64,000 nucleotides of DNA from Gluconacetobacter diazotrophicus PA1 5 (GTDB taxonomy: Bacteria > Pseudomonadota > Alphaproteobacteria > Acetobacterales > Acetobacteraceae), in the NCBI RefSeq assembly GCF_000021325.1, contig NC_011365.1:2198001-2262000 (forward strand). The letters run 5' to 3'. Both the position numbers and the translations under genes were made by a program. The notes beneath the pieces were generated by a model. That model saw nothing but the letters and a program-made list of their open reading frames with translations. It did not search any database and had not been told where the DNA came from. Within the stretch, counting starts at the first letter, position 1. Each line of letters starts with the position of its first letter. Positions 1-64,000 of the stretch are shown here, in pieces.

Positions 1-13
1 GCATGGCCGTCAT
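1..13 (-). CDS. pqqE: Start of pqqE (radical SAM enzyme of PQQ synthesis), cut by window edge
   Basis: Only the first four codons lie in the window (Met-Thr-Ala-Met). The ATG overlaps the pqqD stop in an ATGA arrangement, the same coupling used by the genes upstream. In pqq operons the gene after pqqD is normally pqqE, the radical SAM protein that makes the Glu-Tyr carbon-carbon bond in PqqA with PqqD as peptide chaperone. The identity rests on gene order and the overlap, not on sequence of the protein. Confidence 0.5.
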
Positions 14-306
14 GTGGTCAGCACCTGCCGGTCGGTCAACTCGGCGATCAGCGCCAGCACGTCGCGGGCGATGACGGGACGGGGCGCATCGAACCGGGCG
101 GCCAGATCGTCGATGATGGCGGACACCGGCCGCTGCCCGTCCACCAGGCGCAGGATTTCGGTCGCCACCGGATCGGCGATGAAGGCGCGCTCCGGTGCCT
201 GGATCACCCACTGGTCGCGCACCCGGTCATGCTGCAGGCGCGTGCCGCGCATGAAGCGCATCACCGCCTGCTCGGCATTCCGATCCCGGGGGGGCGCGTC
301 GGTCAC
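10..306 (-). CDS. pqqD: PqqD, peptide chaperone of PQQ biosynthesis
   Basis: A 98-residue protein of normal PqqD length. It forms a small winged-helix-like fold (RiPP recognition element) that holds the precursor peptide PqqA and presents it to PqqE. The segment from MRFMRGTRLQHDRV through FDAPRPVIARDVLALIAEL matches the family pattern. I chose the GTG at 306, which overlaps the pqqC TGA as GTGA, rather than an upstream ATG that would add about 30 residues inside pqqC. It lies between pqqC and pqqE, and translation is probably coupled to both. Confidence 0.93.
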   Translation of the reverse strand: MTDAPPRDRNAEQAVMRFMRGTRLQHDRVRDQWVIQAPERAFIADPVATEILRLVDGQRPVSAIIDDLAARFDAPRPVIARDVLALIAELTDRQVLTT

Positions 307-1052
307 GCCGGCAGGGGCCGGAAGGCGCCGGGCGGGATGCGCCCGGGCGAGACATAGGCGTAATCCAGCGCATCCAGCATGGACCACAGTACGTCGCATT
401 TGAAGGTCAGCGCGTCCAGCACGGCCTGCTGCTCCTGCACCGTGCGGGCATGGTCGCGGACATAGGCCAGGGCGAAATCGGAATCGCGGGGCGCCTGGGT
501 CAGCCGGGGCTGGAAATAGGCCAGGGTCTCCGGCGTCACGAAATCATAGTGGCGCAGCATGCCCGCCACGCGCTCGCTGATGATGGTGGGCGAGAACAGT
601 TCGGTCAGCGAGGAGGCGATCGCTTCCAGTATCGAGCGGTCGCGCACGAAGTCGACATAGGCGTCGACCGCGAAGCGGGTGGCGGGCAGCAGCCCCTTCA
701 GCGATTCGACTTCGGCACGTTCCAGCCCCAGCCCGTCGGTCAGCTTCAGCCAGCGGGCCACGCCGCCGGTGCCCGGCGCGTCGCCGTCATGGTCCACCAG
801 CCGCCGCCGCCATTCCCGGCGCAGTTCCGCCGTCGGCAGCCGCGCCAGCAGGGTGGCGTCCTTGGCCGGGATGCGGCTCTGGTAATAATAGCGGTTCAGC
901 GCCCAGGCCTGCACCTGCGCGCGGTTCAGCCTGCCGTCATGCAGGGCGCGGTGGAAAGGATGCAGGTTGTGATAGCGCGCGGCACCGATGGCCCGCAACG
1001 CCGCCTCCAGTTCGTCCGGGGACAGGGGCGGGGACAGGGGCGAGCCAGTCAT
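303..1052 (-). CDS. pqqC: PqqC, pyrroloquinoline-quinone synthase
   Basis: Catalyses the last step of PQQ synthesis, ring closure and eight-electron oxidation of AHQQ, without metal or cofactor, in the cytoplasm. 249 residues, typical length. The NRYYYQSRIPAKDA segment, the LVDHDGD loop carrying the active-site His (Klebsiella His84 equivalent) and the C-terminal FKCDVLWSMLDAL segment are present. Aligned by eye to Klebsiella PqqC, the His154 position is Ile (PTIISERV), while Arg157 is kept; I recall this form from other alphaproteobacterial PqqCs. The ATG at 1052 overlaps the pqqB TGA as ATGA, so the longer frame start is rejected. Confidence 0.96.
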   Translation of the reverse strand: MTGSPLSPPLSPDELEAALRAIGAARYHNLHPFHRALHDGRLNRAQVQAWALNRYYYQSRIPAKDATLLARLPTAELRREWRRRLVDHDGDAPGTGGVARWLKLTDGLGLERAEVESLKGLLPATRFAVDAYVDFVRDRSILEAIASSLTELFSPTIISERVAGMLRHYDFVTPETLAYFQPRLTQAPRDSDFALAYVRDHARTVQEQQAVLDALTFKCDVLWSMLDALDYAYVSPGRIPPGAFRPLPA

Positions 1053-1972
1053 GTCGTGATCCTCATGCCGTCGAATGAAACCTCCCACCCCGCCTGGTGC
1101 GCGACCTGGCGCTCCGGGCTGTCGGCCAGCAGGAGGGGATTGGAATTGTTGATATGGATCAGCACCTTGCGCCGGACGTCGAGGTCCGCGAACGCATCGA
1201 TGGTCCCGCCGTCACCGCTGACCGACATATGGCCCATGCGCTGTCCGGTCTTCTGTCCCACGCCGGCGCGCAGCATCTCGTCATCGGTCCACAGCGTGCC
1301 GTCGAAGAAGACCAGGTCCGCGCCGCGCAGGCGCGCCCGCAGGGGGCCGGTCATGCGCGCGCAGCCGGGAATGAAATAGGCGTGGCGCACGCCGTCGGTC
1401 ATCGCCAGCCCGATCGTCTCGCCGTTCTCGACGATGGCGGCGGGATCGGGCCCGCTCTCGGCATAGAGCGGCACCTTGCCCGGAACCGCGAAGGGGGTGA
1501 TCGTCAGCCCGGCGGGCGTGCCGTCGGGCAGCGCCAGGGCGAAGGGCTGGTCCAGCGCCAGGGGCACGCGCGGGACGATGCTGCGGTCCAGCGCCTCGAA
1601 AATCGGATTGGCGTCCAGCAGGTCCAGCACCGGCGGCGTCGCCAGCAGGGTGAAGGGCTGGCGTTCGCGCAGGGTCAGCAGCCCGGTGACGGTATCGACC
1701 TCGCCTCCGGTCAGGATCACGCCGGCAATGGGGGTCGAGCGCAGGCCGTGCCTTGGATGCAGCGCCGGGGTCTGGCCGATCTGCGCCCGCAGGTCGGGCG
1801 AGGCGTTGACGACGAACCAGTGCGCGCCGTCCCCGCTGACGGCGATCGAAGCCTGGGTGCGGGACGGCGCCGCCGGATCGTCCGCCCGGGCGCGCCGGCA
1901 TGCCGGGGCGTTGGAATTCCATTGTGGGAAACCGCCGCCCGCCGCGGCGCCGAGAACGATGAGGTCGATCAT
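1049..1972 (-). CDS. pqqB: PqqB, metallo-beta-lactamase-fold PQQ biosynthesis protein
   Basis: 307 residues, normal length. PqqB has the metallo-beta-lactamase fold and is proposed to hydroxylate the tyrosine of the crosslinked PqqA-derived intermediate. The N-terminus MIDLIVLGAAAGGGFPQWN and the VLIHINNSNPLLL segment near the C-terminus are family signatures. The usual structural zinc motif after QWN (CNCxNC) is degraded here to SNAPAC, keeping only the last Cys. The start is the ATG directly before IDLIVLGA; longer forms would run into the pqqA-pqqB spacer. Second gene of the operon, about 120 bases after pqqA and behind a hairpin that probably attenuates transcription. Confidence 0.96.
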   Translation of the reverse strand: MIDLIVLGAAAGGGFPQWNSNAPACRRARADDPAAPSRTQASIAVSGDGAHWFVVNASPDLRAQIGQTPALHPRHGLRSTPIAGVILTGGEVDTVTGLLTLRERQPFTLLATPPVLDLLDANPIFEALDRSIVPRVPLALDQPFALALPDGTPAGLTITPFAVPGKVPLYAESGPDPAAIVENGETIGLAMTDGVRHAYFIPGCARMTGPLRARLRGADLVFFDGTLWTDDEMLRAGVGQKTGQRMGHMSVSGDGGTIDAFADLDVRRKVLIHINNSNPLLLADSPERQVAHQAGWEVSFDGMRITT

Positions 1973-2050
1973 GGCGGAGAAGTCCAGAGCATATCGCGAC
2001 GCGGTCGAAGACCCCTCATGGGGTGGACCAAGGGGGAAGGCCCCGCCAGG

Positions 2051-2083
2051 GAAAAAGCGCCGCCCGCGCGAGGCAGGCGGCGC
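2051..2083 (-). terminator. Hairpin plus T-tract between pqqA and pqqB (probable attenuator)
   Basis: Arms at 2057-2064 and 2076-2083 are perfect 8-bp G/C complements around an 11-base loop. On the coding (minus) strand they are followed at once by TTTTTC. It lies 8 bases after the pqqA stop and about 80 bases before pqqB. A leaky terminator here would give much pqqA message and less of the biosynthetic enzymes, as described for other pqq operons where the precursor gene is the most abundant transcript. Confidence 0.6.
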
Positions 2084-2091
2084 GATGCGGC

Positions 2092-2175
2092 TTATTTCTT
2101 CTGGCCGCAGACGTAGCTGTTGATTTCCGCGCCCAGCGGAACCTCGGTGATCTTGGGTGCAGTCCAGGCCATCAT
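2092..2175 (-). CDS. pqqA: PqqA, precursor peptide of PQQ
   Basis: A 27-residue peptide (26 if the second Met is the start). It begins MMAWTAPKITEVPLGAE and ends with SYVCGQKK. The strictly conserved Glu and Tyr in the E-x3-Y motif (EINSY) are the residues PqqE joins to form the PQQ skeleton. A strong ribosome site (GGAGG) sits 4-9 bases before the ATG pair. This is the first gene of the operon; a long hairpin lies in its leader and a terminator-like hairpin follows it. Confidence 0.97.
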   Translation of the reverse strand: MMAWTAPKITEVPLGAEINSYVCGQKK

Positions 2176-2193
2176 ATCCTCCGTCTTCTGGCT

Positions 2194-2221
2194 GATGAAG
2201 GCGGGAAACCCCGCATTCATC
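2194..2221 (-). promoter_or_regulatory. Hairpin in the pqqA leader
   Basis: GATGAA (2194-2199) pairs with TTCATC (2216-2221), and inside it GCGGG pairs with CCCGC around a 4-base loop, with one mismatched pair between the two stems. It ends 19 bases before the pqqA ATG, just upstream of the ribosome site. If transcribed it would form a stable 5' leader stem that could protect or regulate the mRNA. The transcription start is not known. Confidence 0.4.
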
Positions 2222-2228
2222 GGAGATC

Positions 2229-2253
2229 TGAAACCCGTTCGCGGCCGGTTTCA
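2229..2253 (-). promoter_or_regulatory. Palindrome upstream of pqqA, possible operator
   Basis: TGAAACC (2229-2235) and GGTTTCA (2247-2253) form a perfect 7-bp inverted repeat with an 11-base spacer. On the minus strand the distal arm reads TTGAAACC, which could overlap a -35 element. It lies 54-78 bases before the pqqA start codon, where an operator or promoter would be expected. The binding protein is unknown. Confidence 0.35.
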
Positions 2254-2428
2254 AGCCAAATCGCCGTCATGGGCGAGAGGGCGGGGATTTCCCTCGTCGG
2301 TTGCGCGCAACGCGTGGCACCGATGCCGCCGCGACTTGTGCCTTGCGCCCGGGGTGGCGGCGGACTACGCCCAAACCGACGGCGCCGGGACCATCCGGCG
2401 ACCCGACTGCCGTGGGCGAGACTGGGCC

Positions 2429-3655
2429 ATGCCGCCTGTACCCGATCTGGACGATGCCGACATGTTCGAGGCACATCAGCAGCAGCGCGCGGCCGAGGTC
2501 GTGCGTCGCAGCCGCTTCGATCCCCAGACCATCTGCCTGCTGATCCTCACGGTCCTGGCGGTCTTCTACACGCTGTATTTCGCGGCGGCGATCATCCTGC
2601 CGATCGTGCTGGCGCTGGTGGTCAACCTGCTGCTGTCGGCGCCGATGCGGGTGCTGCATACGCGGCTGCACCTGCCCAAGACGCTGTCGGCGCTGGTGCT
2701 GATCCTGGGCGTGTTCGGGGTGGTGGGCGCGATCGGCACCGCGATCTCGGTACCCGCCGCCGGCTGGATCGCGCGCGCGCCGCAGACCATGGCCGCCCTC
2801 CAGACGCACCTGGCCGTCCTGCACCGCCCGATCCAGATGATCCAGGCGGCCAATGACCGGATCGAGAATTTCCTGTCCGTCGTCAGCGGACGGCAAGGGG
2901 GCGGTGGCGGCGGTCAGGTGGTGCTGCTGGCGCCCTCGTCGTCGCCGGGCGGCGGGCTGGGCACGTTCGGCTCCAGCGTGCTGCTGGGCACGCGTGCCTT
3001 CGTGGGCCAGCTCTTCACCATGATGCTGATGCTGTTCTTCCTGCTGGCGCAGGGCGACAGCCTGCTGCGCCGGTTCGTCGAGATCATGCCGACCTTCGCC
3101 GACAAGCGCCGCGCGGTGCAGATCGCCTATCAGATCGAACGCAATGTCTCGCTCTATCTGACCACCATCACGATCATCAACGTGCTGGTCGGCCTGGCGA
3201 ACATGCTGCAATGCTGGGTGTTCGGCATGCCGAACCCGCTGCTGTGGGGGGTCCTGGCCTTCCTGCTGAACTATATTCCCATCATCGGGCCGCTGACCGG
3301 CATCGTGATCTATTTCGTCGTCAGCCTGTTCGTCTTTCCGTCGGCCCTGCAGGCGCTGCTGCCGCCCACGGTGTATCTGTGCATCCACCTGATGGAAGGC
3401 GAGACGATCACGCCGATGGTGCTGGCCCGGCGCTTCACCCTCAATCCGGTGCTGGTCATGGGCTCGCTGATGTTCTGGGACTGGCTGTGGGGCGTGTGGG
3501 GGGCGTTCCTGTCGGTGCCGATGCTGGCGGTGTTCAAGATCATCTGCGACCATGTCGATGTCCTGACCCCGATCGGCCACGTTGTCGGCGGCCCGACCCG
3601 CGCACGCACCGTACAGTCCGCGATCATTCCCCGGCGGGAACAGGAAACCGAATAG
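2429..3655 (+). CDS. AI-2E family (PerM/TqsA-type) membrane transporter
   Basis: A 408-residue polytopic inner-membrane protein. Hydrophobic segments begin with ICLLILTVLAVFYTLYFAAA and continue to the C-terminal FLSVPMLAVFKIICDHV. The GxxNPLLWGVLAFLLNYIPI stretch and the final segment are typical of the AI-2E/UPF0118 family. Members export small molecules or act in Na+/H+ exchange; the substrate cannot be told here. Between TM segments 3 and 4 is a Gly-rich cytoplasmic insert (RQGGGGGG). I used the ATG at 2429; the frame is open further upstream into the pqqA promoter region, which is not supported. Divergent from the pqq operon. Confidence 0.82.
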   Translation: MPPVPDLDDADMFEAHQQQRAAEVVRRSRFDPQTICLLILTVLAVFYTLYFAAAIILPIVLALVVNLLLSAPMRVLHTRLHLPKTLSALVLILGVFGVVGAIGTAISVPAAGWIARAPQTMAALQTHLAVLHRPIQMIQAANDRIENFLSVVSGRQGGGGGGQVVLLAPSSSPGGGLGTFGSSVLLGTRAFVGQLFTMMLMLFFLLAQGDSLLRRFVEIMPTFADKRRAVQIAYQIERNVSLYLTTITIINVLVGLANMLQCWVFGMPNPLLWGVLAFLLNYIPIIGPLTGIVIYFVVSLFVFPSALQALLPPTVYLCIHLMEGETITPMVLARRFTLNPVLVMGSLMFWDWLWGVWGAFLSVPMLAVFKIICDHVDVLTPIGHVVGGPTRARTVQSAIIPRREQETE

Positions 3656-3699
3656 CGGAAAGCCGCAGGCGCCCGGACCAGCCGTTCAGAGGCAGCCTC

Positions 3700-4452
3700 T
3701 CAGCTATTGCCGCTGGCCAGGGATTCCAGCCGCTCCATCGCGGTGATGCGCACGGTGTGGCCCTTGCCGATGGTGATCAGGCGTTCGGTGCGCATCCAGC
3801 TCAATGTCCGGCTGACGGTCTCGATCGTCAGGCCCAGGTAATCGGCGATGTCCGAACGGGTCATGGGCAGGGGGACGTCCCCGGACGGATTCAGCATGTC
3901 GCGCACGCGGTCCAGCAGGAAGCTGGCCACCCGTTCGCGCGCGGTCTTGCGGCCCAGCAGCAGCATCTGGTTCTGCGCCGCCACCAGCTCGTTCGACGCT
4001 TCCTCCAGCAGCCTGCGTTCCAGCCGGGGGAAATCGTCCATCAGGTGCCGCATCCGCGCGCGTGAAAACCGGCACAGCCGCACCGTGTCCACCGCCTCAG
4101 CCCCGAAGGCGTACTGGTCCGTCACCGCCAGCCCCAGGAAATGCCCGGCACCCGCGAAGCCGGTGATCTGCCGCCGTCCGTCGGGCAGCGCCTTGAACAG
4201 CTTCACGTTGCCCGAGGTGATGCTGAAGAAATCGGTCGCGGGGGCGCCTTCCTCGACGAAGGCGCGGCCCGGCAGTACCAGGGTCTCGACCGCCGTTTCC
4301 GCCAGCCGGACGATGTCGTCGTCGCTGATGGCACTGCAGACGCTGCGGGGACGGACGCCGCAGGTCAGGCAGTAACCCGGCTGGCGGTGCGCACCGGCCA
4401 GGATCAGGCGGCGTGGCCGGGATTCGCGCTCACAGGTAGTCTGGTCAGACAT
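3700..4452 (-). CDS. FNR/FixK-type oxygen-sensing transcription regulator
   Basis: 250 residues: cNMP-type sensor domain, long dimer helix and CRP-type helix-turn-helix. Three N-terminal cysteines (C28, C31, C39; C-x2-C-x7-C, the FnrN/FnrL spacing) plus C127 could hold an oxygen-labile 4Fe-4S cluster. The recognition helix TIETVSRTL carries the E-x2-S-R set (E211, S214, R215) that in FNR reads TTGAT-N4-ATCAA. A perfect such site lies about 110 bases upstream of its own start, so autoregulation is likely. The ATG at 4452 has GGGAGGAA upstream; the longer frame would run through the FNR box and is rejected. Likely targets nearby are ompW and hemN. Confidence 0.93.
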   Translation of the reverse strand: MSDQTTCERESRPRRLILAGAHRQPGYCLTCGVRPRSVCSAISDDDIVRLAETAVETLVLPGRAFVEEGAPATDFFSITSGNVKLFKALPDGRRQITGFAGAGHFLGLAVTDQYAFGAEAVDTVRLCRFSRARMRHLMDDFPRLERRLLEEASNELVAAQNQMLLLGRKTARERVASFLLDRVRDMLNPSGDVPLPMTRSDIADYLGLTIETVSRTLSWMRTERLITIGKGHTVRITAMERLESLASGNS

Positions 4453-4561
4453 ACGTCCGGGTTCCTCCCGGTTCAGGCCCGCCGGGGATGGCGGACTGGT
4501 CGTTTCGGTAGACCGGGTCACGGTCCGTCGCAGAAGACTGCAACACAGGATGCGGCCAGAA

Positions 4562-4575
4562 TTGATCTGAATCAA
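4562..4575. promoter_or_regulatory. FNR box upstream of the fnr-type gene
   Basis: TTGATCTGAATCAA is an exact match to the FNR consensus TTGAT-N4-ATCAA. It is centred about 116 bases upstream of the regulator's ATG (4452), so it probably mediates autoregulation. The next gene on the other side starts more than 550 bases away and has its own box. Confidence 0.78.
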
Positions 4576-4576
4576 T

Positions 4577-5042
4577 GCTTATTAAGCCGGGGCGGCGCGC
4601 GCCGGTACTGGACGCCGTAGGGAAGGGTCGCCGGCTCACCGGACCGGCCGCGCGCTGGCGGAGCCGGATTGTTGCGATATCGCCACAATGTATGAATCGC
4701 TTCTCGCGCTATCGGCGATTCTCCTGCTGATGGACTGCGTCATTGGGGGGCGTACCGCCTGTGGCCGAAGAGCAACAGTGACGCGGATTGATACCCTGCG
4801 GTCGCGGTTCTGATATGCGCCTGGGCTGGTACTGGCGGCGGATCGGCACCTCGGCCCGCCCCCGGGGGACGCCTGGCGGACGGGGGCGGCCTTCGCATCC
4901 GATGCCCGGATATTTGGCGTTTCGCGGGCAATTCAGAGGCATCGGCGCGCCGTTGCCGTCCCGCGTGGCCGCCCGCGCGCGAAGGGCCTCCGTGGCAAAA
5001 AAATCGGGGCCGTCTCCGGGGGATCGGACCGCCGGGCCGCGG
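4577..5042. other. Long intergenic region between fnr-type gene and ompW
   Basis: About 465 bases between the two FNR boxes with no convincing gene. Open frames on both strands here (for example 4788-5078 plus and 4740-5177 minus) give Pro/Arg-rich or unfamiliar sequence and lack good ribosome sites. The only clear structure is the 20-bp palindrome at 4669-4688. Confidence 0.5.
4669..4688. promoter_or_regulatory. 20-bp near-perfect palindrome, possible operator
   Basis: TTGTTGCGATATCGCCACAA has a perfect central decamer GCGATATCGC and outer arms TTGT/ACAA, with one mismatched pair (T/C) between. It sits in the noncoding stretch upstream of both the FNR-type gene and ompW. The binding protein is unknown. 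Confidence 0.4.
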
Positions 5043-5056
5043 TTGATTCATGTCAA
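5043..5056. promoter_or_regulatory. FNR box upstream of ompW
   Basis: TTGATTCATGTCAA differs from the FNR consensus TTGAT-N4-ATCAA at one base (GTCAA in the right half). Its centre is about 84 bases before the ompW ATG. A weak -10-like CATGAT (5074-5079) would put the box 35-45 bases before transcription start, the class II activator position. Confidence 0.68.
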
Positions 5057-5133
5057 GGCGACGATAGGGTTCCCATGATCTTTGCGGATAACACGATGTT
5101 GTTCGTCGCGAAAAAACGAAAGGTTCGCACACG

Positions 5134-5928
5134 ATGAAACTGACCCGTACCCTTGCCTTCTCGATGGTTGCCGGCATGGCGGCGCTGGCGCCCGGTGCGG
5201 GACGCGCCCAGACCGCGACGCCGTCGGCCTATGTCAGCGCGCCCGTGGTGGCCCCCGTCATGGCGCCCCCGCCGTCGCATGGCGGCCATTGCGGCATCTT
5301 CGAAACCTGCGCCAGCACCAAGATCGGTCTGGGCAAGGGCGACTTCCTGATCCGCCTGTCCGCGCTGGGCGTCCTGCCTGAAGACCGCGACAGCAAGGTG
5401 TGGGCCGGCGGTGCGGTGCTGCCCGGGGCGCGGGCCAAGACCACGCGCCAGGTCATGCCGGAACTGACGTTCGAATACTTCTTCACCGACCACATCTCGG
5501 CCGACCTGATCGCCGCCAGCACCCGGCATGAAGTCGCGGTCGAAGGCAGCGCCCTGGGCCACATCGATGCCGGCAGCGCCTGGGTTCTGCCGCCCACCAT
5601 CACGATCGCCTACCATTTCCGTCCGCACAAGCGGTTCAACCCGTATGTGGGCGTCGGCGCCACGCTGGCGTTTTTCCACAACGAGTCGCCGGCCGGTGGC
5701 CTGGTGAAGAAGCTGAATGTCGGCACGACCGGTGGCCCGTCATTCAATGTCGGCTTCGATTACCAGCTCGTGGGCAACTGGTTCTTCAACTTCGACGTGA
5801 AGCAGATGTTCATGCGCATGCATGCCTGGGCGAACGATGGTGGCGGCGTCGATGGCGTTCCGCGCATCAAGGTGCATGACTCGCTGGACCCGACGGTGGT
5901 AGGCGCCGGTATCGAATACCGGTTCTGA
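5134..5928 (+). CDS. ompW: OmpW family outer-membrane protein
   Basis: 264 residues with a signal peptide ending near RAQ (about residue 26), then an 8-stranded beta-barrel. GDFLIRLSALGVLPED, the EYFFTDHISADLIAA strand, the FNPYVGVGATLAFF strand and the terminal GAGIEYRF ending in Phe are OmpW signatures. A Pro/Ala-rich, His-containing stretch (residues 30-55) precedes the barrel. OmpW forms a narrow hydrophobic channel; in enterobacteria ompW is activated by FNR under low oxygen. The FNR-like box upstream and the FNR-type gene next door suggest the same control here. hemN starts 5 bases after the stop, so the two genes probably form one transcript. Confidence 0.9.
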   Translation: MKLTRTLAFSMVAGMAALAPGAGRAQTATPSAYVSAPVVAPVMAPPPSHGGHCGIFETCASTKIGLGKGDFLIRLSALGVLPEDRDSKVWAGGAVLPGARAKTTRQVMPELTFEYFFTDHISADLIAASTRHEVAVEGSALGHIDAGSAWVLPPTITIAYHFRPHKRFNPYVGVGATLAFFHNESPAGGLVKKLNVGTTGGPSFNVGFDYQLVGNWFFNFDVKQMFMRMHAWANDGGGVDGVPRIKVHDSLDPTVVGAGIEYRF

Positions 5929-5932
5929 TCCC

Positions 5933-7303
5933 GTGGGGATGCCCTCTTCCGACCTGCTGATCCGGTACGGGGGCAACCTGCCGCGTTACACCAGCTACCC
6001 GACCGCGGCACAGTTCGATGCCTCGGTCGGGGCGGATGACAGCGAGGCGTGGCTGCGCGCCATGGCGCCGGGCACCCCGCTTTCGCTGTATCTTCATGTT
6101 CCCTTCTGCGATGCGCTGTGCCTGTTCTGCGGGTGCAACACGTCGGTGATGCGCGACCCGGCCGGCCGTACGGCCTATGGCGCGCTGCTGATGGACGAAC
6201 TGCGCAGGGTGGCCGGGCGCCTCGGCCCCGACCATCCGGTCCGCCACGTGCAGTGGGGCGGCGGCACGCCGACGACCCTGCCGCCCGAGACCATGCGGGC
6301 CGCGATGCAGACGATCCGCCGGCTCTTCACCATCGAGCGCGACGCGGAAATCGCGATCGAACTCGACCCCCGCCATATGCCCGACGCCTATCCCGACCTG
6401 CTGCGCACGCTGGGATTCAACCGCGTCAGCCTGGGCGTCCAGGACCTGGACCCCGCCGTGCAGACGGCCTGCGGCCGAATCCAGAGCCGTGCCCAGACCG
6501 AGGACTGCGTCCGCCGCGTGCGCGCGGCCGGGATCGCCTCGGTCAATGTCGATCTGATCTATGGCCTGCCGTACCAGACGGTGGACGGCGCGGGCGAAAC
6601 CGCGGCGACCGTCGCCGCCGCGCTGCGGCCCGACCGGCTGGCGGTGTTCGGCTACGCCCATGTGCCCTGGAAGCAGAAGCGCCAGGCGCTGCTGCCCGAA
6701 AGCGTGCTGCCCGGCCCCGCCGAACGGCTGGCGCAACGTGCGCGGATCGATGCGGTCCTGCGTGCCGCCGGGTATCGCGCGATCGGGCTGGACCATTATG
6801 CCCGGCCCGGCGACGCGCTGACCCTCGCCGCCGAAGGCGGCACCATGCGCCGCAATTTCCAGGGTTATACCGTCGATCCGGCCCCGGTCCTGATCGGGAT
6901 CGGCGCCTCGGCGATTTCCTCCTATCCCCAGGGCATGACCCAGAACGCCCTGACCGCCGCCGCCTACGCGCGGCTGATGGGCCAGGGCACCGACACCCTG
7001 CCGGTGGTGCGGGGGGTGCGCCGCACCGATGACGACCGGCTGCGCGGGGCGGTGATCGAACGGCTGATGTGCGACCTGCGGGTCGATCCGGCGGCGATCG
7101 GCGCCCATCATGGCGTGCCCGCGACCTGGTTCGCCGATGCCATGCCCGGCCTGCACCAGGCGGCGGCGGACGGGATCGTGACGCTGGACGGCGCGATGAT
7201 CCGCATGACCGACGCGGGACGGCCCTTCCTGCGCAACATCGCCGCCCTGTTCGACGCGCATCGCGCCCCCCCGGGTGCCGCCCGCCATGCCGGCGCCCTG
7301 TAG
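5933..7303 (+). CDS. hemN: HemN, oxygen-independent coproporphyrinogen III dehydrogenase
   Basis: Radical SAM enzyme converting coproporphyrinogen III to protoporphyrinogen IX without oxygen, in the cytoplasm. 456 residues, the normal HemN length. The cluster motif C59-x3-C63-x2-C66-x-C68 (CDALCLFCGC) includes the extra Cys of true HemN, and the N-terminal YTSYPTA motif, QWGGGTPT, VSLGVQD and DLIYGLP are all present. These separate it from HemW look-alikes. GTG at 5933 or ATG at 5939 may be the start. It is probably co-transcribed with ompW behind the FNR box, which fits a haem step needed when oxygen is low. Confidence 0.95.
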   Translation: MGMPSSDLLIRYGGNLPRYTSYPTAAQFDASVGADDSEAWLRAMAPGTPLSLYLHVPFCDALCLFCGCNTSVMRDPAGRTAYGALLMDELRRVAGRLGPDHPVRHVQWGGGTPTTLPPETMRAAMQTIRRLFTIERDAEIAIELDPRHMPDAYPDLLRTLGFNRVSLGVQDLDPAVQTACGRIQSRAQTEDCVRRVRAAGIASVNVDLIYGLPYQTVDGAGETAATVAAALRPDRLAVFGYAHVPWKQKRQALLPESVLPGPAERLAQRARIDAVLRAAGYRAIGLDHYARPGDALTLAAEGGTMRRNFQGYTVDPAPVLIGIGASAISSYPQGMTQNALTAAAYARLMGQGTDTLPVVRGVRRTDDDRLRGAVIERLMCDLRVDPAAIGAHHGVPATWFADAMPGLHQAAADGIVTLDGAMIRMTDAGRPFLRNIAALFDAHRAPPGAARHAGAL

Positions 7304-7432
7304 GACGCGGCTTCAGGGCTTCCGCCGCGGGTGGGCCGAAATTCTTGAAAATCCATGCCGGATGGCGCACTACCTGCGGTTCCCGCTCATCAGTCCCCTT
7401 GTCGGACAGAGCATTTTTCGCGGACGGACCCC

Positions 7433-8122
7433 ATGACAGTGCATGACGTGGCCTTGCGTGATGCGGCCTTGCATAACGGGACCTCGGCGCGGGCCGGAAT
7501 TGCCGCGTCGCTTCGCACGGCGCAGCATGGGACGCGGCCCTTCGCCCACTGGATTCTGGCCGATGTCCTGCCGCCACCCGTCCAGGCGGCCCTGCTGGCC
7601 TGGGACCCCGGGGCCGAGACGCATGGCGGCGATACCGGCGGCCGGCGCGAGGCCCGCAACGGCCGGCGCGTCTTCGTGACCCCGGCCAACCGGCGGCAGC
7701 AGCCCGGCCTGGACATGCTGGCCGACATGTTCGACGCCCCGTCGACCCGCGCCGCGATCACGGCGTGCTGCGGTGCGCACCTGGCCGGAACGGCGCTGCG
7801 GCTGGAACTGTGCCTGGACACCGACGGGTTCTGGCTGGAGTCGCATACCGATATCGGGGCGAAGAAGCTGACCCTGCTGGTCTCGCTGTCCACCGATGCG
7901 GGGGCGGCCGACTGGGGGACCGACCTGATGACGGCGGACGGGCGTGCGGTGGGGCGCGCCAGCGGCGCGTTCAATTCCGGCCTGCTGTTCGTGCCGGGCA
8001 CCGACACGTGGCATGGCTTCGTCCGGCGGCCGATCCACGGCCTGCGCCGGTCGCTGATCGTGAATTTCGTCGGCCCCGAATGGCGCGCCACCGAAGAGCT
8101 GGCCTGCGGGCCGGCCGCCTGA
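7433..8122 (+). CDS. 2-oxoglutarate/Fe(II) oxygenase-like protein
   Basis: 229 residues; I do not recognise a specific enzyme. The C-terminal half looks like a jelly-roll 2OG-Fe(II) oxygenase: H138-T-D140 in the segment ESHTDIGAKKLTLLVSLS, then the strand GLLFVPGTDTWHGF with a distal His (H194, or H202) and R205/R206 as candidate 2-oxoglutarate anchor. Such proteins in alphaproteobacteria often hydroxylate proteins or small metabolites; the substrate cannot be predicted. The ATG at 7433 follows an AT-rich leader. It stands alone between hemN and the ETF genes. Confidence 0.7.
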   Translation: MTVHDVALRDAALHNGTSARAGIAASLRTAQHGTRPFAHWILADVLPPPVQAALLAWDPGAETHGGDTGGRREARNGRRVFVTPANRRQQPGLDMLADMFDAPSTRAAITACCGAHLAGTALRLELCLDTDGFWLESHTDIGAKKLTLLVSLSTDAGAADWGTDLMTADGRAVGRASGAFNSGLLFVPGTDTWHGFVRRPIHGLRRSLIVNFVGPEWRATEELACGPAA

Positions 8123-8288
8123 CCGGCGTCGGGTCCCTGCGTCTGGCTGGTGGGCCCGGCTCCCGCTTTGCGTTCGGGGCCTGTCGGTTCTAGTGTCCCC
8201 GATCGAAATTCTTCATGAGGAAAGCATCCAAGACTTTCCACCCATGCCGTGACCCCCTCATGGCGCAGCAGGACGAGACGAAAGAGGC

Positions 8289-9926
8289 ATGACCGAACAC
8301 GCCCGCGAGACGATGGAATTCGATATTGTTATTGTCGGCGGCGGTCCGTCCGGTCTGGCCGCGGCGATCCGGCTGCGCCAGCTGGTCCCCGACGCCACGG
8401 TCTGCCTGATCGAGAAGGGCAGTGAAATCGGCGCCCATATCCTGTCGGGCGCGGTGATCGAACCCCGCGCGCTGGACGAGCTGCTGCCCGACTGGCGCGA
8501 GACCGGCGCCCCGCTGCACACCCCCGTGTCCGAGGAAGCGATGCTCTTCCTGACGGAAAAGCGCGGCTATGCGGTGCCGATGCTGGACCGGCTGATGCCG
8601 CACATGCGCAATCACGGCAACTACATCGTCAGCCTGGGCGACGTCTGCCGCTGGCTGGCCGCGCGGGCCGAGGAACTGGGCGTCGAGATCTATCCCGGTT
8701 TCGCCGGCGCCGAGCTGCTGGTCGAGGACGGGCGCGTGGTGGGCGTCGCGACCGGCGACATGGGCGTGGGCCGCGACGGCCAGCCCGGCGCGAACTTCGC
8801 CCCCGGCATGGAACTGCGCGCCCGCTACACCCTGTTCGCCGAAGGCTGCCGCGGGTCGCTGACCAAACGGCTGATGGCGACCTACGACCTGCGCAAGGGC
8901 GTGGACCCCCAGACCTACGGCCTGGGCATCAAGGAATTGTGGGAAATCCCCAAGGAACGGCACCGCCCCGGCCTGGTGCAGCATTCCTTCGGCTGGCCGC
9001 TGGACGACCGCACCTATGGCGGCGCCTGGATGTATCATTTCGGCGAGAACCTGGTGTCCTACGGCTTCGTCGTCGGGCTGGACTACGCCAATACCTGGCT
9101 GTCGCCGTTCGACGAGATGCAGCGGCTGAAGCTGCATCCGTCCTTCCGGCCGTATTTCGAGGGGGGACGGCGCATCGCCTATGGCGCCCGCGCCCTGTCC
9201 GAAGGCGGCATCCAGTCCCTGCCGCGCCTGACCTTCCCCGGTGGCGCGCTGATCGGCGACACGGCGGGCTTCCTGAACGTGCCGAAGATCAAGGGCACCC
9301 ATACGGCCATGAAATCCGGCATGCTGGCGGCCGAGGCGGTGGCCGAGGCCATGCAGGCCGGCACGGCCGAACCCACGTCCTACATGCGCCGGGTGCGCGC
9401 GTCGTGGCTGTGGGAGGAACTGCGCGGCGTGCGCAATATCCGCCCCGCCTTCGCGCGGTTCGGGATGAAGGGCGGGGCGCTCTATTCCGGGATCGACGCC
9501 ATGCTGCTGCGCGGTCGTGCGCCCTGGACCCTGCATCACCGCCATGCGGATAACGAGGACCTGCTGGCCGCCGGCAAGTCCGCGCCCATCGCCTATCCCA
9601 AGCCGGACGGCAAGGTCACGTTCGACCGGCTGTCGTCGGTCTTCCTGTCCGCCACGAATCACGAGGAAGACCAGCCGGTCCACCTGAAGCTGCGCAATCC
9701 CGCGATCTGGAAGACCGTGAACTGGGACGTGTTCCGCGCGCCCGAAAGCCGCTACTGCCCGGCCGGGGTGTATGAAGTCGTGGATGCGGACACCGATCCG
9801 CGCCTGCAGATCAACGCGCAGAACTGCGTCCACTGCAAGACGTGCGATATCAAGGACCCCACCCAGAACATCGACTGGGTCACGCCCGAAGGCGCGGGCG
9901 GCCCGAATTACCCCGGCGGGATGTGA
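8289..9926 (+). CDS. Electron transfer flavoprotein-ubiquinone oxidoreductase (ETF-QO)
   Basis: 545 residues. Passes electrons from reduced ETF to ubiquinone at the inner membrane, using FAD and one 4Fe-4S cluster. The FAD-binding GGGPSG lies at residues 17-22. The cluster ligands near the C-terminus are C490 (YCPAGVYE) and C513-x2-C516-x2-C519 (CVHCKTC), followed by the conserved DPTQNIDWVTPEGAGGPNY. The ubiquinone-binding region PKIKGTHTAMKSG is also present. It is followed 71 bases later by etfB and etfA on the same strand, giving a complete ETF electron-transfer system. Confidence 0.96.
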   Translation: MTEHARETMEFDIVIVGGGPSGLAAAIRLRQLVPDATVCLIEKGSEIGAHILSGAVIEPRALDELLPDWRETGAPLHTPVSEEAMLFLTEKRGYAVPMLDRLMPHMRNHGNYIVSLGDVCRWLAARAEELGVEIYPGFAGAELLVEDGRVVGVATGDMGVGRDGQPGANFAPGMELRARYTLFAEGCRGSLTKRLMATYDLRKGVDPQTYGLGIKELWEIPKERHRPGLVQHSFGWPLDDRTYGGAWMYHFGENLVSYGFVVGLDYANTWLSPFDEMQRLKLHPSFRPYFEGGRRIAYGARALSEGGIQSLPRLTFPGGALIGDTAGFLNVPKIKGTHTAMKSGMLAAEAVAEAMQAGTAEPTSYMRRVRASWLWEELRGVRNIRPAFARFGMKGGALYSGIDAMLLRGRAPWTLHHRHADNEDLLAAGKSAPIAYPKPDGKVTFDRLSSVFLSATNHEEDQPVHLKLRNPAIWKTVNWDVFRAPESRYCPAGVYEVVDADTDPRLQINAQNCVHCKTCDIKDPTQNIDWVTPEGAGGPNYPGGM

Positions 9927-9997
9927 TTTCCCCGCGAAATACGGTATGGGGGGCGTCCTGAACGGGCGCCCCGTTCCCCGTAGACAGACAGGCGAAG

Positions 9998-10753
<756 letters not shown>

Positions 10754-10755
10754 TC

Positions 10756-11691
10756 ATGACCGTACTCGTTTTCCTGGACCATGAGTCCGGCACGATCCGC
10801 CAGGCTTCGCGTTCCGCGGTGACGGCGGCCCTGGAACTGGGCAAGTCGGCGGGGGACGTCCATGCCCTGGTGACGGGTGACGCGGCGGTGGCGGACGCGG
10901 CGGCGAAAATTCCCGGTATCGCCAAGGTTTTGCGCGCCGCCGGGGCCGCCGTGGCCCACGAACTGGCCGAACCGCTGGCCGCGCTGATCGCCGACCTCGC
11001 CCCGTCCTACAGCCACATCGTCGCGGCGGCGGGTGCGACCGGCAAGAACGTGCTGCCGCGCGCGGCGGCCCTGCTGGACGTGCAGCCGATTCCCGACGTG
11101 GTGTCGATCATCGATGCCGAGACCTTCGTGCGCCCGATCTATGCGGGCAGCGCCCTGGCGACGGTGAAGTCGGCCGACGCGTACAAGGTGGTGACGGTGC
11201 GCGCCTCGTCCTTCGACCCCGCGCCGGCCGAGGGCGGCAGCGCCGTGGTGGAACAGGTCACGGTGCCGGACGGGTCCGCCCTGTCGGAATTCGTGTCGAT
11301 CGAACTGTCGAAATCCGAACGCCCGGAACTGGAATCCGCACGGGTCATCGTCTCCGGCGGGCGCGGCCTGCAGAACCAGGAGAATTTCAAGCTCCTCGAC
11401 CCGCTGGCCGATCGGCTGGGGGCTGCGATCGGCGCCTCGCGCGCGGCGGTGGATGCGGGCTTCGTGCCCAACGACTACCAGGTGGGGCAGACCGGCAAGA
11501 TCGTGGCGCCGGACCTGTATATCGCCATCGGCATCTCGGGCGCGATCCAGCATCTGGCCGGCATGAAGGACAGCAAGGTCATCGTGGCGATCAACAAGGA
11601 CCCCGAGGCCCCGATCTTCCAGGTCGCGGATTACGGGCTGGTCGCGGACCTGTTCGAGGTGCTGCCGCAGCTTGAGGCCGCGCTGGGTTAA
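10756..11691 (+). CDS. etfA: Electron transfer flavoprotein alpha subunit
   Basis: 311 residues. The C-terminal half holds [15 protein letters not shown], the [22 protein letters not shown] segment and the closing [24 protein letters not shown] are the classic ETF-alpha FAD domain. The N-terminal half ([20 protein letters not shown]) is the usual alpha/beta domain. Translated just after etfB, so the two chains are made together. The convergent small gene that follows ends 4 bases away. Confidence 0.97.
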
Positions 11692-11695
11692 GACC

Positions 11696-11896
11696 TTACT
11701 CTCCCAGCCGTGCCCGCGCCCGGCTGACGACAGTCTCGTACTCCTCGGGGCTCAGATGCCCCTCATGCAGCATCGCGCTGGCCCGGGCCAGCGCGTCGCG
11801 CGCATGCGCCGCGTCCGGGATCGGATACCGCCGTCCCGGCAGCGCGAAATCCTCGTCCGGCAGGTCCGCGCGTTCTTCCTCGGTCAGCCTGGCCAT
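11696..11896 (-). CDS. Small conserved protein with a YPI...ahAR..LAR motif
   Basis: 66 residues, acidic N-terminus (MARLTEEERADLPDEDFALP) followed by GRRYPIPDAAHARDALARAS. This YPI-x2-x2-HAR-x-AL-R pattern recurs in short bacterial and phage proteins of unknown function, sometimes linked to head or scaffold proteins. Nothing phage-like surrounds it. Revcomp of the region before the ATG shows an AGGAGA-type ribosome site. Convergent with etfA, 4 bases between stops. Function unknown. Confidence 0.7.
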   Translation of the reverse strand: MARLTEEERADLPDEDFALPGRRYPIPDAAHARDALARASAMLHEGHLSPEEYETVVSRARARLGE

Positions 11897-11938
11897 CGTC
11901 CTGTCTCCTGCCTGTGTGTCGCCGCGTCCGGCGGCCGG

Positions 11939-13390
11939 TCACGCGCGGGCGGATCGGTCGGCCAGATCGTCGGTGATCTGCTGTTCCTCGTCCAGTTCGT
12001 CCAGTTCGGCCAGCGCGCTCTTGGCGGTGCGGGCCGGCAGTTCCGTGGCCAGGCCCGGCGCGACCCGCCCGGGTTTCAGCCGACCGACGACGGAAAAGGC
12101 GGTCAGGACCGCCCAGGTGCCGAAGACGACGCAGCCCAGCACCTGGCCGACCTGCACCCCGCACGGCCCGAACCGCATGCCGATCCACACGAACGGAATG
12201 GTGCCCAGCGTGGCCCGACCCCAGTTGAACAGGGTCGAATAGAGCGGAAAGCCCAGATTGTTGAAGGCGGTATTGGCCACGAACAGCATGCCGATGAAGA
12301 CATAGCCGCCGATGGTCCAGGTGCAGAACAGGCGGATCAGCGCCGCCGTGGTGCCCTGCGCGGCGAAGGCCTCGACCACCAGATCCTGCGCCGGCAGCAG
12401 GATCATCCAGGTGATGGCCACGCAGGCCGCCACCAGCTTCAGCGACGCGACCAGCGCCTCGCGCACCCGGTCCAGGTGCCCGGCGCCCAGGTTCTGCGAC
12501 ATGATCGGCCCGACCGAACCCGTCAGGGCGAAGACGAAGGCGAAGGCCACCGGGACGATCCGGTCGATGGTCGCCTGGCCGGCCACGGCGGCCAGGCCGA
12601 AATTGGCCATCGCATTGGTGATGAACAATCCGCCGATCGGGGTGGCCAGGTTGGTCAGGATCGCGGGGGTCGCCACCCCGCCGACCAGTCGGGCGTCCGG
12701 CAGGATATGCCGCCCGGACGGATAGCCCAGCAGCCCGTGGCGGCGCACGGCATGCAGCCCCAGCAGGGAGACCAGCCCCCGTGACAGGATGGTGCTGATC
12801 GCCGCCCCCTCCAGCCCCAGATGCAGGACGAAGATCAGCAGCGGGTCCAGCAGGGCGGACGCCAGCGCCCCGATCAGCGTGACGTTCATCGATCGCCTGG
12901 CGTCGCCCACCGCGCGCAGCAGGCTGGAACAGCCCATTCCGACCGCGATCAGCGACAAAGCGGGGGATACGATGCGGATATAGCCGTCAGCCTGCGCGGC
13001 CGCGCGCCCCGTCGCGCCGAACAGGTGCAGGATCGGGGCCGAGAACAGTGCCGTGGCCAGCCCCAGCGCCGCCGTGGTGACGATCATGACCAGCAGGAAG
13101 GACGAGGCGATGCGGCGGGCCAGGTCGTGACGCCCCGCGCCGATCTGCCGCGCGGTCACGGCCCCCAGTCCGATCGACATGCCGATCGACACCGCGATCT
13201 GGACATAGCCGACCGCGCCGGTGAAGCCGATGGCCGCCGTCAGCGCCGGATCGTTCAGGCGCGAGATATAGAACAGGTTCAGCAGGTCGACCGCGAAGAC
13301 GGCCATCAGGCCGATGGCCCCCGTTCCGGCCATGACCACCACGTGGCGCAGGATGCTGCCGGAACAGAAGCGGGCCGGCCGGGCGCTCAT
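11939..13390 (-). CDS. MATE family multidrug exporter
   Basis: 483 residues, 12 hydrophobic segments in two halves (MatE domains about residues 20-180 and 240-400). Drives export of cationic or other drugs with a Na+ or H+ gradient across the inner membrane. The repeated patterns around QIAVSIGMSIGLGAVTARQIGAG and VFALTGSVGPIMSQNLGAG mark the paired halves. A charged, Glu/Asp-rich tail (ALAELDELDEEQQITDDLAD) is an addition after the last helix. It follows the TetR-type gene on the same strand with an 87-base gap, so it may belong to the same regulon. Confidence 0.9.
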   Translation of the reverse strand: MSARPARFCSGSILRHVVVMAGTGAIGLMAVFAVDLLNLFYISRLNDPALTAAIGFTGAVGYVQIAVSIGMSIGLGAVTARQIGAGRHDLARRIASSFLLVMIVTTAALGLATALFSAPILHLFGATGRAAAQADGYIRIVSPALSLIAVGMGCSSLLRAVGDARRSMNVTLIGALASALLDPLLIFVLHLGLEGAAISTILSRGLVSLLGLHAVRRHGLLGYPSGRHILPDARLVGGVATPAILTNLATPIGGLFITNAMANFGLAAVAGQATIDRIVPVAFAFVFALTGSVGPIMSQNLGAGHLDRVREALVASLKLVAACVAITWMILLPAQDLVVEAFAAQGTTAALIRLFCTWTIGGYVFIGMLFVANTAFNNLGFPLYSTLFNWGRATLGTIPFVWIGMRFGPCGVQVGQVLGCVVFGTWAVLTAFSVVGRLKPGRVAPGLATELPARTAKSALAELDELDEEQQITDDLADRSARA

Positions 13391-13477
13391 CGTGCGGTAT
13401 CCTTGGTCGATCCGGTCATCCCGCCGATGATAGCCTCTTTCCCGGCGCGCGGAACCCCGATCGCGCGCGCCGCGGCC

Positions 13478-14185
13478 TTAATAAACGATCTGCTCCAGCC
13501 CCCCCAGGAAGATGCGGATCCAGCGGCGGATATTCGCCTCGATCTCGGCCGGCGTCGCGGGATCGCGGCAATGGAACAGTTCCGCCAGGATCAGCTTGCC
13601 CACCGTCATGCTGAACAGGCCGTGGCCCAGATCCTCGACATCGTCGATCATGTAGGTGCCGGCGGCCTGCTGGCGCCGCAGCCAGGCCTCGACCTGGTTG
13701 CAGTTTCCACTGATCTCGATGTCCTGCATGATCTTGCGGATTTCCGCCGAATCGCGGATTTCGCCGACGATGGCGCGGATCAGGCACATCCGGTCGGCCT
13801 GTAGCGCGTTGGCGGCGATGGAGGTCAGGATCTGCACCAGTTCCTCTTCGGGCGGCAGGTCGCGGCAGGGACAGACCGAGGCATGCTTCATGTCGAACAG
13901 CCGTTCGCTGATCAGGGTCCTGAACAGGTCGTGCTTCGACGGAAACATCTGGTAGATCGTCTTTTTCGACATGCCGGACTGTTGCGCCAGCTTGTCCATC
14001 GACGCGGACTGATAGCCGTGATCGTCCAGCACCTGGCACGCGGCATTCAGGATCATCTCCCGCCGTTCGCCTTCCTCCAGCACCGGGGGGCGGCCGGGAC
14101 AGCGCTTTTCGGGGCCCTGGGCCACTGCCTCGTCGGGACAGGGGCGCACAAGGTCCGAAATGTCAGCCCCGGGTGCGGGCATCAT
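13478..14185 (-). CDS. TetR family transcriptional repressor
   Basis: 235 residues from the ATG pair at 14185, which has AAGGAG 7-8 bases upstream. The TetR helix-turn-helix covers about residues 45-90, with ASMDKLAQQSGMSKKTIYQMF as the DNA-contacting part. The N-terminus has an extra 40 residues and is Cys-containing; the ligand domain also has a Cys pair (SVCPCRD). It diverges from the RND efflux operon and precedes a MATE exporter. Two copies of an 18-bp palindrome in the shared control region are the likely operators, so it probably represses the pump and itself. Confidence 0.92.
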   Translation of the reverse strand: MMPAPGADISDLVRPCPDEAVAQGPEKRCPGRPPVLEEGERREMILNAACQVLDDHGYQSASMDKLAQQSGMSKKTIYQMFPSKHDLFRTLISERLFDMKHASVCPCRDLPPEEELVQILTSIAANALQADRMCLIRAIVGEIRDSAEIRKIMQDIEISGNCNQVEAWLRRQQAAGTYMIDDVEDLGHGLFSMTVGKLILAELFHCRDPATPAEIEANIRRWIRIFLGGLEQIVY

Positions 14186-14231
14186 GAAATCTCCTTCACG
14201 GCATCGGAATGACAGCCATTGACCGGATTTT

Positions 14232-14273
14232 AGAAACGAAATAGTTTCCAATCAAGAAAACCATACAGTTTCC
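14232..14273. promoter_or_regulatory. Two tandem 18-bp palindromes, probable TetR-type operators
   Basis: AGAAACGAAATAGTTTCC (14232-14249) and GAAAACCATACAGTTTCC (14256-14273) share the pattern RAAAC-N6-GTTTCC with symmetric GAAAC/GTTTC half-sites. Their starts are 24 bases apart. They lie between the divergent TetR gene (starts 14185) and the RND operon (starts 14389) in an AT-rich stretch, where a repressor would block both promoters. Confidence 0.68.
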
Positions 14274-14388
14274 ATATGCCGGTCTTGCATGGGTCGGTTT
14301 CGCGGGCCGGATTCCCCCCGTGATTCATCCTCGTTCGACCCGGCGTACCACGCTTTCACACCACGCTTTCTGCAGGGTTGAACCACGC

Positions 14389-15558
14389 ATGACGCCCCCT
14401 CGTCCTTATCGTGCCGTCCTTCTGGCCGCCTGTGCGTCCCTGGCGCTGGCCGGATGCAACCGCAAGGCCGCGCCCCTCGCCCCGCCGCCGCAGAGGGTCG
14501 AGGTCCTGACCCTGCGCGCGGCGCCGGTCGGCGTCACCACCGACCTGCCCGGACGCACCGAAGCGGTCGAAATCGCCCAGGTCCGCCCGCAGGTCGCGGG
14601 CGTGATCCAGAAGCGCCTGTTCGTCGAAGGCTCGGACGTCACGGCCGGGCAGCAGCTGTACCAGATCGATCCGTCCGCCTATCAGGCGACCTACGACATG
14701 GCGAAGGCGCAATGGCTGCACGCCAAGGCCGCGCGGGTGACGGCACAGGCGCGGCTGGACCGCTACGGCCCGCTGGCGCAGGCCCACGCCGTCAGCCGGC
14801 AGGATTACGATGACGCCCTGGCGGCGGCGCGCGAGGCCGATGCCGACATCGCCCAGGGCCGTGCCAACATGGACCGCGCGGCGGTCGACCTGGGCTATAC
14901 CCGCGTGCTGTCGCCGATTTCCGGGCGCATCGGCCGATCGCTGATGACGGTGGGTGCCCTAGCGGTCGTGGGCCAGTCCAGCAGCCTGTCGGTCGTCACC
15001 CGGCTGGACCCGATCTATGTCGACGTGAACCTGGCGGCGACGCGGCTTCTGGAACTGCGGCGCGAACTGGCCCAGGGACGGCTGAGCCGCGCGGGCGACA
15101 ATGCCGCCACCGTCAGCCTGACGCTGGAGGACGGCAGCCGCTATGAAACGCAGGGCCGCCTCGAATTCTCCGAGGTGAACGTGGACGAGACGACGGGCAC
15201 CGTGGTGGTCCGCGCCATCTTCCCCAACGCCGCCCATATGCTGCTGCCGGGCATGTACGTGCATGCCGAACTGCAGGAAGGCGTCGATCCCAAGGCCCTG
15301 CGCGTGCCGCAGGTGGCGGTGGTGCGCACCCCGCACGGTGACCCCATGGTCATGGTCGTGGGCGCGGACAGCAAGGTGGCGACGCGCATGATCACGACCG
15401 GGGCCGCCGTCGGCACAGACTGGATCGTGACCGACGGGCTGAAGCCCGGCGATCGGGTAGTGGTCAGCGGCCTGCAGAAGATCCACCCCGGCGATACCGT
15501 CGCACCCACCGAGGTCGCGCAGGGCGGTGCTCCGCAGGATCAGGGCAAGGCGGGGTAA
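14389..15558 (+). CDS. RND efflux periplasmic adaptor lipoprotein (AcrA/MexA type)
   Basis: 389 residues. A lipoprotein signal ends at LALAGC (Cys about residue 22), so the protein is anchored in the inner membrane. The barrel-sandwich and helical hairpin domains (QVRPQVAGVIQKRLFVEGSDV, then PISGRIGRS) and the beta-barrel/membrane-proximal domain (VNVDETTGTVVVRAIFPN, LLPGMYV) are those of HlyD/AcrA adaptors. It links the RND pump to the outer-membrane channel. ATG at 14389 gives the lipobox; the longer frame does not. Six bases separate it from the pump gene. Confidence 0.95.
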   Translation: MTPPRPYRAVLLAACASLALAGCNRKAAPLAPPPQRVEVLTLRAAPVGVTTDLPGRTEAVEIAQVRPQVAGVIQKRLFVEGSDVTAGQQLYQIDPSAYQATYDMAKAQWLHAKAARVTAQARLDRYGPLAQAHAVSRQDYDDALAAAREADADIAQGRANMDRAAVDLGYTRVLSPISGRIGRSLMTVGALAVVGQSSSLSVVTRLDPIYVDVNLAATRLLELRRELAQGRLSRAGDNAATVSLTLEDGSRYETQGRLEFSEVNVDETTGTVVVRAIFPNAAHMLLPGMYVHAELQEGVDPKALRVPQVAVVRTPHGDPMVMVVGADSKVATRMITTGAAVGTDWIVTDGLKPGDRVVVSGLQKIHPGDTVAPTEVAQGGAPQDQGKAG

Positions 15559-15564
15559 CGATCC

Positions 15565-18500
15565 ATGTCGCGCTTCTTCATCGACCGGCCCGTCTTCGCA
15601 TGGGTCATCGGCCTGGTGATCATGCTGGTGGGGGCCGTCGCCGTCTTCCGCCTGCCGATCGCGCAATATCCCTCGATCGCGCCGCCGCAGATCGCCATCA
15701 CCGTCACCTATCCGGGTGCGTCGGCCGAAACGGTGAACAACACCGTCGTGCGGCCCATCCTGCAGCAGATGTACGGCCTCGATCACCTGGAGTACGTGTC
15801 GGCGCAGTCCTATGCCAGCGGCCAGATGGAAATCGACCTGACCTTTGCGCAGGGGACCGACCCCGACATTGCGCAGGTGCAGGTGCAGAACAAGCTGCAG
15901 CTGGCCCAGCCGCGCCTGCCGACCGAAGTCACGGCCCAGGGCCTGACGGTGACCAAGGCCGTCAAGAACTTCATGCTGGTGCTGGCCTTCATTTCCACCG
16001 ACGGAAGCATGTCGGGCTTCGATATCGCCGATTACGTGGCGTCGAACGTCTCCGACCCGCTCAGCCGCGTGTCGGGGGTGGGCGACCACACGCTGTTCGG
16101 CGCCGAATACGCCATGCGCATCTGGCTGGACCCGGGCAAGCTGTACAAGTACGGCCTGACGATCAGCGACGTGCAGGCCGCGATCCAGGACCAGAACATC
16201 CAGGTCTCGTCGGGCGAGATCGGCGGCCTGCCGGCCCGGCAGGGCGCGCGGCTGGACGCCACCATCGTCGGCCCGACACGCCTGACCTCGCCCCAGGAAT
16301 TCGGCAATATCCTGCTGCGCGTGGCCCAGGGCGGCTCGCAGGTGCGCATCCGCGACGTGGCCCGGGTCGAGCTGGGACCGCAGAGCTATAACATCAGCTC
16401 GTTCTACAACAACAAGCCCACGGTCGGCATGGCACTGAAGCTGGCGCCCGGGGCGAACCAGTTGACGACGGAAACGGCGGTGCGCGCCCAGGTGGACGAA
16501 CTGCAGAAATTCTTCCCGCCGGGGCTGAAGGTCGTCTACCCGCTGGATACCGAGCCCTTCATCGTGCTGTCGATCAAGGAAGTCGTCATCACGCTGATGG
16601 AAGCGATCGGCCTGGTCTTCCTGGTCATGCTGGTGTTCCTGCAGAACTTCCGCGCCACGCTGATTCCCACCATCGCGGTGCCGGTCGTGCTGCTGGGCAC
16701 GTTCGGCATCCTGGCGGCACTGGGCTTTTCCATCAACACGCTGACCATGCTGGCCATGGTCCTGGCGGTGGGCCTGCTGGTCGACGACGCCATCGTGGTG
16801 GTGGAAAACGTCGAACGCGTGATGGCGGAGAAGAACCTCTCGCCCAAGGACGCCGCCCGAGTCTCGATGGACGAAATCTCTGGCGCGCTGGTCGGCATCG
16901 TGCTGGTGCTGACGTCGGTGTTCCTGCCGATGGCGGCCTTCGGGGGATCGACCGGCGTGATCTACCGCCAGTTCTCGGTCACCATCGTCGCGGCGATGTG
17001 GCTGTCGGTCCTGGTGGCGATGATCATCACGCCGGCGCTGTGCGGCACGATGCTCAAGCCCGGCACGCATGAAAAGACGCGCGGGCCGGCCGGATGGTTC
17101 AACCGCACCTTCGCCCGCGCCAATGCGGGCTATCAGTCCGGGGTGCGCTGGATGCTGAAGCGCGCGCCCCTGTCGCTGGTGCTGTACGTGCTGGTGACCG
17201 GCCTGGTCCTGTTCCTGTTCACCCGGATTCCCGGCGGCTTCCTGCCGGACGAGGACCAGGGCCTGATCTTCGGCCAGGTGACCATGCCCCCGGGCGCCAC
17301 CCAGGAACAGACGGCCGCCGTCAACCGCAAGATCACCGACTATATCCTCAAGAGCGAGTCCGCCAACGTCGTGTCGGTCTTCTCGATGAACGGCTTCAAT
17401 TTCGCCGGCCAGGGCCAGAACGCGGGCGCGTTCTTCGTCCGGCTGAAGGATTGGGACGACCGGCCCGGCGCCGCGCGTAACTCCTCGGCGGTGGCGATGC
17501 GGGTGATGATGCATTTCTGGGGCGATCCCGAAGCCCAGATCTTCGCCATCAATCCGCCGGCGGTCCTGGAACTGGGCAACGCCACCGGCTTCGATCTGGA
17601 ACTGGAGGATCGCGGTCATCTGGGTCATGACAAGCTGCTGGCCGCGCGCAACCAGATCCTGATGGCGGCGATGAAGGACCCGCGCCTGCAGGCGGTGCGT
17701 CCCAACGGCCTGGAGGATGCGCCGCAATACCGGCTGGACATCGACCGCGAGAAGGCGAACGCGCTGGGCGTGACCAATGCCGAGATCAACACGACGATCG
17801 AAGGCGCGCTGGGGTCGATCTACGTCAACCAGTTCATGCGCGACGACCGCGTGAAGCAGGTCTACATCCAGGGCGAGCCCGATGCCCGCATGCTGCCCAG
17901 CGACCTGAACAAATGGTACCTGCGCAACGTGACCAACGGGCTGGTGCCCTTCAACGCCATCGCATCGGGCAAATGGATCGTCGGCCCGCAGAAGGTCGAG
18001 GATTATAACGGCCTGAACGCGTTCGAAATCCTGGGCCAGCCCGCGGCCGGCTACAGCACCGGGACCGCGATCACCGCGATCCAGGAGGCCCTGGCCAAGC
18101 TGCCGCCCGGGATCGGCTATGAATGGACCGGCCTGTCGTACGAACAGATGGCCTCGGGGTCGTCCACCGGGCCGCTCTATGCACTGGCCGGCACGGTGAT
18201 CCTGCTCTGCCTGGCGGCGCTGTATGAAAGCTGGGCCATTCCGCTGGCCGTGCTGCTGGTCATTCCGCTGGGCGTGCTGGGTGCGCTGGGGGCGACGCTG
18301 TGGCGCGGACTGGCCAACGACGTCTATTTCCAGGTCGGCCTGCTGACCACGGTGGGGCTGGCGGTGAAGAACGCGATCCTGATCGTGGAATTCGCCAAGG
18401 CCTTCTTCGAATCCGGCGACGACCTGCTGGATTCCGTGGTCAAGGCGGGGCGCGAGCGCCTGCGGCCGATCCTGATGACCTCGATCGCCTTCGTCTGCGG

Positions 18501-18726
18501 CGTGTTTCCGCTGGCGATCGCGACCGGCGCCGGGTCGGGGGCGCGTGTCGCCATCGGCACCGCCGTGGTGGGCGGCATGCTGTCCGCCACCCTGCTGGCC
18601 ATCTATTTCGTGCCGCTGTTCTTCGTGCTGGTGCTGCGGCTGTTCCGGGTCAAGCGGGTGAAGGACCGTCCGGACCCCTACGCGCACCTGTCCCGTCCCG
18701 CCGGGCCGTCCGGTCAGGAGAGTTGA
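15565..18726 (+). CDS. RND multidrug efflux transporter, HAE-1 family (AcrB/MexB type)
   Basis: 1053 residues, full length: 12 membrane helices and two large periplasmic loops. It starts MSRFFIDRPVFAWVIGL, the family hallmark. The proton-relay aspartates in helix 4 are present (VGLLVDDAIVVVENVERVM, near residues 407-408) and the helix-10 lysine in GLAVKNAILIVEFAK. It takes drugs from the membrane or periplasm and exports them through the tripartite complex using the proton gradient. Second gene of the adaptor-pump-channel operon; the channel gene begins 4 bases after the stop. Confidence 0.97.
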   Translation: MSRFFIDRPVFAWVIGLVIMLVGAVAVFRLPIAQYPSIAPPQIAITVTYPGASAETVNNTVVRPILQQMYGLDHLEYVSAQSYASGQMEIDLTFAQGTDPDIAQVQVQNKLQLAQPRLPTEVTAQGLTVTKAVKNFMLVLAFISTDGSMSGFDIADYVASNVSDPLSRVSGVGDHTLFGAEYAMRIWLDPGKLYKYGLTISDVQAAIQDQNIQVSSGEIGGLPARQGARLDATIVGPTRLTSPQEFGNILLRVAQGGSQVRIRDVARVELGPQSYNISSFYNNKPTVGMALKLAPGANQLTTETAVRAQVDELQKFFPPGLKVVYPLDTEPFIVLSIKEVVITLMEAIGLVFLVMLVFLQNFRATLIPTIAVPVVLLGTFGILAALGFSINTLTMLAMVLAVGLLVDDAIVVVENVERVMAEKNLSPKDAARVSMDEISGALVGIVLVLTSVFLPMAAFGGSTGVIYRQFSVTIVAAMWLSVLVAMIITPALCGTMLKPGTHEKTRGPAGWFNRTFARANAGYQSGVRWMLKRAPLSLVLYVLVTGLVLFLFTRIPGGFLPDEDQGLIFGQVTMPPGATQEQTAAVNRKITDYILKSESANVVSVFSMNGFNFAGQGQNAGAFFVRLKDWDDRPGAARNSSAVAMRVMMHFWGDPEAQIFAINPPAVLELGNATGFDLELEDRGHLGHDKLLAARNQILMAAMKDPRLQAVRPNGLEDAPQYRLDIDREKANALGVTNAEINTTIEGALGSIYVNQFMRDDRVKQVYIQGEPDARMLPSDLNKWYLRNVTNGLVPFNAIASGKWIVGPQKVEDYNGLNAFEILGQPAAGYSTGTAITAIQEALAKLPPGIGYEWTGLSYEQMASGSSTGPLYALAGTVILLCLAALYESWAIPLAVLLVIPLGVLGALGATLWRGLANDVYFQVGLLTTVGLAVKNAILIVEFAKAFFESGDDLLDSVVKAGRERLRPILMTSIAFVCGVFPLAIATGAGSGARVAIGTAVVGGMLSATLLAIYFVPLFFVLVLRLFRVKRVKDRPDPYAHLSRPAGPSGQES

Positions 18727-18730
18727 GTCG

Positions 18731-20233
18731 ATGAACGGGTTTTCTCTTCCGCGCCGCGCCGGGCTGCTGGTCCTGGCGGCGCTGTCGGGCTGCACGCTGA
18801 TCCCCGACTACAAGCGGCCGGCGCTGCCGGTCGCGGCAAGCTGGCCGAAAGGCGAGGCCTATCATGCCGGCAGCACCGGGCAGATCGGGACGGCGGCGTC
18901 CGACCTGGGCTGGCGCGACTTCTTCGTCGATCCGCGCCTGCAGGCGCTGATCGCGCTGGCGGTGCGCGACAATCGCGACCTGCGTTCGGTGGCTTCGGCG
19001 GTCATCGAGGCCCAGGGCCAGTACCGGGTGCAGCATGCCTCGCTGTTCCCGCAGATCGGCGGGACCGGGATGGCGCTCTACCAGGCGCCGTCGGGGAATG
19101 GGGGCCTGAGCTTCGCGCCGGGCCTGGATGCGGGCAAACACGGCGAGTACTACAGCAACGGCCACGTCTTTAAATATTACTCGGGCGGCATCGGCTTCTC
19201 GTCCTACGAGATCGATCTGTTCGGCCGCATCCGCAGCCTGTCGCGCGAGGCATCGGACCAAGTGCTCAGCCAGGCCGCCAACGCGCGCGGGCTGCTGATC
19301 AGCGTGATCTCGCAGGTTGCGACGACCTATGTCGCGTGGCTGGCGGACCGCGAGCAGTTGCAGGTGACCGAACGTACCCTGGCGTCCCAGCAGGATACGC
19401 TGCGCCTGACCCAGGCGCGGTTCGACCGGGGCGAGACCGACCAGCTGACCCTGCGCCAGGTGGAAACCCAGGTCGAGCAGGCAGCCGCCTATCGTGCCCA
19501 GTACCTGCGCCAGATCGCGCAGGATGAAAACGAACTGGTTATGCTGGTGGGCGCGCCGCTGCCGGCCAACCTGCCGGACCCGGCCCCCTTCGGCCGCCAG
19601 ACGGTGCTGGCCGACCTGCCGGCGGGGCTGCCGTCCGACCTGCTGGACCGGCGGCCGGATGTCGTGTCGGCGGAATTCGCGCTGCTGTCGGCCAACGACG
19701 ATATCGGCGCCGCGCGCGCCGCCTTCTTCCCGCGCCTGATCCTGACGGCGTCGGACGGGGTGTCCAGCCTGCAGTTCCGCAACCTGTTCACCTCCGGCGC
19801 CACGACGTGGGGGGCCAACCCGCAATTGCAGATCCCGCTGCTGACCTGGGGCCAGAACGAGGGATCGCTGCAGGTCTCCAAATCCCGGCGGGACCAGCGC
19901 CTGATGGCGTACGAAAAGGCGATCCAGACCGCGTTCCACGAGGTCTCGGACGCCCTGGCGGCGCGGGCGACTTACCTGGACCAGTCGCGGCAGCTCGACG
20001 CGCTGGTGGGGTCCTCGGCCGATGCGTACCGGCTGGCGCGGATGCGCTTCGACGCGGGGGTGGATTCCTACCTGAACACGCTCGAGGCGCAGCGCGCGCT
20101 CTATACCGCGCAGCAGAACCTGATCGTAGTGCAGGAAGCGCGCTACCAGAACCTGATCACCGTCTATCGCGCCCTGGGCGGCGGCTGGACCGAACGCACC
20201 ATTCCGCCGGCGACGGCGGTCCGGTCGGGGTAG
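18731..20233 (+). CDS. Outer-membrane efflux channel lipoprotein (NodT/OprM family)
   Basis: 500 residues. A lipoprotein signal with LSGCTLIPDYKRP places the acylated Cys near residue 21, as in OprM. Two OEP repeats follow (about residues 60-250 and 290-480), with SYEIDLFGRIRSLSREA and the LLDRRPDVVSAEFALLSAND motif typical of NodT-type trimeric channels. It completes the RND tripartite pump. A perfect rho-independent terminator lies 22 bases after the stop, closing the operon. Confidence 0.95.
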   Translation: MNGFSLPRRAGLLVLAALSGCTLIPDYKRPALPVAASWPKGEAYHAGSTGQIGTAASDLGWRDFFVDPRLQALIALAVRDNRDLRSVASAVIEAQGQYRVQHASLFPQIGGTGMALYQAPSGNGGLSFAPGLDAGKHGEYYSNGHVFKYYSGGIGFSSYEIDLFGRIRSLSREASDQVLSQAANARGLLISVISQVATTYVAWLADREQLQVTERTLASQQDTLRLTQARFDRGETDQLTLRQVETQVEQAAAYRAQYLRQIAQDENELVMLVGAPLPANLPDPAPFGRQTVLADLPAGLPSDLLDRRPDVVSAEFALLSANDDIGAARAAFFPRLILTASDGVSSLQFRNLFTSGATTWGANPQLQIPLLTWGQNEGSLQVSKSRRDQRLMAYEKAIQTAFHEVSDALAARATYLDQSRQLDALVGSSADAYRLARMRFDAGVDSYLNTLEAQRALYTAQQNLIVVQEARYQNLITVYRALGGGWTERTIPPATAVRSG

Positions 20234-20255
20234 GTCGCATCGCCGGTGCGGGCAG

Positions 20256-20283
20256 GGCGGGTCCTTCGGGACCCGCCTTTTTT
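20256..20283 (+). terminator. Rho-independent terminator of the RND operon
   Basis: Perfect 9-bp stem GGCGGGTCC (20256-20264) with GGACCCGCC (20269-20277), a TTCG tetraloop, then six T. Confidence 0.92.
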
Positions 20284-20388
20284 ATGGCCGTTTTCATGGC
20301 CATGTCCGTGCCGCCGGGCTGGGTCCAGCCCTGTTCCGCAACTTTTGGCCATACTCTCGTTGAATCCTGAGCCGGAAAGAAGAGGAAC

Positions 20389-21837
20389 ATGGCTTTGCAG
20401 AAAACCTATGATCTTTTCATCGACGGCCGTTGGGTGCCGGCGGCCAAGGGCGAGCGCCTGGCCGTGGAAAACCCGGCGACGGGTGACGTCCTCGCCGAGG
20501 TCGCCAACGGCACGTCCGAGGATGTCGACCGTGCCGTGGCGGCCGCGAAGCAGGCGATGCCGGGATGGAGCCGCAGGACCGCGACCGAGCGGGCGGATGA
20601 CCTGTATCGCCTCATCGGCCTGATCAAACGGGATGCCGAGCATCTGGCACGCACGATCACGCGGGAAATGGGCAAGCCGATCCGCGAGGCGCGCGTCGAA
20701 GTCGCGTTCGCCACGGACCTGCTGCGCTTCGCGGCCGAAAATACCCGCCGCCTGGAAGGCGAGATCCTTCCGGGCTCCCGCTCCGGCGAGAAGATCCTGA
20801 TCGACCGCAAGCCGGTCGGTGTCGTCGGCGCCATCGCCGCCTGGAATTTCCCGCTGGCGCTGGTCGCGCGCAAGCTGGGCCCGGCGCTGGCGGCGGGCAA
20901 TGCGATCGTCATCAAGCCGCATGAAATGACGCCGCTGGCCGCGCTGGAACTGGCCAGGCTGGTGGCCGAGGCCGACATCCCGGCGGGCGTGGTCAATATC
21001 GTCACCGGCGACGGTCCGCGCGTCGGCGTTCCGCTGGTGGCGCATCCGGACACGCGGCTGATCACCATGACCGGCAGCACGTCCGCCGGGAAGAAGATCA
21101 TGGCCGCCGCGGCCGAGCACCTGAAGATCGTGCGCCTGGAACTGGGCGGCAAGGCGCCGTTCATCGTGGCGGACGACGCGGACATCGACCGCGCCGTGGA
21201 AGCCGCCGTGGTGTCGCGCTTCGGCAATGCCGGCCAGGTCTGCACGGCGAACGAGCGCACCTATGTCGATGCGAAAATCTATGACATCTTCGCGGCCCGG
21301 CTGCGTGCCCGCATCGAAAAGCTGAAGGTCGGCGACCCGCTGGACGAGGCGACGGACATGGGGCCGAAGGTCTGCGGCCCGGAACTCGAAAAGGTCGACC
21401 AGATGGTCCGGCGCGCGGTCGAACAGGGCGCGAAGCTGGAACGGGGCGGCGCGCGGCTGACGGGCGGCCTCTATGACAGGGGGCAGTTCTATGCGCCCAC
21501 GCTGCTGACCGGTGTCACCGGGACGATGGACATCGCCCGGAACGAGGTCTTCGGGCCGGTCCTCTCGCTGATCCGGGTGGACAGCTACGAGGACGCGATC
21601 CGCCAGGCCAATGCCTCGCGCTATGGCCTGTCGGCCTACGTGTTCACCAACAGCCTGGACCGGATCATGAAGATCAACGCCGAACTGGAATTCGGCGAGG
21701 TCTATGTGAACCGCGAGAGCGGCGAGTCCGCGCACGGCTTCCATCACGGCTATCGCGACAGCGGCATCGGCGGTGAAGACGGCCAGCACGGCCTGGAAGC
21801 CTATGTCGAGACGCAGACCATCTATCTGAACGCCTGA
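20389..21837 (+). CDS. aldA: NAD-dependent aldehyde dehydrogenase, AldA (lactaldehyde/glycolaldehyde) type
   Basis: 482 residues. Oxidises lactaldehyde, glycolaldehyde or related aldehydes to acids in the cytoplasm. The catalytic Cys is C285 (GNAGQVCTANE) and the general base E251 (LELGGKAPF). The C-terminal GFHHGYRDSGIGGEDGQHGL followed by EAYVETQTIYLN closely matches E. coli AldA, which suggests that subfamily over generic aldehyde dehydrogenases. It has its own promoter region after the RND terminator, a GAAGAGGA ribosome site, and a long inverted repeat 15 bases after the stop. Confidence 0.9.
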   Translation: MALQKTYDLFIDGRWVPAAKGERLAVENPATGDVLAEVANGTSEDVDRAVAAAKQAMPGWSRRTATERADDLYRLIGLIKRDAEHLARTITREMGKPIREARVEVAFATDLLRFAAENTRRLEGEILPGSRSGEKILIDRKPVGVVGAIAAWNFPLALVARKLGPALAAGNAIVIKPHEMTPLAALELARLVAEADIPAGVVNIVTGDGPRVGVPLVAHPDTRLITMTGSTSAGKKIMAAAAEHLKIVRLELGGKAPFIVADDADIDRAVEAAVVSRFGNAGQVCTANERTYVDAKIYDIFAARLRARIEKLKVGDPLDEATDMGPKVCGPELEKVDQMVRRAVEQGAKLERGGARLTGGLYDRGQFYAPTLLTGVTGTMDIARNEVFGPVLSLIRVDSYEDAIRQANASRYGLSAYVFTNSLDRIMKINAELEFGEVYVNRESGESAHGFHHGYRDSGIGGEDGQHGLEAYVETQTIYLNA

Positions 21838-21851
21838 TCACACGCCCGATC

Positions 21852-21905
21852 CGGCCGGTCGCGTCCCGTCCCGCCTGTTTATCAGGCAGGCGGGGCGACC
21901 GGCCG
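21852..21905. terminator. Long two-part inverted repeat after aldA
   Basis: Outer arms CGGCCGGTCGC (21852-21862) and GCGACCGGCCG (21895-21905) and inner arms CCCGCCTG (21870-21877) and CAGGCGGG (21887-21894) are all perfect, with a 7-base bulge on one side. The resulting stem is very stable. There is no T-tract, so it may act as an mRNA 3' stabiliser or factor-assisted terminator rather than a standard intrinsic one. Confidence 0.55.
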
Positions 21906-22030
21906 TGCCGTGCCGCGAAAAGTTGCATCGCCCGAAATAACATCTGTTGTGATGTCGCGATTTATTGTGCGCGGCATTGTATTGTGCACTGCAACAAAAG
22001 CATCGTCGGACGATTATTTGCGTATTCCGG

Positions 22031-22214
22031 TTGACGGGCAGAAAAAAAACGGTCATTGAAGGTTCACCAGAGCGAGAAAGACCGGAACGGCACCGCTCCG
22101 AAAAAAACAAGAAACCTGCGGCATAGCGATCGCGGGAATAAAAATGCGAAGGGTCTGAACCTTCGTGAACTTGGGGACCCAGGGGGTGCATCGCGTGCGA
22201 TGCACCCTTTTTTT
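22031..22214 (+). ncRNA. Candidate small RNA with its own terminator
   Basis: The stretch from 21906 to 22268 has no convincing gene, is AT-rich, and ends in a perfect intrinsic terminator (22184-22214) that no upstream coding sequence explains. A TTGACG element at 22031-22036 may be a -35 box, and a small hairpin (CGAAGG/CCTTCG, 22147-22165) precedes the terminator. I do not recognise a known RNA family (no tmRNA, 6S, SRP or RNase P features). The start is a guess. It could instead be the leader of the downstream membrane-protein gene, with the terminator as an attenuator. Confidence 0.3.
22184..22214 (+). terminator. Perfect rho-independent terminator or attenuator
   Basis: Stem GGGTGCATCG (22184-22193) with CGATGCACCC (22198-22207), a 4-base loop, then seven T. 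It lies 54 bases before the GTG of the next gene and about 350 bases after aldA. Confidence 0.88.
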
Positions 22215-22268
22215 ATTGGTCCGTTCGCGATATGCGCGGCGTCCCGCCCCCAGGAGTAGACGCAGACC

Positions 22269-22955
22269 GTGAAACCGACGCCCCATGATCCCCGACTGGT
22301 CATCGCCGTTATCATGGTCACGGTGGCGATGGGCGCGCTGGACGCCGTATCGCTGGTCCATCTGAAGGTCTTTACCGGCTACATGACCGCCACGCTGATC
22401 CTGATCGCGGTGCATCTGGCCTCGGCCGAATCCATTCTCGGGCCGGGGCTGCTGGCCATCGGGTCCTATCTGATCGGCGCGGCGGTGGGCGGGAGGCTGG
22501 TGCGGCGGGCCCATTCGCGGCGGCGCACGGTGGCCGACCTGCTGATGGCGGTGGGGACGCTGGTCCTGGCGGCGTCGGCCGTCTGGTGGGCGGGCATGCC
22601 GTGGCGCCATTTCATGACGCTGGTCATCCTGGCCATTGCCATGGGATTGCAGACCTCGGCCACGCGGCATGCGCAGGTGACCGACCTGACATTGCCGGCG
22701 GCGACGATGCTGCTGCACGGGCTGGTGCATGACAGCCGCCTGGCCGGCGGGCCGTCGCGCGGCGCGTGGCGGCGGCTGGCCGCGATCCTGGGCCTGTTCG
22801 GCGGCGCGGTGCTGGGGACGTTCGTCTCCAGCGTGTCGGTGGCCGGCGCGATCGCCATGGTGGGCGTGACGATCGGCTGCGCCGGTTTCCTGTTGTACCT
22901 GGAGGATCATCCGTTGCTGGACCGGCTGGAAAACGCCGGTCCCGGCAACGTCTAG
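22269..22955 (+). CDS. YoaK-like integral membrane protein (DUF1275)
   Basis: 228 residues with six predicted membrane segments. MGALDAVSLVHLKVFTGYMTATLILIAVHLA is the DUF1275 signature (a D-x-x-SxxxxxxxFTGxMT pattern), and AIAMGLQTSATRHAQVTDLTLPAAT is the second conserved block. Function of the family is unknown. Start is a GTG at 22269; GGAG (22252-22255) upstream is a usable ribosome site. A terminator-like hairpin in front may limit its expression. Convergent with pyruvate kinase. Confidence 0.82.
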   Translation: MKPTPHDPRLVIAVIMVTVAMGALDAVSLVHLKVFTGYMTATLILIAVHLASAESILGPGLLAIGSYLIGAAVGGRLVRRAHSRRRTVADLLMAVGTLVLAASAVWWAGMPWRHFMTLVILAIAMGLQTSATRHAQVTDLTLPAATMLLHGLVHDSRLAGGPSRGAWRRLAAILGLFGGAVLGTFVSSVSVAGAIAMVGVTIGCAGFLLYLEDHPLLDRLENAGPGNV

Positions 22956-22983
22956 GCGGAGTCCGGGACAGGGCCCCGAACGT

Positions 22984-24423
22984 TTACTTCACCCGGGCGA
23001 CCCGCAGCGTGTTGGTGCTGCCCGCCACGCCGAACGGCAGCCCGGCCGCGATCACGATCGTATCGCCCGACCGTGCCAGGCTGCTGGCGACCGTGGATTC
23101 GATCGCCTGGTCCACCACGGTTTCGACGGTGCGCACCGGCGTTTCCTGTCCGACGGACTGCGCCTGGACCCCCCAGACGACGCACAGCCGCCGCGCGATC
23201 TCGTCGGTGGGCGTCAGGCCGATGATGGGGCACGACGGCCGCTCGCGCGAGATGCGCAGCGCGGTGGCGCCGGCCAGGGTGAAGGCGACGATCGCGCGCG
23301 CGCCCACGGTGGTGGCGACCTGCCCCGCCGCCGCCGCGATCGCATCGGCGACGAATCCCTCGGGCGCCGGGCAGCTTGCCTGCATGATCGACTGCCAGAC
23401 CGAGTCCTCTTCGACGCGGCTGACGATCCGGTTCATGATGCCGACCGCTTCCTGCGGATACTGGCCGGCCGCGGTTTCGGCCGACAGCATCACGGCGTCG
23501 GCGCCGTCGAACACGGCGGTGGCCACGTCCGACGCCTCGGCCCGGGTGGGGGTCGGGGCGGTGATCATGCTTTCCAGCATCTGGGTCGCGACCACCACCG
23601 GCTTGCCCAACTGGCGGGCCAGGCGGATGATGCGCTTCTGGGCCAGCGGCACGGCCTCGGGCGGCAGTTCGACGCCCAGGTCGCCGCGCGCGACCATCAC
23701 CGCGTCGGACAGGCGGACGATCTCGTCCAGATTGTCCATGGCCTGCGGTTTTTCCACCTTGGTCATGATCCAGGCGCGGCCGGCGGCGATGGCGCGGGCT
23801 TCCTCGACGTCCTCGGGGCGCTGGACGAAGGACAGGCCGATATATTCGACGCCCAGTTCCAGCGCGAAATCCAGGTCCTTGCGGTCCTTCGGGGTCAGGG
23901 CGGGGATGGGCAGCACGATGTCGGGCACGTTCACGCCCTTGCGCTCGGACAGCACGCCGCCCACGGCCACGATCGTATCCAGGTAGGTGGGTCCGACCTC
24001 ACGCACCACCAGCCGCAGCTTGCCGTCATCCAGCAGCAGGTTGCTGCCGACCGTCGCGGCATGGATGATTTCCGGGTGCGGCAGGCGCACGCGTTCCTCG
24101 TTGCCGGGCGCGTCGTCCAGGTCCAGGCGGAACGAGGCGCCGGTCCGCAGCGTCACCTTGCCGTTCTCGAAGGTGCCCACGCGCAGCTTGGGGCCCTGGA
24201 CGTCGGCCAGGATGCCGATCGGGCGGCCCAGCTCGGCCTCGACCGAGCGGATGATCTCATGCCGCGCGGCGTGGTCCGCATGCGTGCCGTGCGAGAAGTT
24301 CAGGCGGAACACGTCGGCGCCGGCCTCGGCCAGTGCGCGGATCACTTCCCGGCTGGACGATGCCGGGCCGAGGGTCGAGACGATTTTCGTCCGACGGGGA
24401 CGAGAGGCGGAGACGATGGTCAT
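22984..24423 (-). CDS. pyk: Pyruvate kinase
   Basis: 479 residues. Converts PEP and ADP to pyruvate and ATP. The TIM-barrel residues are present: RTKIVSTLGPASSS at the N-terminus, FRLNFSHGTH, the catalytic Lys in TKVEKPQAMDNLDEI, and the Mg-binding MVARGDLGVELPPE. The B domain and the C-terminal allosteric domain (VVDQAIESTVASSLA, VAGSTNTLRV) are complete. GAAGGAG lies upstream of the ATG. Pyruvate phosphate dikinase, encoded at 49.5 kb, runs the opposite direction at the same node. Confidence 0.97.
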   Translation of the reverse strand: MTIVSASRPRRTKIVSTLGPASSSREVIRALAEAGADVFRLNFSHGTHADHAARHEIIRSVEAELGRPIGILADVQGPKLRVGTFENGKVTLRTGASFRLDLDDAPGNEERVRLPHPEIIHAATVGSNLLLDDGKLRLVVREVGPTYLDTIVAVGGVLSERKGVNVPDIVLPIPALTPKDRKDLDFALELGVEYIGLSFVQRPEDVEEARAIAAGRAWIMTKVEKPQAMDNLDEIVRLSDAVMVARGDLGVELPPEAVPLAQKRIIRLARQLGKPVVVATQMLESMITAPTPTRAEASDVATAVFDGADAVMLSAETAAGQYPQEAVGIMNRIVSRVEEDSVWQSIMQASCPAPEGFVADAIAAAAGQVATTVGARAIVAFTLAGATALRISRERPSCPIIGLTPTDEIARRLCVVWGVQAQSVGQETPVRTVETVVDQAIESTVASSLARSGDTIVIAAGLPFGVAGSTNTLRVARVK

Positions 24424-24501
24424 AGGGCGCTTTCTCCTTCTGGATTCATGTCCGTAAGCGGATCTTCTGGTCTTCGTCAGTCGGACGCCCGATCGGCGTC
24501 A

Positions 24502-25605
24502 CTACGGCTGGATGGTCTCCTGCGGCAGAAGACCCCAGACCGACGACCGGTCCAGCCAGCCCGAATAATGCTGCACGCTGACCCTGCACCAGGTTGTGCC
24601 GGCGGCGCACGTGCGAAATGTGCCGACGGAACCCGGCTTCAGCACCGCGACGACCGCCGATGCGGCATCGGCCGCCGCGCGCAGGATGACGGCGCCCGGG
24701 ATCGTGGCCGCCGCCGCCGGGTCCGCAAGGTGGCCGACGACGGTGGTGTCGAAATGGCCGCCCGGCCCCGGTTGCGGCGTCGGGGCGGCGGGCTTGCCGC
24801 CGGCCGGGGCGGTCCCGCTCCGGGCAGGGGCGCCCTGGGCAGAAGCACCCTGGGCAGCAGCATCTGATGCGGGGTCGACCGGCGGCAGCCCGGGCACCAC
24901 GAAGGTGCGTGCGCCGACCAGCGTCGCCTGATGGACCCAGCCTTTCTGGCCGTCGGAATCCTCGACCAGGCGCCAGACGTCGAATTCCCGCTCGATTTTC
25001 ACCGGCAGGTCGCGGCGGTGATAGACCCAGGCGATAGGATAGCGCTGGCCAGGGCCCGAACGCATGTTCACCTCGTCCGCGCGCAGCGCCGCGAAGCGCG
25101 GCAGCGGCAGGCCGGTCACGGTGCCCTTGTCTATCGCGGCGGCATCCGCCGGTCCGGGGGGGGACGGGATGGCCGTCTCGGCCTGCGCCGGTCCCGCCGT
25201 CCCGGCCGCCACCCCCGCTGCCGCGCCGGCCGCCACACCCGTCGCGGCAGGGGGAAGGGCGGCATGGCGGGGCGCGATCACATGATGGTGATGAGGCGGC
25301 GTTCCCCCGTGAATCGCCCCGGCATGGTGGGGGGCGGGGTGGTGCCCGTGGGGCGCGGGGGCGGCCGCGTGATGATGATGGCGCGCGGCGGTTGCGGCCG
25401 GCACGGGTGCGTTTGCCGGCGCATGATGGTGGTGGTGGCGGTGATGCGTGGCGGTCTGCTGCGCGGCCGCGCCCGGGGCGCCCAGCGCGGCCGGGGCCAG
25501 GATGGCGGCGCAGACCAGCCAGCCACGGCGGACGGTTCCGCCGGCCGGCGCGGCGCTGGGCCGGCAGGTGCCAACGGAAGGGACGACGGGCGAGGGAAGC
25601 GTCAT
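24502..25605 (-). CDS. Secreted SH3-domain protein with a His-rich linker
   Basis: 367 residues. A signal peptide (RRGWLVCAAILAPAALGAPG, cut near AAAQQ, residue 49) directs it to the periplasm. Residues 50-130 are low-complexity His/Ala/Pro, with runs such as HHRHHHHH and HHHH. A bacterial SH3-type domain follows at about 175-232 (VNMRSGPGQRYPIAWVYHRR to DGQKGWVHQATL), then an Ala/Pro/Gly linker and a second SH3-like domain at about 310-360 with a Cys pair. SH3b domains often bind cell-wall peptides; the His tract may bind metal ions. Function is inferred only at that level. ATG at 25605 was chosen for the signal peptide. Confidence 0.8.
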   Translation of the reverse strand: MTLPSPVVPSVGTCRPSAAPAGGTVRRGWLVCAAILAPAALGAPGAAAQQTATHHRHHHHHAPANAPVPAATAARHHHHAAAPAPHGHHPAPHHAGAIHGGTPPHHHHVIAPRHAALPPAATGVAAGAAAGVAAGTAGPAQAETAIPSPPGPADAAAIDKGTVTGLPLPRFAALRADEVNMRSGPGQRYPIAWVYHRRDLPVKIEREFDVWRLVEDSDGQKGWVHQATLVGARTFVVPGLPPVDPASDAAAQGASAQGAPARSGTAPAGGKPAAPTPQPGPGGHFDTTVVGHLADPAAAATIPGAVILRAAADAASAVVAVLKPGSVGTFRTCAAGTTWCRVSVQHYSGWLDRSSVWGLLPQETIQP

Positions 25606-25669
25606 GGCTGCATCCCTGCCAAGGCCCAGGCCGCTCGGCAAGGGGTTTTGGAGGGCGTCCGCGAATTCT

Positions 25670-26077
25670 TCACAGGCTGATGATCTGCCGCCCACGGGCC
25701 GCGTCCAGGAAGCTGGGCACGCCCGCCACCCGGACCCCGGGCAGCAGGGCGTCGGCCGGCAGGCCGGCGATGCGCAATCCGGACTCGCAGGCCATCAGGA
25801 CTCCGTCCAGCGCCAGCACGGCGTCGCGCAGGGTATCGAACCCGGCCACGCCGCTGGCCTGCACCGCGCCGTCGGTCCCGGCGCCGCGCAGTCCGCTCCA
25901 GTCCCGGGCCAGGGCATGCACCCCGTGGCCGGCGGCGAACAGCAGCACCGGGCGATCGACCGCCAGCGCCCCGGCGGCCAGGACCAGGGCATAATGCGCG
26001 CGCTCGTACCCGCCATCCAGCAGCAGGATGGCCAGGCCCTCCTGTCCCGCCTCGGCGTGCCCCGGCTCAGCGGACAT
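25670..26077 (-). CDS. DsrE-family small protein
   Basis: 135 residues. Rossmann-like DsrE/DsrF fold: LAILLLDGGYERAHYALVLAAGAL at the N-terminus, ALDGVLMACESGLRIAGLPAD in the middle with a single Cys in the MACE motif where family members carry a sulfur-transfer Cys, and PGVRVAGVPSFLDAA at the end. Such proteins move sulfane sulfur or act as accessory reductases. It overlaps the MoeB/ThiF-like gene by 11 bases, so the two are translated together. The pair may form a sulfur-relay unit. Confidence 0.75.
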   Translation of the reverse strand: MSAEPGHAEAGQEGLAILLLDGGYERAHYALVLAAGALAVDRPVLLFAAGHGVHALARDWSGLRGAGTDGAVQASGVAGFDTLRDAVLALDGVLMACESGLRIAGLPADALLPGVRVAGVPSFLDAARGRQIISL

Positions 26078-26873
26078 CGGCGGCCCCATGCGCCGACAGG
26101 TCATGGATGCTGGCGTGCGGGCCGCACAGCGCGCAATCGGGGTCCGGCGCCAGGCGGACGGTGTGGAACCGCGCCGCCAGCGCGTCCCAGACCAGCAGCC
26201 GTCCGTCCAGGCTCTCGCCGATCTCCAGGATCTCCTTCAGCGCCTCGGTTGCCTGCAGCGTGCCCATGACCCCGGTCACGGCGCCGAACACGCCGGCCTC
26301 GGCGCAGGACGGCACCGCGCCGTCCTGCGGGGGGGCGGGATACAGGCAGCGATAGCACGGCCCGCCGCGATGCGGCCGGAAGGTGGATATCTGCCCCTCG
26401 AACCGCAGCACGGCGGCCGATACCAGGGTCCGCCGCTCCAGCGCGCAGGCATCGGCGACCAGGTAGCGGGTGCGGAAATTATCGCTGCCGTCGCAGACCA
26501 GGTCGTAGCCCCCGACCAGTGCCCGGGCATTGCCGGCATCCAGGCGCGTCGCATGGGGCTCGACCCGCACCAGCGGGTTGACCGCGCGCATCGCCTCGGC
26601 GGCCGACTCGACCTTGCGCTGGCCGATCCGCCCGGTGGTATGGGCGATCTGGCGCTGCAGGTTCGACAGGTCCACCACGTCGTCATCGACCAGCCCGATC
26701 CGTCCCACGCCCGCCGCCGCCAGGTACAGGCCCAGCGGCGACCCCAGGCCGCCCGCGCCGACGATCAGCACGCTGGCCGCGCGCAGCGCCGCCTGGCCGG
26801 TGCCGCCGATCTCGGGCAGCAGGATGTGGCGGGCGTAGCGCTGGATTTCGGCTTCGGAAAAATCAGGGATCAT
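26067..26873 (-). CDS. moeB: HesA/MoeB/ThiF family adenylyltransferase
   Basis: 268 residues. Activates the C-terminal glycine of a ubiquitin-like sulfur carrier (MoaD or ThiS) by adenylation. The ATP-binding GAGGLGSPLGLYLAAAGVG, the VDDDVVDLSNLQRQ loop with conserved Asn-Leu-Gln-Arg-Gln, and CDGSDNF are present. Zinc cysteines are C-x2-C twice (CYRC and CALC). The segment VPSCAEAGVFGAVTGVMGT contains the conserved Cys of MoeB-type proteins. Whether it serves molybdopterin or thiamine synthesis is not settled by sequence; no carrier gene lies nearby. Start ATG 26873, divergent from the next gene. Confidence 0.88.
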   Translation of the reverse strand: MIPDFSEAEIQRYARHILLPEIGGTGQAALRAASVLIVGAGGLGSPLGLYLAAAGVGRIGLVDDDVVDLSNLQRQIAHTTGRIGQRKVESAAEAMRAVNPLVRVEPHATRLDAGNARALVGGYDLVCDGSDNFRTRYLVADACALERRTLVSAAVLRFEGQISTFRPHRGGPCYRCLYPAPPQDGAVPSCAEAGVFGAVTGVMGTLQATEALKEILEIGESLDGRLLVWDALAARFHTVRLAPDPDCALCGPHASIHDLSAHGAADVR

Positions 26874-26943
26874 GGGGTCCGGTCCGTTCGCAGGATTATG
26901 GCGCGCGACCTGTCTGTTTGTAACAATTTGTATCACCCGGCAT

Positions 26944-26972
26944 GATAAACATGCATGTCGGGCATGTTTATC
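26944..26972. promoter_or_regulatory. Perfect 11-bp inverted repeat in a divergent promoter region
   Basis: GATAAACATGC (26944-26954) and GCATGTTTATC (26962-26972) flank a 7-base spacer. The arms are AT-rich in a GC-rich setting. It lies between the MoeB-like gene (starts 26873, minus) and the DUF2939-like gene (starts 27008, plus), 36 bases before the latter. No T-tract follows, so an operator is more likely than a terminator. Confidence 0.55.
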
Positions 26973-27007
26973 GTATGGTGCCCCGGCATGACAGGGACGA
27001 TTTTTCG

Positions 27008-27637
27008 ATGAACCGTTTCACACGTCTGATGCCAGCGGCCCACATGATTGCCGTTCGCCGGCAGCAGGCCCGCCGCATCTGCGCGGTGACGGTCGTCATG
27101 TCCCTCTCGCTCTTCGTCGCCTCGCCCTTCGTGACCCTGTGGTCCGTGGCCTCCGCCATCCAGGCGCACGATGCCCGGGCGGTGGGAACGTTCCTGAACT
27201 GGCGCGCGGTGCAGACCAGCCTGAAATCGCAGATCCTCGGCGGCGTCGTCAGCCCGCAGCCCGCCAATGACGACGACCTGCCGGAATTCGGGTCCTCGTT
27301 CGCCACGGCGGCGGTATCCAACGCCGTCGACACGAACGTGAACGCCGACACCCTCGCGACCCTGATCGGCCAGGTCATGCCGGCCGCCAAGCCCGCGCCC
27401 GCCGCCTCCCCGATCGCGATCCTGCGTCACGTCCATGTCCGTTTCCTGCGTCCCGACATGTTCCAGGCCCGCATCGTCCTGCCGGGGCACGAGCATGACA
27501 GCCCGCTATGCCTGCAGATGCGCATCCAGGGCTGGCGCTGGAAAATCATCCAGGTCGATTTGCCCGGAAGCCAGGGCAATCATCCGATCGTCGAGGCCTC
27601 GGTGGCCACCGACCGGATCTCCTACCTTCCTCACTGA
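27008..27637 (+). CDS. DUF2939-like membrane-anchored protein
   Basis: 209 residues from the ATG at 27008. One N-terminal membrane anchor (ICAVTVVMSLSLFVASPFVTLWSVASAI) is followed by the pattern of an amphipathic start QAHDARAVGTFLNWRAVQTSLKSQI, typical of DUF2939, and a beta-rich C-terminal half. The bulk is predicted to lie in the periplasm. Function unknown. An in-frame ATG at 26942 exists but lies inside the inverted repeat region, so I prefer 27008. It stands alone, divergent from the MoeB-like gene. Confidence 0.72.
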   Translation: MNRFTRLMPAAHMIAVRRQQARRICAVTVVMSLSLFVASPFVTLWSVASAIQAHDARAVGTFLNWRAVQTSLKSQILGGVVSPQPANDDDLPEFGSSFATAAVSNAVDTNVNADTLATLIGQVMPAAKPAPAASPIAILRHVHVRFLRPDMFQARIVLPGHEHDSPLCLQMRIQGWRWKIIQVDLPGSQGNHPIVEASVATDRISYLPH

Positions 27638-27696
27638 AGGCTTCAGTCCAGGCGACCCGGTCAAGGGGCGCGGTCGGTGCCCCGCGCCCCGGCCGT

Positions 27697-27942
27697 TCAG
27701 CGGCGCGGCCGGGCCGTGGTGTCGGCGGGCAGGTCTTCTTCCAGGATCGTGATATGCAGGGCGTAGGACACCTCGCCCTCATCCTCGTCCCGATGGACGG
27801 TGCCGATGATTTCGCCTTTCACAGCGATCTCGACCGACAGACCGGCGCGCGGGGGGGGATTCACCGTCAGTTCGGGCGAACCCAGCAGGCGGCGCAGGCA
27901 TACCTGCAACCGGGTGATCTCGGAGGCGGACATGCTGGTCAT
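27697..27942 (-). CDS. DUF3126 family small protein
   Basis: 81 residues. The sequence SEITRLQVCLRRLLGSPELTV, then EIAVKGEIIGTVHRDEDEGEVSYALHITILEEDL fits the DUF3126 family, small proteins found almost only in alphaproteobacteria. Function unknown. AGGAG lies 8-9 bases before the ATG at 27942. It is a single gene, convergent with the DUF2939-like gene. Confidence 0.8.
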   Translation of the reverse strand: MTSMSASEITRLQVCLRRLLGSPELTVNPPPRAGLSVEIAVKGEIIGTVHRDEDEGEVSYALHITILEEDLPADTTARPRR

Positions 27943-28230
27943 AATTCAGTGCTCCTGGTCGGGGATAAGGGTCCGGTCGCAAGGCCCGGGCGGCCGGACG
28001 CGGTCCGTGCCGGATGGATTGCCGCACGCTATAGGCACTCGGGCCACCGCCCGCAACCGAGGAGACGGTTTCAAAAGCCCCGCTGCCGGGCGGGGGCGGC
28101 CCAAGGGGACTGTTGAAACGGCCTCCGGACAGGCTTTGTGTTGCTGGTGCCAGGATCATGCCATGTTTCCATGCTGTCCTGCCGCCTTCCCCGTTCGTCA
28201 TGGTTTTCGACCCGGCCAAGGAGTCCAGGC

Positions 28231-28779
28231 TTGAGGATATCGCCCACCCTGCCCGCGCGATTGATCCGCCGGATGCGCCTGCCGGGCCTGGCGGTGGCGG
28301 CCGGGCTTGTGCTGCTGGCCTCCGGCGCCCGGGCGGCGGCGCCCACCTTCGGCCCCATCGAGGCCGCGCGGACCCTGACCGCCCGCTCCCTGGCGGAACA
28401 GATTCGCCAGGACGGGGCGGCGAAGACCGCGCAGGTCCTGGCCCAGGACCGCGAATGGCCGCGCGTGCGCCGCGCGGTGGCGGCGGGATGGCAGAACTGG
28501 ATCGCGCTGATGCCCGCGCTTATGCCGGCGGCCGACGCCGCGACCGCCCGGTCGCTGCAGGGCGCGCTGCGCCAGGCGTTGCTGCTGAACACGGCGGCGG
28601 TGCTGGCGGCGCTGGACCCGAAGAACGGTCCGGTCCGGGGCGGGCAGGCGGTCTGCGCCCCTGGTGGGATGCCGGCCGCCTGGCGCGGGCGGGCCATCCG
28701 CGCGGTCCAGGCGCTGCATGATATCCACCTGACCAACCAGGGCGGCGACTGCCTGCGGGCCTTGCAGGGTGTGTCCTAG
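28231..28779 (+). CDS. Secreted protein of unknown function, TTG start
   Basis: 182 residues. A signal peptide (RLPGLAVAAGLVLLASGARA, cut before APTFGP) indicates export. The mature part is helical and Ala-rich, with two Cys near the end (AVCAPGG and GGDCLRAL) that could form a disulfide. I recognise no domain. The TTG at 28231 has a perfect AAGGAG 7 bases upstream; frames starting earlier give Arg/Ser-rich junk. An ATG at 28276 is the alternative. Its end overlaps the convergent pseudouridine synthase gene by 4 bases. Confidence 0.68.
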   Translation: MRISPTLPARLIRRMRLPGLAVAAGLVLLASGARAAAPTFGPIEAARTLTARSLAEQIRQDGAAKTAQVLAQDREWPRVRRAVAAGWQNWIALMPALMPAADAATARSLQGALRQALLLNTAAVLAALDPKNGPVRGGQAVCAPGGMPAAWRGRAIRAVQALHDIHLTNQGGDCLRALQGVS

Positions 28780-29459
28780 ATAGCCCCGATACCCTGCCAG
28801 CCATGGCGGTCCAGCGTCGCGCGGATATGCGCGGGCGGCGGTGCCGTCGCGCTGACGGGGGGTGACAGGGGCAGCGCCAGATGGCGGCTCATCAGGTGCA
28901 GGGTCGGCCCTTCCGCGCCGCCATAGACCGGGTCGCCCAGGATCGGGCAGCCCAGGCTGGCGCAGTGCAGCCGGGCCTGGTGGGTGCGGCCGGTCAGCAG
29001 ATGCAGTTCCAGCCAGCTTTCCCGCCCGTCGGACGCCAGGACCCGCCAGTCGGTCCGCGATGCCTGCCCGTCCGGGGCCGCGACCATGCGCCAGCCCTGG
29101 CGGTCGGAATGACGGGCCATCGTCATCGCCACCGTACCGCTGTCGGCGGCGGGGCGCCCCTGGACGACGGCCCAGTAGGTCTTTCGCACCTGGCCCGCCG
29201 CGAAGGCGGCCTGGGCCGCCAGCAGCGCCTGCTTGCGCAACGCGATCAGCAGGCAGCCGGACGTGTCGCGGTCCAGGCGGTGGGCCAGCCACGGCCCGTC
29301 CGCGCGGCGGGACAGCAGCGGAAAGGAATCCTCGACCGACGGGCCGCCGGACGGGCCGGGATGGACCGGCAGGCCCGGCGGCTTGTCGATGACGATGAAG
29401 CGGTTATCGCGGAACAGGACGGGAAAAGGGTCCGGCCGGTCGTCCGGGCGGCGGGTCAT
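28776..29459 (-). CDS. RluA-family RNA pseudouridine synthase
   Basis: 227 residues. Isomerises specific uridines in rRNA or tRNA. The catalytic motif is [14 protein letters not shown] with the active-site Asp, preceded by [18 protein letters not shown] and followed by [28 protein letters not shown], all RluA signatures. No S4 domain, so the protein is a short single-domain form like RluA or TruC. The ATG overlaps the ftsK TGA as ATGA, so it is co-translated after ftsK. Confidence 0.93.
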
Positions 29460-32194
29460 TCCTCGTCGTCGGCGGTGCGGCGCAGCAGGACCTCGCGCCG
29501 TCCGACATGGTTGGCCGGGCTGACGATGCCTTCCTTTTCCATCTGCTCGATGATCTTGGCGGCGCGGTTATAGCCGATGGACAGGTGCCGCTGGATGAAC
29601 GAGGTCGAGGCCTTGCCCTCGCGGGCCACGACCGCCACCGCCTGGTCGAACAGGCTGGTTTCCTCGTCGAAGCCGCCGCCGCCCAGCCCGTTGCCCGAGG
29701 ACCGGCCCGCCGAACCGCCGCCGCCATCCTCGTCCTGGGCCGAGATGACGTCGTCGTCATAGATCGGCTCGCCCTGGCTGCGCAGGAAGCGCACCACGTC
29801 CTCGACCTCGGTATCGCCGACGAAGGGGCCGTGGACGCGGGTGATGCGCCCGCCGCCCTGCATGTACAGCATGTCGCCCTGGCCCAGGAGCTGCTCGGCC
29901 CCCTGCTCGCCCAGGATGGTGCGGCTGTCGAACTTGCTGATGACCTGGAACGAGATGCGGGTCGGGAAATTGGCCTTGATGGTGCCGGTGATCACGTCCA
30001 CCGACGGCCGCTGCGTGGCCATGATGACATGGATGCCCGCCGCGCGGGCCTTCTGCGCCAGGCGCTGCACCGCTGCCTCGATCTCCTTGCCCGCGACCAT
30101 CATCAGGTCCGCCATCTCGTCGATCACCACGACGATATAGGGCAGGGAATCGAGCGCGAGCTGCTGCTCCTCGAAGGTCGGGCGCCCGGTCTCGGGGTCG
30201 TATCCGGTCTGCACCCGCCGGCTGACGACCTCGCCGCGCCTGCGGGCCTCGGCCACGCGTTCGTTGTAGCTGCCGATATTGCGCACCTGCAGGTGGGACA
30301 TGGCGCGATAGCGCCGGTCCATCTCCCGCACCGTCCATTTCAGGGCGGCGACCGCCTTGGCCGGTTCCGTGACCACGGGGGTCATCAGGTGGGGAATGCC
30401 CTCGTAGATCGACAGTTCCAGGATCTTGGGGTCGATCAGGATCAGCCGGCATTCCTCGGGCGACATGCGATAGAGCAGCGACAGGATCATCGCGTTCACG
30501 CCCACCGACTTGCCCGACCCGGTGGTGCCGGCGATCAGCAGGTGCGGCATGCGCGCCAGGTCGCCATAGACCGGCACGCCGGCAATATCCTTGCCCAGCG
30601 CCAGGCACAGGCGCGACGCGGAATGATGCCAGGCATCGTCGGTGAACAGTTCGGACAGGAACACCGTCTCACGCAGGGCGTTCGGCACCTCGATGCCGAT
30701 GACGTTGCGGCCCGGCACGGTGGCGATGCGCACGCTCAGCACCGACAGGGACCGCGCCACGTCGTCGGCCAGCCCGATCACCCGGGCCGAGCGGATTCCC
30801 GGCGCGGGTTCCAGTTCGTACAGCGTGACGACCGGGCCGGCATGGATCTGCCCGATCTGTCCCTGCACCCCGTAATCGGACAGCACGGTTTCCAGCAGCC
30901 GGGCATTGGCCTGCAACGCCTCCTGCGACGGCCCGGTCTCCATATGCGACGGGGCCGCCTTCAGCAGCCCGATCGGGGGCAGGCGCCACGGATCGCGCCC
31001 GTCGGGCCGCGGCGGCGGCGCGTAGCCCCGTGCGTCCTCGCCGGTCCCGCCCTGGGGGCGGACAGGCAGGTCGGGCGCGGAGGGCTCGGGCGCCGTGGCG
31101 CGGCCGCCGAACAGGCGGTCCAGGCGGCTCATCAACGTGGTGCGCGGGGCCTCGGCGGCCGTGTCGCGCGCCGGCTCGGCCAGCGGTACGTGGGGATCGA
31201 CGTCGTCTTCAACGTCCCAGGGGGCGATGTCCTGCGCGCGCGGACCGCCCAGCAGCAGCGGCGGCGGTTCGTCGGCCACGTCCGTGTCCATGCCCGGCGG
31301 CTGGACCCAGCCGGTACCCAGGGACGGCCGGGGCGCGGGCGGCCGGGGCGGGGGCATGCGGGGCGTGGACGCAGGCGGGGCGGGCCGGGGGGCCGGCCGC
31401 TCCATGCGGATGGTGCGGGGTGGTGGCTCGGGCGCGCGGGCCTGGGCCGACAGGTCCGGCCGGGCCGGGATCGGCGCACCGGCCTGGCCCGCCACGTCGG
31501 CGGCGGCCGGGCGGTCGGGGCGGCCCTGCCGCGCGGGCATGCTGCGTGCCAGGCGCAGCGGCTGCCGCGCCGCCGCGCGCAGCCCCCGGCCGATCGCCGC
31601 CCATTCGGCCAGGGACAGGCCCATTCCCAGCGGGACCAGCAGGATGGTCAGCAGCAGGCCCAGCACCCACACCGCCAGCCGGCCCGCCGGGCCCAGGACC
31701 GATGACGCGGCCTGCAGCGCGGTATGGGCGATCGACAGGCCGAATGCCCCGCCCGGCCCGGATTCGGTGGGCCAGTGCGGCGCCGGCAGCATGGGCAGCA
31801 GGATCGGCAGCGCCGCCAGCAATGCCCCGATGACCGGCATGGCGCACAGCAGGGCAACCAGTCGCAGCAGGATCGAGCCCAGCCCCGCATGCCGGACCAC
31901 GCGCCACCCCCATGCCATCATGGCCAGCACCGGCAGGGCGGCGGTGATGCCCACATTCTGCAGCAGCACGTCGGCCAGGTACGACCCGGTGAATCCCAGC
32001 AGGTTGGTCGGCGCCTGGGTGCTGGCGGTGTTCATCGACGGGTCGAGCGGATTGTAGCTCCACAGCGCGGCGGCCAGCGCCAGGGCCAGCAGCCACAGCA
32101 CCATGCCCCCCATTTCAGCCAGCCGCTGCCGCGCGGCCGACCGGATGCGCGGAGAGACCAGGGAGGCAGGGATATAGCGGCCAAGGCTCGGCAA
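29456..32194 (-). CDS. ftsK: FtsK/SpoIIIE DNA translocase
   Basis: 912 residues. Membrane-anchored hexameric motor that moves chromosome ends through the division septum and activates dimer resolution. Four membrane segments lie at about 30-47, 76-100, 104-136 and 172-197, then a Pro/Ala/Arg-rich linker to about 400. The motor follows: Walker [13 protein letters not shown] (about 553-564) and Walker [16 protein letters not shown]. The C-terminal gamma winged helix ([20 protein letters not shown]) reads KOPS sites. Length and order are normal for proteobacterial FtsK. Confidence 0.97.
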
Positions 32195-32366
32195 ATGTTC
32201 GGATCCTGTGTACGGGGCCTGTCCGCCCGCGGGAACGGGGCGAGTCCACGGGACGGCAGGCGCGATGAAGCCGGAGACCCGTCCCGGGCCGCCAGCCCCG
32301 GGGGCATTGGAACCAGAACGAAGTTATAACCTCGGCAACGCGGAATACAGAAGGGCGCTTACACGC

Positions 32367-32960
32367 TTATTCGGGCATTCCGGTGGCGGCGCGCCAGATC
32401 GATATCCGGGCCGCGCCGTGCCGCCGCTCGGCCAGCCGCGTGCCCGCCACCCCGCCCGGCAGCGGCCCGTCGTCGGGCGGCAGGGCCTCGTCAGCGCCGG
32501 TTTCGATAACGACCAGCGCGCGCGGCGCGATCCACCCTGCCCGGTCCAGCGCTGCCAGCGCGCGCTCCGGCAGGCCGCGGCCATAGGGCGGGTCCAGGAA
32601 CAGCAGGTCGCAGGGCCGGACGGCGGCAGGGGGGCGGGTCACGTCCATGGCGCGCACGGTGGTGGCCTCCCGCGCCCCGCAGGCGGCGATGTTGGCGTGC
32701 AGGGCGGCCAGGGCGGCGCGGTCGGTCTCGAAGAAAACGCAGTGCCCGGCGCTGCGTGACAGGGCCTCCAGTCCCAGGGCGCCGGTCCCCGCGAAACCGT
32801 CCAGCACCCGCGCGCCCGCCACCCGGTCGTATCCGCCCCAGGGCGCGTGCAGCAGCATGTCGAACAGTGCCTGGCGAACGCGGTCCGCCGTCGGGCGGGT
32901 GGTGCGCCCGGCGGGCGCGGCCAGGGCGCGGCCGCGCCACGTTCCGGCGACGATGCGCAT
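32367..32960 (-). CDS. rsmD: RsmD, 16S rRNA (guanine966-N2)-methyltransferase
   Basis: 197 residues. SAM-dependent methylation of G966 in 16S rRNA. MRIVAGTWRGRALAAP at the N-terminus, the SAM-binding VLDGFAGTGALGLEALSR (53-70) and the catalytic LFLDPPYGRGLPE (DPPY at 123-126) are RsmD signatures. It lies 5 bases after the rluB stop; rluB-rsmD neighbours are common in alphaproteobacteria. Confidence 0.94.
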   Translation of the reverse strand: MRIVAGTWRGRALAAPAGRTTRPTADRVRQALFDMLLHAPWGGYDRVAGARVLDGFAGTGALGLEALSRSAGHCVFFETDRAALAALHANIAACGAREATTVRAMDVTRPPAAVRPCDLLFLDPPYGRGLPERALAALDRAGWIAPRALVVIETGADEALPPDDGPLPGGVAGTRLAERRHGAARISIWRAATGMPE

Positions 32961-32965
32961 CCGGC

Positions 32966-33756
<791 letters not shown>

Positions 33757-33760
<4 letters not shown>

Positions 33761-34488
33761 CTCGATCCCGAGGTCTCTATCAAGGCGGCAAAGATGCGTC
33801 TATCGGCTACCGATATGGCGAATTCGGGGTGCCATTGCACGCCCAGGCAAAACCGCCGTGCCGGATGCTCGATCGCCTCGACCACGCCGTCCGGCGCGAT
33901 GGCGCAGACGATCGCCTCGCCGGGGGTGCGAACGGCCTGGTGATGGGCGGAATTGACCGCGATGCGCGCGGCCTGCGTCACCCGCGCCAGCAGCGTGCCG
34001 GGGGTGATCGCGACCTGGTGGCCGGCCTCGTGGCGGGGGTTGGGCTGCTCGTGCGGCAGGGCGCCGGGGATCGCGTCGGGAATATGCTGGACCAGGCTGC
34101 CGCCCAGCGCCACCGCCAGAAGCTGCTGGCCGCCGCAGATGCCCAGCAGCGGCATGTCCCGCGCGATCGCGCCCCGCGTCAGCGCCAGTTCGGCGCGCGT
34201 GCGGTCCGATTTCAGGGTCACGGTCGCATGGCGGGTGTCCGCGCCATACAGTGCGGGATCGACGTCGAATGCGCCCCCGGTGACCACCAGCCCGTCCAAC
34301 CGCGCCAGGATGTCGGGCGCCAGGTCGGCGCAATGGGGCAGCGCCACCGGAATGCCGCCCGCGTCGGCGACGGCATCCAGGTAGTTCCGGCGCAGCGCGT
34401 ACCAGGGATAGCGTGAATAGCCGCCCCCCTGCGGGGTGCCGGGCTCGCTGTCCAGGGTCACGCCGATCAGGGGGCGGGACGAACTCAT
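33757..34488 (-). CDS. Class I glutamine amidotransferase-like peptidase (PuuD/C26 type)
   Basis: 243 residues. The nucleophile is in LLGICGGQQLLAVALGG, and the catalytic His-x-Glu pair lies in GVQWHPEF, both as in gamma-glutamyl-GABA hydrolases (PuuD) and peptidase C26. GVTLDSE near the start and RNYLDAVADAGGIPVALP are further matches. It probably cleaves a gamma-glutamyl bond in the cytoplasm; the substrate is not clear because no other putrescine-pathway genes lie here. First gene of the block leading to rluB, rsmD, ftsK. Confidence 0.87.
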
Positions 34489-34555
34489 TCCGCCCTGCCT
34501 AGAGTAAAGCGCGGCCTAGAGCAAAGCGCGTATGACGGGAATGCGCGCGAACGGA

Positions 34556-34696
34556 TCAGCCGTCGGAAATGACCGAACCTATGCTGGCGGTTCCCATGCC
34601 CGCCGCGTGGGAATGGTGCCCGAGCAATTCGGGCTCGCAGGCCGAAAAGCCGATGACGATGGCTGCCGCGGCCAGGACCAGGGTAAGTGCGTTCAT
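34556..34696 (-). CDS. Small hydrophobic peptide, possible lipoprotein
   Basis: 46 residues, start MNALTLVLAAAAIVIGFSACEPELLG. One hydrophobic stretch ends in FSAC, close to a lipobox, so it may be a small inner- or outer-membrane lipoprotein; otherwise a single-span membrane peptide. The rest is Gly/His/Ser-rich. A strong AGGAGGAA ribosome site lies 5-12 bases before the ATG. Upstream are TGTTACA motifs. No family recognised. Confidence 0.5.
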   Translation of the reverse strand: MNALTLVLAAAAIVIGFSACEPELLGHHSHAAGMGTASIGSVISDG

Positions 34697-34725
34697 CGTC
34701 TTCCTCCTGTCCATGATCGATCGAT

Positions 34726-34854
34726 TGTTACAGGTCACGTTCGTAAAGCACTGTTACAGTGATCGTCGCGATGTCGTTTGTCGATTAAAATAGCTAACTT
34801 TTCCCTAAGAAACGTTCCCTTTTACGCCCGATCGGTGCGTGAGGCACTGTAACA
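34726..34854. promoter_or_regulatory. Three TGTTACA motifs in an AT-rich control region
   Basis: TGTTACAG occurs at 34726-34733 and 34752-34759 (26 bases apart), the second within the perfect palindrome CACTGTTACAGTG. The reverse form CTGTAACA is at 34847-34854. They lie between the small-peptide gene (minus) and tadA (plus). The spacing and repetition suggest a regulator site; the regulator is unknown. Confidence 0.4.
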
Positions 34855-34982
34855 TGTTGTGATGACGGGACCTTCGCCGGCATGCGGGCATTTCACCCCG
34901 CCTGCGGTATGGATCGAACGGTCCGACGGCAGGCGGGTTGCACGCCGGGGCCCGGTTTTTCGCCATTTTCGGGACAGGTGTC

Positions 34983-35519
34983 ATGACGAACGGGGCCGCG
35001 AGAGGCCAGGCCGGCGACGGCCCGATGGCCCTGGCGCTGGCCGAGGCCCGCGCCGCCGCCGCCCGGGGCGAGGTTCCGGTGGGGGCCGTGCTGCTGGGCC
35101 CGGACGGCACTATCCTGGCGCGGGCCGGCAACCAGGTGGAAGCCGGGCATGACGCGGCGGCCCATGCCGAAATGCTGGTCATGCGCGCCGCCGCCCGCAT
35201 CCTGGGCAGTCCGCGCCTGACCGGCTGCACGCTGGTCGTGACGCTGGAGCCCTGCCCGATGTGCGCGGCGGCTTCGGTGCATTTCCGCGTGGGGCGTATC
35301 GTGTTCGGCGCCTACGACCCCAAGGGCGGCGGGGTCGAGCACGGGCCACGGCTGCTGGCGCGGCCGGACTGCCTGCATCGCCCCGAATGGGTGGGCGGCG
35401 TGCGCGAGCGCGAGGCGGCGGCCCTGCTGCGCGATTTCTTCGCGGCCCTGCGCGGCAGGCCGGAAGGCGGGCCGCCTGAAGGGGACGGGAAGGGGGATTT
35501 GCGGGAAGCGTCCAGTTAA
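34983..35519 (+). CDS. tadA: TadA, tRNA-specific adenosine deaminase
   Basis: 178 residues. Deaminates A34 to inosine in tRNA-Arg(ACG), an essential step. Zinc ligands and the catalytic Glu are visible: H61-A-E63 and P90-C91-x2-C94 (HAEMLV, EPCPMC). EVPVGAVLLGPDG, the GGGVEHG loop and the C-terminal helix are typical. A Gly/Pro-rich tail of about 20 residues extends past the domain. ATG at 34983 was chosen; the longer frame adds an unlikely leader. Confidence 0.95.
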   Translation: MTNGAARGQAGDGPMALALAEARAAAARGEVPVGAVLLGPDGTILARAGNQVEAGHDAAAHAEMLVMRAAARILGSPRLTGCTLVVTLEPCPMCAAASVHFRVGRIVFGAYDPKGGGVEHGPRLLARPDCLHRPEWVGGVREREAAALLRDFFAALRGRPEGGPPEGDGKGDLREASS

Positions 35520-35635
35520 CGCATCTTTCATCGGCAGGTATGGGAGAGGTGTGGCCCACCGGTGCATTCTCCCGGACGATGACACAGGATGCGGGGCGGA
35601 CCACTCCGGTCGCCCCGGAAACAATCAGGAATGCT

Positions 35636-37210
35636 ATGTCTGACGAGCTTCAGCCGATGTCTTCTCTCCGCGCCCGCCGGATGCGGGGCGGAATCCTGGC
35701 CGCGCTGGTTGCGGGAACCATGCTGGGGGGCGTGGCCGCCGACGGGCTGGTCCCCGTGGCGCGGGCCGACGATACCGGGGTGATCCGTCCCGATACGCAG
35801 GTCCAGACCCTGCCGAACTTCGTCAACCTGGTGAAGCAGGTCCGGCCCGCCGTGGTGTCGATCACCTCCAGCATCCGTGCCGAGGACCTGGGGGACGAAG
35901 GCGGCGGCGGCGCCGAGGGGCAGCAGCAGATGCCCTTCCCGTTCCCCTTCCCGTTCCAGATGATGCCGCAGCAGCAGCGCCGCACGGTCGAGGCGCGGGG
36001 ATCGGGCTTCATCATCTCGGCCGACGGCTATGTCGTGACCAACAACCATGTGGTCAAGGGCGCGACCAAGGTCACGGTGACGCTGGATGACGGCACCACC
36101 CTGCCGGCCAAGATCGTCGGCCGCGATTCCAAGACCGACCTCGCGCTGCTGAAGGTCACGTCGCAGGGCAAGCTGCGCTTCATCGAACTGGGCGATTCCG
36201 ACAAGGTCGAGCCCGGGGAATGGGTGGTCGCGGTCGGCAATCCCTACGGGCTGGGCGGCACGGTCACCGCCGGCATCGTCTCGGCGCGCGGGCGTGACAT
36301 CGGCGACGGGCCGTACGATTCGTTCATCCAGGTCGATGCCCCGATCAATCGCGGCAATTCCGGCGGCCCGCTCTTCACCCAGGACGGCAAGGTCGTGGGC
36401 GTCAATACCGCCATCCTCTCGCCCTCGGGCGGGTCGATCGGCATCGGCTTCGCCATCCCGTCCGACGTGGTGAAGAACGTCGTCTACCAGTTGCAGAAGA
36501 CCGGGCACGTCACCCGGGGTTACCTCGGCGTGGTCGCGCAGGTGATCACGCCCGCGATGGCCACGGCGCTGGGCCTGAAGCCCGCGGCGCCCGGCGCGCC
36601 GCCCAGCGGCGCCCTGGTCGCCAGTGTCAGCAACGGCAGCCCGGCCGAAAAGGCGGGGATCAAGGCCGGGGACGTGATCACCACCCTGAACGGGCAGAAG
36701 ATCGACAGCCCGCATGATCTGGCGGTCAAGGTGGCCTCGATCGTGCCGGGCAGCAAGGCGGCGGTGAACTATATGCGCGGCACGGCCGCGCAGAGCACGA
36801 CGGTCACGATCGCCAACCTCTCCGGCGCTCCGTCGCCCGACGGCGCGGTCGGGGACAGGAACGACGGCGGTCCGCGCCTGGGCGTCTCGCTGTCGCCCCT
36901 GACGTCGGACCTGCGCCAGCAACTGGGCCTGGACGGGTCGGTGCGCGGCGTCGTCGTCAGCGACGTCCAGTCGGGTTCGGCGGCGGAACAGGCCGGAATC
37001 CACGCGGGCGACGTGATCCAGGCGGTGGGCAACAAGCCGGTGGAAAACCCCGGCGCTACCGTCACCGCCGTCCGCGCGGCGCTGAAATCCAACCAGTCGG
37101 TCCTGCTGCGCATCCTGCGCAACGGGCAGAACATCTTCGTCGCCGTCACGCCGGGCTCGGATGAGGGCGACAGCGGCAATGGCAACAGCGACCCCGACGG
37201 CAACGACTGA
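35636..37210 (+). CDS. degP: DegP/HtrA family periplasmic serine protease (Do type)
   Basis: 524 residues. Degrades or refolds damaged proteins in the periplasm. A signal segment (GGILAALVAGTMLGGVAADG) precedes the trypsin-like domain with catalytic H138 (NNHVV), D168 (SKTDLALL) and S242 (GNSGGPL). Between H-containing strand and the signal is a flexible loop rich in Gln/Pro/Phe (QQQMPFPFPFPFQMMPQQQ), a DegP LA-like loop. Two PDZ domains follow, at about 285-375 (GVVAQVITP, SPAEKAGIKAGDVI) and 415-505 (GSAAEQAGIHAGDVI). The tail is Asp/Ser/Gly-rich. ATG at 35636 has AGGA upstream. Confidence 0.94.
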   Translation: MSDELQPMSSLRARRMRGGILAALVAGTMLGGVAADGLVPVARADDTGVIRPDTQVQTLPNFVNLVKQVRPAVVSITSSIRAEDLGDEGGGGAEGQQQMPFPFPFPFQMMPQQQRRTVEARGSGFIISADGYVVTNNHVVKGATKVTVTLDDGTTLPAKIVGRDSKTDLALLKVTSQGKLRFIELGDSDKVEPGEWVVAVGNPYGLGGTVTAGIVSARGRDIGDGPYDSFIQVDAPINRGNSGGPLFTQDGKVVGVNTAILSPSGGSIGIGFAIPSDVVKNVVYQLQKTGHVTRGYLGVVAQVITPAMATALGLKPAAPGAPPSGALVASVSNGSPAEKAGIKAGDVITTLNGQKIDSPHDLAVKVASIVPGSKAAVNYMRGTAAQSTTVTIANLSGAPSPDGAVGDRNDGGPRLGVSLSPLTSDLRQQLGLDGSVRGVVVSDVQSGSAAEQAGIHAGDVIQAVGNKPVENPGATVTAVRAALKSNQSVLLRILRNGQNIFVAVTPGSDEGDSGNGNSDPDGND

Positions 37211-37216
37211 CGGGCG

Positions 37217-37245
37217 GGCGGGCCGCCCTGCCGGGGCGGCCCGCC
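37217..37245. terminator. Hairpin between convergent degP and ltaE
   Basis: GGCGGGCCGCC (37217-37227) and GGCGGCCCGCC (37235-37245) are perfect 11-bp arms around a 7-base loop. It lies 7 bases after the degP stop and 11 before the ltaE stop, so it can end transcription from both sides. No T-tract directly follows on the plus strand, though CTTTTA comes 8 bases later. Confidence 0.7.
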
Positions 37246-37256
37246 ATGTCGTACTT

Positions 37257-38312
37257 TTATACTTCCGCCAGGGTCGCCAGGAACGCGTCCACATCCGCCA
37301 CGCGCGTATAATAACTGGTGACCAGCCGCACGACGGTCCCCTCCACGCCCAGCGGGGTGGGCCAGTCGCGGAAGACGAACCCTGCCGCGCGCAGGTGCGC
37401 GATCGCCCGGTCGGGCAGCATGACGAAGATCTCGTTGGCCTGGGTTTCATAGACCAGGCGGGCGCCGGGGTGGCGGAACAGGCCGCCTGCCAGCCGGTGC
37501 GCCATGGCGTTGGCCTGCCGCGCGTTGTTCAGCCACAGATCGTCTTCCAGGCAGGCCAGCAACTGTGCGCTGAGGAAGCGCTGCTTGGACCAGCCATGGC
37601 CGCCGCGCTTGCGGCGCCGGGCGAACTGCTCGGCCCGCGCGGGGTCGAAGATGATCACGGCTTCGGCCGCCATCGCGCCGTTCTTGGTCGCGCCCAGCGC
37701 CAGCACGTCGATCCCGGCCTTCCATGTCGCCTCGGCGGGCGTGCATCCCAGATGGACGATGGCGTTGGCCAGCCGTGCGCCGTCCAGATGCACCGCCAGG
37801 CCCCGGGCGCGCGCCCGCGCCGTCAGGTCCGCGATCCGCGCCGGGTCGTAGACGGTGCCCCATTCCGTGGCCTGCGTCAGGCTCAGCGTCGTCGGCAGGT
37901 TGTCCTGCACGTTGGAAGCCGGGTGGCGGTCCAGCACATAGGACAGGGCAGCGGGGTCCATGCGCCCGTCTTCGGACGGGATCGTCAGCAGCCGCGCGCC
38001 GCCGGTATAGAAATCGGGCGCCCCGCATTCGGACTGGACGATATGCGCGCTCTCGTCGCACAGGACCGCGCCATAGGGTGGGGTTATCGCCGCCAGCGCC
38101 AGCGCGTTCGCCGCCGTGCCGGTGGTGACGGGAAAGACCTGGACCGCGTGCTGGAAGACATCCGCCGCCACCTGCTGCAGGCGCGCGGTCCAGGCGTCGG
38201 CGCCGTAGGCGGGGGCGGCGCCCTCGTTGGCCGCCATCAGGGCGGACATCACGGCAGGGCAGGCCGGAACGACGTTGTCGCTGCTGAAATTTTTGCGTAT
38301 CTGCTCTACCAC
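37257..38312 (-). CDS. ltaE: Low-specificity L-threonine aldolase
   Basis: 351 residues. PLP enzyme splitting threonine or allo-threonine to glycine and acetaldehyde. NFSSDN at the N-terminus, the [18 protein letters not shown] substrate loop, [17 protein letters not shown] and the PLP lysine in [16 protein letters not shown] are present. The GTG at 38312 ([13 protein letters not shown]) has AGGGGG upstream and gives the normal N-terminus; a longer frame overlaps folD. Divergent from folD with 53 bases between start codons. Confidence 0.92.
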
Positions 38313-38365
38313 CCTGGCCCCCTGTCCTATGCCATCTGGCCCATGCCCGCTGTCCGGAGCGCCCC

Positions 38366-39301
38366 ATGACCGATCGAACGACCGATCCCGTGCCTGCCGA
38401 ACCCGCGCCGGTTCGCCATCCCACCGCGCGCCTGATCGACGGCAAGGCGTTCGCGGCGAACCTGACGCAGACGATCGCACGGGACGTGCAATCATTCCAT
38501 GATCGTTATCGCGTCACCCCCGGGCTGGCGGTGGTGCTGGTCGGTAACGATCCCGCCAGCGAGGTCTATGTCCGCAACAAGGCGTTGCAGACCCATCGCG
38601 CGGGCATGCGCTCGTTCATGCACATGCTGCCCGCCACCACGTCGCAGGCCGAGCTTCTGGCGCTGATCGGACGCCTGAACGCCGATCCGGAAATCCACGG
38701 CATCCTGGTGCAGTTGCCGCTGCCCGCCGGTCTGGACCCCGTCGCCGTGACCAATGCCATCCTGCCGGACAAGGATGTGGACGGGCTGGGCGAGGTCAAT
38801 GCCGGCCGCCTGGCGCTGGGCCAGCCGGGGATCGTGCCGTGCACGCCGCTGGGCTGCCTGATGCTGCTGAAGTCGGAACTGGGCGATCTGCGCGGACTGC
38901 ACGCGGTCATCATCGGCGCGTCCAACCTGGTCGGCCGGCCGATGGCCCGGCTGCTGCTGGCCGAGGGCTGCACGGTGACGGTCGGGCATATCGACACGCG
39001 CGACCCCGCGGCGCTGGCGCGGCAGGGGGATATCCTGGTGGTGGCCACCGGCTGCCACGGGCTGGTGCGCGGCGACTGGATCAAGCCGGGCGCCGCCGTG
39101 ATCGACGTGGGCATCACCCGCATATCGCTGCCCAGCGGCAAGACGCGCCTGGTCGGCGACGTCGCGTTCGACGAGGCCGTGACCCGTGCGGGATGCATCA
39201 CCCCGGTGCCGGGCGGCGTCGGGCCGATGACCATCGCCTGCCTGCTGAACAACACCCTGGCGGCGGCGCGTCGCATCGTCGGCGCGACGGACGCGGCATG
39301 A
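38366..39301 (+). CDS. folD: FolD, methylenetetrahydrofolate dehydrogenase/cyclohydrolase
   Basis: 311 residues. Interconverts 5,10-methylene-THF and 10-formyl-THF, using NADP. Motifs: [18 protein letters not shown] (catalytic Lys four after Tyr), [57 protein letters not shown] and the final [19 protein letters not shown]. The usual second Lys of YVxxKxK is Leu here. The N-terminus has an 18-residue Pro/Thr-rich leader. Overlaps the metF-like gene as ATGA, coupling two one-carbon steps. Confidence 0.96.
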
Positions 39302-40041
39302 CCCGGATTTCGGTCGAACTGATCCCCCGCGACGCCGAAGCCCTGCTGCGCGACGCGGCCGAGGTCCGGCAGCATTTCCCGCTGGCCGACACGCTGAACG
39401 TCCCCAGCCTGATGCGCTTCCCGCTGCGGGGCTGGGACGCGGTGCCGCTGCTGCGGCCGGTGCTGCCGCGAATCGTGCCGCATATCCGCGCCATCGACGT
39501 CGATCCCGCCGGCCCGCTGCCGGGCGTGGATGTCCCGGGCCTGGAGGAAGTGCTGGTGGTCCAGGGCGATCCGCCCGCCGATCTGGGGCATCGCACCTTT
39601 CCCAATTCGTCGGAAAGCGTGATCCGCCGCTATCGGCGCGAGGCCCCGCATCTGCGGGTCTATGCCGCCTTCGACCCCTACCGCCGCGCGCCGTATCACG
39701 AACTGGACGCCGTGGCGCGCAAGAAGGATGCCGGCGCGACGGGCTTCTTCACCCAGCCGGTGTTCGATCCGCGCATGCTGGACCTGTGCATGGAGTGGCT
39801 GGCGGGCGAGGCCGTGTTCTGGGGCCTGTCGCCGGTCATCGGCCCCAAGTCGCGCTCGTACTGGGAAACGACCAATCATGTCGTCTTCCCCCGCGATTTC
39901 GAACCGACGATCGAGGCGAACATCGCCTTCGCCTGCCGGGCGATCCGCACGGTGCGCGACGCGGGCGGCCACGTCTACCTGATGCCGCTGCGCGTGAAGC
40001 TGGAGCGGTATCTGGCGCCGATCCAGCAGGAACTGGGCTGA
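39298..40041 (+). CDS. MetF-like methylenetetrahydrofolate reductase family protein
   Basis: 247 residues, about 40-50 shorter than typical Met[10 protein letters not shown] matches the MTHFR start with its catalytic Glu, and [13 protein letters not shown] matches the family block TDFAxTQxFF. The middle part ([12 protein letters not shown]) fits the (beta-alpha)8 barrel. It probably reduces 5,10-methylene-THF to 5-methyl-THF, or is a divergent family member with reduced lid regions. The ATG overlaps the folD TGA; the pairing supports folate chemistry. Confidence 0.78.
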
Positions 40042-40118
40042 GAGGCCGGGCGGTGGCTTACCTCGGCCGGGTAATTCCGTTAGCCTCGGCGCACATGTTT
40101 CGTCTGCCCGGAAAGGTC

Positions 40119-42251
40119 ATGAATTTGTCGCACGATTGTCCGCGCCCGCGCCGTCTCGTTCCCCCCGGGGCCCGCTTCCGGGCCGGCGGGATGATGCTGG
40201 GGGCGGTCCTGGCCTGCGGTGTGGCGTGGCCGGCCATGGCGTCGGACGACGCGGCCGATGCCGCCCCGGCGGCGAGTGTCGCGGCGCCCCCGCCGCCGGT
40301 GCTGCCCGCGCCGGACCCGGCGCGCATCTTCGCCCCCCTGGCCTATCCCTCGCCGGTCAACGTCTATCGCTCCGGCGGCGGCGCCCCCGGTCCCGCGTAC
40401 TGGCAGAATGGCGCGGATTACGACATCAAGGCGGCGATCGACCCGGCCAACCGGCTGCTCTCGGGCTCCGAGACCATCACCTACGTCAACAACAGCCCCG
40501 ACACGCTGGACGTGCTGTGGCTGCAACTGGACCAGAACATCTATCGCGACGGGTCGCGCGGCAGCTTCGCCAACCCCGAAAGGACCACGCAGCATACGGA
40601 CGGCGCGGCGATCGAAAGCGTGGCGGTCGAACAGGACGGCAAGAGCATCCCGGTCACGCCGGTGATCTCGGACACCCGGATGCAGGTCCCGCTGCCTGCC
40701 CCGCTGGACGGCAAGGGCGGGAAGATCCGGCTGAAGATCGCGTGGCACTATACCATTCCCGGGGAATGGGGCGGCCGCACCGCCGTCAGCGCCAGCCGCA
40801 ACGGCGATATCTACGAGGTCGCGCAATGGTATCCGCGCATGGCCGTCTATGACGATATTCGCGGCTGGGACACCGCGCCCTATCTGGGCCAGGAATTCTT
40901 CCTGGACTATGGCGATATCGATTACAGCATCACCGTGCCGTGGAATTTCACCGTCGTGGGATCGGGCGCGCTGCTGAACCCGGCCGACGTCCTGACCCAG
41001 ACCGAGCGCGACCGCCTGGCCCAGGCCGCCAAGAGCGACGAGCGGGTGATGATCCGCACCCAGGCCGACGTCACCGACCCCAAGAGCCACCTGGCCCAGA
41101 CGGGGACGAAGACCTGGCATTTCCGCATGAACAACACCCGCGACGTGGCCTTCGCCGCCTCGCCGGCCTTCCTGTGGGACGCGGCGCGGCTGAACCTGCC
41201 GCCGCTGGCGGCGGAACCGGGCCGCGCGCCCGTGCCGCGCCTGGCGATGTCGGCCTATCCGGTCGAAGGCATCGGCGCGCATCAATGGGACCGCTCCACG
41301 GCCTATGTGAAGTTCGCGATCGAGAATTTCTCGCGCCGCTGGTACCCGTACCCCTGGCCCAACGCGGTCAATCTGGGCGGTTATGGCGCGGGGATGGAAT
41401 ATCCCGGCATCGTCTTCGACGGGATGCACGACAAGGACGCGGAACTGTTCTGGATCACGACGCATGAGCTGGGCCATGACTGGTTCCCGATGATCGTGGG
41501 GTCCAACGAACGCCGCAACGCCTTCATGGACGAAGGCTTCAACACCTTCATCGACACCTACGCATCCGACGATTTCAATTCCGGCGAATTCGCGCCGAAG
41601 CGCGATGCCGAATTCGCTCCCGCCACCGGCAAGCCCGCCGACGACATCCTGACGGTCCTGCGCGATCCCGCCGCGCCGCGCCTGATGGCGCCCGCGGACA
41701 CGATATCCGAGAAGTACCGCCACCCCGTCACCTACTTCAAGGCGGCCTACGGGCTGAAGCTGCTGCGCGAGCAGATCCTGGGGCCGGAGCGCTTCGACCG
41801 CGCCTTCCGCCGCTATATCGCGCTCTGGGCCTATCACCACCCCACGCCGTCGGACTTCTTCCGCCTGATGGACAGCGAGGCCGGCGAGGACCTGTCCTGG
41901 TTCTGGCGCGGCTGGTACTTCAACAACTGGGCCCCGGACTATGCCGTGAAATCCGCGACGCTGACCGGCGACGGCCCGACGCGCGCGGTGCTGGTGACCG
42001 TGGACAACAAGGGCTGGCTGCCCCTGCCGGTCACGCTGGTGCTGACCTATACCGACGGCAGCACCTCGCGCCTGACCATCCCGACCGAAACCTGGCAGTT
42101 GCGCAACGAGGTCGAACTGACGATTCCCACCGCCCGCACGCCCCAGTCGGTGACGCTGGACCCGGGGCATGAGATCCCCGACCTGAACCGGGCGGACAAC
42201 ACGCTGACCCTGGCCCCGCCCGCCCCCGCGCCGGCCGCCCCGGCGCACTGA
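40119..42251 (+). CDS. Secreted M1-family zinc metallopeptidase
   Basis: 710 residues. A signal peptide (GGMMLGAVLACGVAWPAMAS) exports it to the periplasm. An M1 N-terminal beta domain (about 75-320) leads into the catalytic domain with the zinc site H449-E-L-G-H453 and the third ligand E472 (HExxH-x18-E), and the exopeptidase-type GAGMEYPG loop. The C-terminal region (about 600-710) is a beta-sandwich. It likely trims peptides from the N-terminus. ATG at 40119 with GGAAAGG just upstream; 40095 is an alternative. Followed by a 15-bp tandem repeat and a perfect 16-bp hairpin. Confidence 0.9.
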   Translation: MNLSHDCPRPRRLVPPGARFRAGGMMLGAVLACGVAWPAMASDDAADAAPAASVAAPPPPVLPAPDPARIFAPLAYPSPVNVYRSGGGAPGPAYWQNGADYDIKAAIDPANRLLSGSETITYVNNSPDTLDVLWLQLDQNIYRDGSRGSFANPERTTQHTDGAAIESVAVEQDGKSIPVTPVISDTRMQVPLPAPLDGKGGKIRLKIAWHYTIPGEWGGRTAVSASRNGDIYEVAQWYPRMAVYDDIRGWDTAPYLGQEFFLDYGDIDYSITVPWNFTVVGSGALLNPADVLTQTERDRLAQAAKSDERVMIRTQADVTDPKSHLAQTGTKTWHFRMNNTRDVAFAASPAFLWDAARLNLPPLAAEPGRAPVPRLAMSAYPVEGIGAHQWDRSTAYVKFAIENFSRRWYPYPWPNAVNLGGYGAGMEYPGIVFDGMHDKDAELFWITTHELGHDWFPMIVGSNERRNAFMDEGFNTFIDTYASDDFNSGEFAPKRDAEFAPATGKPADDILTVLRDPAAPRLMAPADTISEKYRHPVTYFKAAYGLKLLREQILGPERFDRAFRRYIALWAYHHPTPSDFFRLMDSEAGEDLSWFWRGWYFNNWAPDYAVKSATLTGDGPTRAVLVTVDNKGWLPLPVTLVLTYTDGSTSRLTIPTETWQLRNEVELTIPTARTPQSVTLDPGHEIPDLNRADNTLTLAPPAPAPAAPAH

Positions 42252-42253
42252 AA

Positions 42254-42280
42254 CCGGTCGCACTGAACCCGGTCGCACTG
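42254..42280. repeat. 15-bp tandem duplication after the M1 peptidase gene
   Basis: CCGGTCGCACTG at 42254-42265 recurs exactly at 42269-42280, with AAC/CCG-type bases between, and a partial third copy (GCGCACTGAAA) just before. It starts 3 bases after the stop codon and leads straight into the terminator hairpin. Probably a replication-slippage product. Confidence 0.8.
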
Positions 42281-42281
42281 G

Positions 42282-42317
42282 CCGCGACGGCAAGGGCTCC
42301 GGCCCTTGCCGTCGCGG
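42282..42317. terminator. Perfect 16-bp hairpin between convergent genes
   Basis: CCGCGACGGCAAGGGC (42282-42297) pairs fully with GCCCTTGCCGTCGCGG (42302-42317) around a 4-base loop. It sits between the M1 peptidase stop and the Nudix gene stop and can serve both strands. No T-run follows. Confidence 0.75.
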
Positions 42318-42320
42318 GGC

Positions 42321-42938
42321 CTACAGCCACCTCCGCGCCCGGACCAGCGTCATGGCGGCCAGCGTGGCCATGCAGGTGATTTCGCCGGCGCCGATCATCC
42401 GCTCCACCTCCGCCAGCGGGATCGTATGGCAGGTCATGTCCCCTTCCGTCGTCTCGCGCCGGGGCTCGCCCTGCGTCAGGTCGGTGGCCAGGTAGACATG
42501 GCCGCGCTGGGTGGAATAGCCCGGGCCCTGGTACAGCGTGCCGGCATGGCGCAGTTGCCCGGCGCGCAGGCCGGTCTCCTCTTCCAGTTCGCCGCGCGCC
42601 ACGATCTCGGGGTCGGTGTCGGGGCGGTGTTCCCACATGCCCATCGGCAATTCCCACAATCGCGCGCGCACCGGATAGCGATATTGCCGCACCAGGGTGA
42701 CGGTGGGGCCGTCCGGCCCCTCGCCCAGCGGCACGATGACGACGAATTCCGTCCGTTCGACCACGCCGTACAGCCCCTCGCCCCCGTCGGGGCGGCGGAT
42801 GATGTCCTCGCGCAGGCGCGTCCACGGGTTTTCATAGACGACGCGCGATGACAGCGTGACGAAGCCCCCGTCGTCATCGGGTGGAATGTCCATGCTCATG
42901 TTCGGTCGTGCCCCCGTGTCCGCGACAGGGGTGATCAT
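42321..42938 (-). CDS. Nudix hydrolase, ADP-ribose pyrophosphatase type
   Basis: 205 residues. TLVRQYRYPVRARLWELPMGMWE is the stretch found before the Nudix box in ADP-ribose pyrophosphatases; the box itself reads GELEEETGL where the usual pattern is REL-x-EE-x-G. The first Arg of the consensus is replaced by Gly; the metal-binding glutamates are kept. It probably splits ADP-ribose or a related nucleotide sugar. ATG at 42938 or the downstream MSMDIPPD start (42899) are both possible; neither has a strong ribosome site. Confidence 0.87.
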   Translation of the reverse strand: MITPVADTGARPNMSMDIPPDDDGGFVTLSSRVVYENPWTRLREDIIRRPDGGEGLYGVVERTEFVVIVPLGEGPDGPTVTLVRQYRYPVRARLWELPMGMWEHRPDTDPEIVARGELEEETGLRAGQLRHAGTLYQGPGYSTQRGHVYLATDLTQGEPRRETTEGDMTCHTIPLAEVERMIGAGEITCMATLAAMTLVRARRWL

Positions 42939-43042
42939 GGCGTGCGGGTGGGTGGCGGCGTCAACATTCCGTCCGCATCTCGCGCGGTCGTGACGGCCCT
43001 GCCGCCCCTTCGCCCGCTTGGCGAATGGCGAAGGGCACCCCT

Positions 43043-44293
43043 ATGATGCCTGAAAAAGAACGGAGTTCCCCCCTCGCCATGACGTCCTCGCGGCCCGGCC
43101 CGGCCCACCCTGCGGCCAATCCCACGCTGCGGATCCTGGCCGTCGTCCTGTTCAACCTGATCTGCTACGTCGATATCGGCCTGCCGCTGGCGGTCATACC
43201 GGTCTTCGTCCATGGCACGCTGGGGTACAACACTGTCGTCGCCGGGCTGGCGGTGTCGCTGCAATATCTGGCCACCTTCGCCTCGCGCGCGCAGGCCGGC
43301 CGGTTCGTCGACGGGCGGGGGGCCAAGCCGGCGGTGATGATCGGGCTGGCCACCTGCGTCGCGGCCGGGGTGGCGCTGATGCTGGCGGGCCTGCTGTCCG
43401 GCCACGCGGTACCGTCGGTCCTGCTGCTGATCACCAGCCGTATCCTGATGGGTGTGGGCGAAAGCTGGACCGCGACGGGCGCCATCCTGTGGAATATCGG
43501 CCGGGTCGGCGCCGAACGCACGGCGCAGGTGATTTCGTGGAACGGCATCACCTCGTATGGCGGCATCGCCTTCGGCGCGCCGGTGGGGGCGCTGCTGTCG
43601 CAGCTTGCCCCGCCGATGGGCGGGCTGGCAGGGGTCGGGCTGCTGTCGGCGGTGCTGCCGGCGGCGGGGCTGGTCCTGGCCACGCGGTACGCCCCGGTGC
43701 CGCCGATGACCAAGGGCGAGACCATGCCGTTCAGCCAGGTGTTCTGGCGGGTCCTGCCCTACGGCATCGTGCTGGCGTGCGGTTCGGTGGGGTTCGGGGC
43801 GATCTCGGCCTGCCTGTCGCTGTATTTCGCCGACCGGCACTGGGACGGGGCGGCGCTGGCGCTGATGATGTTCGGCGTGGTCTTCGTGATGGTGCGGCTG
43901 CTCTTCTCGCGCCAGATCGGCCTGCGCGGCGGCCGGACCGTAGCCATCGTCTCGCTGCTGGTCGAGGTCGCGGGCCTGCTGATCCTGTGGCGCAGCAGCG
44001 GGGTGCCCGCGGCCGACCTGGGCGCCGCGCTGACCGGCGCCGGCTTCTCGCTGGTCTTCCCCGCACTGGGGGTCGAGGCCGTGACGCGGGCCGGCCCGCA
44101 GAATCGCGGCGCCGCGCTGGGGGCGTTCAGCGTCTTCCTCGATATCGGCATCGGCATATCGGGCCCGATGCTGGGGCTGGTGATCAACAGCCTGGGCTAT
44201 GGGCCGATGTTTCTGGCCTCGGCCCTGTTTACCGGGGCGGGGGTCGGTGCCACTGTCCTGCTGCGGGGGGGCGCGCGCCGAGGCACCCCCTGA
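43043..44293 (+). CDS. MFS transporter, YhhS/YfcJ-like
   Basis: 416 residues from the ATG pair at 43043, which has GAAGGG 8 bases upstream; 43025 and 43079 are alternatives. Twelve membrane segments. FVDGRGAKPAVMIGL is the loop 2-3 MFS motif (G-x3-D-x-x-G-R/K), and RILMGVGESWTATGAILWNIG is the helix 5 pattern of the YhhS/YfcJ group. Members export sugars or small inhibitors such as arabinose or glyphosate; the substrate here is unknown. Lies 33 bases before the LOG gene. Confidence 0.85.
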   Translation: MMPEKERSSPLAMTSSRPGPAHPAANPTLRILAVVLFNLICYVDIGLPLAVIPVFVHGTLGYNTVVAGLAVSLQYLATFASRAQAGRFVDGRGAKPAVMIGLATCVAAGVALMLAGLLSGHAVPSVLLLITSRILMGVGESWTATGAILWNIGRVGAERTAQVISWNGITSYGGIAFGAPVGALLSQLAPPMGGLAGVGLLSAVLPAAGLVLATRYAPVPPMTKGETMPFSQVFWRVLPYGIVLACGSVGFGAISACLSLYFADRHWDGAALALMMFGVVFVMVRLLFSRQIGLRGGRTVAIVSLLVEVAGLLILWRSSGVPAADLGAALTGAGFSLVFPALGVEAVTRAGPQNRGAALGAFSVFLDIGIGISGPMLGLVINSLGYGPMFLASALFTGAGVGATVLLRGGARRGTP

Positions 44294-44326
44294 CGCCGCA
44301 TGTCACGCCCAGAAGGATGAGGATTC

Positions 44327-44908
44327 ATGTCCGTTGCTGCCGTCGCTGTGTTCTGTGGGTCGCGTTTCGGGGCCCGTCCCGATTTCCTGGCGACGGCGCG
44401 TGAAATGGGCACCAGCCTGGGCCAGGCGGGCATGCGGCTGGTCTATGGCGGCGGCGATGTCGGGCTGATGGGCGCGGTCGCGGATGCCACGCTGGCGGCG
44501 GGGGGCCTCGTCTCGGGCGTGATCCCGACCTTCCTGCAGGCGCGCGAGGTCATGCATGACGGCGTGACCGACCTGACGGTCACGGATTCGATGCACAGCC
44601 GCAAGCAGCTGATGTTCGCGCGGGCCGATGCCTTCGTCGTGCTGCCCGGCGGCCTGGGCACGTTCGACGAGACGATGGAGATCCTGACCTGGCGGCAGTT
44701 GAAACTGCACGACAAGCCGATCTTCGTCGTCAATGTCGCGGGCTGGGCCGACCCGATGCTGGCGATGCTGCACGCCGCCGTGCAGAACGGCTTCGCCGAG
44801 GACGCCGCCCTGAACCTGTTCGAGGTCGTGCCCGACGTCGCGACCACGATGGACCGTCTGCGCACCACGGTCCGTGGCCCCGCCACCGAGGATGTCAGCC
44901 GCCTGTGA
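44327..44908 (+). CDS. LOG family protein (cytokinin riboside 5'-monophosphate phosphoribohydrolase)
   Basis: 193 residues. Removes ribose 5-phosphate from nucleotide monophosphates, releasing the free base or active cytokinin. VYGGGDVGLMGAVADATLAAGG and the catalytic PGGLGTFDE block (PGGxGTxxE) are present, as is the MHSRKQLMFARADAFVVL segment. Length matches TIGR00730. GGATGAGGA precedes the ATG. It may follow the MFS gene on one transcript. In plant-associated acetic acid bacteria such enzymes could in principle release cytokinins, which is inference. Confidence 0.92.
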   Translation: MSVAAVAVFCGSRFGARPDFLATAREMGTSLGQAGMRLVYGGGDVGLMGAVADATLAAGGLVSGVIPTFLQAREVMHDGVTDLTVTDSMHSRKQLMFARADAFVVLPGGLGTFDETMEILTWRQLKLHDKPIFVVNVAGWADPMLAMLHAAVQNGFAEDAALNLFEVVPDVATTMDRLRTTVRGPATEDVSRL

Positions 44909-44959
44909 CACTCAGATGACAAAAACAGCGCCCCCGCGCCGATAGTTGGCCGGGGGGTC

Positions 44960-44988
44960 TTGCGGAGTGCGGGGAGGGGATGTATAGC
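44960..44988 (+). promoter_or_regulatory. Promoter of tRNA-Pro
   Basis: TTGCGG (44960-44965) and TATAGC (44983-44988) are separated by exactly 17 bases. Transcription would start about 7 bases later, just before the tRNA at 45002. Confidence 0.65.
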
Positions 44989-45001
44989 CCCCACTCAAGT
45001 T

Positions 45002-45078
45002 CGGAGTGTAGCTCAGCCTGGTAGAGCACTGTGTTCGGGACGCAGGGGCCGGAGGTTCGAATCCTCTCACTCCGACCA
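45002..45078 (+). tRNA. tRNA-Pro (anticodon CGG)
   Basis: 77 bases, full cloverleaf with encoded CCA. Acceptor CGGAGTG pairs with CACTCCG; anticodon loop TTCGGGA gives CGG, reading codon CCG; the stem CTGTG/CGCAG pairs with one G-T. The T-arm GGAGG-TTCGAAT-CCTCT is standard. CCG is a frequent codon in this DNA. No repeat of the tRNA 3' end was seen nearby, so there is no sign of an integrated element. Confidence 0.97.
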
Positions 45079-45098
45079 GCTTTTTCAAGACATTCGCC

Positions 45099-45147
45099 CC
45101 GAAGGCTGCGCCGGTTCGTTTTCATGACGAACGGGCGCGGCCTTCGG
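45099..45147. terminator. Long imperfect hairpin after tRNA-Pro
   Basis: CCGAAGGC (45099-45106) with GCCTTCGG (45140-45147), GCGCC with GGCGC, and GTTCGT with ACGAAC form about 20 pairs with one mismatch and one T-G pair, around a 7-base loop. It lies between the tRNA and the end of the broken LuxR-type gene and could end transcription from either side. No T-tract. Confidence 0.55.
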
Positions 45148-45170
45148 CATGGGCGGCCTGGGGCGGCCGG

Positions 45171-46277
45171 TCAGGCAATAAGCGACAGCTGGGTGACGAT
45201 AGCCGCCAGTTCGTGCTGATTCTTGATATTCAGTTTCGAAAACACGGTCTTCAGGGACGAGCGGGAATTTTCGTAGGAAATTCCGAGTTTCAGGGCGCTC
45301 TCCTTGAGCGAGCCCGTCTCTCCCATCGTCTGGACCAGGCGCGCCTCGGATAGGGAAAGACCTAATTCCTTCAGTAATTCAACGATATCCGTGACGGGCG
45401 GAACCAGATCGTAGAAAAAGGTCATCTTGCAGCGGTTTCCAACCCCCAGATGATCGATCACGATGTCCGGCAACGTCATCTGACGGGCCAGGATTTTCTG
45501 CCCGTTGGAACGATTGAACGCCGTAATGCCGGTAGGTTGCGTCTCCAGAATGTCCTGTTGGGGACGAGAGACCAGCTTTTCCCATGATTTCTGATTGTGG
45601 GACGAAAAGAAGACTAATCGATTGTCGACGATTCGGAAGAGGTCGTTAATGGTTTTTCTGATATGTCCATTTACGAAAAGAACGTGTCCCGTATCGGATA
45701 CCAGACAGACCCCAAAATTCATTCTGTCATAGATAAGGGAAAGCTGATCCCTGATAGAAGAAAAGGAGTCAAAATTCTTTGCCAGGAGCAGGGAATTTGT
45801 AATATGGCCCGAAAAGAATTCAATGTCTACGCTTGATGTTTTCTGTTCTTTTTGCAGGTAATTCAGGCTTCTTTGTCCGGCCAGGACGTATTCGATGTCT
45901 TTTGCGAAGGTGTAGTACCTTTCGCTATACGAACAACCGTACTTATTCAAAAAATCGACGTAATAGGGAGAATTTCTTATTTCATCGGGTGACAGGATGT
46001 CGATATCCCGCACAAAAGCTTTTTTCCTGCGCAAACTCAGGTCGGAATTCGCTATCGGATCTATTTTGAAATAATAATCATAATATTACTGGTCCGATTT
46101 TTTATCAACGCTGGAACTGAATCTCAGATTTTTCTCTTTTTTGTCCAGTGGGGCGATCGCCAGCCCCTTGTAGTCGAGAAACTCGGCAAGCGTAATAAGA
46201 GTCTTCGTCCAGTTTTCCCGATTCATGGCGGAAGAATATATGTCTTCCACTATTTTGTTTAACGACTTCTGCAACAT
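45171..46277 (-). pseudogene. LuxR-type regulator interrupted by one in-frame stop
   Basis: Two open segments in the same frame are separated only by TAA at 46088-46086. The first (from ATG 46277, MLQKSLNKIVEDIYSSAMN) ends at KKSDQ; reading through the stop continues YYDYYFKIDPIANSD, the Y-x-x-YY-x-x-IDP motif expected at that place in LuxR-type proteins of this size, then into the second segment. The C-terminus holds the helix-turn-helix (LSLSEARLVQTMGETGSLKE, ENSRSSLKTVFSKLNIKN). In full it would be 368 codons. It is clearly more AT-rich than its neighbours. The distal part could be made from a TTG at 46034, but no ribosome site is clear. Confidence 0.85.
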
Positions 46278-46474
46278 TTTCGCGCCTGTCAGGGAATCCG
46301 GAAATTTTCTTTGTCGAACGCGGCCCGTCTGTCCACAGGTCCGATGGGGGTAGACTATTGTACTATGGTATCTGTTCATTATCTACAATAACGGTAAAAG
46401 AATGGACGGCCGCGTCTTGCAGGCAACAGGTTGCCCGGGTGGTTGTATCGGTCCCGGACCTTAAGAAAATCTCA

Positions 46475-47650
46475 ATGACAGCCGCCGATGCTGCCGTCGT
46501 ACGGCACGGAGCGCGCAACGCGACCATGTTTCCCTCTTTCCTGCAACGCGCTCGCCGGGTGGCGCGGTCCGGCCCGGACCGGGTCGGGATCGCGGCGGTC
46601 GCGGACGGCGTCACCATCCTGGAAACCTGTCCGGCCCTGCCCGCCCGCTTCGCCGGCGGCGCGATGCGCGGGCGGGGGGCGAATCCCTTCCTGGACTGGA
46701 CGAGTACGCCGGTCACGGTGACGGTTCATGACCTGCGCGACGTCGTCTACGATGTCGATCATCGGGTGCTGATCAAGGATGGGCGCCTGATCGCCGAGAC
46801 CTGCTACCTGCAGCCGGAGGACGCGCTGGCCCGGGTCGTCGCCGCCCGCGCGCGACCGGACCGCCTGGCAGGCCGGGGAATAATGGTTCCGTGCAGCGAT
46901 CATTGGCCGGGCAATTACTATCACTGGATGGCGCATGGCCTGCCGGTGATCGCCGCCGCGTCGGACCTGCCGGATGGCGGCGCGGCACGGCTGCTGCTGC
47001 CGGCGCTTCTGCCCTGGCAGCATCGCACGCTGCAGATGCTGCGGCCCGGAGGATGCGCGATCGAACGGATCATGGCGGGGCGGCAATACCGGATCGACCG
47101 GGTCGCCTATTGCAACATCGTCGCCGGGGCGGCCGACTTCGCGGTGTCACGGCTGTGCGGGCGGGTATTCGCACGCCTGGCGGCGGCCGTTCCCGTCGTC
47201 CGGCCGCATGGCGCGCGCCTGTATGTCGATCGCGGCGGGGCCGGCCATCGTGCCATCCCGAACGAGGGCGCGCTGGCCGCGCGGCTGCGCGGCCTGGGGT
47301 TCCTGGCGGTCCGGCCCGAAACCCTGACGGTGGCCGAACAGATCGACCTGTTCCGGGCCGCGTCGATGGTGGTGGGGCCACTGGGCGCCGGCATGACCAA
47401 TATCGGATTCTGCCGCCCCGGGACCGTGGTCTACGACCTGGTCCCGGACCATCACGCCAACCCGTGCTTCCTGGCCATGGCCATGCGCGGCGGCCTGGAA
47501 TACTGGGCGGATCTGTTCCCGACCGGGGCGGCGCGACAGGACCATATGGCCCCCTGGGGGCAGGGGATCGACGTCGAAAGGGTGGTTCGGCGGGTGGAGG
47601 AACTGCTCAGGGGGCTTTTGCCGGGCGCAGGTGCTGCGCCCCTGCCGTGA
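46475..47650 (+). CDS. GT61 family glycosyltransferase (DUF563)
   Basis: 391 residues. GT61 enzymes add pentose or hexose residues to glycans or proteins. The C-terminal domain is typical: RLYVDRGGAGHRAIPNEGAL, LAVRPETLTVAEQIDLFRAA, and VVGPLGAGMTNIGFCRPGTVV. CSDHWPGNYYHWM in the middle is also family-like. ATG at 46475 was chosen by frame start and neighbours; the open frame reaches 46358. The end overlaps the convergent transporter gene by 44 bases. The acceptor is unknown. It flanks the AT-rich broken regulator. Confidence 0.85.
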   Translation: MTAADAAVVRHGARNATMFPSFLQRARRVARSGPDRVGIAAVADGVTILETCPALPARFAGGAMRGRGANPFLDWTSTPVTVTVHDLRDVVYDVDHRVLIKDGRLIAETCYLQPEDALARVVAARARPDRLAGRGIMVPCSDHWPGNYYHWMAHGLPVIAAASDLPDGGAARLLLPALLPWQHRTLQMLRPGGCAIERIMAGRQYRIDRVAYCNIVAGAADFAVSRLCGRVFARLAAAVPVVRPHGARLYVDRGGAGHRAIPNEGALAARLRGLGFLAVRPETLTVAEQIDLFRAASMVVGPLGAGMTNIGFCRPGTVVYDLVPDHHANPCFLAMAMRGGLEYWADLFPTGAARQDHMAPWGQGIDVERVVRRVEELLRGLLPGAGAAPLP

Positions 47651-49109
47651 TGGCCGCCGTGCCGATATTGACCAGCAGCGCCAGCAATCCGGTCGAAACC
47701 GCCAGATGCATCCCGCCCAGCGCCAGCAGATGGGTGGGTTTCAGCCCGTCATGGAAACAGACGATGGTGCCGAATGCCGTGCCCGCCGCCCAGCCCAGCA
47801 GCATGGACGCGGCGGAAAAGCGAATGCGTGTCAGCCCCAGCACCAGGGCGGGAAAGGTCTGCAGGATCCACAGGCTGCCCAGCAATTGCAGGTCGATGGC
47901 GAATTGCGCGTTCAGGAACAGCACGCAGGCCAGCGCCCCCAGCTTGACGCCCAGGGCCGTGACGCGCGCGGCGCGCACGTCGTGGCGCCACGCGGGCGCG
48001 ATGTTGCTGGTGACCAGGTTGGCGGCGCCGATGGCCATGACGGCGGCGGGGACCAGCGCCCCGACCGCGACCGCCGCGAAGCAGAAACCGCTGAACCAGT
48101 CGGGAAAGATCGTCAGGAACAGCAGCGGCACCACCGATGACGACTGGGTGGTGACGATGCCCGCCGCATGGGCCATCAGTCCCAGCATGGCGATCAGCCC
48201 CAGCAGCAGCGTATAGGCCGGCAGCATCACCGCGTTCTTGCGGATGGTGTCGGCCGACCGGGCGGCCAGCACGCCGGTCAGCGTATGCGGATACAGGAAC
48301 GCCGCCAGGGCGGATGACAGTGCCAGCGTGGCGTACGGCACGCCCTGCCCCGCCGCCAGCGCGCGGCCGTCCGCCGGGTGCGGCAGGTGCCGCGCCGCAC
48401 TGGCGAACATCGCGCCATAGCCGCCCAGGTGCAGCGGGATGACCGTGACGGCGGCCAGCACCGCGACATAGATCATGATGTCCTTGATGAACGCCGTCAG
48501 CGCGGGCGCGTGCAGGCCCCCCAGCCACGTATAGGCGGCCAGAGAGACGAAGGCGACGATCAGCGGGATCTCGCCCGGCAGGCCCAGCGCCGCGATGACG
48601 GTGCGGATGCCGATGAGCTGCAGCGCGATATAGGGCATGACGGCCACCAGCCCGCTGCCGGCGATGGCCAGTTCCAGCGCCCGGCTGCCGAAGCGCGCCC
48701 GCACGATGTCCGCCGCCGTGGCGTGCCGCCCGTCATGGGCGATCCGCCACAGGACGGGCATGACCAGGAACACGAACGGATAGACGATGATGGTATAGGG
48801 CAGCGCGAAGAAGCCGAACGCCCCGGTGGCGTAGACCAGCGCCGGCACCGCGATGATGGTATAGGCGGTATAGAAATCGCCGCCGACCAGGAACCAGGTG
48901 ATCCAGGTGCCGAACTGGCGGCCGCCCAGCCCCCATTCCTCGGACCCGGCCGCGCCACCATGCGGCGCGGTCCCGCGCCCCCGCCACCACGACACGCTGC
49001 TGCCCAGCAGGATGGTCGCGGCAAAGAACAGGACGAAGACGACCAGGGCCAGGCCGCCGGGGGCCAAGCCGCCGGGGGCCACGCTGCCGGAGGGATGCGC
49101 CGCCATCAT
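47607..49109 (-). CDS. Sodium:solute symporter (MctP-like monocarboxylate permease)
   Basis: 500 residues, about 13 membrane segments of the SSS fold. WGLGGRQFGTWITWFLVGGDFYTAYTII is the characteristic N-terminal motif, and ALSSALAAFLYPHTLTGVLAA the mid-protein motif of the MctP group that takes up lactate, pyruvate or similar acids. It follows a DUF3311 gene with an ATGA overlap, the usual two-gene arrangement. The N-terminus contains a duplicated APGGL unit coded by a 15-bp tandem repeat. Confidence 0.88.
   Translation of the reverse strand: MMAAHPSGSVAPGGLAPGGLALVVFVLFFAATILLGSSVSWWRGRGTAPHGGAAGSEEWGLGGRQFGTWITWFLVGGDFYTAYTIIAVPALVYATGAFGFFALPYTIIVYPFVFLVMPVLWRIAHDGRHATAADIVRARFGSRALELAIAGSGLVAVMPYIALQLIGIRTVIAALGLPGEIPLIVAFVSLAAYTWLGGLHAPALTAFIKDIMIYVAVLAAVTVIPLHLGGYGAMFASAARHLPHPADGRALAAGQGVPYATLALSSALAAFLYPHTLTGVLAARSADTIRKNAVMLPAYTLLLGLIAMLGLMAHAAGIVTTQSSSVVPLLFLTIFPDWFSGFCFAAVAVGALVPAAVMAIGAANLVTSNIAPAWRHDVRAARVTALGVKLGALACVLFLNAQFAIDLQLLGSLWILQTFPALVLGLTRIRFSAASMLLGWAAGTAFGTIVCFHDGLKPTHLLALGGMHLAVSTGLLALLVNIGTAAITAGAQHLRPAKAP
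49053..49082. repeat. 15-bp tandem repeat inside the transporter N-terminus
   Basis: GCCGCCGGGGGCCAA (49053-49067) is repeated at 49068-49082 with one change at the last base. It adds one APGGL unit to the cytoplasmic or periplasmic N-terminus. Such a unit can vary in number by slippage without shifting the frame. Confidence 0.8.
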
Positions 49110-49282
49110 CGCGTGCCCCGCTTCCAGACCAGCCAGATCAGCAGCGATGTCGCCGGGACCCAGGCAAGCTGGTACCAGTAGAAAAAGGGAAAGCCCAGCA
49201 GCACGGGATCGATCCGGTCATAGAAGGGCGGCCACAGCAGTCCCAGAAAGGGCAGCAGCAGGACCAGATGCAGCATTTTCAT
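49106..49282 (-). CDS. DUF3311 family small membrane protein
   Basis: 58 residues, MKMLHLVLLLPFLGLLWPPFYDRIDPVLLG followed by FPFFYWYQLAWVPATSLLIWLVWK: two membrane spans with the PFFYWYQ motif of DUF3311. Family members are accessory subunits encoded just before SSS permeases. The stop overlaps the permease ATG, so translation is coupled. The long frame upstream is not supported. Confidence 0.9.
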   Translation of the reverse strand: MKMLHLVLLLPFLGLLWPPFYDRIDPVLLGFPFFYWYQLAWVPATSLLIWLVWKRGTR

Positions 49283-49530
49283 CCCGGTATGCCTTGTTCT
49301 TGTTGATTGCGGGGGGCGGGGCCAGACGTTGCCCATCCCCAACGGCCTGTCAACCGGAACGAGTCTTCCATCAGTCATGACAGGGTATGTCGCAGGAAAG
49401 GAATCGTAATTTCGCCATGGCCTCGCTAAGAAAGTGGGGCGGAGTCCGGACAAGCAATCGAAAACAACAGTCCGGGACCAGGGGAAAGTCCACGCTTCAC
49501 GCAGAATGGGGCGGGGCGAAGGAGATACCG

Positions 49531-52221
49531 ATGACGAAATGGGTCTATAGTTTCGGCGGTGCCGCCAACGAGGGCGGGGCCGGCATGCGCGACCTTCTGG
49601 GCGGCAAGGGTGCCAACCTGGCCGAAATGGCGGCGATCGGCCTGCCCGTCCCGCCCGGCTTCACCATCACCACCGAGGTCTGCACCCGGTTCTACGAAAA
49701 CGGACGCGCCTATCCCGAAGACCTGCGCGCGCAGGTCGAAGCCGCGCTGGCCGGGGTCGAGGCGTCGCTGGGCCTGCGCTTCGGCGATCCGGCTGCGCCC
49801 CTGCTGGTCTCGGTCCGCTCGGGCGCGCGGGTGTCGATGCCGGGCATGATGGATACCGTGCTGAATCTGGGCCTGAACGACGAAACGGTCGCCGGCCTGG
49901 CCGCCGCGTCGGGTGACGCGCGCTTCGCCTGGGACAGCTATCGCCGGTTCATCCAGATGTACGGCTCGGTCGTGCTGGGCGTGTCCCATCATCGGTTCGA
50001 GGACCTGATCGAGGAAACCAAGCGCGCGACCGGCGTGCAGGACGACACGAAGCTGACCGACCAGGACTGGCAGGAGGTCGTGACGGGCTACAAGGAGATC
50101 GTGCTGCGCGAAACCGGCGCACCGTTCCCCACGGACCCGCACGCCCAGTTGTGGGGCGCGATCGGCGCGGTGTTCGGGTCCTGGATGAACCCGCGCGCCC
50201 ATACCTATCGGCGGCTGCACGACATTCCCGCCGACTGGGGCACGGCGGTGAACGTGCAGGCGATGGTGTTCGGCAACATGGGCGCGGACTGCGCGACCGG
50301 CGTCTGCTTCACCCGCGATCCCTCGACGGGCGAAAACGTCTTCTACGGCGAATACCTGATCAACGCGCAGGGCGAGGACGTGGTGGCGGGCATCCGCACG
50401 CCGCAGCCGATGTCCCAGGCGCGCGCGCATGACGGCGAACTGTCGATGGAACGCGCGCTGCCCGAGGCGTACCGCGAATTGCTGGCGGTGCGCGATATCC
50501 TGGAACGCCATTACCGCGACATGCAGGACATCGAATTCACCGTTCAGAACAACCGCCTGTACATGCTCCAGACCCGCACCGGCAAGCGGACGGCCGCCGC
50601 CGCCCTGCGCATCGCCATCGCGATGGCCGAGGAAGGCCTGATCACGCACGAGGAAGCGATCCGCCGCGTCCCGCCCTCGTCGCTCGACCAGCTGCTGCAT
50701 CCGACGCTGGACCCGGACGCGCCGCGCACCATGCTCAGCCGGGGGCTGCCGGCCTCGCCCGGGGCGGCGGCGGGCGCCATCGTGTTCAGCGCCGAGGACG
50801 TGGAAATCCGCGCCGCGCGGGGCGAGGACGTCATCCTGGTCCGTATCGAGACGTCGCCCGAGGACGTGCACGGCATGCACGCCGCGCGCGGCGTGCTGAC
50901 CACGCGCGGCGGCATGACCTCGCACGCCGCCGTGGTGGCGCGCGGCATGGGGCGGGTCTGCGTGGCCGGTGCCGGCGGAATCCATGTCGATTACCGGGCG
51001 CGGACGCTGTCGGTCGGTGCGACGATGCTGCATGAAGGCGACTGGATCACCCTGGACGGCGCGACGGGCGAGGTCTTCGCCGGCCGGGTCGCGACCATCG
51101 AGCCGACTCTGTCGGGCGATTTCTCGACCCTGATGGGCTGGGCGGACAGCGTGCGCCGGATGAAGGTCCGCGCCAACGCCGAAACGCCCGACGATGCGCG
51201 GACCGCCCGGCATTTCGGCGCCGAGGGGATCGGCCTGTGCCGGACCGAGCACATGTTCTTCGCCCCCGACCGCATCGGCTTCATGCGGCAGATGATCATG
51301 GCCGGCGACGCGGCCGCGCGCATCCGGGCGATCGACGCCCTGCTGCCGTTCCAGCGCGAGGATTTCAAGGCGCTGTTCCGCATCATGGCGGGCCTGCCGG
51401 TGACGATCCGCCTGCTGGACCCGCCGCTGCACGAATTCCTGCCGCATGGCGAGGCCGAACTGGCCGAACTGGCCGCCGCGCTGGGCGAAAGCCCCGAGGC
51501 CGTGGCGGCGCGCCGGGCCGCGCTGTCGGAAGCCAATCCGATGCTGGGCCATCGCGGCTGCCGGCTGGGCCTGACCTATCCGGAACTCTACGCCATGCAG
51601 GCCCGCGCGATCATCGAGGCCGCGATCGCCGTGTCCGCCGAAAGCGGGCAGCCGGTGGTTCCGGAAATCATGATTCCGCTGGTGGGGATGGACAGCGAAC
51701 TGCGCCGCACCCGCGCCACCGTCGAACAGGCGGCGGCCGAAGCCCTGGAAGCGGCCGGCGTGTCGCTGGATTTCAGCATCGGCACGATGATCGAACTGCC
51801 CCGCGCCGCGCTGACGGCCGACCGCATCGCGCAGGACGCCGATTTCTTCTCGTTCGGCACCAACGACCTGACGCAGACGACCTTCGGCCTGTCGCGCGAC
51901 GATTCCGGCACCTTCATGCCCTTCTACCTGGAACATGACCTGATCCCGCGTGATCCGTTCATCTCGATCGACCAGGAGGGCGTGGGCCAGCTCGTCGCCA
52001 TGGGGGCGGAACGGGGCCGCCGCACCCGGCCGGGGCTGAAGCTCGGGGTCTGCGGCGAACATGGCGGCGATCCGGCCTCGATCGGCTTCTTCGAATCCGT
52101 GGGGCTGGATTACGTGTCGTGCTCGCCCTTCCGGGTGCCGATCGCGCGCCTGGCGGCGGCCCAGGCCGCGCTGGCGGGCCGCGCCGACCCTGTCGCGTCC
52201 TCCCGGGTCGCGTCGTCCTAG
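49531..52221 (+). CDS. ppdK: Pyruvate phosphate dikinase
   Basis: 896 residues. Interconverts pyruvate + ATP + phosphate and PEP + AMP + pyrophosphate. Nucleotide-binding domain (1-340, start MTKWVYSFGGAANEG), phosphohistidine domain with H465 (GGMTSHAAVVARGMG), and PEP-binding barrel with C841 (CGEHGGDP). Nearby GAAGGAG supports the ATG at 49531. It allows PEP to be made from pyruvate for gluconeogenesis, useful to a bacterium growing on lactate or ethanol. The regulator that controls PPDK by phosphorylation follows. Confidence 0.97.
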   Translation: MTKWVYSFGGAANEGGAGMRDLLGGKGANLAEMAAIGLPVPPGFTITTEVCTRFYENGRAYPEDLRAQVEAALAGVEASLGLRFGDPAAPLLVSVRSGARVSMPGMMDTVLNLGLNDETVAGLAAASGDARFAWDSYRRFIQMYGSVVLGVSHHRFEDLIEETKRATGVQDDTKLTDQDWQEVVTGYKEIVLRETGAPFPTDPHAQLWGAIGAVFGSWMNPRAHTYRRLHDIPADWGTAVNVQAMVFGNMGADCATGVCFTRDPSTGENVFYGEYLINAQGEDVVAGIRTPQPMSQARAHDGELSMERALPEAYRELLAVRDILERHYRDMQDIEFTVQNNRLYMLQTRTGKRTAAAALRIAIAMAEEGLITHEEAIRRVPPSSLDQLLHPTLDPDAPRTMLSRGLPASPGAAAGAIVFSAEDVEIRAARGEDVILVRIETSPEDVHGMHAARGVLTTRGGMTSHAAVVARGMGRVCVAGAGGIHVDYRARTLSVGATMLHEGDWITLDGATGEVFAGRVATIEPTLSGDFSTLMGWADSVRRMKVRANAETPDDARTARHFGAEGIGLCRTEHMFFAPDRIGFMRQMIMAGDAAARIRAIDALLPFQREDFKALFRIMAGLPVTIRLLDPPLHEFLPHGEAELAELAAALGESPEAVAARRAALSEANPMLGHRGCRLGLTYPELYAMQARAIIEAAIAVSAESGQPVVPEIMIPLVGMDSELRRTRATVEQAAAEALEAAGVSLDFSIGTMIELPRAALTADRIAQDADFFSFGTNDLTQTTFGLSRDDSGTFMPFYLEHDLIPRDPFISIDQEGVGQLVAMGAERGRRTRPGLKLGVCGEHGGDPASIGFFESVGLDYVSCSPFRVPIARLAAAQAALAGRADPVASSRVASS

Positions 52222-52225
52222 AGCG

Positions 52226-52316
52226 TGTGATCGGGTTACCCGATCACAGACTCCAGGTTTTTGTCTTCAGAGCAGCTTCACGTGATCAGGTGGTTCCACC
52301 TGATCACGATCTGCTC
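52226..52316. repeat. Pair of perfect hairpins, REP-like intergenic element
   Basis: First hairpin: TGTGATCGGG (52226-52235) with CCCGATCACA (52239-52248). Second: CGTGATCAGGTGG (52281-52293) with CCACCTGATCACG (52296-52308), enclosed by GAGCAG (52270-52275) and CTGCTC (52311-52316). Both share the GTGATC core. This resembles interspersed repeats seen between genes in acetic acid bacteria. No other copy in the window, and no T-tract. It lies between ppdK and its regulator gene. Confidence 0.65.
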
Positions 52317-52336
52317 CAGGCGGAGCCGCTTCCCGC

Positions 52337-53185
52337 ATGTCATCGCATTCCATCGTTCTGCACTTGGTCTCGGACGCGACGGGCCAGACGCTGGATTCGG
52401 TCGTGCGGGCCTCGGTCGCGCAGTTCGACCATGCCGAAATCACCTATCACCGCTGGAACCTGATCCGCACGCGGGCGCAGTTGCGCCGCGTGCTGGAAGG
52501 GATCGAACGCGACCCGGGGCCGGTCCTGTCCTCGGTCGTCGATCCGCGCCTTTTGCATGAACTGACGGTCGGCTGCGCGCATATCGGCGTGCGGCTGACC
52601 AACGTGCTGGACCCCGTCACCGCCGTGCTGCAGGACGAACTGGGCGAGAAAGCGGTCGGCCGGCCGGGTGGCCAGTACGTGATGGACGACGCCTATTTCC
52701 GCCGGATCGACGCCATGCATTTCGTGCTGGCCCATGATGACGGTCAGGAAATCGCCGGCCTGGCGCAGGCGGACGTGGTGCTGGTGGGCATTTCGCGAGC
52801 GTCGAAGACGCCGACCTCGTTCTACCTGGCCAATTGCGGGGTGAAGGCGGCGAACGTGCCGCTGATCCCGGACCTGCCGCTGCCGGGGGAATTGCTGCAC
52901 CTGCCGCGCCCGGTCGTGGGCCTGACCATCGACCCGGACGTGCTGATCAGCATCCGTCGCCACCGGCTGGACATCATGGCCGACCGGGGAAAGGACCTGC
53001 TGATGCGGCGGGACAATCCCTATATCGACCCCGAGCAGGTCGAGGAGGAAGTCCGCTGGGCACGGCGCCTGTGCGTCCGCCACGGCTGGCCGCTGGTCGA
53101 TGTCAGCCGCCGCTCGATCGAGGAAACCTCGGCGGCGGTGATGGAACTGATGGCCGACTGGCAGGAACGGACAAGGGCTCCCTGA
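52337..53185 (+). CDS. Pyruvate phosphate dikinase regulatory protein (kinase/phosphorylase, DUF299)
   Basis: 282 residues. Bifunctional enzyme that inactivates PPDK by ADP-dependent phosphorylation of a Thr and reactivates it by phosphate-dependent removal. The P-loop [11 protein letters not shown] lies at residues 151-161. [22 protein letters not shown] at the start and [22 protein letters not shown] near the end are family signatures. Direct neighbour of ppdK, which favours PPDK over PEP synthase as target. ATG at 52337 has CGGAG 13 bases upstream. Confidence 0.94.
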
Positions 53186-53214
53186 CCCCTGGCAGGGCCC
53201 GGCCGCCGATCGCC

Positions 53215-53230
53215 TTACATCCTGTTACAT
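53215..53230. promoter_or_regulatory. Direct repeat TTACAT, possible response-regulator site
   Basis: TTACAT occurs at 53215-53220 and 53225-53230, ten bases apart, one helical turn. The second copy contains TGTTACA, also found before other small envelope genes here. It lies 72-87 bases upstream of the Gly/Trp-rich protein gene. Helical spacing fits OmpR/PhoB-type binding; the regulator is unknown. Confidence 0.35.
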
Positions 53231-53301
53231 ATAGATACCTCGCGAACCTGAAATGGCCCCGGACCATGCTTATATGGCATGAACATGGAGGAGATCTGGT
53301 C

Positions 53302-53769
53302 ATGCGGCGATTTCTGATGCTTGGGGCGGCGACGACATTCCTGCTGGGGATGGCGACGGGTCCCGACCTGGCATGGGCCCAGCACGGTGGCGGCTTTCAC
53401 GGTGGCGGCTGGGGGGGCGGATATCGCGGCGGCGGCTATCGCGGTGGCTGGGGCGGCTGGGGCTGGGGCTATCCCGGCTGGGGCTATTACGGCGGCTGGG
53501 GCTGGGGCTGGGGCTGGCCCCTGGCGTACGGCGCGCTGATCGGCGCCGGCGCCTACGGTGCGTATGATGACGGGTATTATGGTGATTACGGCGATGGCGG
53601 CTATCCGGCCGGCTACGGATACAGTGCGCCGGCCTATCCTTATCCGTACCCGACCCAGGGCTATCCGCCACCGCAATCCTACGGGGCGCCCAACATGCAG
53701 TCGCCGACGGTGACCTGCACGGGCGGGCGGGTCTTCAACCGGCTGACCGAAAGCTGCGATCGGCCGTGA
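53302..53769 (+). CDS. Secreted Gly/Trp/Tyr-rich protein
   Basis: 155 residues. Signal peptide MRRFLMLGAATTFLLGMAT ending near AWAQ. The mature part begins with HGGGFHGGGWGGGYRGG and repeats of W-G-W-G-Y, then an Asp/Tyr/Gly stretch, a Pro/Tyr stretch (PAYPYPYP) and a short C-terminal segment with a Cys pair (VTCTGG...ESCDRP). Surface, adhesive or structural role is possible, but no family is recognised. GGAGGAG precedes the ATG. A similar protein is encoded at 57360. Confidence 0.8.
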   Translation: MRRFLMLGAATTFLLGMATGPDLAWAQHGGGFHGGGWGGGYRGGGYRGGWGGWGWGYPGWGYYGGWGWGWGWPLAYGALIGAGAYGAYDDGYYGDYGDGGYPAGYGYSAPAYPYPYPTQGYPPPQSYGAPNMQSPTVTCTGGRVFNRLTESCDRP

Positions 53770-53866
53770 CGCCGCACTGATGACAGAGTATGTTACAAAG
53801 TGACGATCGGGGCGCGGCGGACGCAGGGTTCCGTCCCGCCCCGTCATTTGGAAGTGGACAAGAACA

Positions 53867-54226
53867 ATGGCGAAAATCCAGACACGCGGCCTGTCGATGC
53901 TGCTGACGGCGGGTCTTCTGGCGGCGGGCGTCGTCACCGGGGCGCGGGCCGAACCGGGTGGCTGTCTGAAATATGGCGCGGTCGGCGCGGTCGGCGGCCA
54001 TATGGCCAATCACGGGGTCATCGGGGCCGTCGGGGGGTGCGCCGCCGGCATGTATACCCGTCACGAATACCGCAAGACCCTGCGGCAGAAAGCGGCTCTA
54101 TACGACCAGGAACATCCGGTCGATCCGCATCTCAGCGCGATCGAACGCTATCGCCAGCGCAAGACCGACGAACAGAAGGCGACCCTGTGGGACGCCGAAC
54201 ATCCGCCGGCCGCCGCCGGTCACTGA
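53867..54226 (+). CDS. Small secreted protein with glycine-zipper-like segment
   Basis: 119 residues. Signal peptide MLLTAGLLAAGVVTGARA. Then GGCLKYGAVGAVGGHMANHGVIGAVGGCAAGMY resembles a glycine-zipper membrane segment flanked by two Cys. The second half is charged and helical (TRHEYRKTLRQKAALYDQEHP). Such proteins often sit in the periplasm or outer membrane; no function known. A TGTTACA motif lies 70 bases upstream. The gene ends at a 16-bp hairpin shared with hemH. Confidence 0.75.
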   Translation: MAKIQTRGLSMLLTAGLLAAGVVTGARAEPGGCLKYGAVGAVGGHMANHGVIGAVGGCAAGMYTRHEYRKTLRQKAALYDQEHPVDPHLSAIERYRQRKTDEQKATLWDAEHPPAAAGH

Positions 54227-54231
54227 CCGGG

Positions 54232-54268
54232 TGAAGCGGGCGGGGACTTTCTGTCCCCGCCCGCTTCA
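54232..54268. terminator. Perfect 16-bp hairpin overlapping the hemH stop
   Basis: TGAAGCGGGCGGGGAC (54232-54247) pairs fully with GTCCCCGCCCGCTTCA (54253-54268) around TTTCT. It lies 6 bases after the small protein's stop and includes the last codon of hemH on the other strand. Likely a bidirectional terminator; a T-tract is lacking. Confidence 0.75.
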
Positions 54269-55294
54269 ATCCTTCAACCATCCCGCCAGTTCCCGGCGCG
54301 TCAGGCCTTCCAGCAGGTCAATGGCGGCCGGCGCCGCGTTCAGGCAGGGAACCAGCGCGAAATCGGTTCCGCCGGCGGCAATGAAGTCCTTCCGGACCTC
54401 GTTGCCGATCTCGTCCAGCGTCTCGATGCAGTCGGCCATGAAGCCCGGCATGATGACGGCGACACGCGTGACGCCCCGGGCGGGCAATCCGGCGACCAGC
54501 GGCGCGGTATAGGGTTCCAGCCATCGGGCGGGGCCGAAGCGCGACTGATAGGTCAGCGTCATCGTCTCCTCGTCCATGTCCAGCGCCCGGCGCAGCGCCG
54601 CCAGCGTGCGCTCGCATTCCTCGGGATACGGGTCGCCGCGCGTGACATAATCGCGCGGCAGGCCATGGAACGACGCCACGATCCGTTGCGGCACGAAGGG
54701 CAGGCCGGCCAGCGTCTCGCGCACCGACCGGGCCAGGGCTTCGATATAGAGCGGATGGTCGGGGAAGGACGGCGCGGTGCGGACCGCCGGCTGGTTGCGC
54801 AGCCGCATCAGCGCGCGAAAGGCATGGTCGTTGGCCGTGGCCGTCGTCGTGGCGCTGTATTGCGGATAAAGCGGCAGCAGCAGCACCCGCGCGCAGCCCC
54901 GGGCCAGCAGCCGTTCGATGCCCGATGCGATCGACGGGGTGCCGTAGCGCATGGCCCATTCCACCGCCACGCCGTCCGGTTCCATGCGCGCGGCCAGGGC
55001 CTCGGCCTGGGCCCTTGTATGGGTGCGCAGCGGGCTCTCGTCCCGCTCGGTATGCCAGATGCGCCGATAGGCCGCCCCGGTCCGCCTGGGGCGCAGGGCC
55101 AGCAGCGGTCCCTGCAGGATCGGCTGCCACAGGGCGGGACTGACCTCGATGATGCGGCGGTCGGACAGGAATTCGGAAAGATAGCGCCGGATGGCGCCAT
55201 AGCCGGTTCCTTCCGGCGTGCCCAGATTGGTCAGCAGGACGCCGATACGGGACGGGGCGATCGGCTTAGCCGGGCGAATGGTCAGGAAGGTCAT
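54266..55294 (-). CDS. hemH: Ferrochelatase
   Basis: 342 residues. Inserts Fe2+ into protoporphyrin IX, last step of haem synthesis. IGVLLTNLGTPEGTGYGAIRRYLSEFLSD at the N-terminus and SFHGLPRDYVTRGDPYPEECERT, which includes the catalytic His, are clear. PGFMADCIETLDEIGNEV closes the active-site domain. The other haem gene in the window, hemN, is 47 kb away and under separate control. Confidence 0.95.
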   Translation of the reverse strand: MTFLTIRPAKPIAPSRIGVLLTNLGTPEGTGYGAIRRYLSEFLSDRRIIEVSPALWQPILQGPLLALRPRRTGAAYRRIWHTERDESPLRTHTRAQAEALAARMEPDGVAVEWAMRYGTPSIASGIERLLARGCARVLLLPLYPQYSATTTATANDHAFRALMRLRNQPAVRTAPSFPDHPLYIEALARSVRETLAGLPFVPQRIVASFHGLPRDYVTRGDPYPEECERTLAALRRALDMDEETMTLTYQSRFGPARWLEPYTAPLVAGLPARGVTRVAVIMPGFMADCIETLDEIGNEVRKDFIAAGGTDFALVPCLNAAPAAIDLLEGLTRRELAGWLKD

Positions 55295-55625
55295 CGGCCC
55301 GGAACGCTACAGGATGACGCCCATCCTGCAAAGAGCCGTTCGTGGTCCGAAACCGAACCTAGCGGCGGGTGCGGCGGACCCGGACCGGCACCGCCGCCGG
55401 CATTCCACACCCCGCATGCAGCGTGGCGGCACAGACCATCAGCATGGACAGGCCCACGACCGGCAGGGGGGACGACAGAAACGCGGCGATGATCGTCATC
55501 ATGCTCTCCATCCCGGCCGGGACCTGACCCTACGGTCGGTCATCCAGGCCGTTGCAGTCACTCAACCGCGCCGGTTCGGCCCGCGTCAACGAAAAAATGA
55601 CAGAATGATGATGGAACCCGGCCTG
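55295..55625. other. Intergenic region upstream of hemH and downstream of mutY
   Basis: 331 bases without a certain gene. It contains the candidate 47-residue reading frame at 55359-55502 on the minus strand. The remainder shows a short AT-rich stretch at 55590-55615 and no clear promoter or hairpin. Confidence 0.4.
55359..55502 (-). CDS. Candidate 47-residue membrane peptide
   Basis: Starts at an ATG pair (MMTIIAAFLSSPLPVVGLSM), continues hydrophobic (LMVCAATLHAG) and ends with a basic tail (VRVRRTRR). GGAGAGC precedes the ATGs. One or two membrane spans possible. It is on the same strand as hemH, ending 64 bases before its start. No family recognised; could be chance. Confidence 0.3.
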   Translation of the reverse strand: MMTIIAAFLSSPLPVVGLSMLMVCAATLHAGCGMPAAVPVRVRRTRR

Positions 55626-56690
55626 TCATGCCGTCATGGCGGGACGGATCGCGGCCAGGCATTTGCGCATCAGCGACGGCAGGGCCAGCCCGTCCAGGGC
55701 CTGCCCGGCGAAGGCCAGGCCGCCCGCCCGCGCCGCGCTGTTGGGGAAGTGCCCCACCGCCGCGTCATACAGGTCCACATGCAGGGTGAAATGGGTGAAG
55801 ACATGCGTCACCCGCCCGGCCGCCTGCCAGGATGCCGCCAGGGGGGCATGGGCCAGGGCCTCGGCCGGCGTCCAGGGGGCGGCGCGCCAGTCGGTCCCCG
55901 GCAGTTCCAGCATGCCGCCCAGCAATCCCTTCGCCGCCCGGCGGCGCAGCAGGATGTGGCCGGCCGCGTCGGTGACGTGGAAATGCGCGCCGTAGCGCAC
56001 CGGCTTCGTCGCGCGGGGCGCCTTGACGGGCAGGTTCGCCGCGATGCCCTGGCGGAACCCGGCGCAGGCCTCCCGCCATGGACACAGGGCGCAGGCCGGG
56101 CTTCGCGGCGTGCAGACCCCGGCGCCCAGGTCGAACAGCGCCTGCGCGAAATCGGACGGCCGCGCCTGCGCCTCGGCGGAATGGTTCAGGGTGGCCGCCT
56201 GGCGGGCGATGGATTTGCGGGCGCCCGGCAGCGGGTCGGACAGGGCGAACAGCCGGCTGGTCACGCGCTCCACATTGCCGTCCACCGGGACCACCGGCCG
56301 GCCGAAGGCGATGGCGGCGATGGCGGCGGCGGTATAGGCCCCCACCCCCGGCAGGGCCAGCAGCCTCGGCATGTCGTCGGGAAAGCGGCCGGCCGCCGCC
56401 ACCACCCGCGCGCAGTCATGCAGGTTGCGCGCCCGGGCGTAATAGCCCAGACCGGCCCAGGCGGCCATGACGGTGTCGGAATCGGCCTGCGCCAGGTCCA
56501 CGACAGTGGGAAACCGGTCCAGGAATCGGCGATAATAGGGGATGACCGCCGTGACCGTCGTCTGCTGCAGCATGATTTCGCTCAGCCAGACATGGTAGGG
56601 ATCGGCGCTGTGGCCGGGCAGGGCCCGCCAGGGCAGGGTTCGCCGGTGGCGGTCGTACCAATGCAGCAGGTCGGCGGATGAAGGGGGCAC
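55626..56690 (-). CDS. mutY: MutY, adenine DNA glycosylase
   Basis: 354 residues from the GTG at 56690. Removes A opposite 8-oxoG. WLSEIMLQQTTV holds the catalytic Glu, LLALPGVGAYTAAAIAAIAFG the helix-hairpin-helix with PVDGNVERV carrying the catalytic Asp. The 4Fe-4S site is C-x6-C-x2-C-x5-C (CTPRSPACALCPWREAC). A C-terminal Nudix-like domain reads 8-oxoG. The upstream frame extension is in the opposite gene and is rejected. Its start is only 9 bases from the divergent dciA-like start. Confidence 0.95.
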   Translation of the reverse strand: MPPSSADLLHWYDRHRRTLPWRALPGHSADPYHVWLSEIMLQQTTVTAVIPYYRRFLDRFPTVVDLAQADSDTVMAAWAGLGYYARARNLHDCARVVAAAGRFPDDMPRLLALPGVGAYTAAAIAAIAFGRPVVPVDGNVERVTSRLFALSDPLPGARKSIARQAATLNHSAEAQARPSDFAQALFDLGAGVCTPRSPACALCPWREACAGFRQGIAANLPVKAPRATKPVRYGAHFHVTDAAGHILLRRRAAKGLLGGMLELPGTDWRAAPWTPAEALAHAPLAASWQAAGRVTHVFTHFTLHVDLYDAAVGHFPNSAARAGGLAFAGQALDGLALPSLMRKCLAAIRPAMTA

Positions 56691-56699
56691 GGGCCGCTT

Positions 56700-57161
56700 A
56701 TGACGAAGGATGGAACCGACGGCAAGCGCGCCCTGTGGATGCGCAGCCTGGGGGCGCTGATGCCGGCCGTCACCCGCCCCGCCTTCCGCCGGCAATCGCC
56801 CGCCGCGGCGCAGATCATGGCGGACTGGGCCGACATCGTGGGGCCGGACCTGGCCCGCTGCACCGTGCCGCGCCGGCTGTCGGCCGGGGTGCTGACGCTG
56901 GGCTGCGCCGGACCGGTGGCGATGGAACTGCAGCATCTGGCCCCGGAACTGATCGCGCGGATCAACCGCGCCTGCGGCCGTGACGCGGTGCGGTCGCTGA
57001 AGCTGGTGCAGGACATGGTGCCCGGCGCGCCGCCGCCGCCCCGGCCCGCGCGCCGCGACCCACCCCCGCCCCTGCCGATCCCCGACATGCCGGACGGCCC
57101 GCTGAAGGATGCGCTGGGGGCGCTGGGCGCGCGGGTGCGCGAACGTGCCCGCCGGACGTGA
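56700..57161 (+). CDS. DUF721/DciA-like protein, putative replicative helicase loader
   Basis: 153 residues. The DUF721 domain occupies about residues 35-105: IMADWADIVGPDLARCTVPRRLSAGVLTLGCAGPVAMELQHLAPELIARIN. DciA proteins help load DnaB helicase where DnaC is absent. The C-terminal part is Pro/Arg-rich (PPPPRPARRDPPPPLPIPD) and likely flexible. ATG 56700 lies 9 bases from the mutY GTG on the other strand, so its promoter must lie within mutY. Confidence 0.82.
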   Translation: MTKDGTDGKRALWMRSLGALMPAVTRPAFRRQSPAAAQIMADWADIVGPDLARCTVPRRLSAGVLTLGCAGPVAMELQHLAPELIARINRACGRDAVRSLKLVQDMVPGAPPPPRPARRDPPPPLPIPDMPDGPLKDALGALGARVRERARRT

Positions 57162-57359
57162 AGTGGCTTTTCGCGTTCGATATCTTCACTTATCGGTACA
57201 GGGATGCCACAAAAAGGCCGGGATCGGGGTTCTATTTTCGCCGCATGACGACGGGGCGCCGATGGCTGTAATCTCGCGATTGTGCATGCCGGATGGGGAT
57301 TTCCTGGCCGGGTGTCCTGCCGAAATATGATCGGTTCTTGCTGAACAGGGAGTATTCCG

Positions 57360-57752
57360 ATGCGCAAGATGGCTTTTCTGCTGGCCCTGTCGCTGGGGGT
57401 GGCCAGTACGCTGTCCACCACGCTGACCCCGACGCCGGCCATGGCCTGGGGCGGCCGTGGCTGGGGCGGCGGCTGGGGCTGGCGCGGCGGATGGGGGCCT
57501 GGCTGGCATGGCGGATGGGGACCCGGCTGGCGTGGCGGCTGGGGGCCGGGCTGGGGCTGGGGCTGGGGTGGCTTTGGCGTCGGCGTCTTGGCCGGGGCAG
57601 CGGTCGCGGCGCCATATTACGGGGGATATCGCTATCGCTACCCGCCCTATAGATATCCTGCCTACGGATATCCCGCCTATCCTGTCTATCCCGCGTACCC
57701 TGCCTATCCCGCCTATCCGGCATACGGTTATCCGTACTATCGGGGCTGGTAA
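57360..57752 (+). CDS. Secreted Gly/Trp/Tyr-rich repeat protein
   Basis: 130 residues. Signal peptide to about residue 29 (MAFLLALSLGVASTLSTTL to PAMAW). The mature part has three copies of an 8-residue unit GGWGPGW(H/R/G) at 43-66, a short hydrophobic stretch (FGVGVLAGAAVAAPYYGG), and a Tyr/Pro tail with repeats of YPA ending YPYYRGW. Same design as the protein at 53302: signal, Gly/Trp block, Tyr/Pro tail. AGGGAG precedes the ATG. Function unknown; a surface or structural role is possible. The 3' end overlaps trpF by 16 bases. Confidence 0.8.
   Translation: MRKMAFLLALSLGVASTLSTTLTPTPAMAWGGRGWGGGWGWRGGWGPGWHGGWGPGWRGGWGPGWGWGWGGFGVGVLAGAAVAAPYYGGYRYRYPPYRYPAYGYPAYPVYPAYPAYPAYPAYGYPYYRGW
57486..57557 (+). 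repeat. Three 24-bp tandem repeats coding GGWGPGWx
   Basis: Units at 57486-57509, 57510-57533 and 57534-57557 encode GGWGPGWH, GGWGPGWR and GGWGPGWG. The DNA copies differ at a few bases, so the repeat is not brand new. Copy number could vary by slippage in frame. Confidence 0.85.
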
Positions 57753-58411
57753 TCCCCATCCTGGTTATGTCCGCCCCGGGCGGCCCGGATAAAGCGTGCG
57801 ATCAGGCCTGGATCCTTCAGGCCCGGCGCGCTTTCGACGCCGGATGACACATCCACCGCCCGAGCGCCGCTCTGTGCGATTGCCCGGGCGACGGTGTCGG
57901 GCGCAAGGCCGCCGGCCAGCATCCAGGGCACCGGGGCGGTCCAGCCGCGCGTGATGGTCCAGTCGATCGGATGGGCGTTTCCCCCCGGCCGGTCGGACCC
58001 CGCAGGCGGGCGCGATTCGATCACCAGCCCGTCGAGCGGACTGCGTGACGGTAGGTCGGGCGCCGTGGCGACACCGCGCGCATGCCAGACCGGCAGGCCG
58101 AAATGCCGGCGGATTTCCAGGGCCCGCTCCTCGGCGGCATAGACCTGCAATCCGTCCAGCGCCGCCGCGTCCAGCGCGGCCGTGATCTGGGCGTCCGTCG
58201 GTTCGACGAACAGGCCGATCCGCCGTGGCCCTGCCTGCGGCACGCGCGCGATCAGCGACGCGGCCTGCGCCGGGGTGACGTGGCGGGGCGAGCGCGCGAA
58301 GAAGACGAACCCGATCCAGTCGGCCCCGTGCGTGACGGCGGCCTCCAGCCCGGCGGGCTCGGTCAGGCCGCAGATCTTGACGCCGATCCGCGTGTCGGCG
58401 GGGGGGGGCAT
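57737..58411 (-). CDS. trpF: Phosphoribosylanthranilate isomerase
   Basis: 224 residues. Third step of tryptophan synthesis after anthranilate synthase. GVKICGLTEP with the catalytic Cys (C14), DWIGFVFFARSPRHVTP, and the C-terminal phosphate-binding AGGLAPDTVARAI and AVDVSSGVESAPGLKD are present. The other trp genes often follow in alphaproteobacteria, but here trpF ends the block. Seven bases after the pyrF stop. Confidence 0.94.
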   Translation of the reverse strand: MPPPADTRIGVKICGLTEPAGLEAAVTHGADWIGFVFFARSPRHVTPAQAASLIARVPQAGPRRIGLFVEPTDAQITAALDAAALDGLQVYAAEERALEIRRHFGLPVWHARGVATAPDLPSRSPLDGLVIESRPPAGSDRPGGNAHPIDWTITRGWTAPVPWMLAGGLAPDTVARAIAQSGARAVDVSSGVESAPGLKDPGLIARFIRAARGGHNQDGDYQPR

Positions 58412-58418
58412 GGCGCGG

Positions 58419-59126
58419 TCAGCCGGCCAGTTCGGCCGCCACGGCGGCGGCGGCGGCGGCCGGGTCGGCGGCGGTGGTGATCGGCCGGCCGACCACGATC
58501 CAGTCGGCGCCGGCGCGGCTGGCCTCGGCCGGGGTCATCACCCGCTTCTGGTCGCCCATCGCCGCGCCCTCGGGGCGGATGCCGGGCACGACCAGCACCG
58601 CCCGCCCGCCCAGCCGGTCGCGCAACGGGGCGATTTCACGCGGCGAGCAGACCAGCCCGTCCGCCCCCGATTCCATGGCCAGCGCGCCCAGCCGCAGCAC
58701 CTGCCGGCATGGATCGTCGGCGATGCCGATCCCATGCAGCGCATCCGCGTCCATGCTGGTCAGCACCGTGACCGCCAGCAGCAGCGGCCGCGCCTCGGGC
58801 GGGAAGGCCCGGTCCACGGCCTGGCGCGCCGCCGCGATCATCGCGGCACCCCCCATGGCATGGATCGTCAGCATCGCCGGGCGCGTCGCCGCCAGGCTGC
58901 CGATGGCCGAGGCCACGGTGTTGGGAATGTCGTGCAGCTTCAGGTCCAGGAACAGGCTGCGCGGACCCGCGACCTGGCGTACCGCATCCAGCCCGCATGC
59001 GTAGGTGAATTCCAGCCCCAGCTTCACCGCGTCGGCGCTGGCGGCGGTCTGGTCGCGCCAGCGGGCGGCCTGCGCGGCGTCCTTGGTGTCCAGCGCCACG
59101 ATCAGGCGGGTGCGGCGCGCGCTCAT
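58419..59126 (-). CDS. pyrF: Orotidine 5'-phosphate decarboxylase
   Basis: 235 residues. Last step of UMP synthesis. LIVALDTKDAAQAARW, DAVKLGLEF and the catalytic D-x-K-x2-D array in LFLDLKLHDIPNTV are present; the C-terminal VVGRPITTAADP binds phosphate. The lapA-like gene upstream overlaps by ATGA; trpF follows. The order lapA-pyrF-trpF is common in alphaproteobacteria. Confidence 0.95.
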   Translation of the reverse strand: MSARRTRLIVALDTKDAAQAARWRDQTAASADAVKLGLEFTYACGLDAVRQVAGPRSLFLDLKLHDIPNTVASAIGSLAATRPAMLTIHAMGGAAMIAAARQAVDRAFPPEARPLLLAVTVLTSMDADALHGIGIADDPCRQVLRLGALAMESGADGLVCSPREIAPLRDRLGGRAVLVVPGIRPEGAAMGDQKRVMTPAEASRAGADWIVVGRPITTAADPAAAAAAVAAELAG

Positions 59127-59485
59127 GACAGTGGCACGTCGCGCTGCACCGGGGCCGGTGCGGCGGGTTCCAGCCCGACCAGGCCGCCGGATGCCGGCGG
59201 CGGCATCAGGGTCTCGGCCTGCTGGCGTCGCAGTTCCGCGATCTGCTCTTCCAGCGTGCGGACCTGCTGTTCCGCCCGGCGGGCGCGGCCGCGCTGGCGC
59301 AGTTCGGCAAACCAGACCGACACCGCCCCCAGGATGAAGAAGAACGCGGCGACGATCAGCGTCAGCACGCCGACCGACGATTTCCAGCCCCAGTCGAGGA
59401 ACCAGATCTGGATCGGTTCCTGGTTGCAGGCGCTGAAGATGATCAGGATCAGCAGGAAGGGAAGGGTGACAAGGAGACGGACCAT
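59123..59485 (-). CDS. LapA-domain (DUF1049) membrane protein
   Basis: 120 residues. Two membrane segments (LLVTLPFLLILIIFSACN and VGVLTLIVAAFFFILGAVSVWF) followed by a coiled coil (QRGRARRAEQQVRTLEEQIAELRRQQAE) and a Pro/Ala tail. This is the LapA (YciS) architecture; in E. coli LapA with LapB controls lipopolysaccharide synthesis. ATG at 59485 has AAGGAG 9-14 bases upstream. Its stop overlaps the pyrF ATG. Confidence 0.87.
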   Translation of the reverse strand: MVRLLVTLPFLLILIIFSACNQEPIQIWFLDWGWKSSVGVLTLIVAAFFFILGAVSVWFAELRQRGRARRAEQQVRTLEEQIAELRRQQAETLMPPPASGGLVGLEPAAPAPVQRDVPLS

Positions 59486-59652
59486 GTGCTGCGTCCTACA
59501 GTTTCGCATGACGGGCGGCAAGGACATCGGGCGGCCGCGCACGGTATCGTGCCGCCCGACCGTGCCACCTGAAGCGCCCGGACGAAAGCGGCGCAGATGA
59601 AACTTGATCCCGCCCGGCCGGCGTGGTCTCGTGATTCCGGTCGGGGCGGAGC

Positions 59653-59949
59653 ATGCTCTTGAGCGAGATCATCGCGTTTCGCGGCAACGCGCGCAAGGAT
59701 GACGTGGTATGGGCCGTCATGGCCTCGGCCGGCCGCGTGCTGCGCGTGGCCGATATCTATCCCGCCCGTGCCGCCGCGATCGCGGATCGCGACTGGCGCG
59801 AACAGCAGGTCCGCGCCTACGCCCATTTCCTGCGCCAGACGCGCCAGCCCGTCCCCCGCTACAGCGTCGTGCCGATCCGCCGCGCCGACCTGCCCCGATC
59901 CTGGCGCCCCCTGCCCGCGCTGGGTTTCCTGCGTGGGCAGTTCATCTAG
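59653..59949 (+). CDS. Hypothetical protein, 98 residues
   Basis: No recognised domain. The chain is a mix of Arg, Ala and hydrophobic residues: MLLSEIIAFRGNARKDDVVW, then YPARAAAIADRDWREQQVRAYAHFLRQTRQPVPRY. Codon third positions are almost all G or C, as in neighbouring real genes, which supports coding. No membrane segment or signal. It stands between the divergent lapA and the M20 peptidase gene, with about 84 bases before the latter. Confidence 0.55.
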   Translation: MLLSEIIAFRGNARKDDVVWAVMASAGRVLRVADIYPARAAAIADRDWREQQVRAYAHFLRQTRQPVPRYSVVPIRRADLPRSWRPLPALGFLRGQFI

Positions 59950-60033
59950 GCCCGCTCGTCCATGTCGGCGGACGCATTGCATTTCCCGCGTCCTGTTCGC
60001 ACATTCCCCCGATTGATGGATCGAGGATGGACC

Positions 60034-61500
60034 ATGACGACGACGAACCGACGCGACCTGACCCCAGTGCTGGACAGGGTGGACCGCACGCTGGATGGGA
60101 GTCTGGAGCGCCTGTTCGAATTCCTGCGCATTCCCAGCATTTCCGCCCAGCCCGCCCATGCCGCCGATTGCCGCCGCGCGGCCGACTGGCTGTGCGCGGA
60201 ACTGAAGGCGATCGGGCTCGACGCCTCGGTGCGTGAAACGCCGGGCCATCCGATGGTCGTGGCGCATGACCGCGTGGCGGCGGGCGATGCGGCCGGTGAC
60301 GGACGGGACGTACCGCACGTCCTGTTCTACGGCCATTACGACGTCCAGCCGGTCGATCCGCTGGACCTGTGGCATTCCGACCCGTTCGCGCCGCAACTGA
60401 TCCGCGACGCGGACGGCGCGCGGATCGTCGCGCGCGGCGCATCCGACGACAAGGGCCAGGTCATGACCTTCGTCGAGGCCCTGCGTGCCCTGCGGGCCGA
60501 ACAGGGGCGGCTGCCGCTGCGCGTGTCGATGGTGATCGAGGGCGAGGAGGAAAGCGGCGGCGCCAACCTGCTGCCGTTCCTGGAGGCCAATCGCGAGGAA
60601 TTGCGCGCCGATGTCGCGCTGATCTGCGACACCGGCATGCTGGAAGGGGGGGTGCCCGCCATCACCACAGCCCTGCGCGGCATGGTGGGCGAGGACGTGA
60701 CGATCCATTGCGCCGACCGCGACCTGCATTCCGGCCTGTACGGCAACGCCGCGCGCAATCCGCTGGAACTGCTGTGCGGCATCCTGGCGTCGGTCCGCGA
60801 TCCCAGGACCGGGCGCGTCGTCCTGCCGGGTTTCTATGACGGCGTGCGGGACCCTTCGCCGGAAGTCCGCGCCCAGTGGCGCGCCATCGCGCCGTCCGAC
60901 GCCGATGTGCTGGGGCCGGTGGGCCTGTCGGTTCCGGCCGGCGAGCTTGGCTATACCGCCGTCGAGCAGACATGGTGCCGCCCGACGTTCGAGATCAACG
61001 GCATGACCGGCGGCTATGCCGGCGACGGGTTCAAGACCGTCCTGCCGGCCCGGGCCTCGGCCAAGGTGTCGTTCCGGCTGGTGTCGGGCCAGGACCCGGC
61101 CCGCATCCGCGACGCCTTCCGTGCCCATGTGCGGGCCATGCTGCCCCCGGACTGCACGGCCACGTTCGAATCCCACGGCGGCTCGCGCGCCAGCGTGGTG
61201 CCGGAAAACGGCCCGGCGCTGCGGGCCGCGCTGCTGGCGCTGGGCGCGGAATGGGGCCGCCCGGCCGTCACCATCGGCAGCGGCGGGTCGATCCCGGTGG
61301 TGTCCGAGGTCCGGCAGGCGCTGGGCATGGACTCGCTGCTGATCGGCTTTGCGCGCGAGGACGATCGCATCCATTCGCCCAACGAGAAATATGACCTGGT
61401 CTCGTTCCATCGCGGCATCCGCTCCTGGGTGCGGGTGCTGGACGCGCTGGCCCATGACGGGGCCCCTGACGGGACCCGCGACACGGCAGGCGCGGCCTGA
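60034..61500 (+). CDS. M20 family metallopeptidase (dipeptidase type)
   Basis: 488 residues. [18 protein letters not shown] gives the first zinc His and the Asp, [18 protein letters not shown] the bridging Asp, and [13 protein letters not shown] the catalytic Glu pair. The dimerisation domain spans about 215-380 and the C-terminal part carries the final zinc His ([14 protein letters not shown]). It resembles cytosolic non-specific dipeptidases and dapE-like hydrolases. ATG at 60034. The pdxA ATG follows 1 base after the stop. Confidence 0.9.
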
Positions 61501-61501
61501 C

Positions 61502-62494
61502 ATGGAAGGCGGGGCGCGGACGCTGCTGGCCCTGACGATGGGCGATCCGGCCGGGATCGGGCCGGAAATCACCACTGCCGCCTGGCGTGCCCTGCGCGCG
61601 GGCGGCGGGCCGGCCTTCGTCGTGCCCGGCGATGCCGCCCTGCTGGCGGCCCATGCCCCGGTCCGGATCGTGGCGGACGTGGCGCAGGCAGTGGCGGCCT
61701 TCACCGATGCGATCCCGGTGCTGGCGGTCGATCTGCCCGGCCCGGTGCAATCGGGGCGGCCGGACCCCGCCAACGTGCCCGCCATCACCGGCAGCATCGA
61801 CTGCGCCGTGGCGCTGGCGCTGGCCGGGCAGGTGGACGGTGTTGTCACCAATCCGATCAGCAAGCTGGTGCTGAAGCAGGCCGGCTTCCGCCATCCGGGC
61901 CATACCGAATACCTGGCCGAACTCTGCGCCGTGCCGGGGCAGGAGGTCATGATGCTGGCCTGCCCCGAATTGCGGGTGGTGCCGGTGACCATCCACATGG
62001 CGCTGCGCCGGGCGCTGGACAGCCTGACGACGGCGGAAATCGTGCGCTGCGGCCGCACCGCCGCCGCTGCCCTGCGCCGCGATTTCGGGATCGCGGCGCC
62101 GCGCGTGGCCGTCGCCGGCCTGAACCCGCATGCCGGCGAGGGCGGGGTGATGGGGGACGAGGAACGGACGATCATCGCCCCCGCGCTGGACGCATTGCGC
62201 GCCGACGGGATCGCGGTCAGCGGCCCCTGGCCGCCGGATACGATGTTCACCCCCCTGGCCCGCGCCCGATACGATGTGGCGCTGTGCATGTATCACGACC
62301 AGGCGCTGATCCCGCTGAAGACGATCGACATGGCGGGCGGGGTCAACGTCACGCTGGGCCTGCCCATCATCCGCACCTCGCCCGACCACGGCACCGCCTT
62401 CGACATCGCGGGACAGGGCCTGGCCGACCCGTCCAGCCTGCTGGCCGCCCTGCGCCTGGCCGACGAAATGACCCGCAACCAGAGGGCCGCATGA
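61502..62494 (+). CDS. pdxA: 4-hydroxythreonine-4-phosphate dehydrogenase
   Basis: 330 residues. Oxidises 4-phosphohydroxythreonine in the DXP-dependent pyridoxal phosphate pathway. The zinc ligands H165 (VTIHMAL), H210 ([10 protein letters not shown]) and H265 ([10 protein letters not shown]) match E. coli H166, H211 and H266. [12 protein letters not shown] at the N-terminus and [14 protein letters not shown] near the C-terminus are further signatures. Its stop overlaps the pdxJ ATG (ATGA). Confidence 0.96.
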
Positions 62495-63219
62495 CGGATT
62501 CCCGTACCCAGGCCCTGCGCCTGGGCGTCAATATCGACCACGTCGCCACCGTGCGGAACGCGCGCGGCGGCGCCCACCCGGACCCGGTCGCCGCCGCGCA
62601 CCTCGCCGCCGCCGCCGGGGCCGACGGCATCACCGCCCACCTGCGCGAGGACCGACGCCATATCCGCGACGCCGACCTGGCCCGCCTGCGCGCCGAACTG
62701 GCGGTGCCGCTGAACATGGAAATGGCCGCGACGGACGAAATGGTGGGCATCGCGCTGGCGCTGAAGCCGCACGCCTGCTGCATCGTCCCCGAACGCAGGG
62801 CGGAGGTCACGACCGAAGGCGGCCTGGATGTCGCCGGGCAGGCCGACGCGCTGGCCCCGCGCGTGCGTGCGCTGCGCGAGGCGGGTATTCGCGTGTCGAT
62901 GTTCATCGACCCCGACCCGGCGCAGATCGCGTCCTCGGCCGCCATCGGCGCCGCCGTGGTGGAACTGCATACCGGTGCCTATGCCGAAAACCGGGCGGGG
63001 GAACTGGCGCGGTTGCGGCAGGGGGCGATCCTGGCGGCGCAGGCCGGGCTGGAAGTCCACGCCGGCCACGGCCTGACCTACGACAATGTCGGACCGATCG
63101 CGGCGCTGCCGCAGGTGGTCGAACTGAATATCGGCCATTTCCTGATCGGCCAGGCGATCTTCGACGGGCTGCCCGCGGTCATTGCCAGGATGCGGGAGGC
63201 GATGGAGAGGGGGGCCTAA
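62491..63219 (+). CDS. pdxJ: Pyridoxine 5'-phosphate synthase
   Basis: 242 residues. Condenses the PdxA product with 1-deoxyxylulose 5-phosphate to pyridoxine 5'-phosphate. [59 protein letters not shown] and [17 protein letters not shown] are conserved blocks of the TIM barrel. Coupled with pdxA. The GNAT-like gene ends across its stop codon on the other strand. Confidence 0.96.
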
Positions 63220-64000
63220 CCCAGGGCCTTCTCGTACACCCGATGCCGCTTGCAGGGCTCGGGCACGATGCGCTCGATCAGCCGGCGCATCGGCATGTTG
63301 GTTTCCAGGATCCAGCCCAGTTCGATCATGCGATAGGGCAGCGTGCGCCCCCGGCGCATCAGTTCGCCGATGATCAGCGCGGGCAGGATGGCGCCCAGCG
63401 CCGTGCCTTCCAGGTCCTTGCTGACGCCCAGCAGGATGACGCGGGCGGAATGGAAGCGGTGGCGCAGCAGCCGCGTGACCAGCCGGACCCAGCCCAGCGG
63501 CGACGGCGCGCCGCCTAGGTCGCCCACGATGTCGTAGACGTTGGGCACCACCAGGGCCACGGCCACGGGCTCGCCCTTCTGCTCGATCAGCACGTAATGT
63601 TCGGGCCGCAGCAGGGGCTTCATCTGCGCGACCATGGTGCTGATATCCTCGCGCGTCAGGTCGACGGCGCCCCAGCTCCGGCGCCAGGCGTCGTTGTACA
63701 GGCGGCGCAGGATCTCGGCATCCTCGGCCAGATGGCCCTTGCGCAGGCCGCGCGTGGTGACGGTGCCCAGCCGGCCCTCGCCCAGGCGCAGGCCGGACGG
63801 CAGGGGCAGCGCCGCCTCGGCCTCGGGCCCCACCTGCATCTGGTAGGCCACCACGTCCATCGCCTTGGCGAAGCCGCAGGCCTCGACCAGCTTCGGCAGC
63901 CAGTGCGAGTGCCACGGCATGGCGATCATGGGGGGCATCTGGTGGCCTTCCACCATCAGCCCGTATTCGCCGTTATAGTTCAGCAGGAACGGGCCGCGTG
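63216..64000 (-). CDS. GNAT-like acyltransferase family protein, N-terminus beyond window
   Basis: The frame is open to the window end, giving at least 261 residues. [22 protein letters not shown] and [23 protein letters not shown] match a family of double-GNAT proteins in alphaproteobacteria in which the block RGPFNPSINxExGLLVEGFDxPP recurs. The C-terminal part ([37 protein letters not shown]) fits a second acetyltransferase-like domain. Substrate unknown. Ends 4 bases into the pdxJ stop on the other strand. Confidence 0.75.

Follow-up and report, generated by a model that had tools for sequence, protein, structure and literature searches.

A predicted FNR-type module of fnr, ompW and hemN in Gluconacetobacter diazotrophicus, with the relic of a lost gene between its two boxes

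In E. coli, ompW is under FNR control (PMC4886647). FnrN controls hemN and fnrN itself in Rhodospirillales and other groups (PMC4999443), and in R. sphaeroides FnrL binds upstream of hemN, with ompW listed among the ChIP-mapped regulator targets (PMC4263372). The FNR targets of Sphingopyxis have class II boxes near -41.5, the hemN2 box being at -42.5 (PMC7713065). In Gluconobacter, GoxR controls genes of respiration and redox metabolism, according to a paper that cites Schweikert et al. 2021 (PMC9429829). An earlier note on the DNA described here had stated that FNR control of ompW and of hemN is known elsewhere, in agreement with these reports (PMC4886647, PMC4999443, PMC4263372).

The window, by which we mean the whole 64-kb stretch of DNA that was analyzed, contains an fnr-type gene together with ompW and hemN, and two FNR boxes link them (Table 1). 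It is very probable that the regulator controls both ompW-hemN and fnr through these boxes, and the whole most likely serves as a GoxR/FnrN-type module for regulation at low oxygen, a known kind. This arrangement was recognized in the earlier note, with the perfect and the one-mismatch box correctly placed; the note overlooked that box 1 probably lies in an autoregulatory position, and it left out the relic of a lost gene, here called X, that lies between the boxes.

Table 1. Features of the fnr-ompW-hemN locus, with intact examples of gene X from relatives.
Feature	Position	Strand	Description
Window	2,198,001-2,262,000		Part of a 3.89-Mb chromosome; the genome also has a 27-kb second contig
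fnr-type regulator	3700..4452	-	250 aa; Fe-S cysteines and recognition helix
Candidate -10 of fnr	4547..4552	-	CATCCT, putative; 17 nt from TTGATT of box 1
FNR box 1	4562-4575		TTGATCTGAATCAA; 0 mismatches to TTGAT-N4-ATCAA; upstream of fnr
Relic of gene X	4783..4859	+	Intact gene ~155 aa; between the two boxes
FNR box 2	5043-5056		TTGATTCATGTCAA; 1 mismatch; ~85 nt upstream of ompW ATG
ompW	5134..5928	+	OmpW-family outer-membrane protein, 264 aa
hemN	5933..7303	+	Oxygen-independent coproporphyrinogen III oxidase, radical SAM
Gene downstream of hemN	7433..8122	+	No Pfam match; order hemN - 7433 gene - ETF-QO conserved
Intact gene X, example	L162:5344-5817	-	Others exist too
Intact gene X, example	L087:5232-5735	-	

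The regulator, read from an ATG at 4452, has cysteines at positions 7, 28, 31, 39, and 127 and a stretch that includes YLGLTIETVSRTLSW. C28, C31, C39, and C127 are of the 4Fe-4S type and the recognition helix reads ETVSR (E-x2-S-R), so both features named in the earlier note are seen in the translation. The protein exceeds the gathering scores of PF00027, PF13545, and PF00325 (Crp/HTH_Crp_2/cNMP_binding), i.e., a cNMP-binding-like domain and a Crp-type HTH, and residues 27-245, including the cysteine region, match solved FNR-type regulators such as 5e44 (phmmer). Of 80 orthologous loci, nearly all retain the C-x2-C-x7-C pattern and ETVSR. These data support an FNR-type Fe-S protein with a predicted cluster that would respond to oxygen. 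Since it reaches 149 bits against the cut-off of 300 for the NCBIfam FnrL equivalog, it is not scored as Rhodobacter FnrL itself. It is the only Crp/Fnr-family protein in the genome at E <= 0.001, and there is therefore no obvious rival binder for the boxes. In two congener loci (L059 and L060), a repeat rich in Gln and Gly (SRGQ.QGQGQ..) is inserted into the FNR orthologue, after the dimerisation helix and before the HTH domain; the length of this insertion differs between the two genomes.

The ompW product matches PF03922 over positions 2-195 of 195 (E 2.5e-38) and scores below the cut-off of the E. coli OmpW equivalog. The hemN product, with the radical-SAM CxxxCxxC motif as CDALCLFC in its translation, scores 398.9 bits against TIGR00538 (cut-off 324.95) and is the only protein in the genome above that cut-off. 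The start of hemN is either a GTG at 5933 or an ATG at 5939; with the former, 4 bases separate it from the ompW stop at 5928. This short gap makes co-transcription likely, and ompW and hemN probably form one transcript; a probable FNR-controlled operon, as had been proposed from the sequence, is supported. The gene downstream of hemN, whose product appears by eye to be 2-oxoglutarate/Fe(II) oxygenase-like, may extend this operon. Upstream of ompW, a simple pattern search found neither NifA nor sigma-54 sites. The genome also has one intact copy of the oxygen-dependent HemF, which suggests that HemN is a low-oxygen alternative. A pseudogene status of hemF, considered on account of a stop inside the Pfam match, was ruled out, as the same end occurs in 13 of 13 genus members with a match. 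The HemF of the genus (L136:1447-2349) ends in ...PPEV(R/H)WP, shorter than the Pfam model, in all members checked, and this short C-terminus is probably genuine.

FNR sites with at most one mismatch number three within the window, against 0.37 expected, and three were reached in only 1 of 100 shuffles. The third site (1149-1162, one mismatch) lies within a pqqB-like coding region, and the earlier observation that the intergenic regions of the window hold no further site thus stands. Genome-wide (3.9 Mb), there are four perfect boxes and no occurrence of a reversed control pattern. The one-mismatch sites number 67 in the genome and are probably due to chance for the greater part, so no regulon is claimed. 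Another perfect box (L003:1501-1514) separates a GNAT acetyltransferase gene from an OprB-like porin gene that is divergent to it, which is reminiscent of the pairing of X and ompW; further perfect boxes lie near an IS element and rarA (L001) and at the 3′ end of tetR (L004).

The named relatives nearest to this genome are Gluconacetobacter asukensis, takamatsuzukensis, aggeris, tumulicola, and sacchari. The order fnr / ompW-hemN / 7433-gene / ETF-QO is kept in every congener whose locus is complete and in six genomes of two neighboring genera, and both boxes, for which the earlier note had recommended a search of related genomes, recur in these same genomes. Box-to-gene distances are similar among relatives, apart from two congeners in which the fnr leader is longer; in the congener L060, box 2 is weaker, with two mismatches. 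A wider comparison used 80 regions fetched around FNR homologues of family members: a box with at most one mismatch lies no more than 400 bp from fnr in 66 of them (perfect in 38), compared with a mean of 0.28 and a maximum of 2 of 80 loci for shuffled sequence. An fnr gene with adjacent ompW is common across acetic acid bacteria; in many smaller-genome members of the family, fnr has only ompW opposite it, with one box between them and no hemN, and core acetic acid bacteria that lack X still keep a box. The conservation of locus and boxes makes the tidy unit a family trait rather than a peculiarity of this genome. The idea of a unit exceptional for an obligate aerobe is not supported, given how common the fnr-ompW pair is in acetic acid bacteria, the control of hemN and ompW by FNR-type regulators elsewhere (PMC4999443, PMC4263372, PMC4886647), and the publication of an Fe-S FNR-type regulator, GoxR, for the obligately aerobic Gluconobacter (PMC9429829).

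On the fnr side of box 1, TTGATT and CATnCT are separated by 17 nt, a spacing that is fixed with few exceptions in the genus and two neighboring genera, and TTGATT may serve as the -35 of the best candidate fnr promoter. The -10 elements put forward here match only weakly. A sigma-70 consensus scan of the region detected no promoter, and the CATnCTG element beside box 1 occurs in Gluconacetobacter and the two neighboring genera only, not family-wide, so the placement of the fnr promoter is one that we infer. A regulator bound to box 1 would cover the candidate -35 and block fnr transcription, i.e., negative autoregulation, and we lean toward autorepression of fnr rather than activation. Box 2, judged from its position, appears to lie at about class II activating distance, and a conserved TGAT element is found ~18-22 nt beyond it.

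Most congeners and members of the neighboring genera have an intact ORF X of about 155-158 aa between the boxes, in the same direction as ompW, and in the named congeners its stop codon falls inside box 2. Its dN/dS of 0.1-0.6, with changes mostly at third positions, indicates a real gene under purifying selection. A known non-coding RNA between the boxes was considered and rejected, given that there was no Rfam match and that the conserved stretch codes for protein in relatives. In the window's species X is lost and only a relic is left: a profile search for X found no match in the window and the rest of the genome gave no copy either, while 77 bp in the expected order between the boxes align with X at 77% identity with indels, with a score of 50 bits where the highest of 200 shuffles was 35.6. 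X has also been lost in G. sacchari. Box 1 stayed perfect in both X-less species, which argues that it serves fnr itself.

More widely, the X profile is present in 51 of 200 family genomes, and in 48 of these, positions compared by hand make X the immediate divergent neighbor of fnr. A box with at most one mismatch lies between X and fnr in 36 of 42 fetched X-bearing loci. A class-wide sample gave X in 53 of 385 genomes, all outside Acetobacteraceae; of the 20 best X loci in these other alphaproteobacterial families, 15 are flanked within 1.5 kb by an FNR-type regulator, and a box precedes X in the majority. X itself matched nothing in Pfam, NCBIfam, or PDB sequences. By eye it resembles a GNAT acyltransferase; GNATs were also the best Foldseek matches, at E 0.38 and above for a model with pLDDT 40, and are for that reason not usable. 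No paper describing the X-fnr pair was found in the literature searched, which covered few subscription journals. X is perhaps a dedicated FNR partner in many Alphaproteobacteria, X and fnr forming a conserved unit of two divergent genes with an FNR box between them, and X might act back on the regulator, on the cluster of the regulator, or on the response to low oxygen. The window, with its ompW-hemN neighborhood, would then show a state reached later, after the decay of X, with box 1 retained for fnr. We hold this to be possible rather than probable. The conserved pairing of X and fnr suggests that oxygen control in Alphaproteobacteria has a component not yet described.

In the working that we propose for the module, low cytoplasmic oxygen would let the regulator hold a [4Fe-4S] cluster, dimerise, and bind TTGAT-N4-ATCAA. 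From a class II-like position at box 2 it would activate ompW-hemN, so that HemN could supply the oxygen-independent step of heme synthesis beside the oxygen-dependent HemF, and the OmpW barrel, of uncertain function, would be supplied together with it. At box 1 it would most likely repress fnr by covering the candidate -35. In most relatives box 1 also lies in front of the divergent X, which this species has lost.

GoxR is said to be active at high dissolved oxygen. The regulator of the window might likewise be active at normal aeration, in line with the proposal for GoxR, if fast periplasmic oxidation keeps the cytoplasm oxygen-poor; ompW-hemN would then be nearly constitutive, and the module would set respiration and redox balance and be no answer to anaerobiosis. 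Such a regulator would use the same boxes and the same binding, and the difference concerns the conditions under which the switch is on. The named congeners show the host to be an acetic acid bacterium, and GoxR is cited for control of respiration and redox metabolism genes (PMC9429829); the intact HemF, however, suggests that HemN is dispensable in full air, and on balance we consider activity under normal aeration doubtful, if a serious contender.

Doubt about box 1 concerns its direction and its beneficiary. It could activate fnr in a positive feedback, or it could once have served only the divergent X and now be a remnant, and its place upstream of X in relatives, between X and fnr in 36 of 42 X-bearing loci, speaks for such readings. 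Yet it is perfect in both X-less species, X-less core acetic acid bacteria keep a box, and it overlaps the best -35/-10 candidate on the fnr side, which makes activation or a remnant unlikely relative to the autorepression that we prefer. That the boxes arose by chance or have no function, and that the adjacency is accidental, is scarcely credible: with 67 one-mismatch sites in the genome a lone site of this kind means little, but both boxes are conserved in the genus and two neighboring genera, and a box upstream of fnr is found family-wide.

FNR control of ompW-hemN and fnr would give a probably plant-associated, nitrogen-fixing obligate aerobe a compact low-oxygen circuit. The family also offers a natural experiment on promoter evolution, in which the fnr box is kept and the divergent neighbor varies from X, to X with ompW-hemN, to ompW alone.

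The prominent targets of GoxR reportedly are cioAB and the pnt operon, unlike the ompW-hemN of the window. To our knowledge, E. coli ompW neither adjoins fnr nor shares an operon with hemN. The likenesses to these systems lie elsewhere: Gluconobacter oxydans, with GoxR (GOX0974), is like the species of the window an acetic acid bacterium that is obligately aerobic and has one Fe-S regulator of the FNR type (PMC9429829), and E. coli FNR controls ompW, as is predicted here (PMC4886647). FnrN and FnrL of other Alphaproteobacteria share with the window an N-terminal cysteine cluster plus a central cysteine and boxes of the TTGAT-N4-ATCAA type, and their targets include hemN and the fnr gene itself (PMC4999443, PMC4263372). 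In Sphingopyxis granuli, ompW is divergent from ccoN with an FNR box at about -41.5, whereas its partner in the window is fnr instead (PMC7713065).
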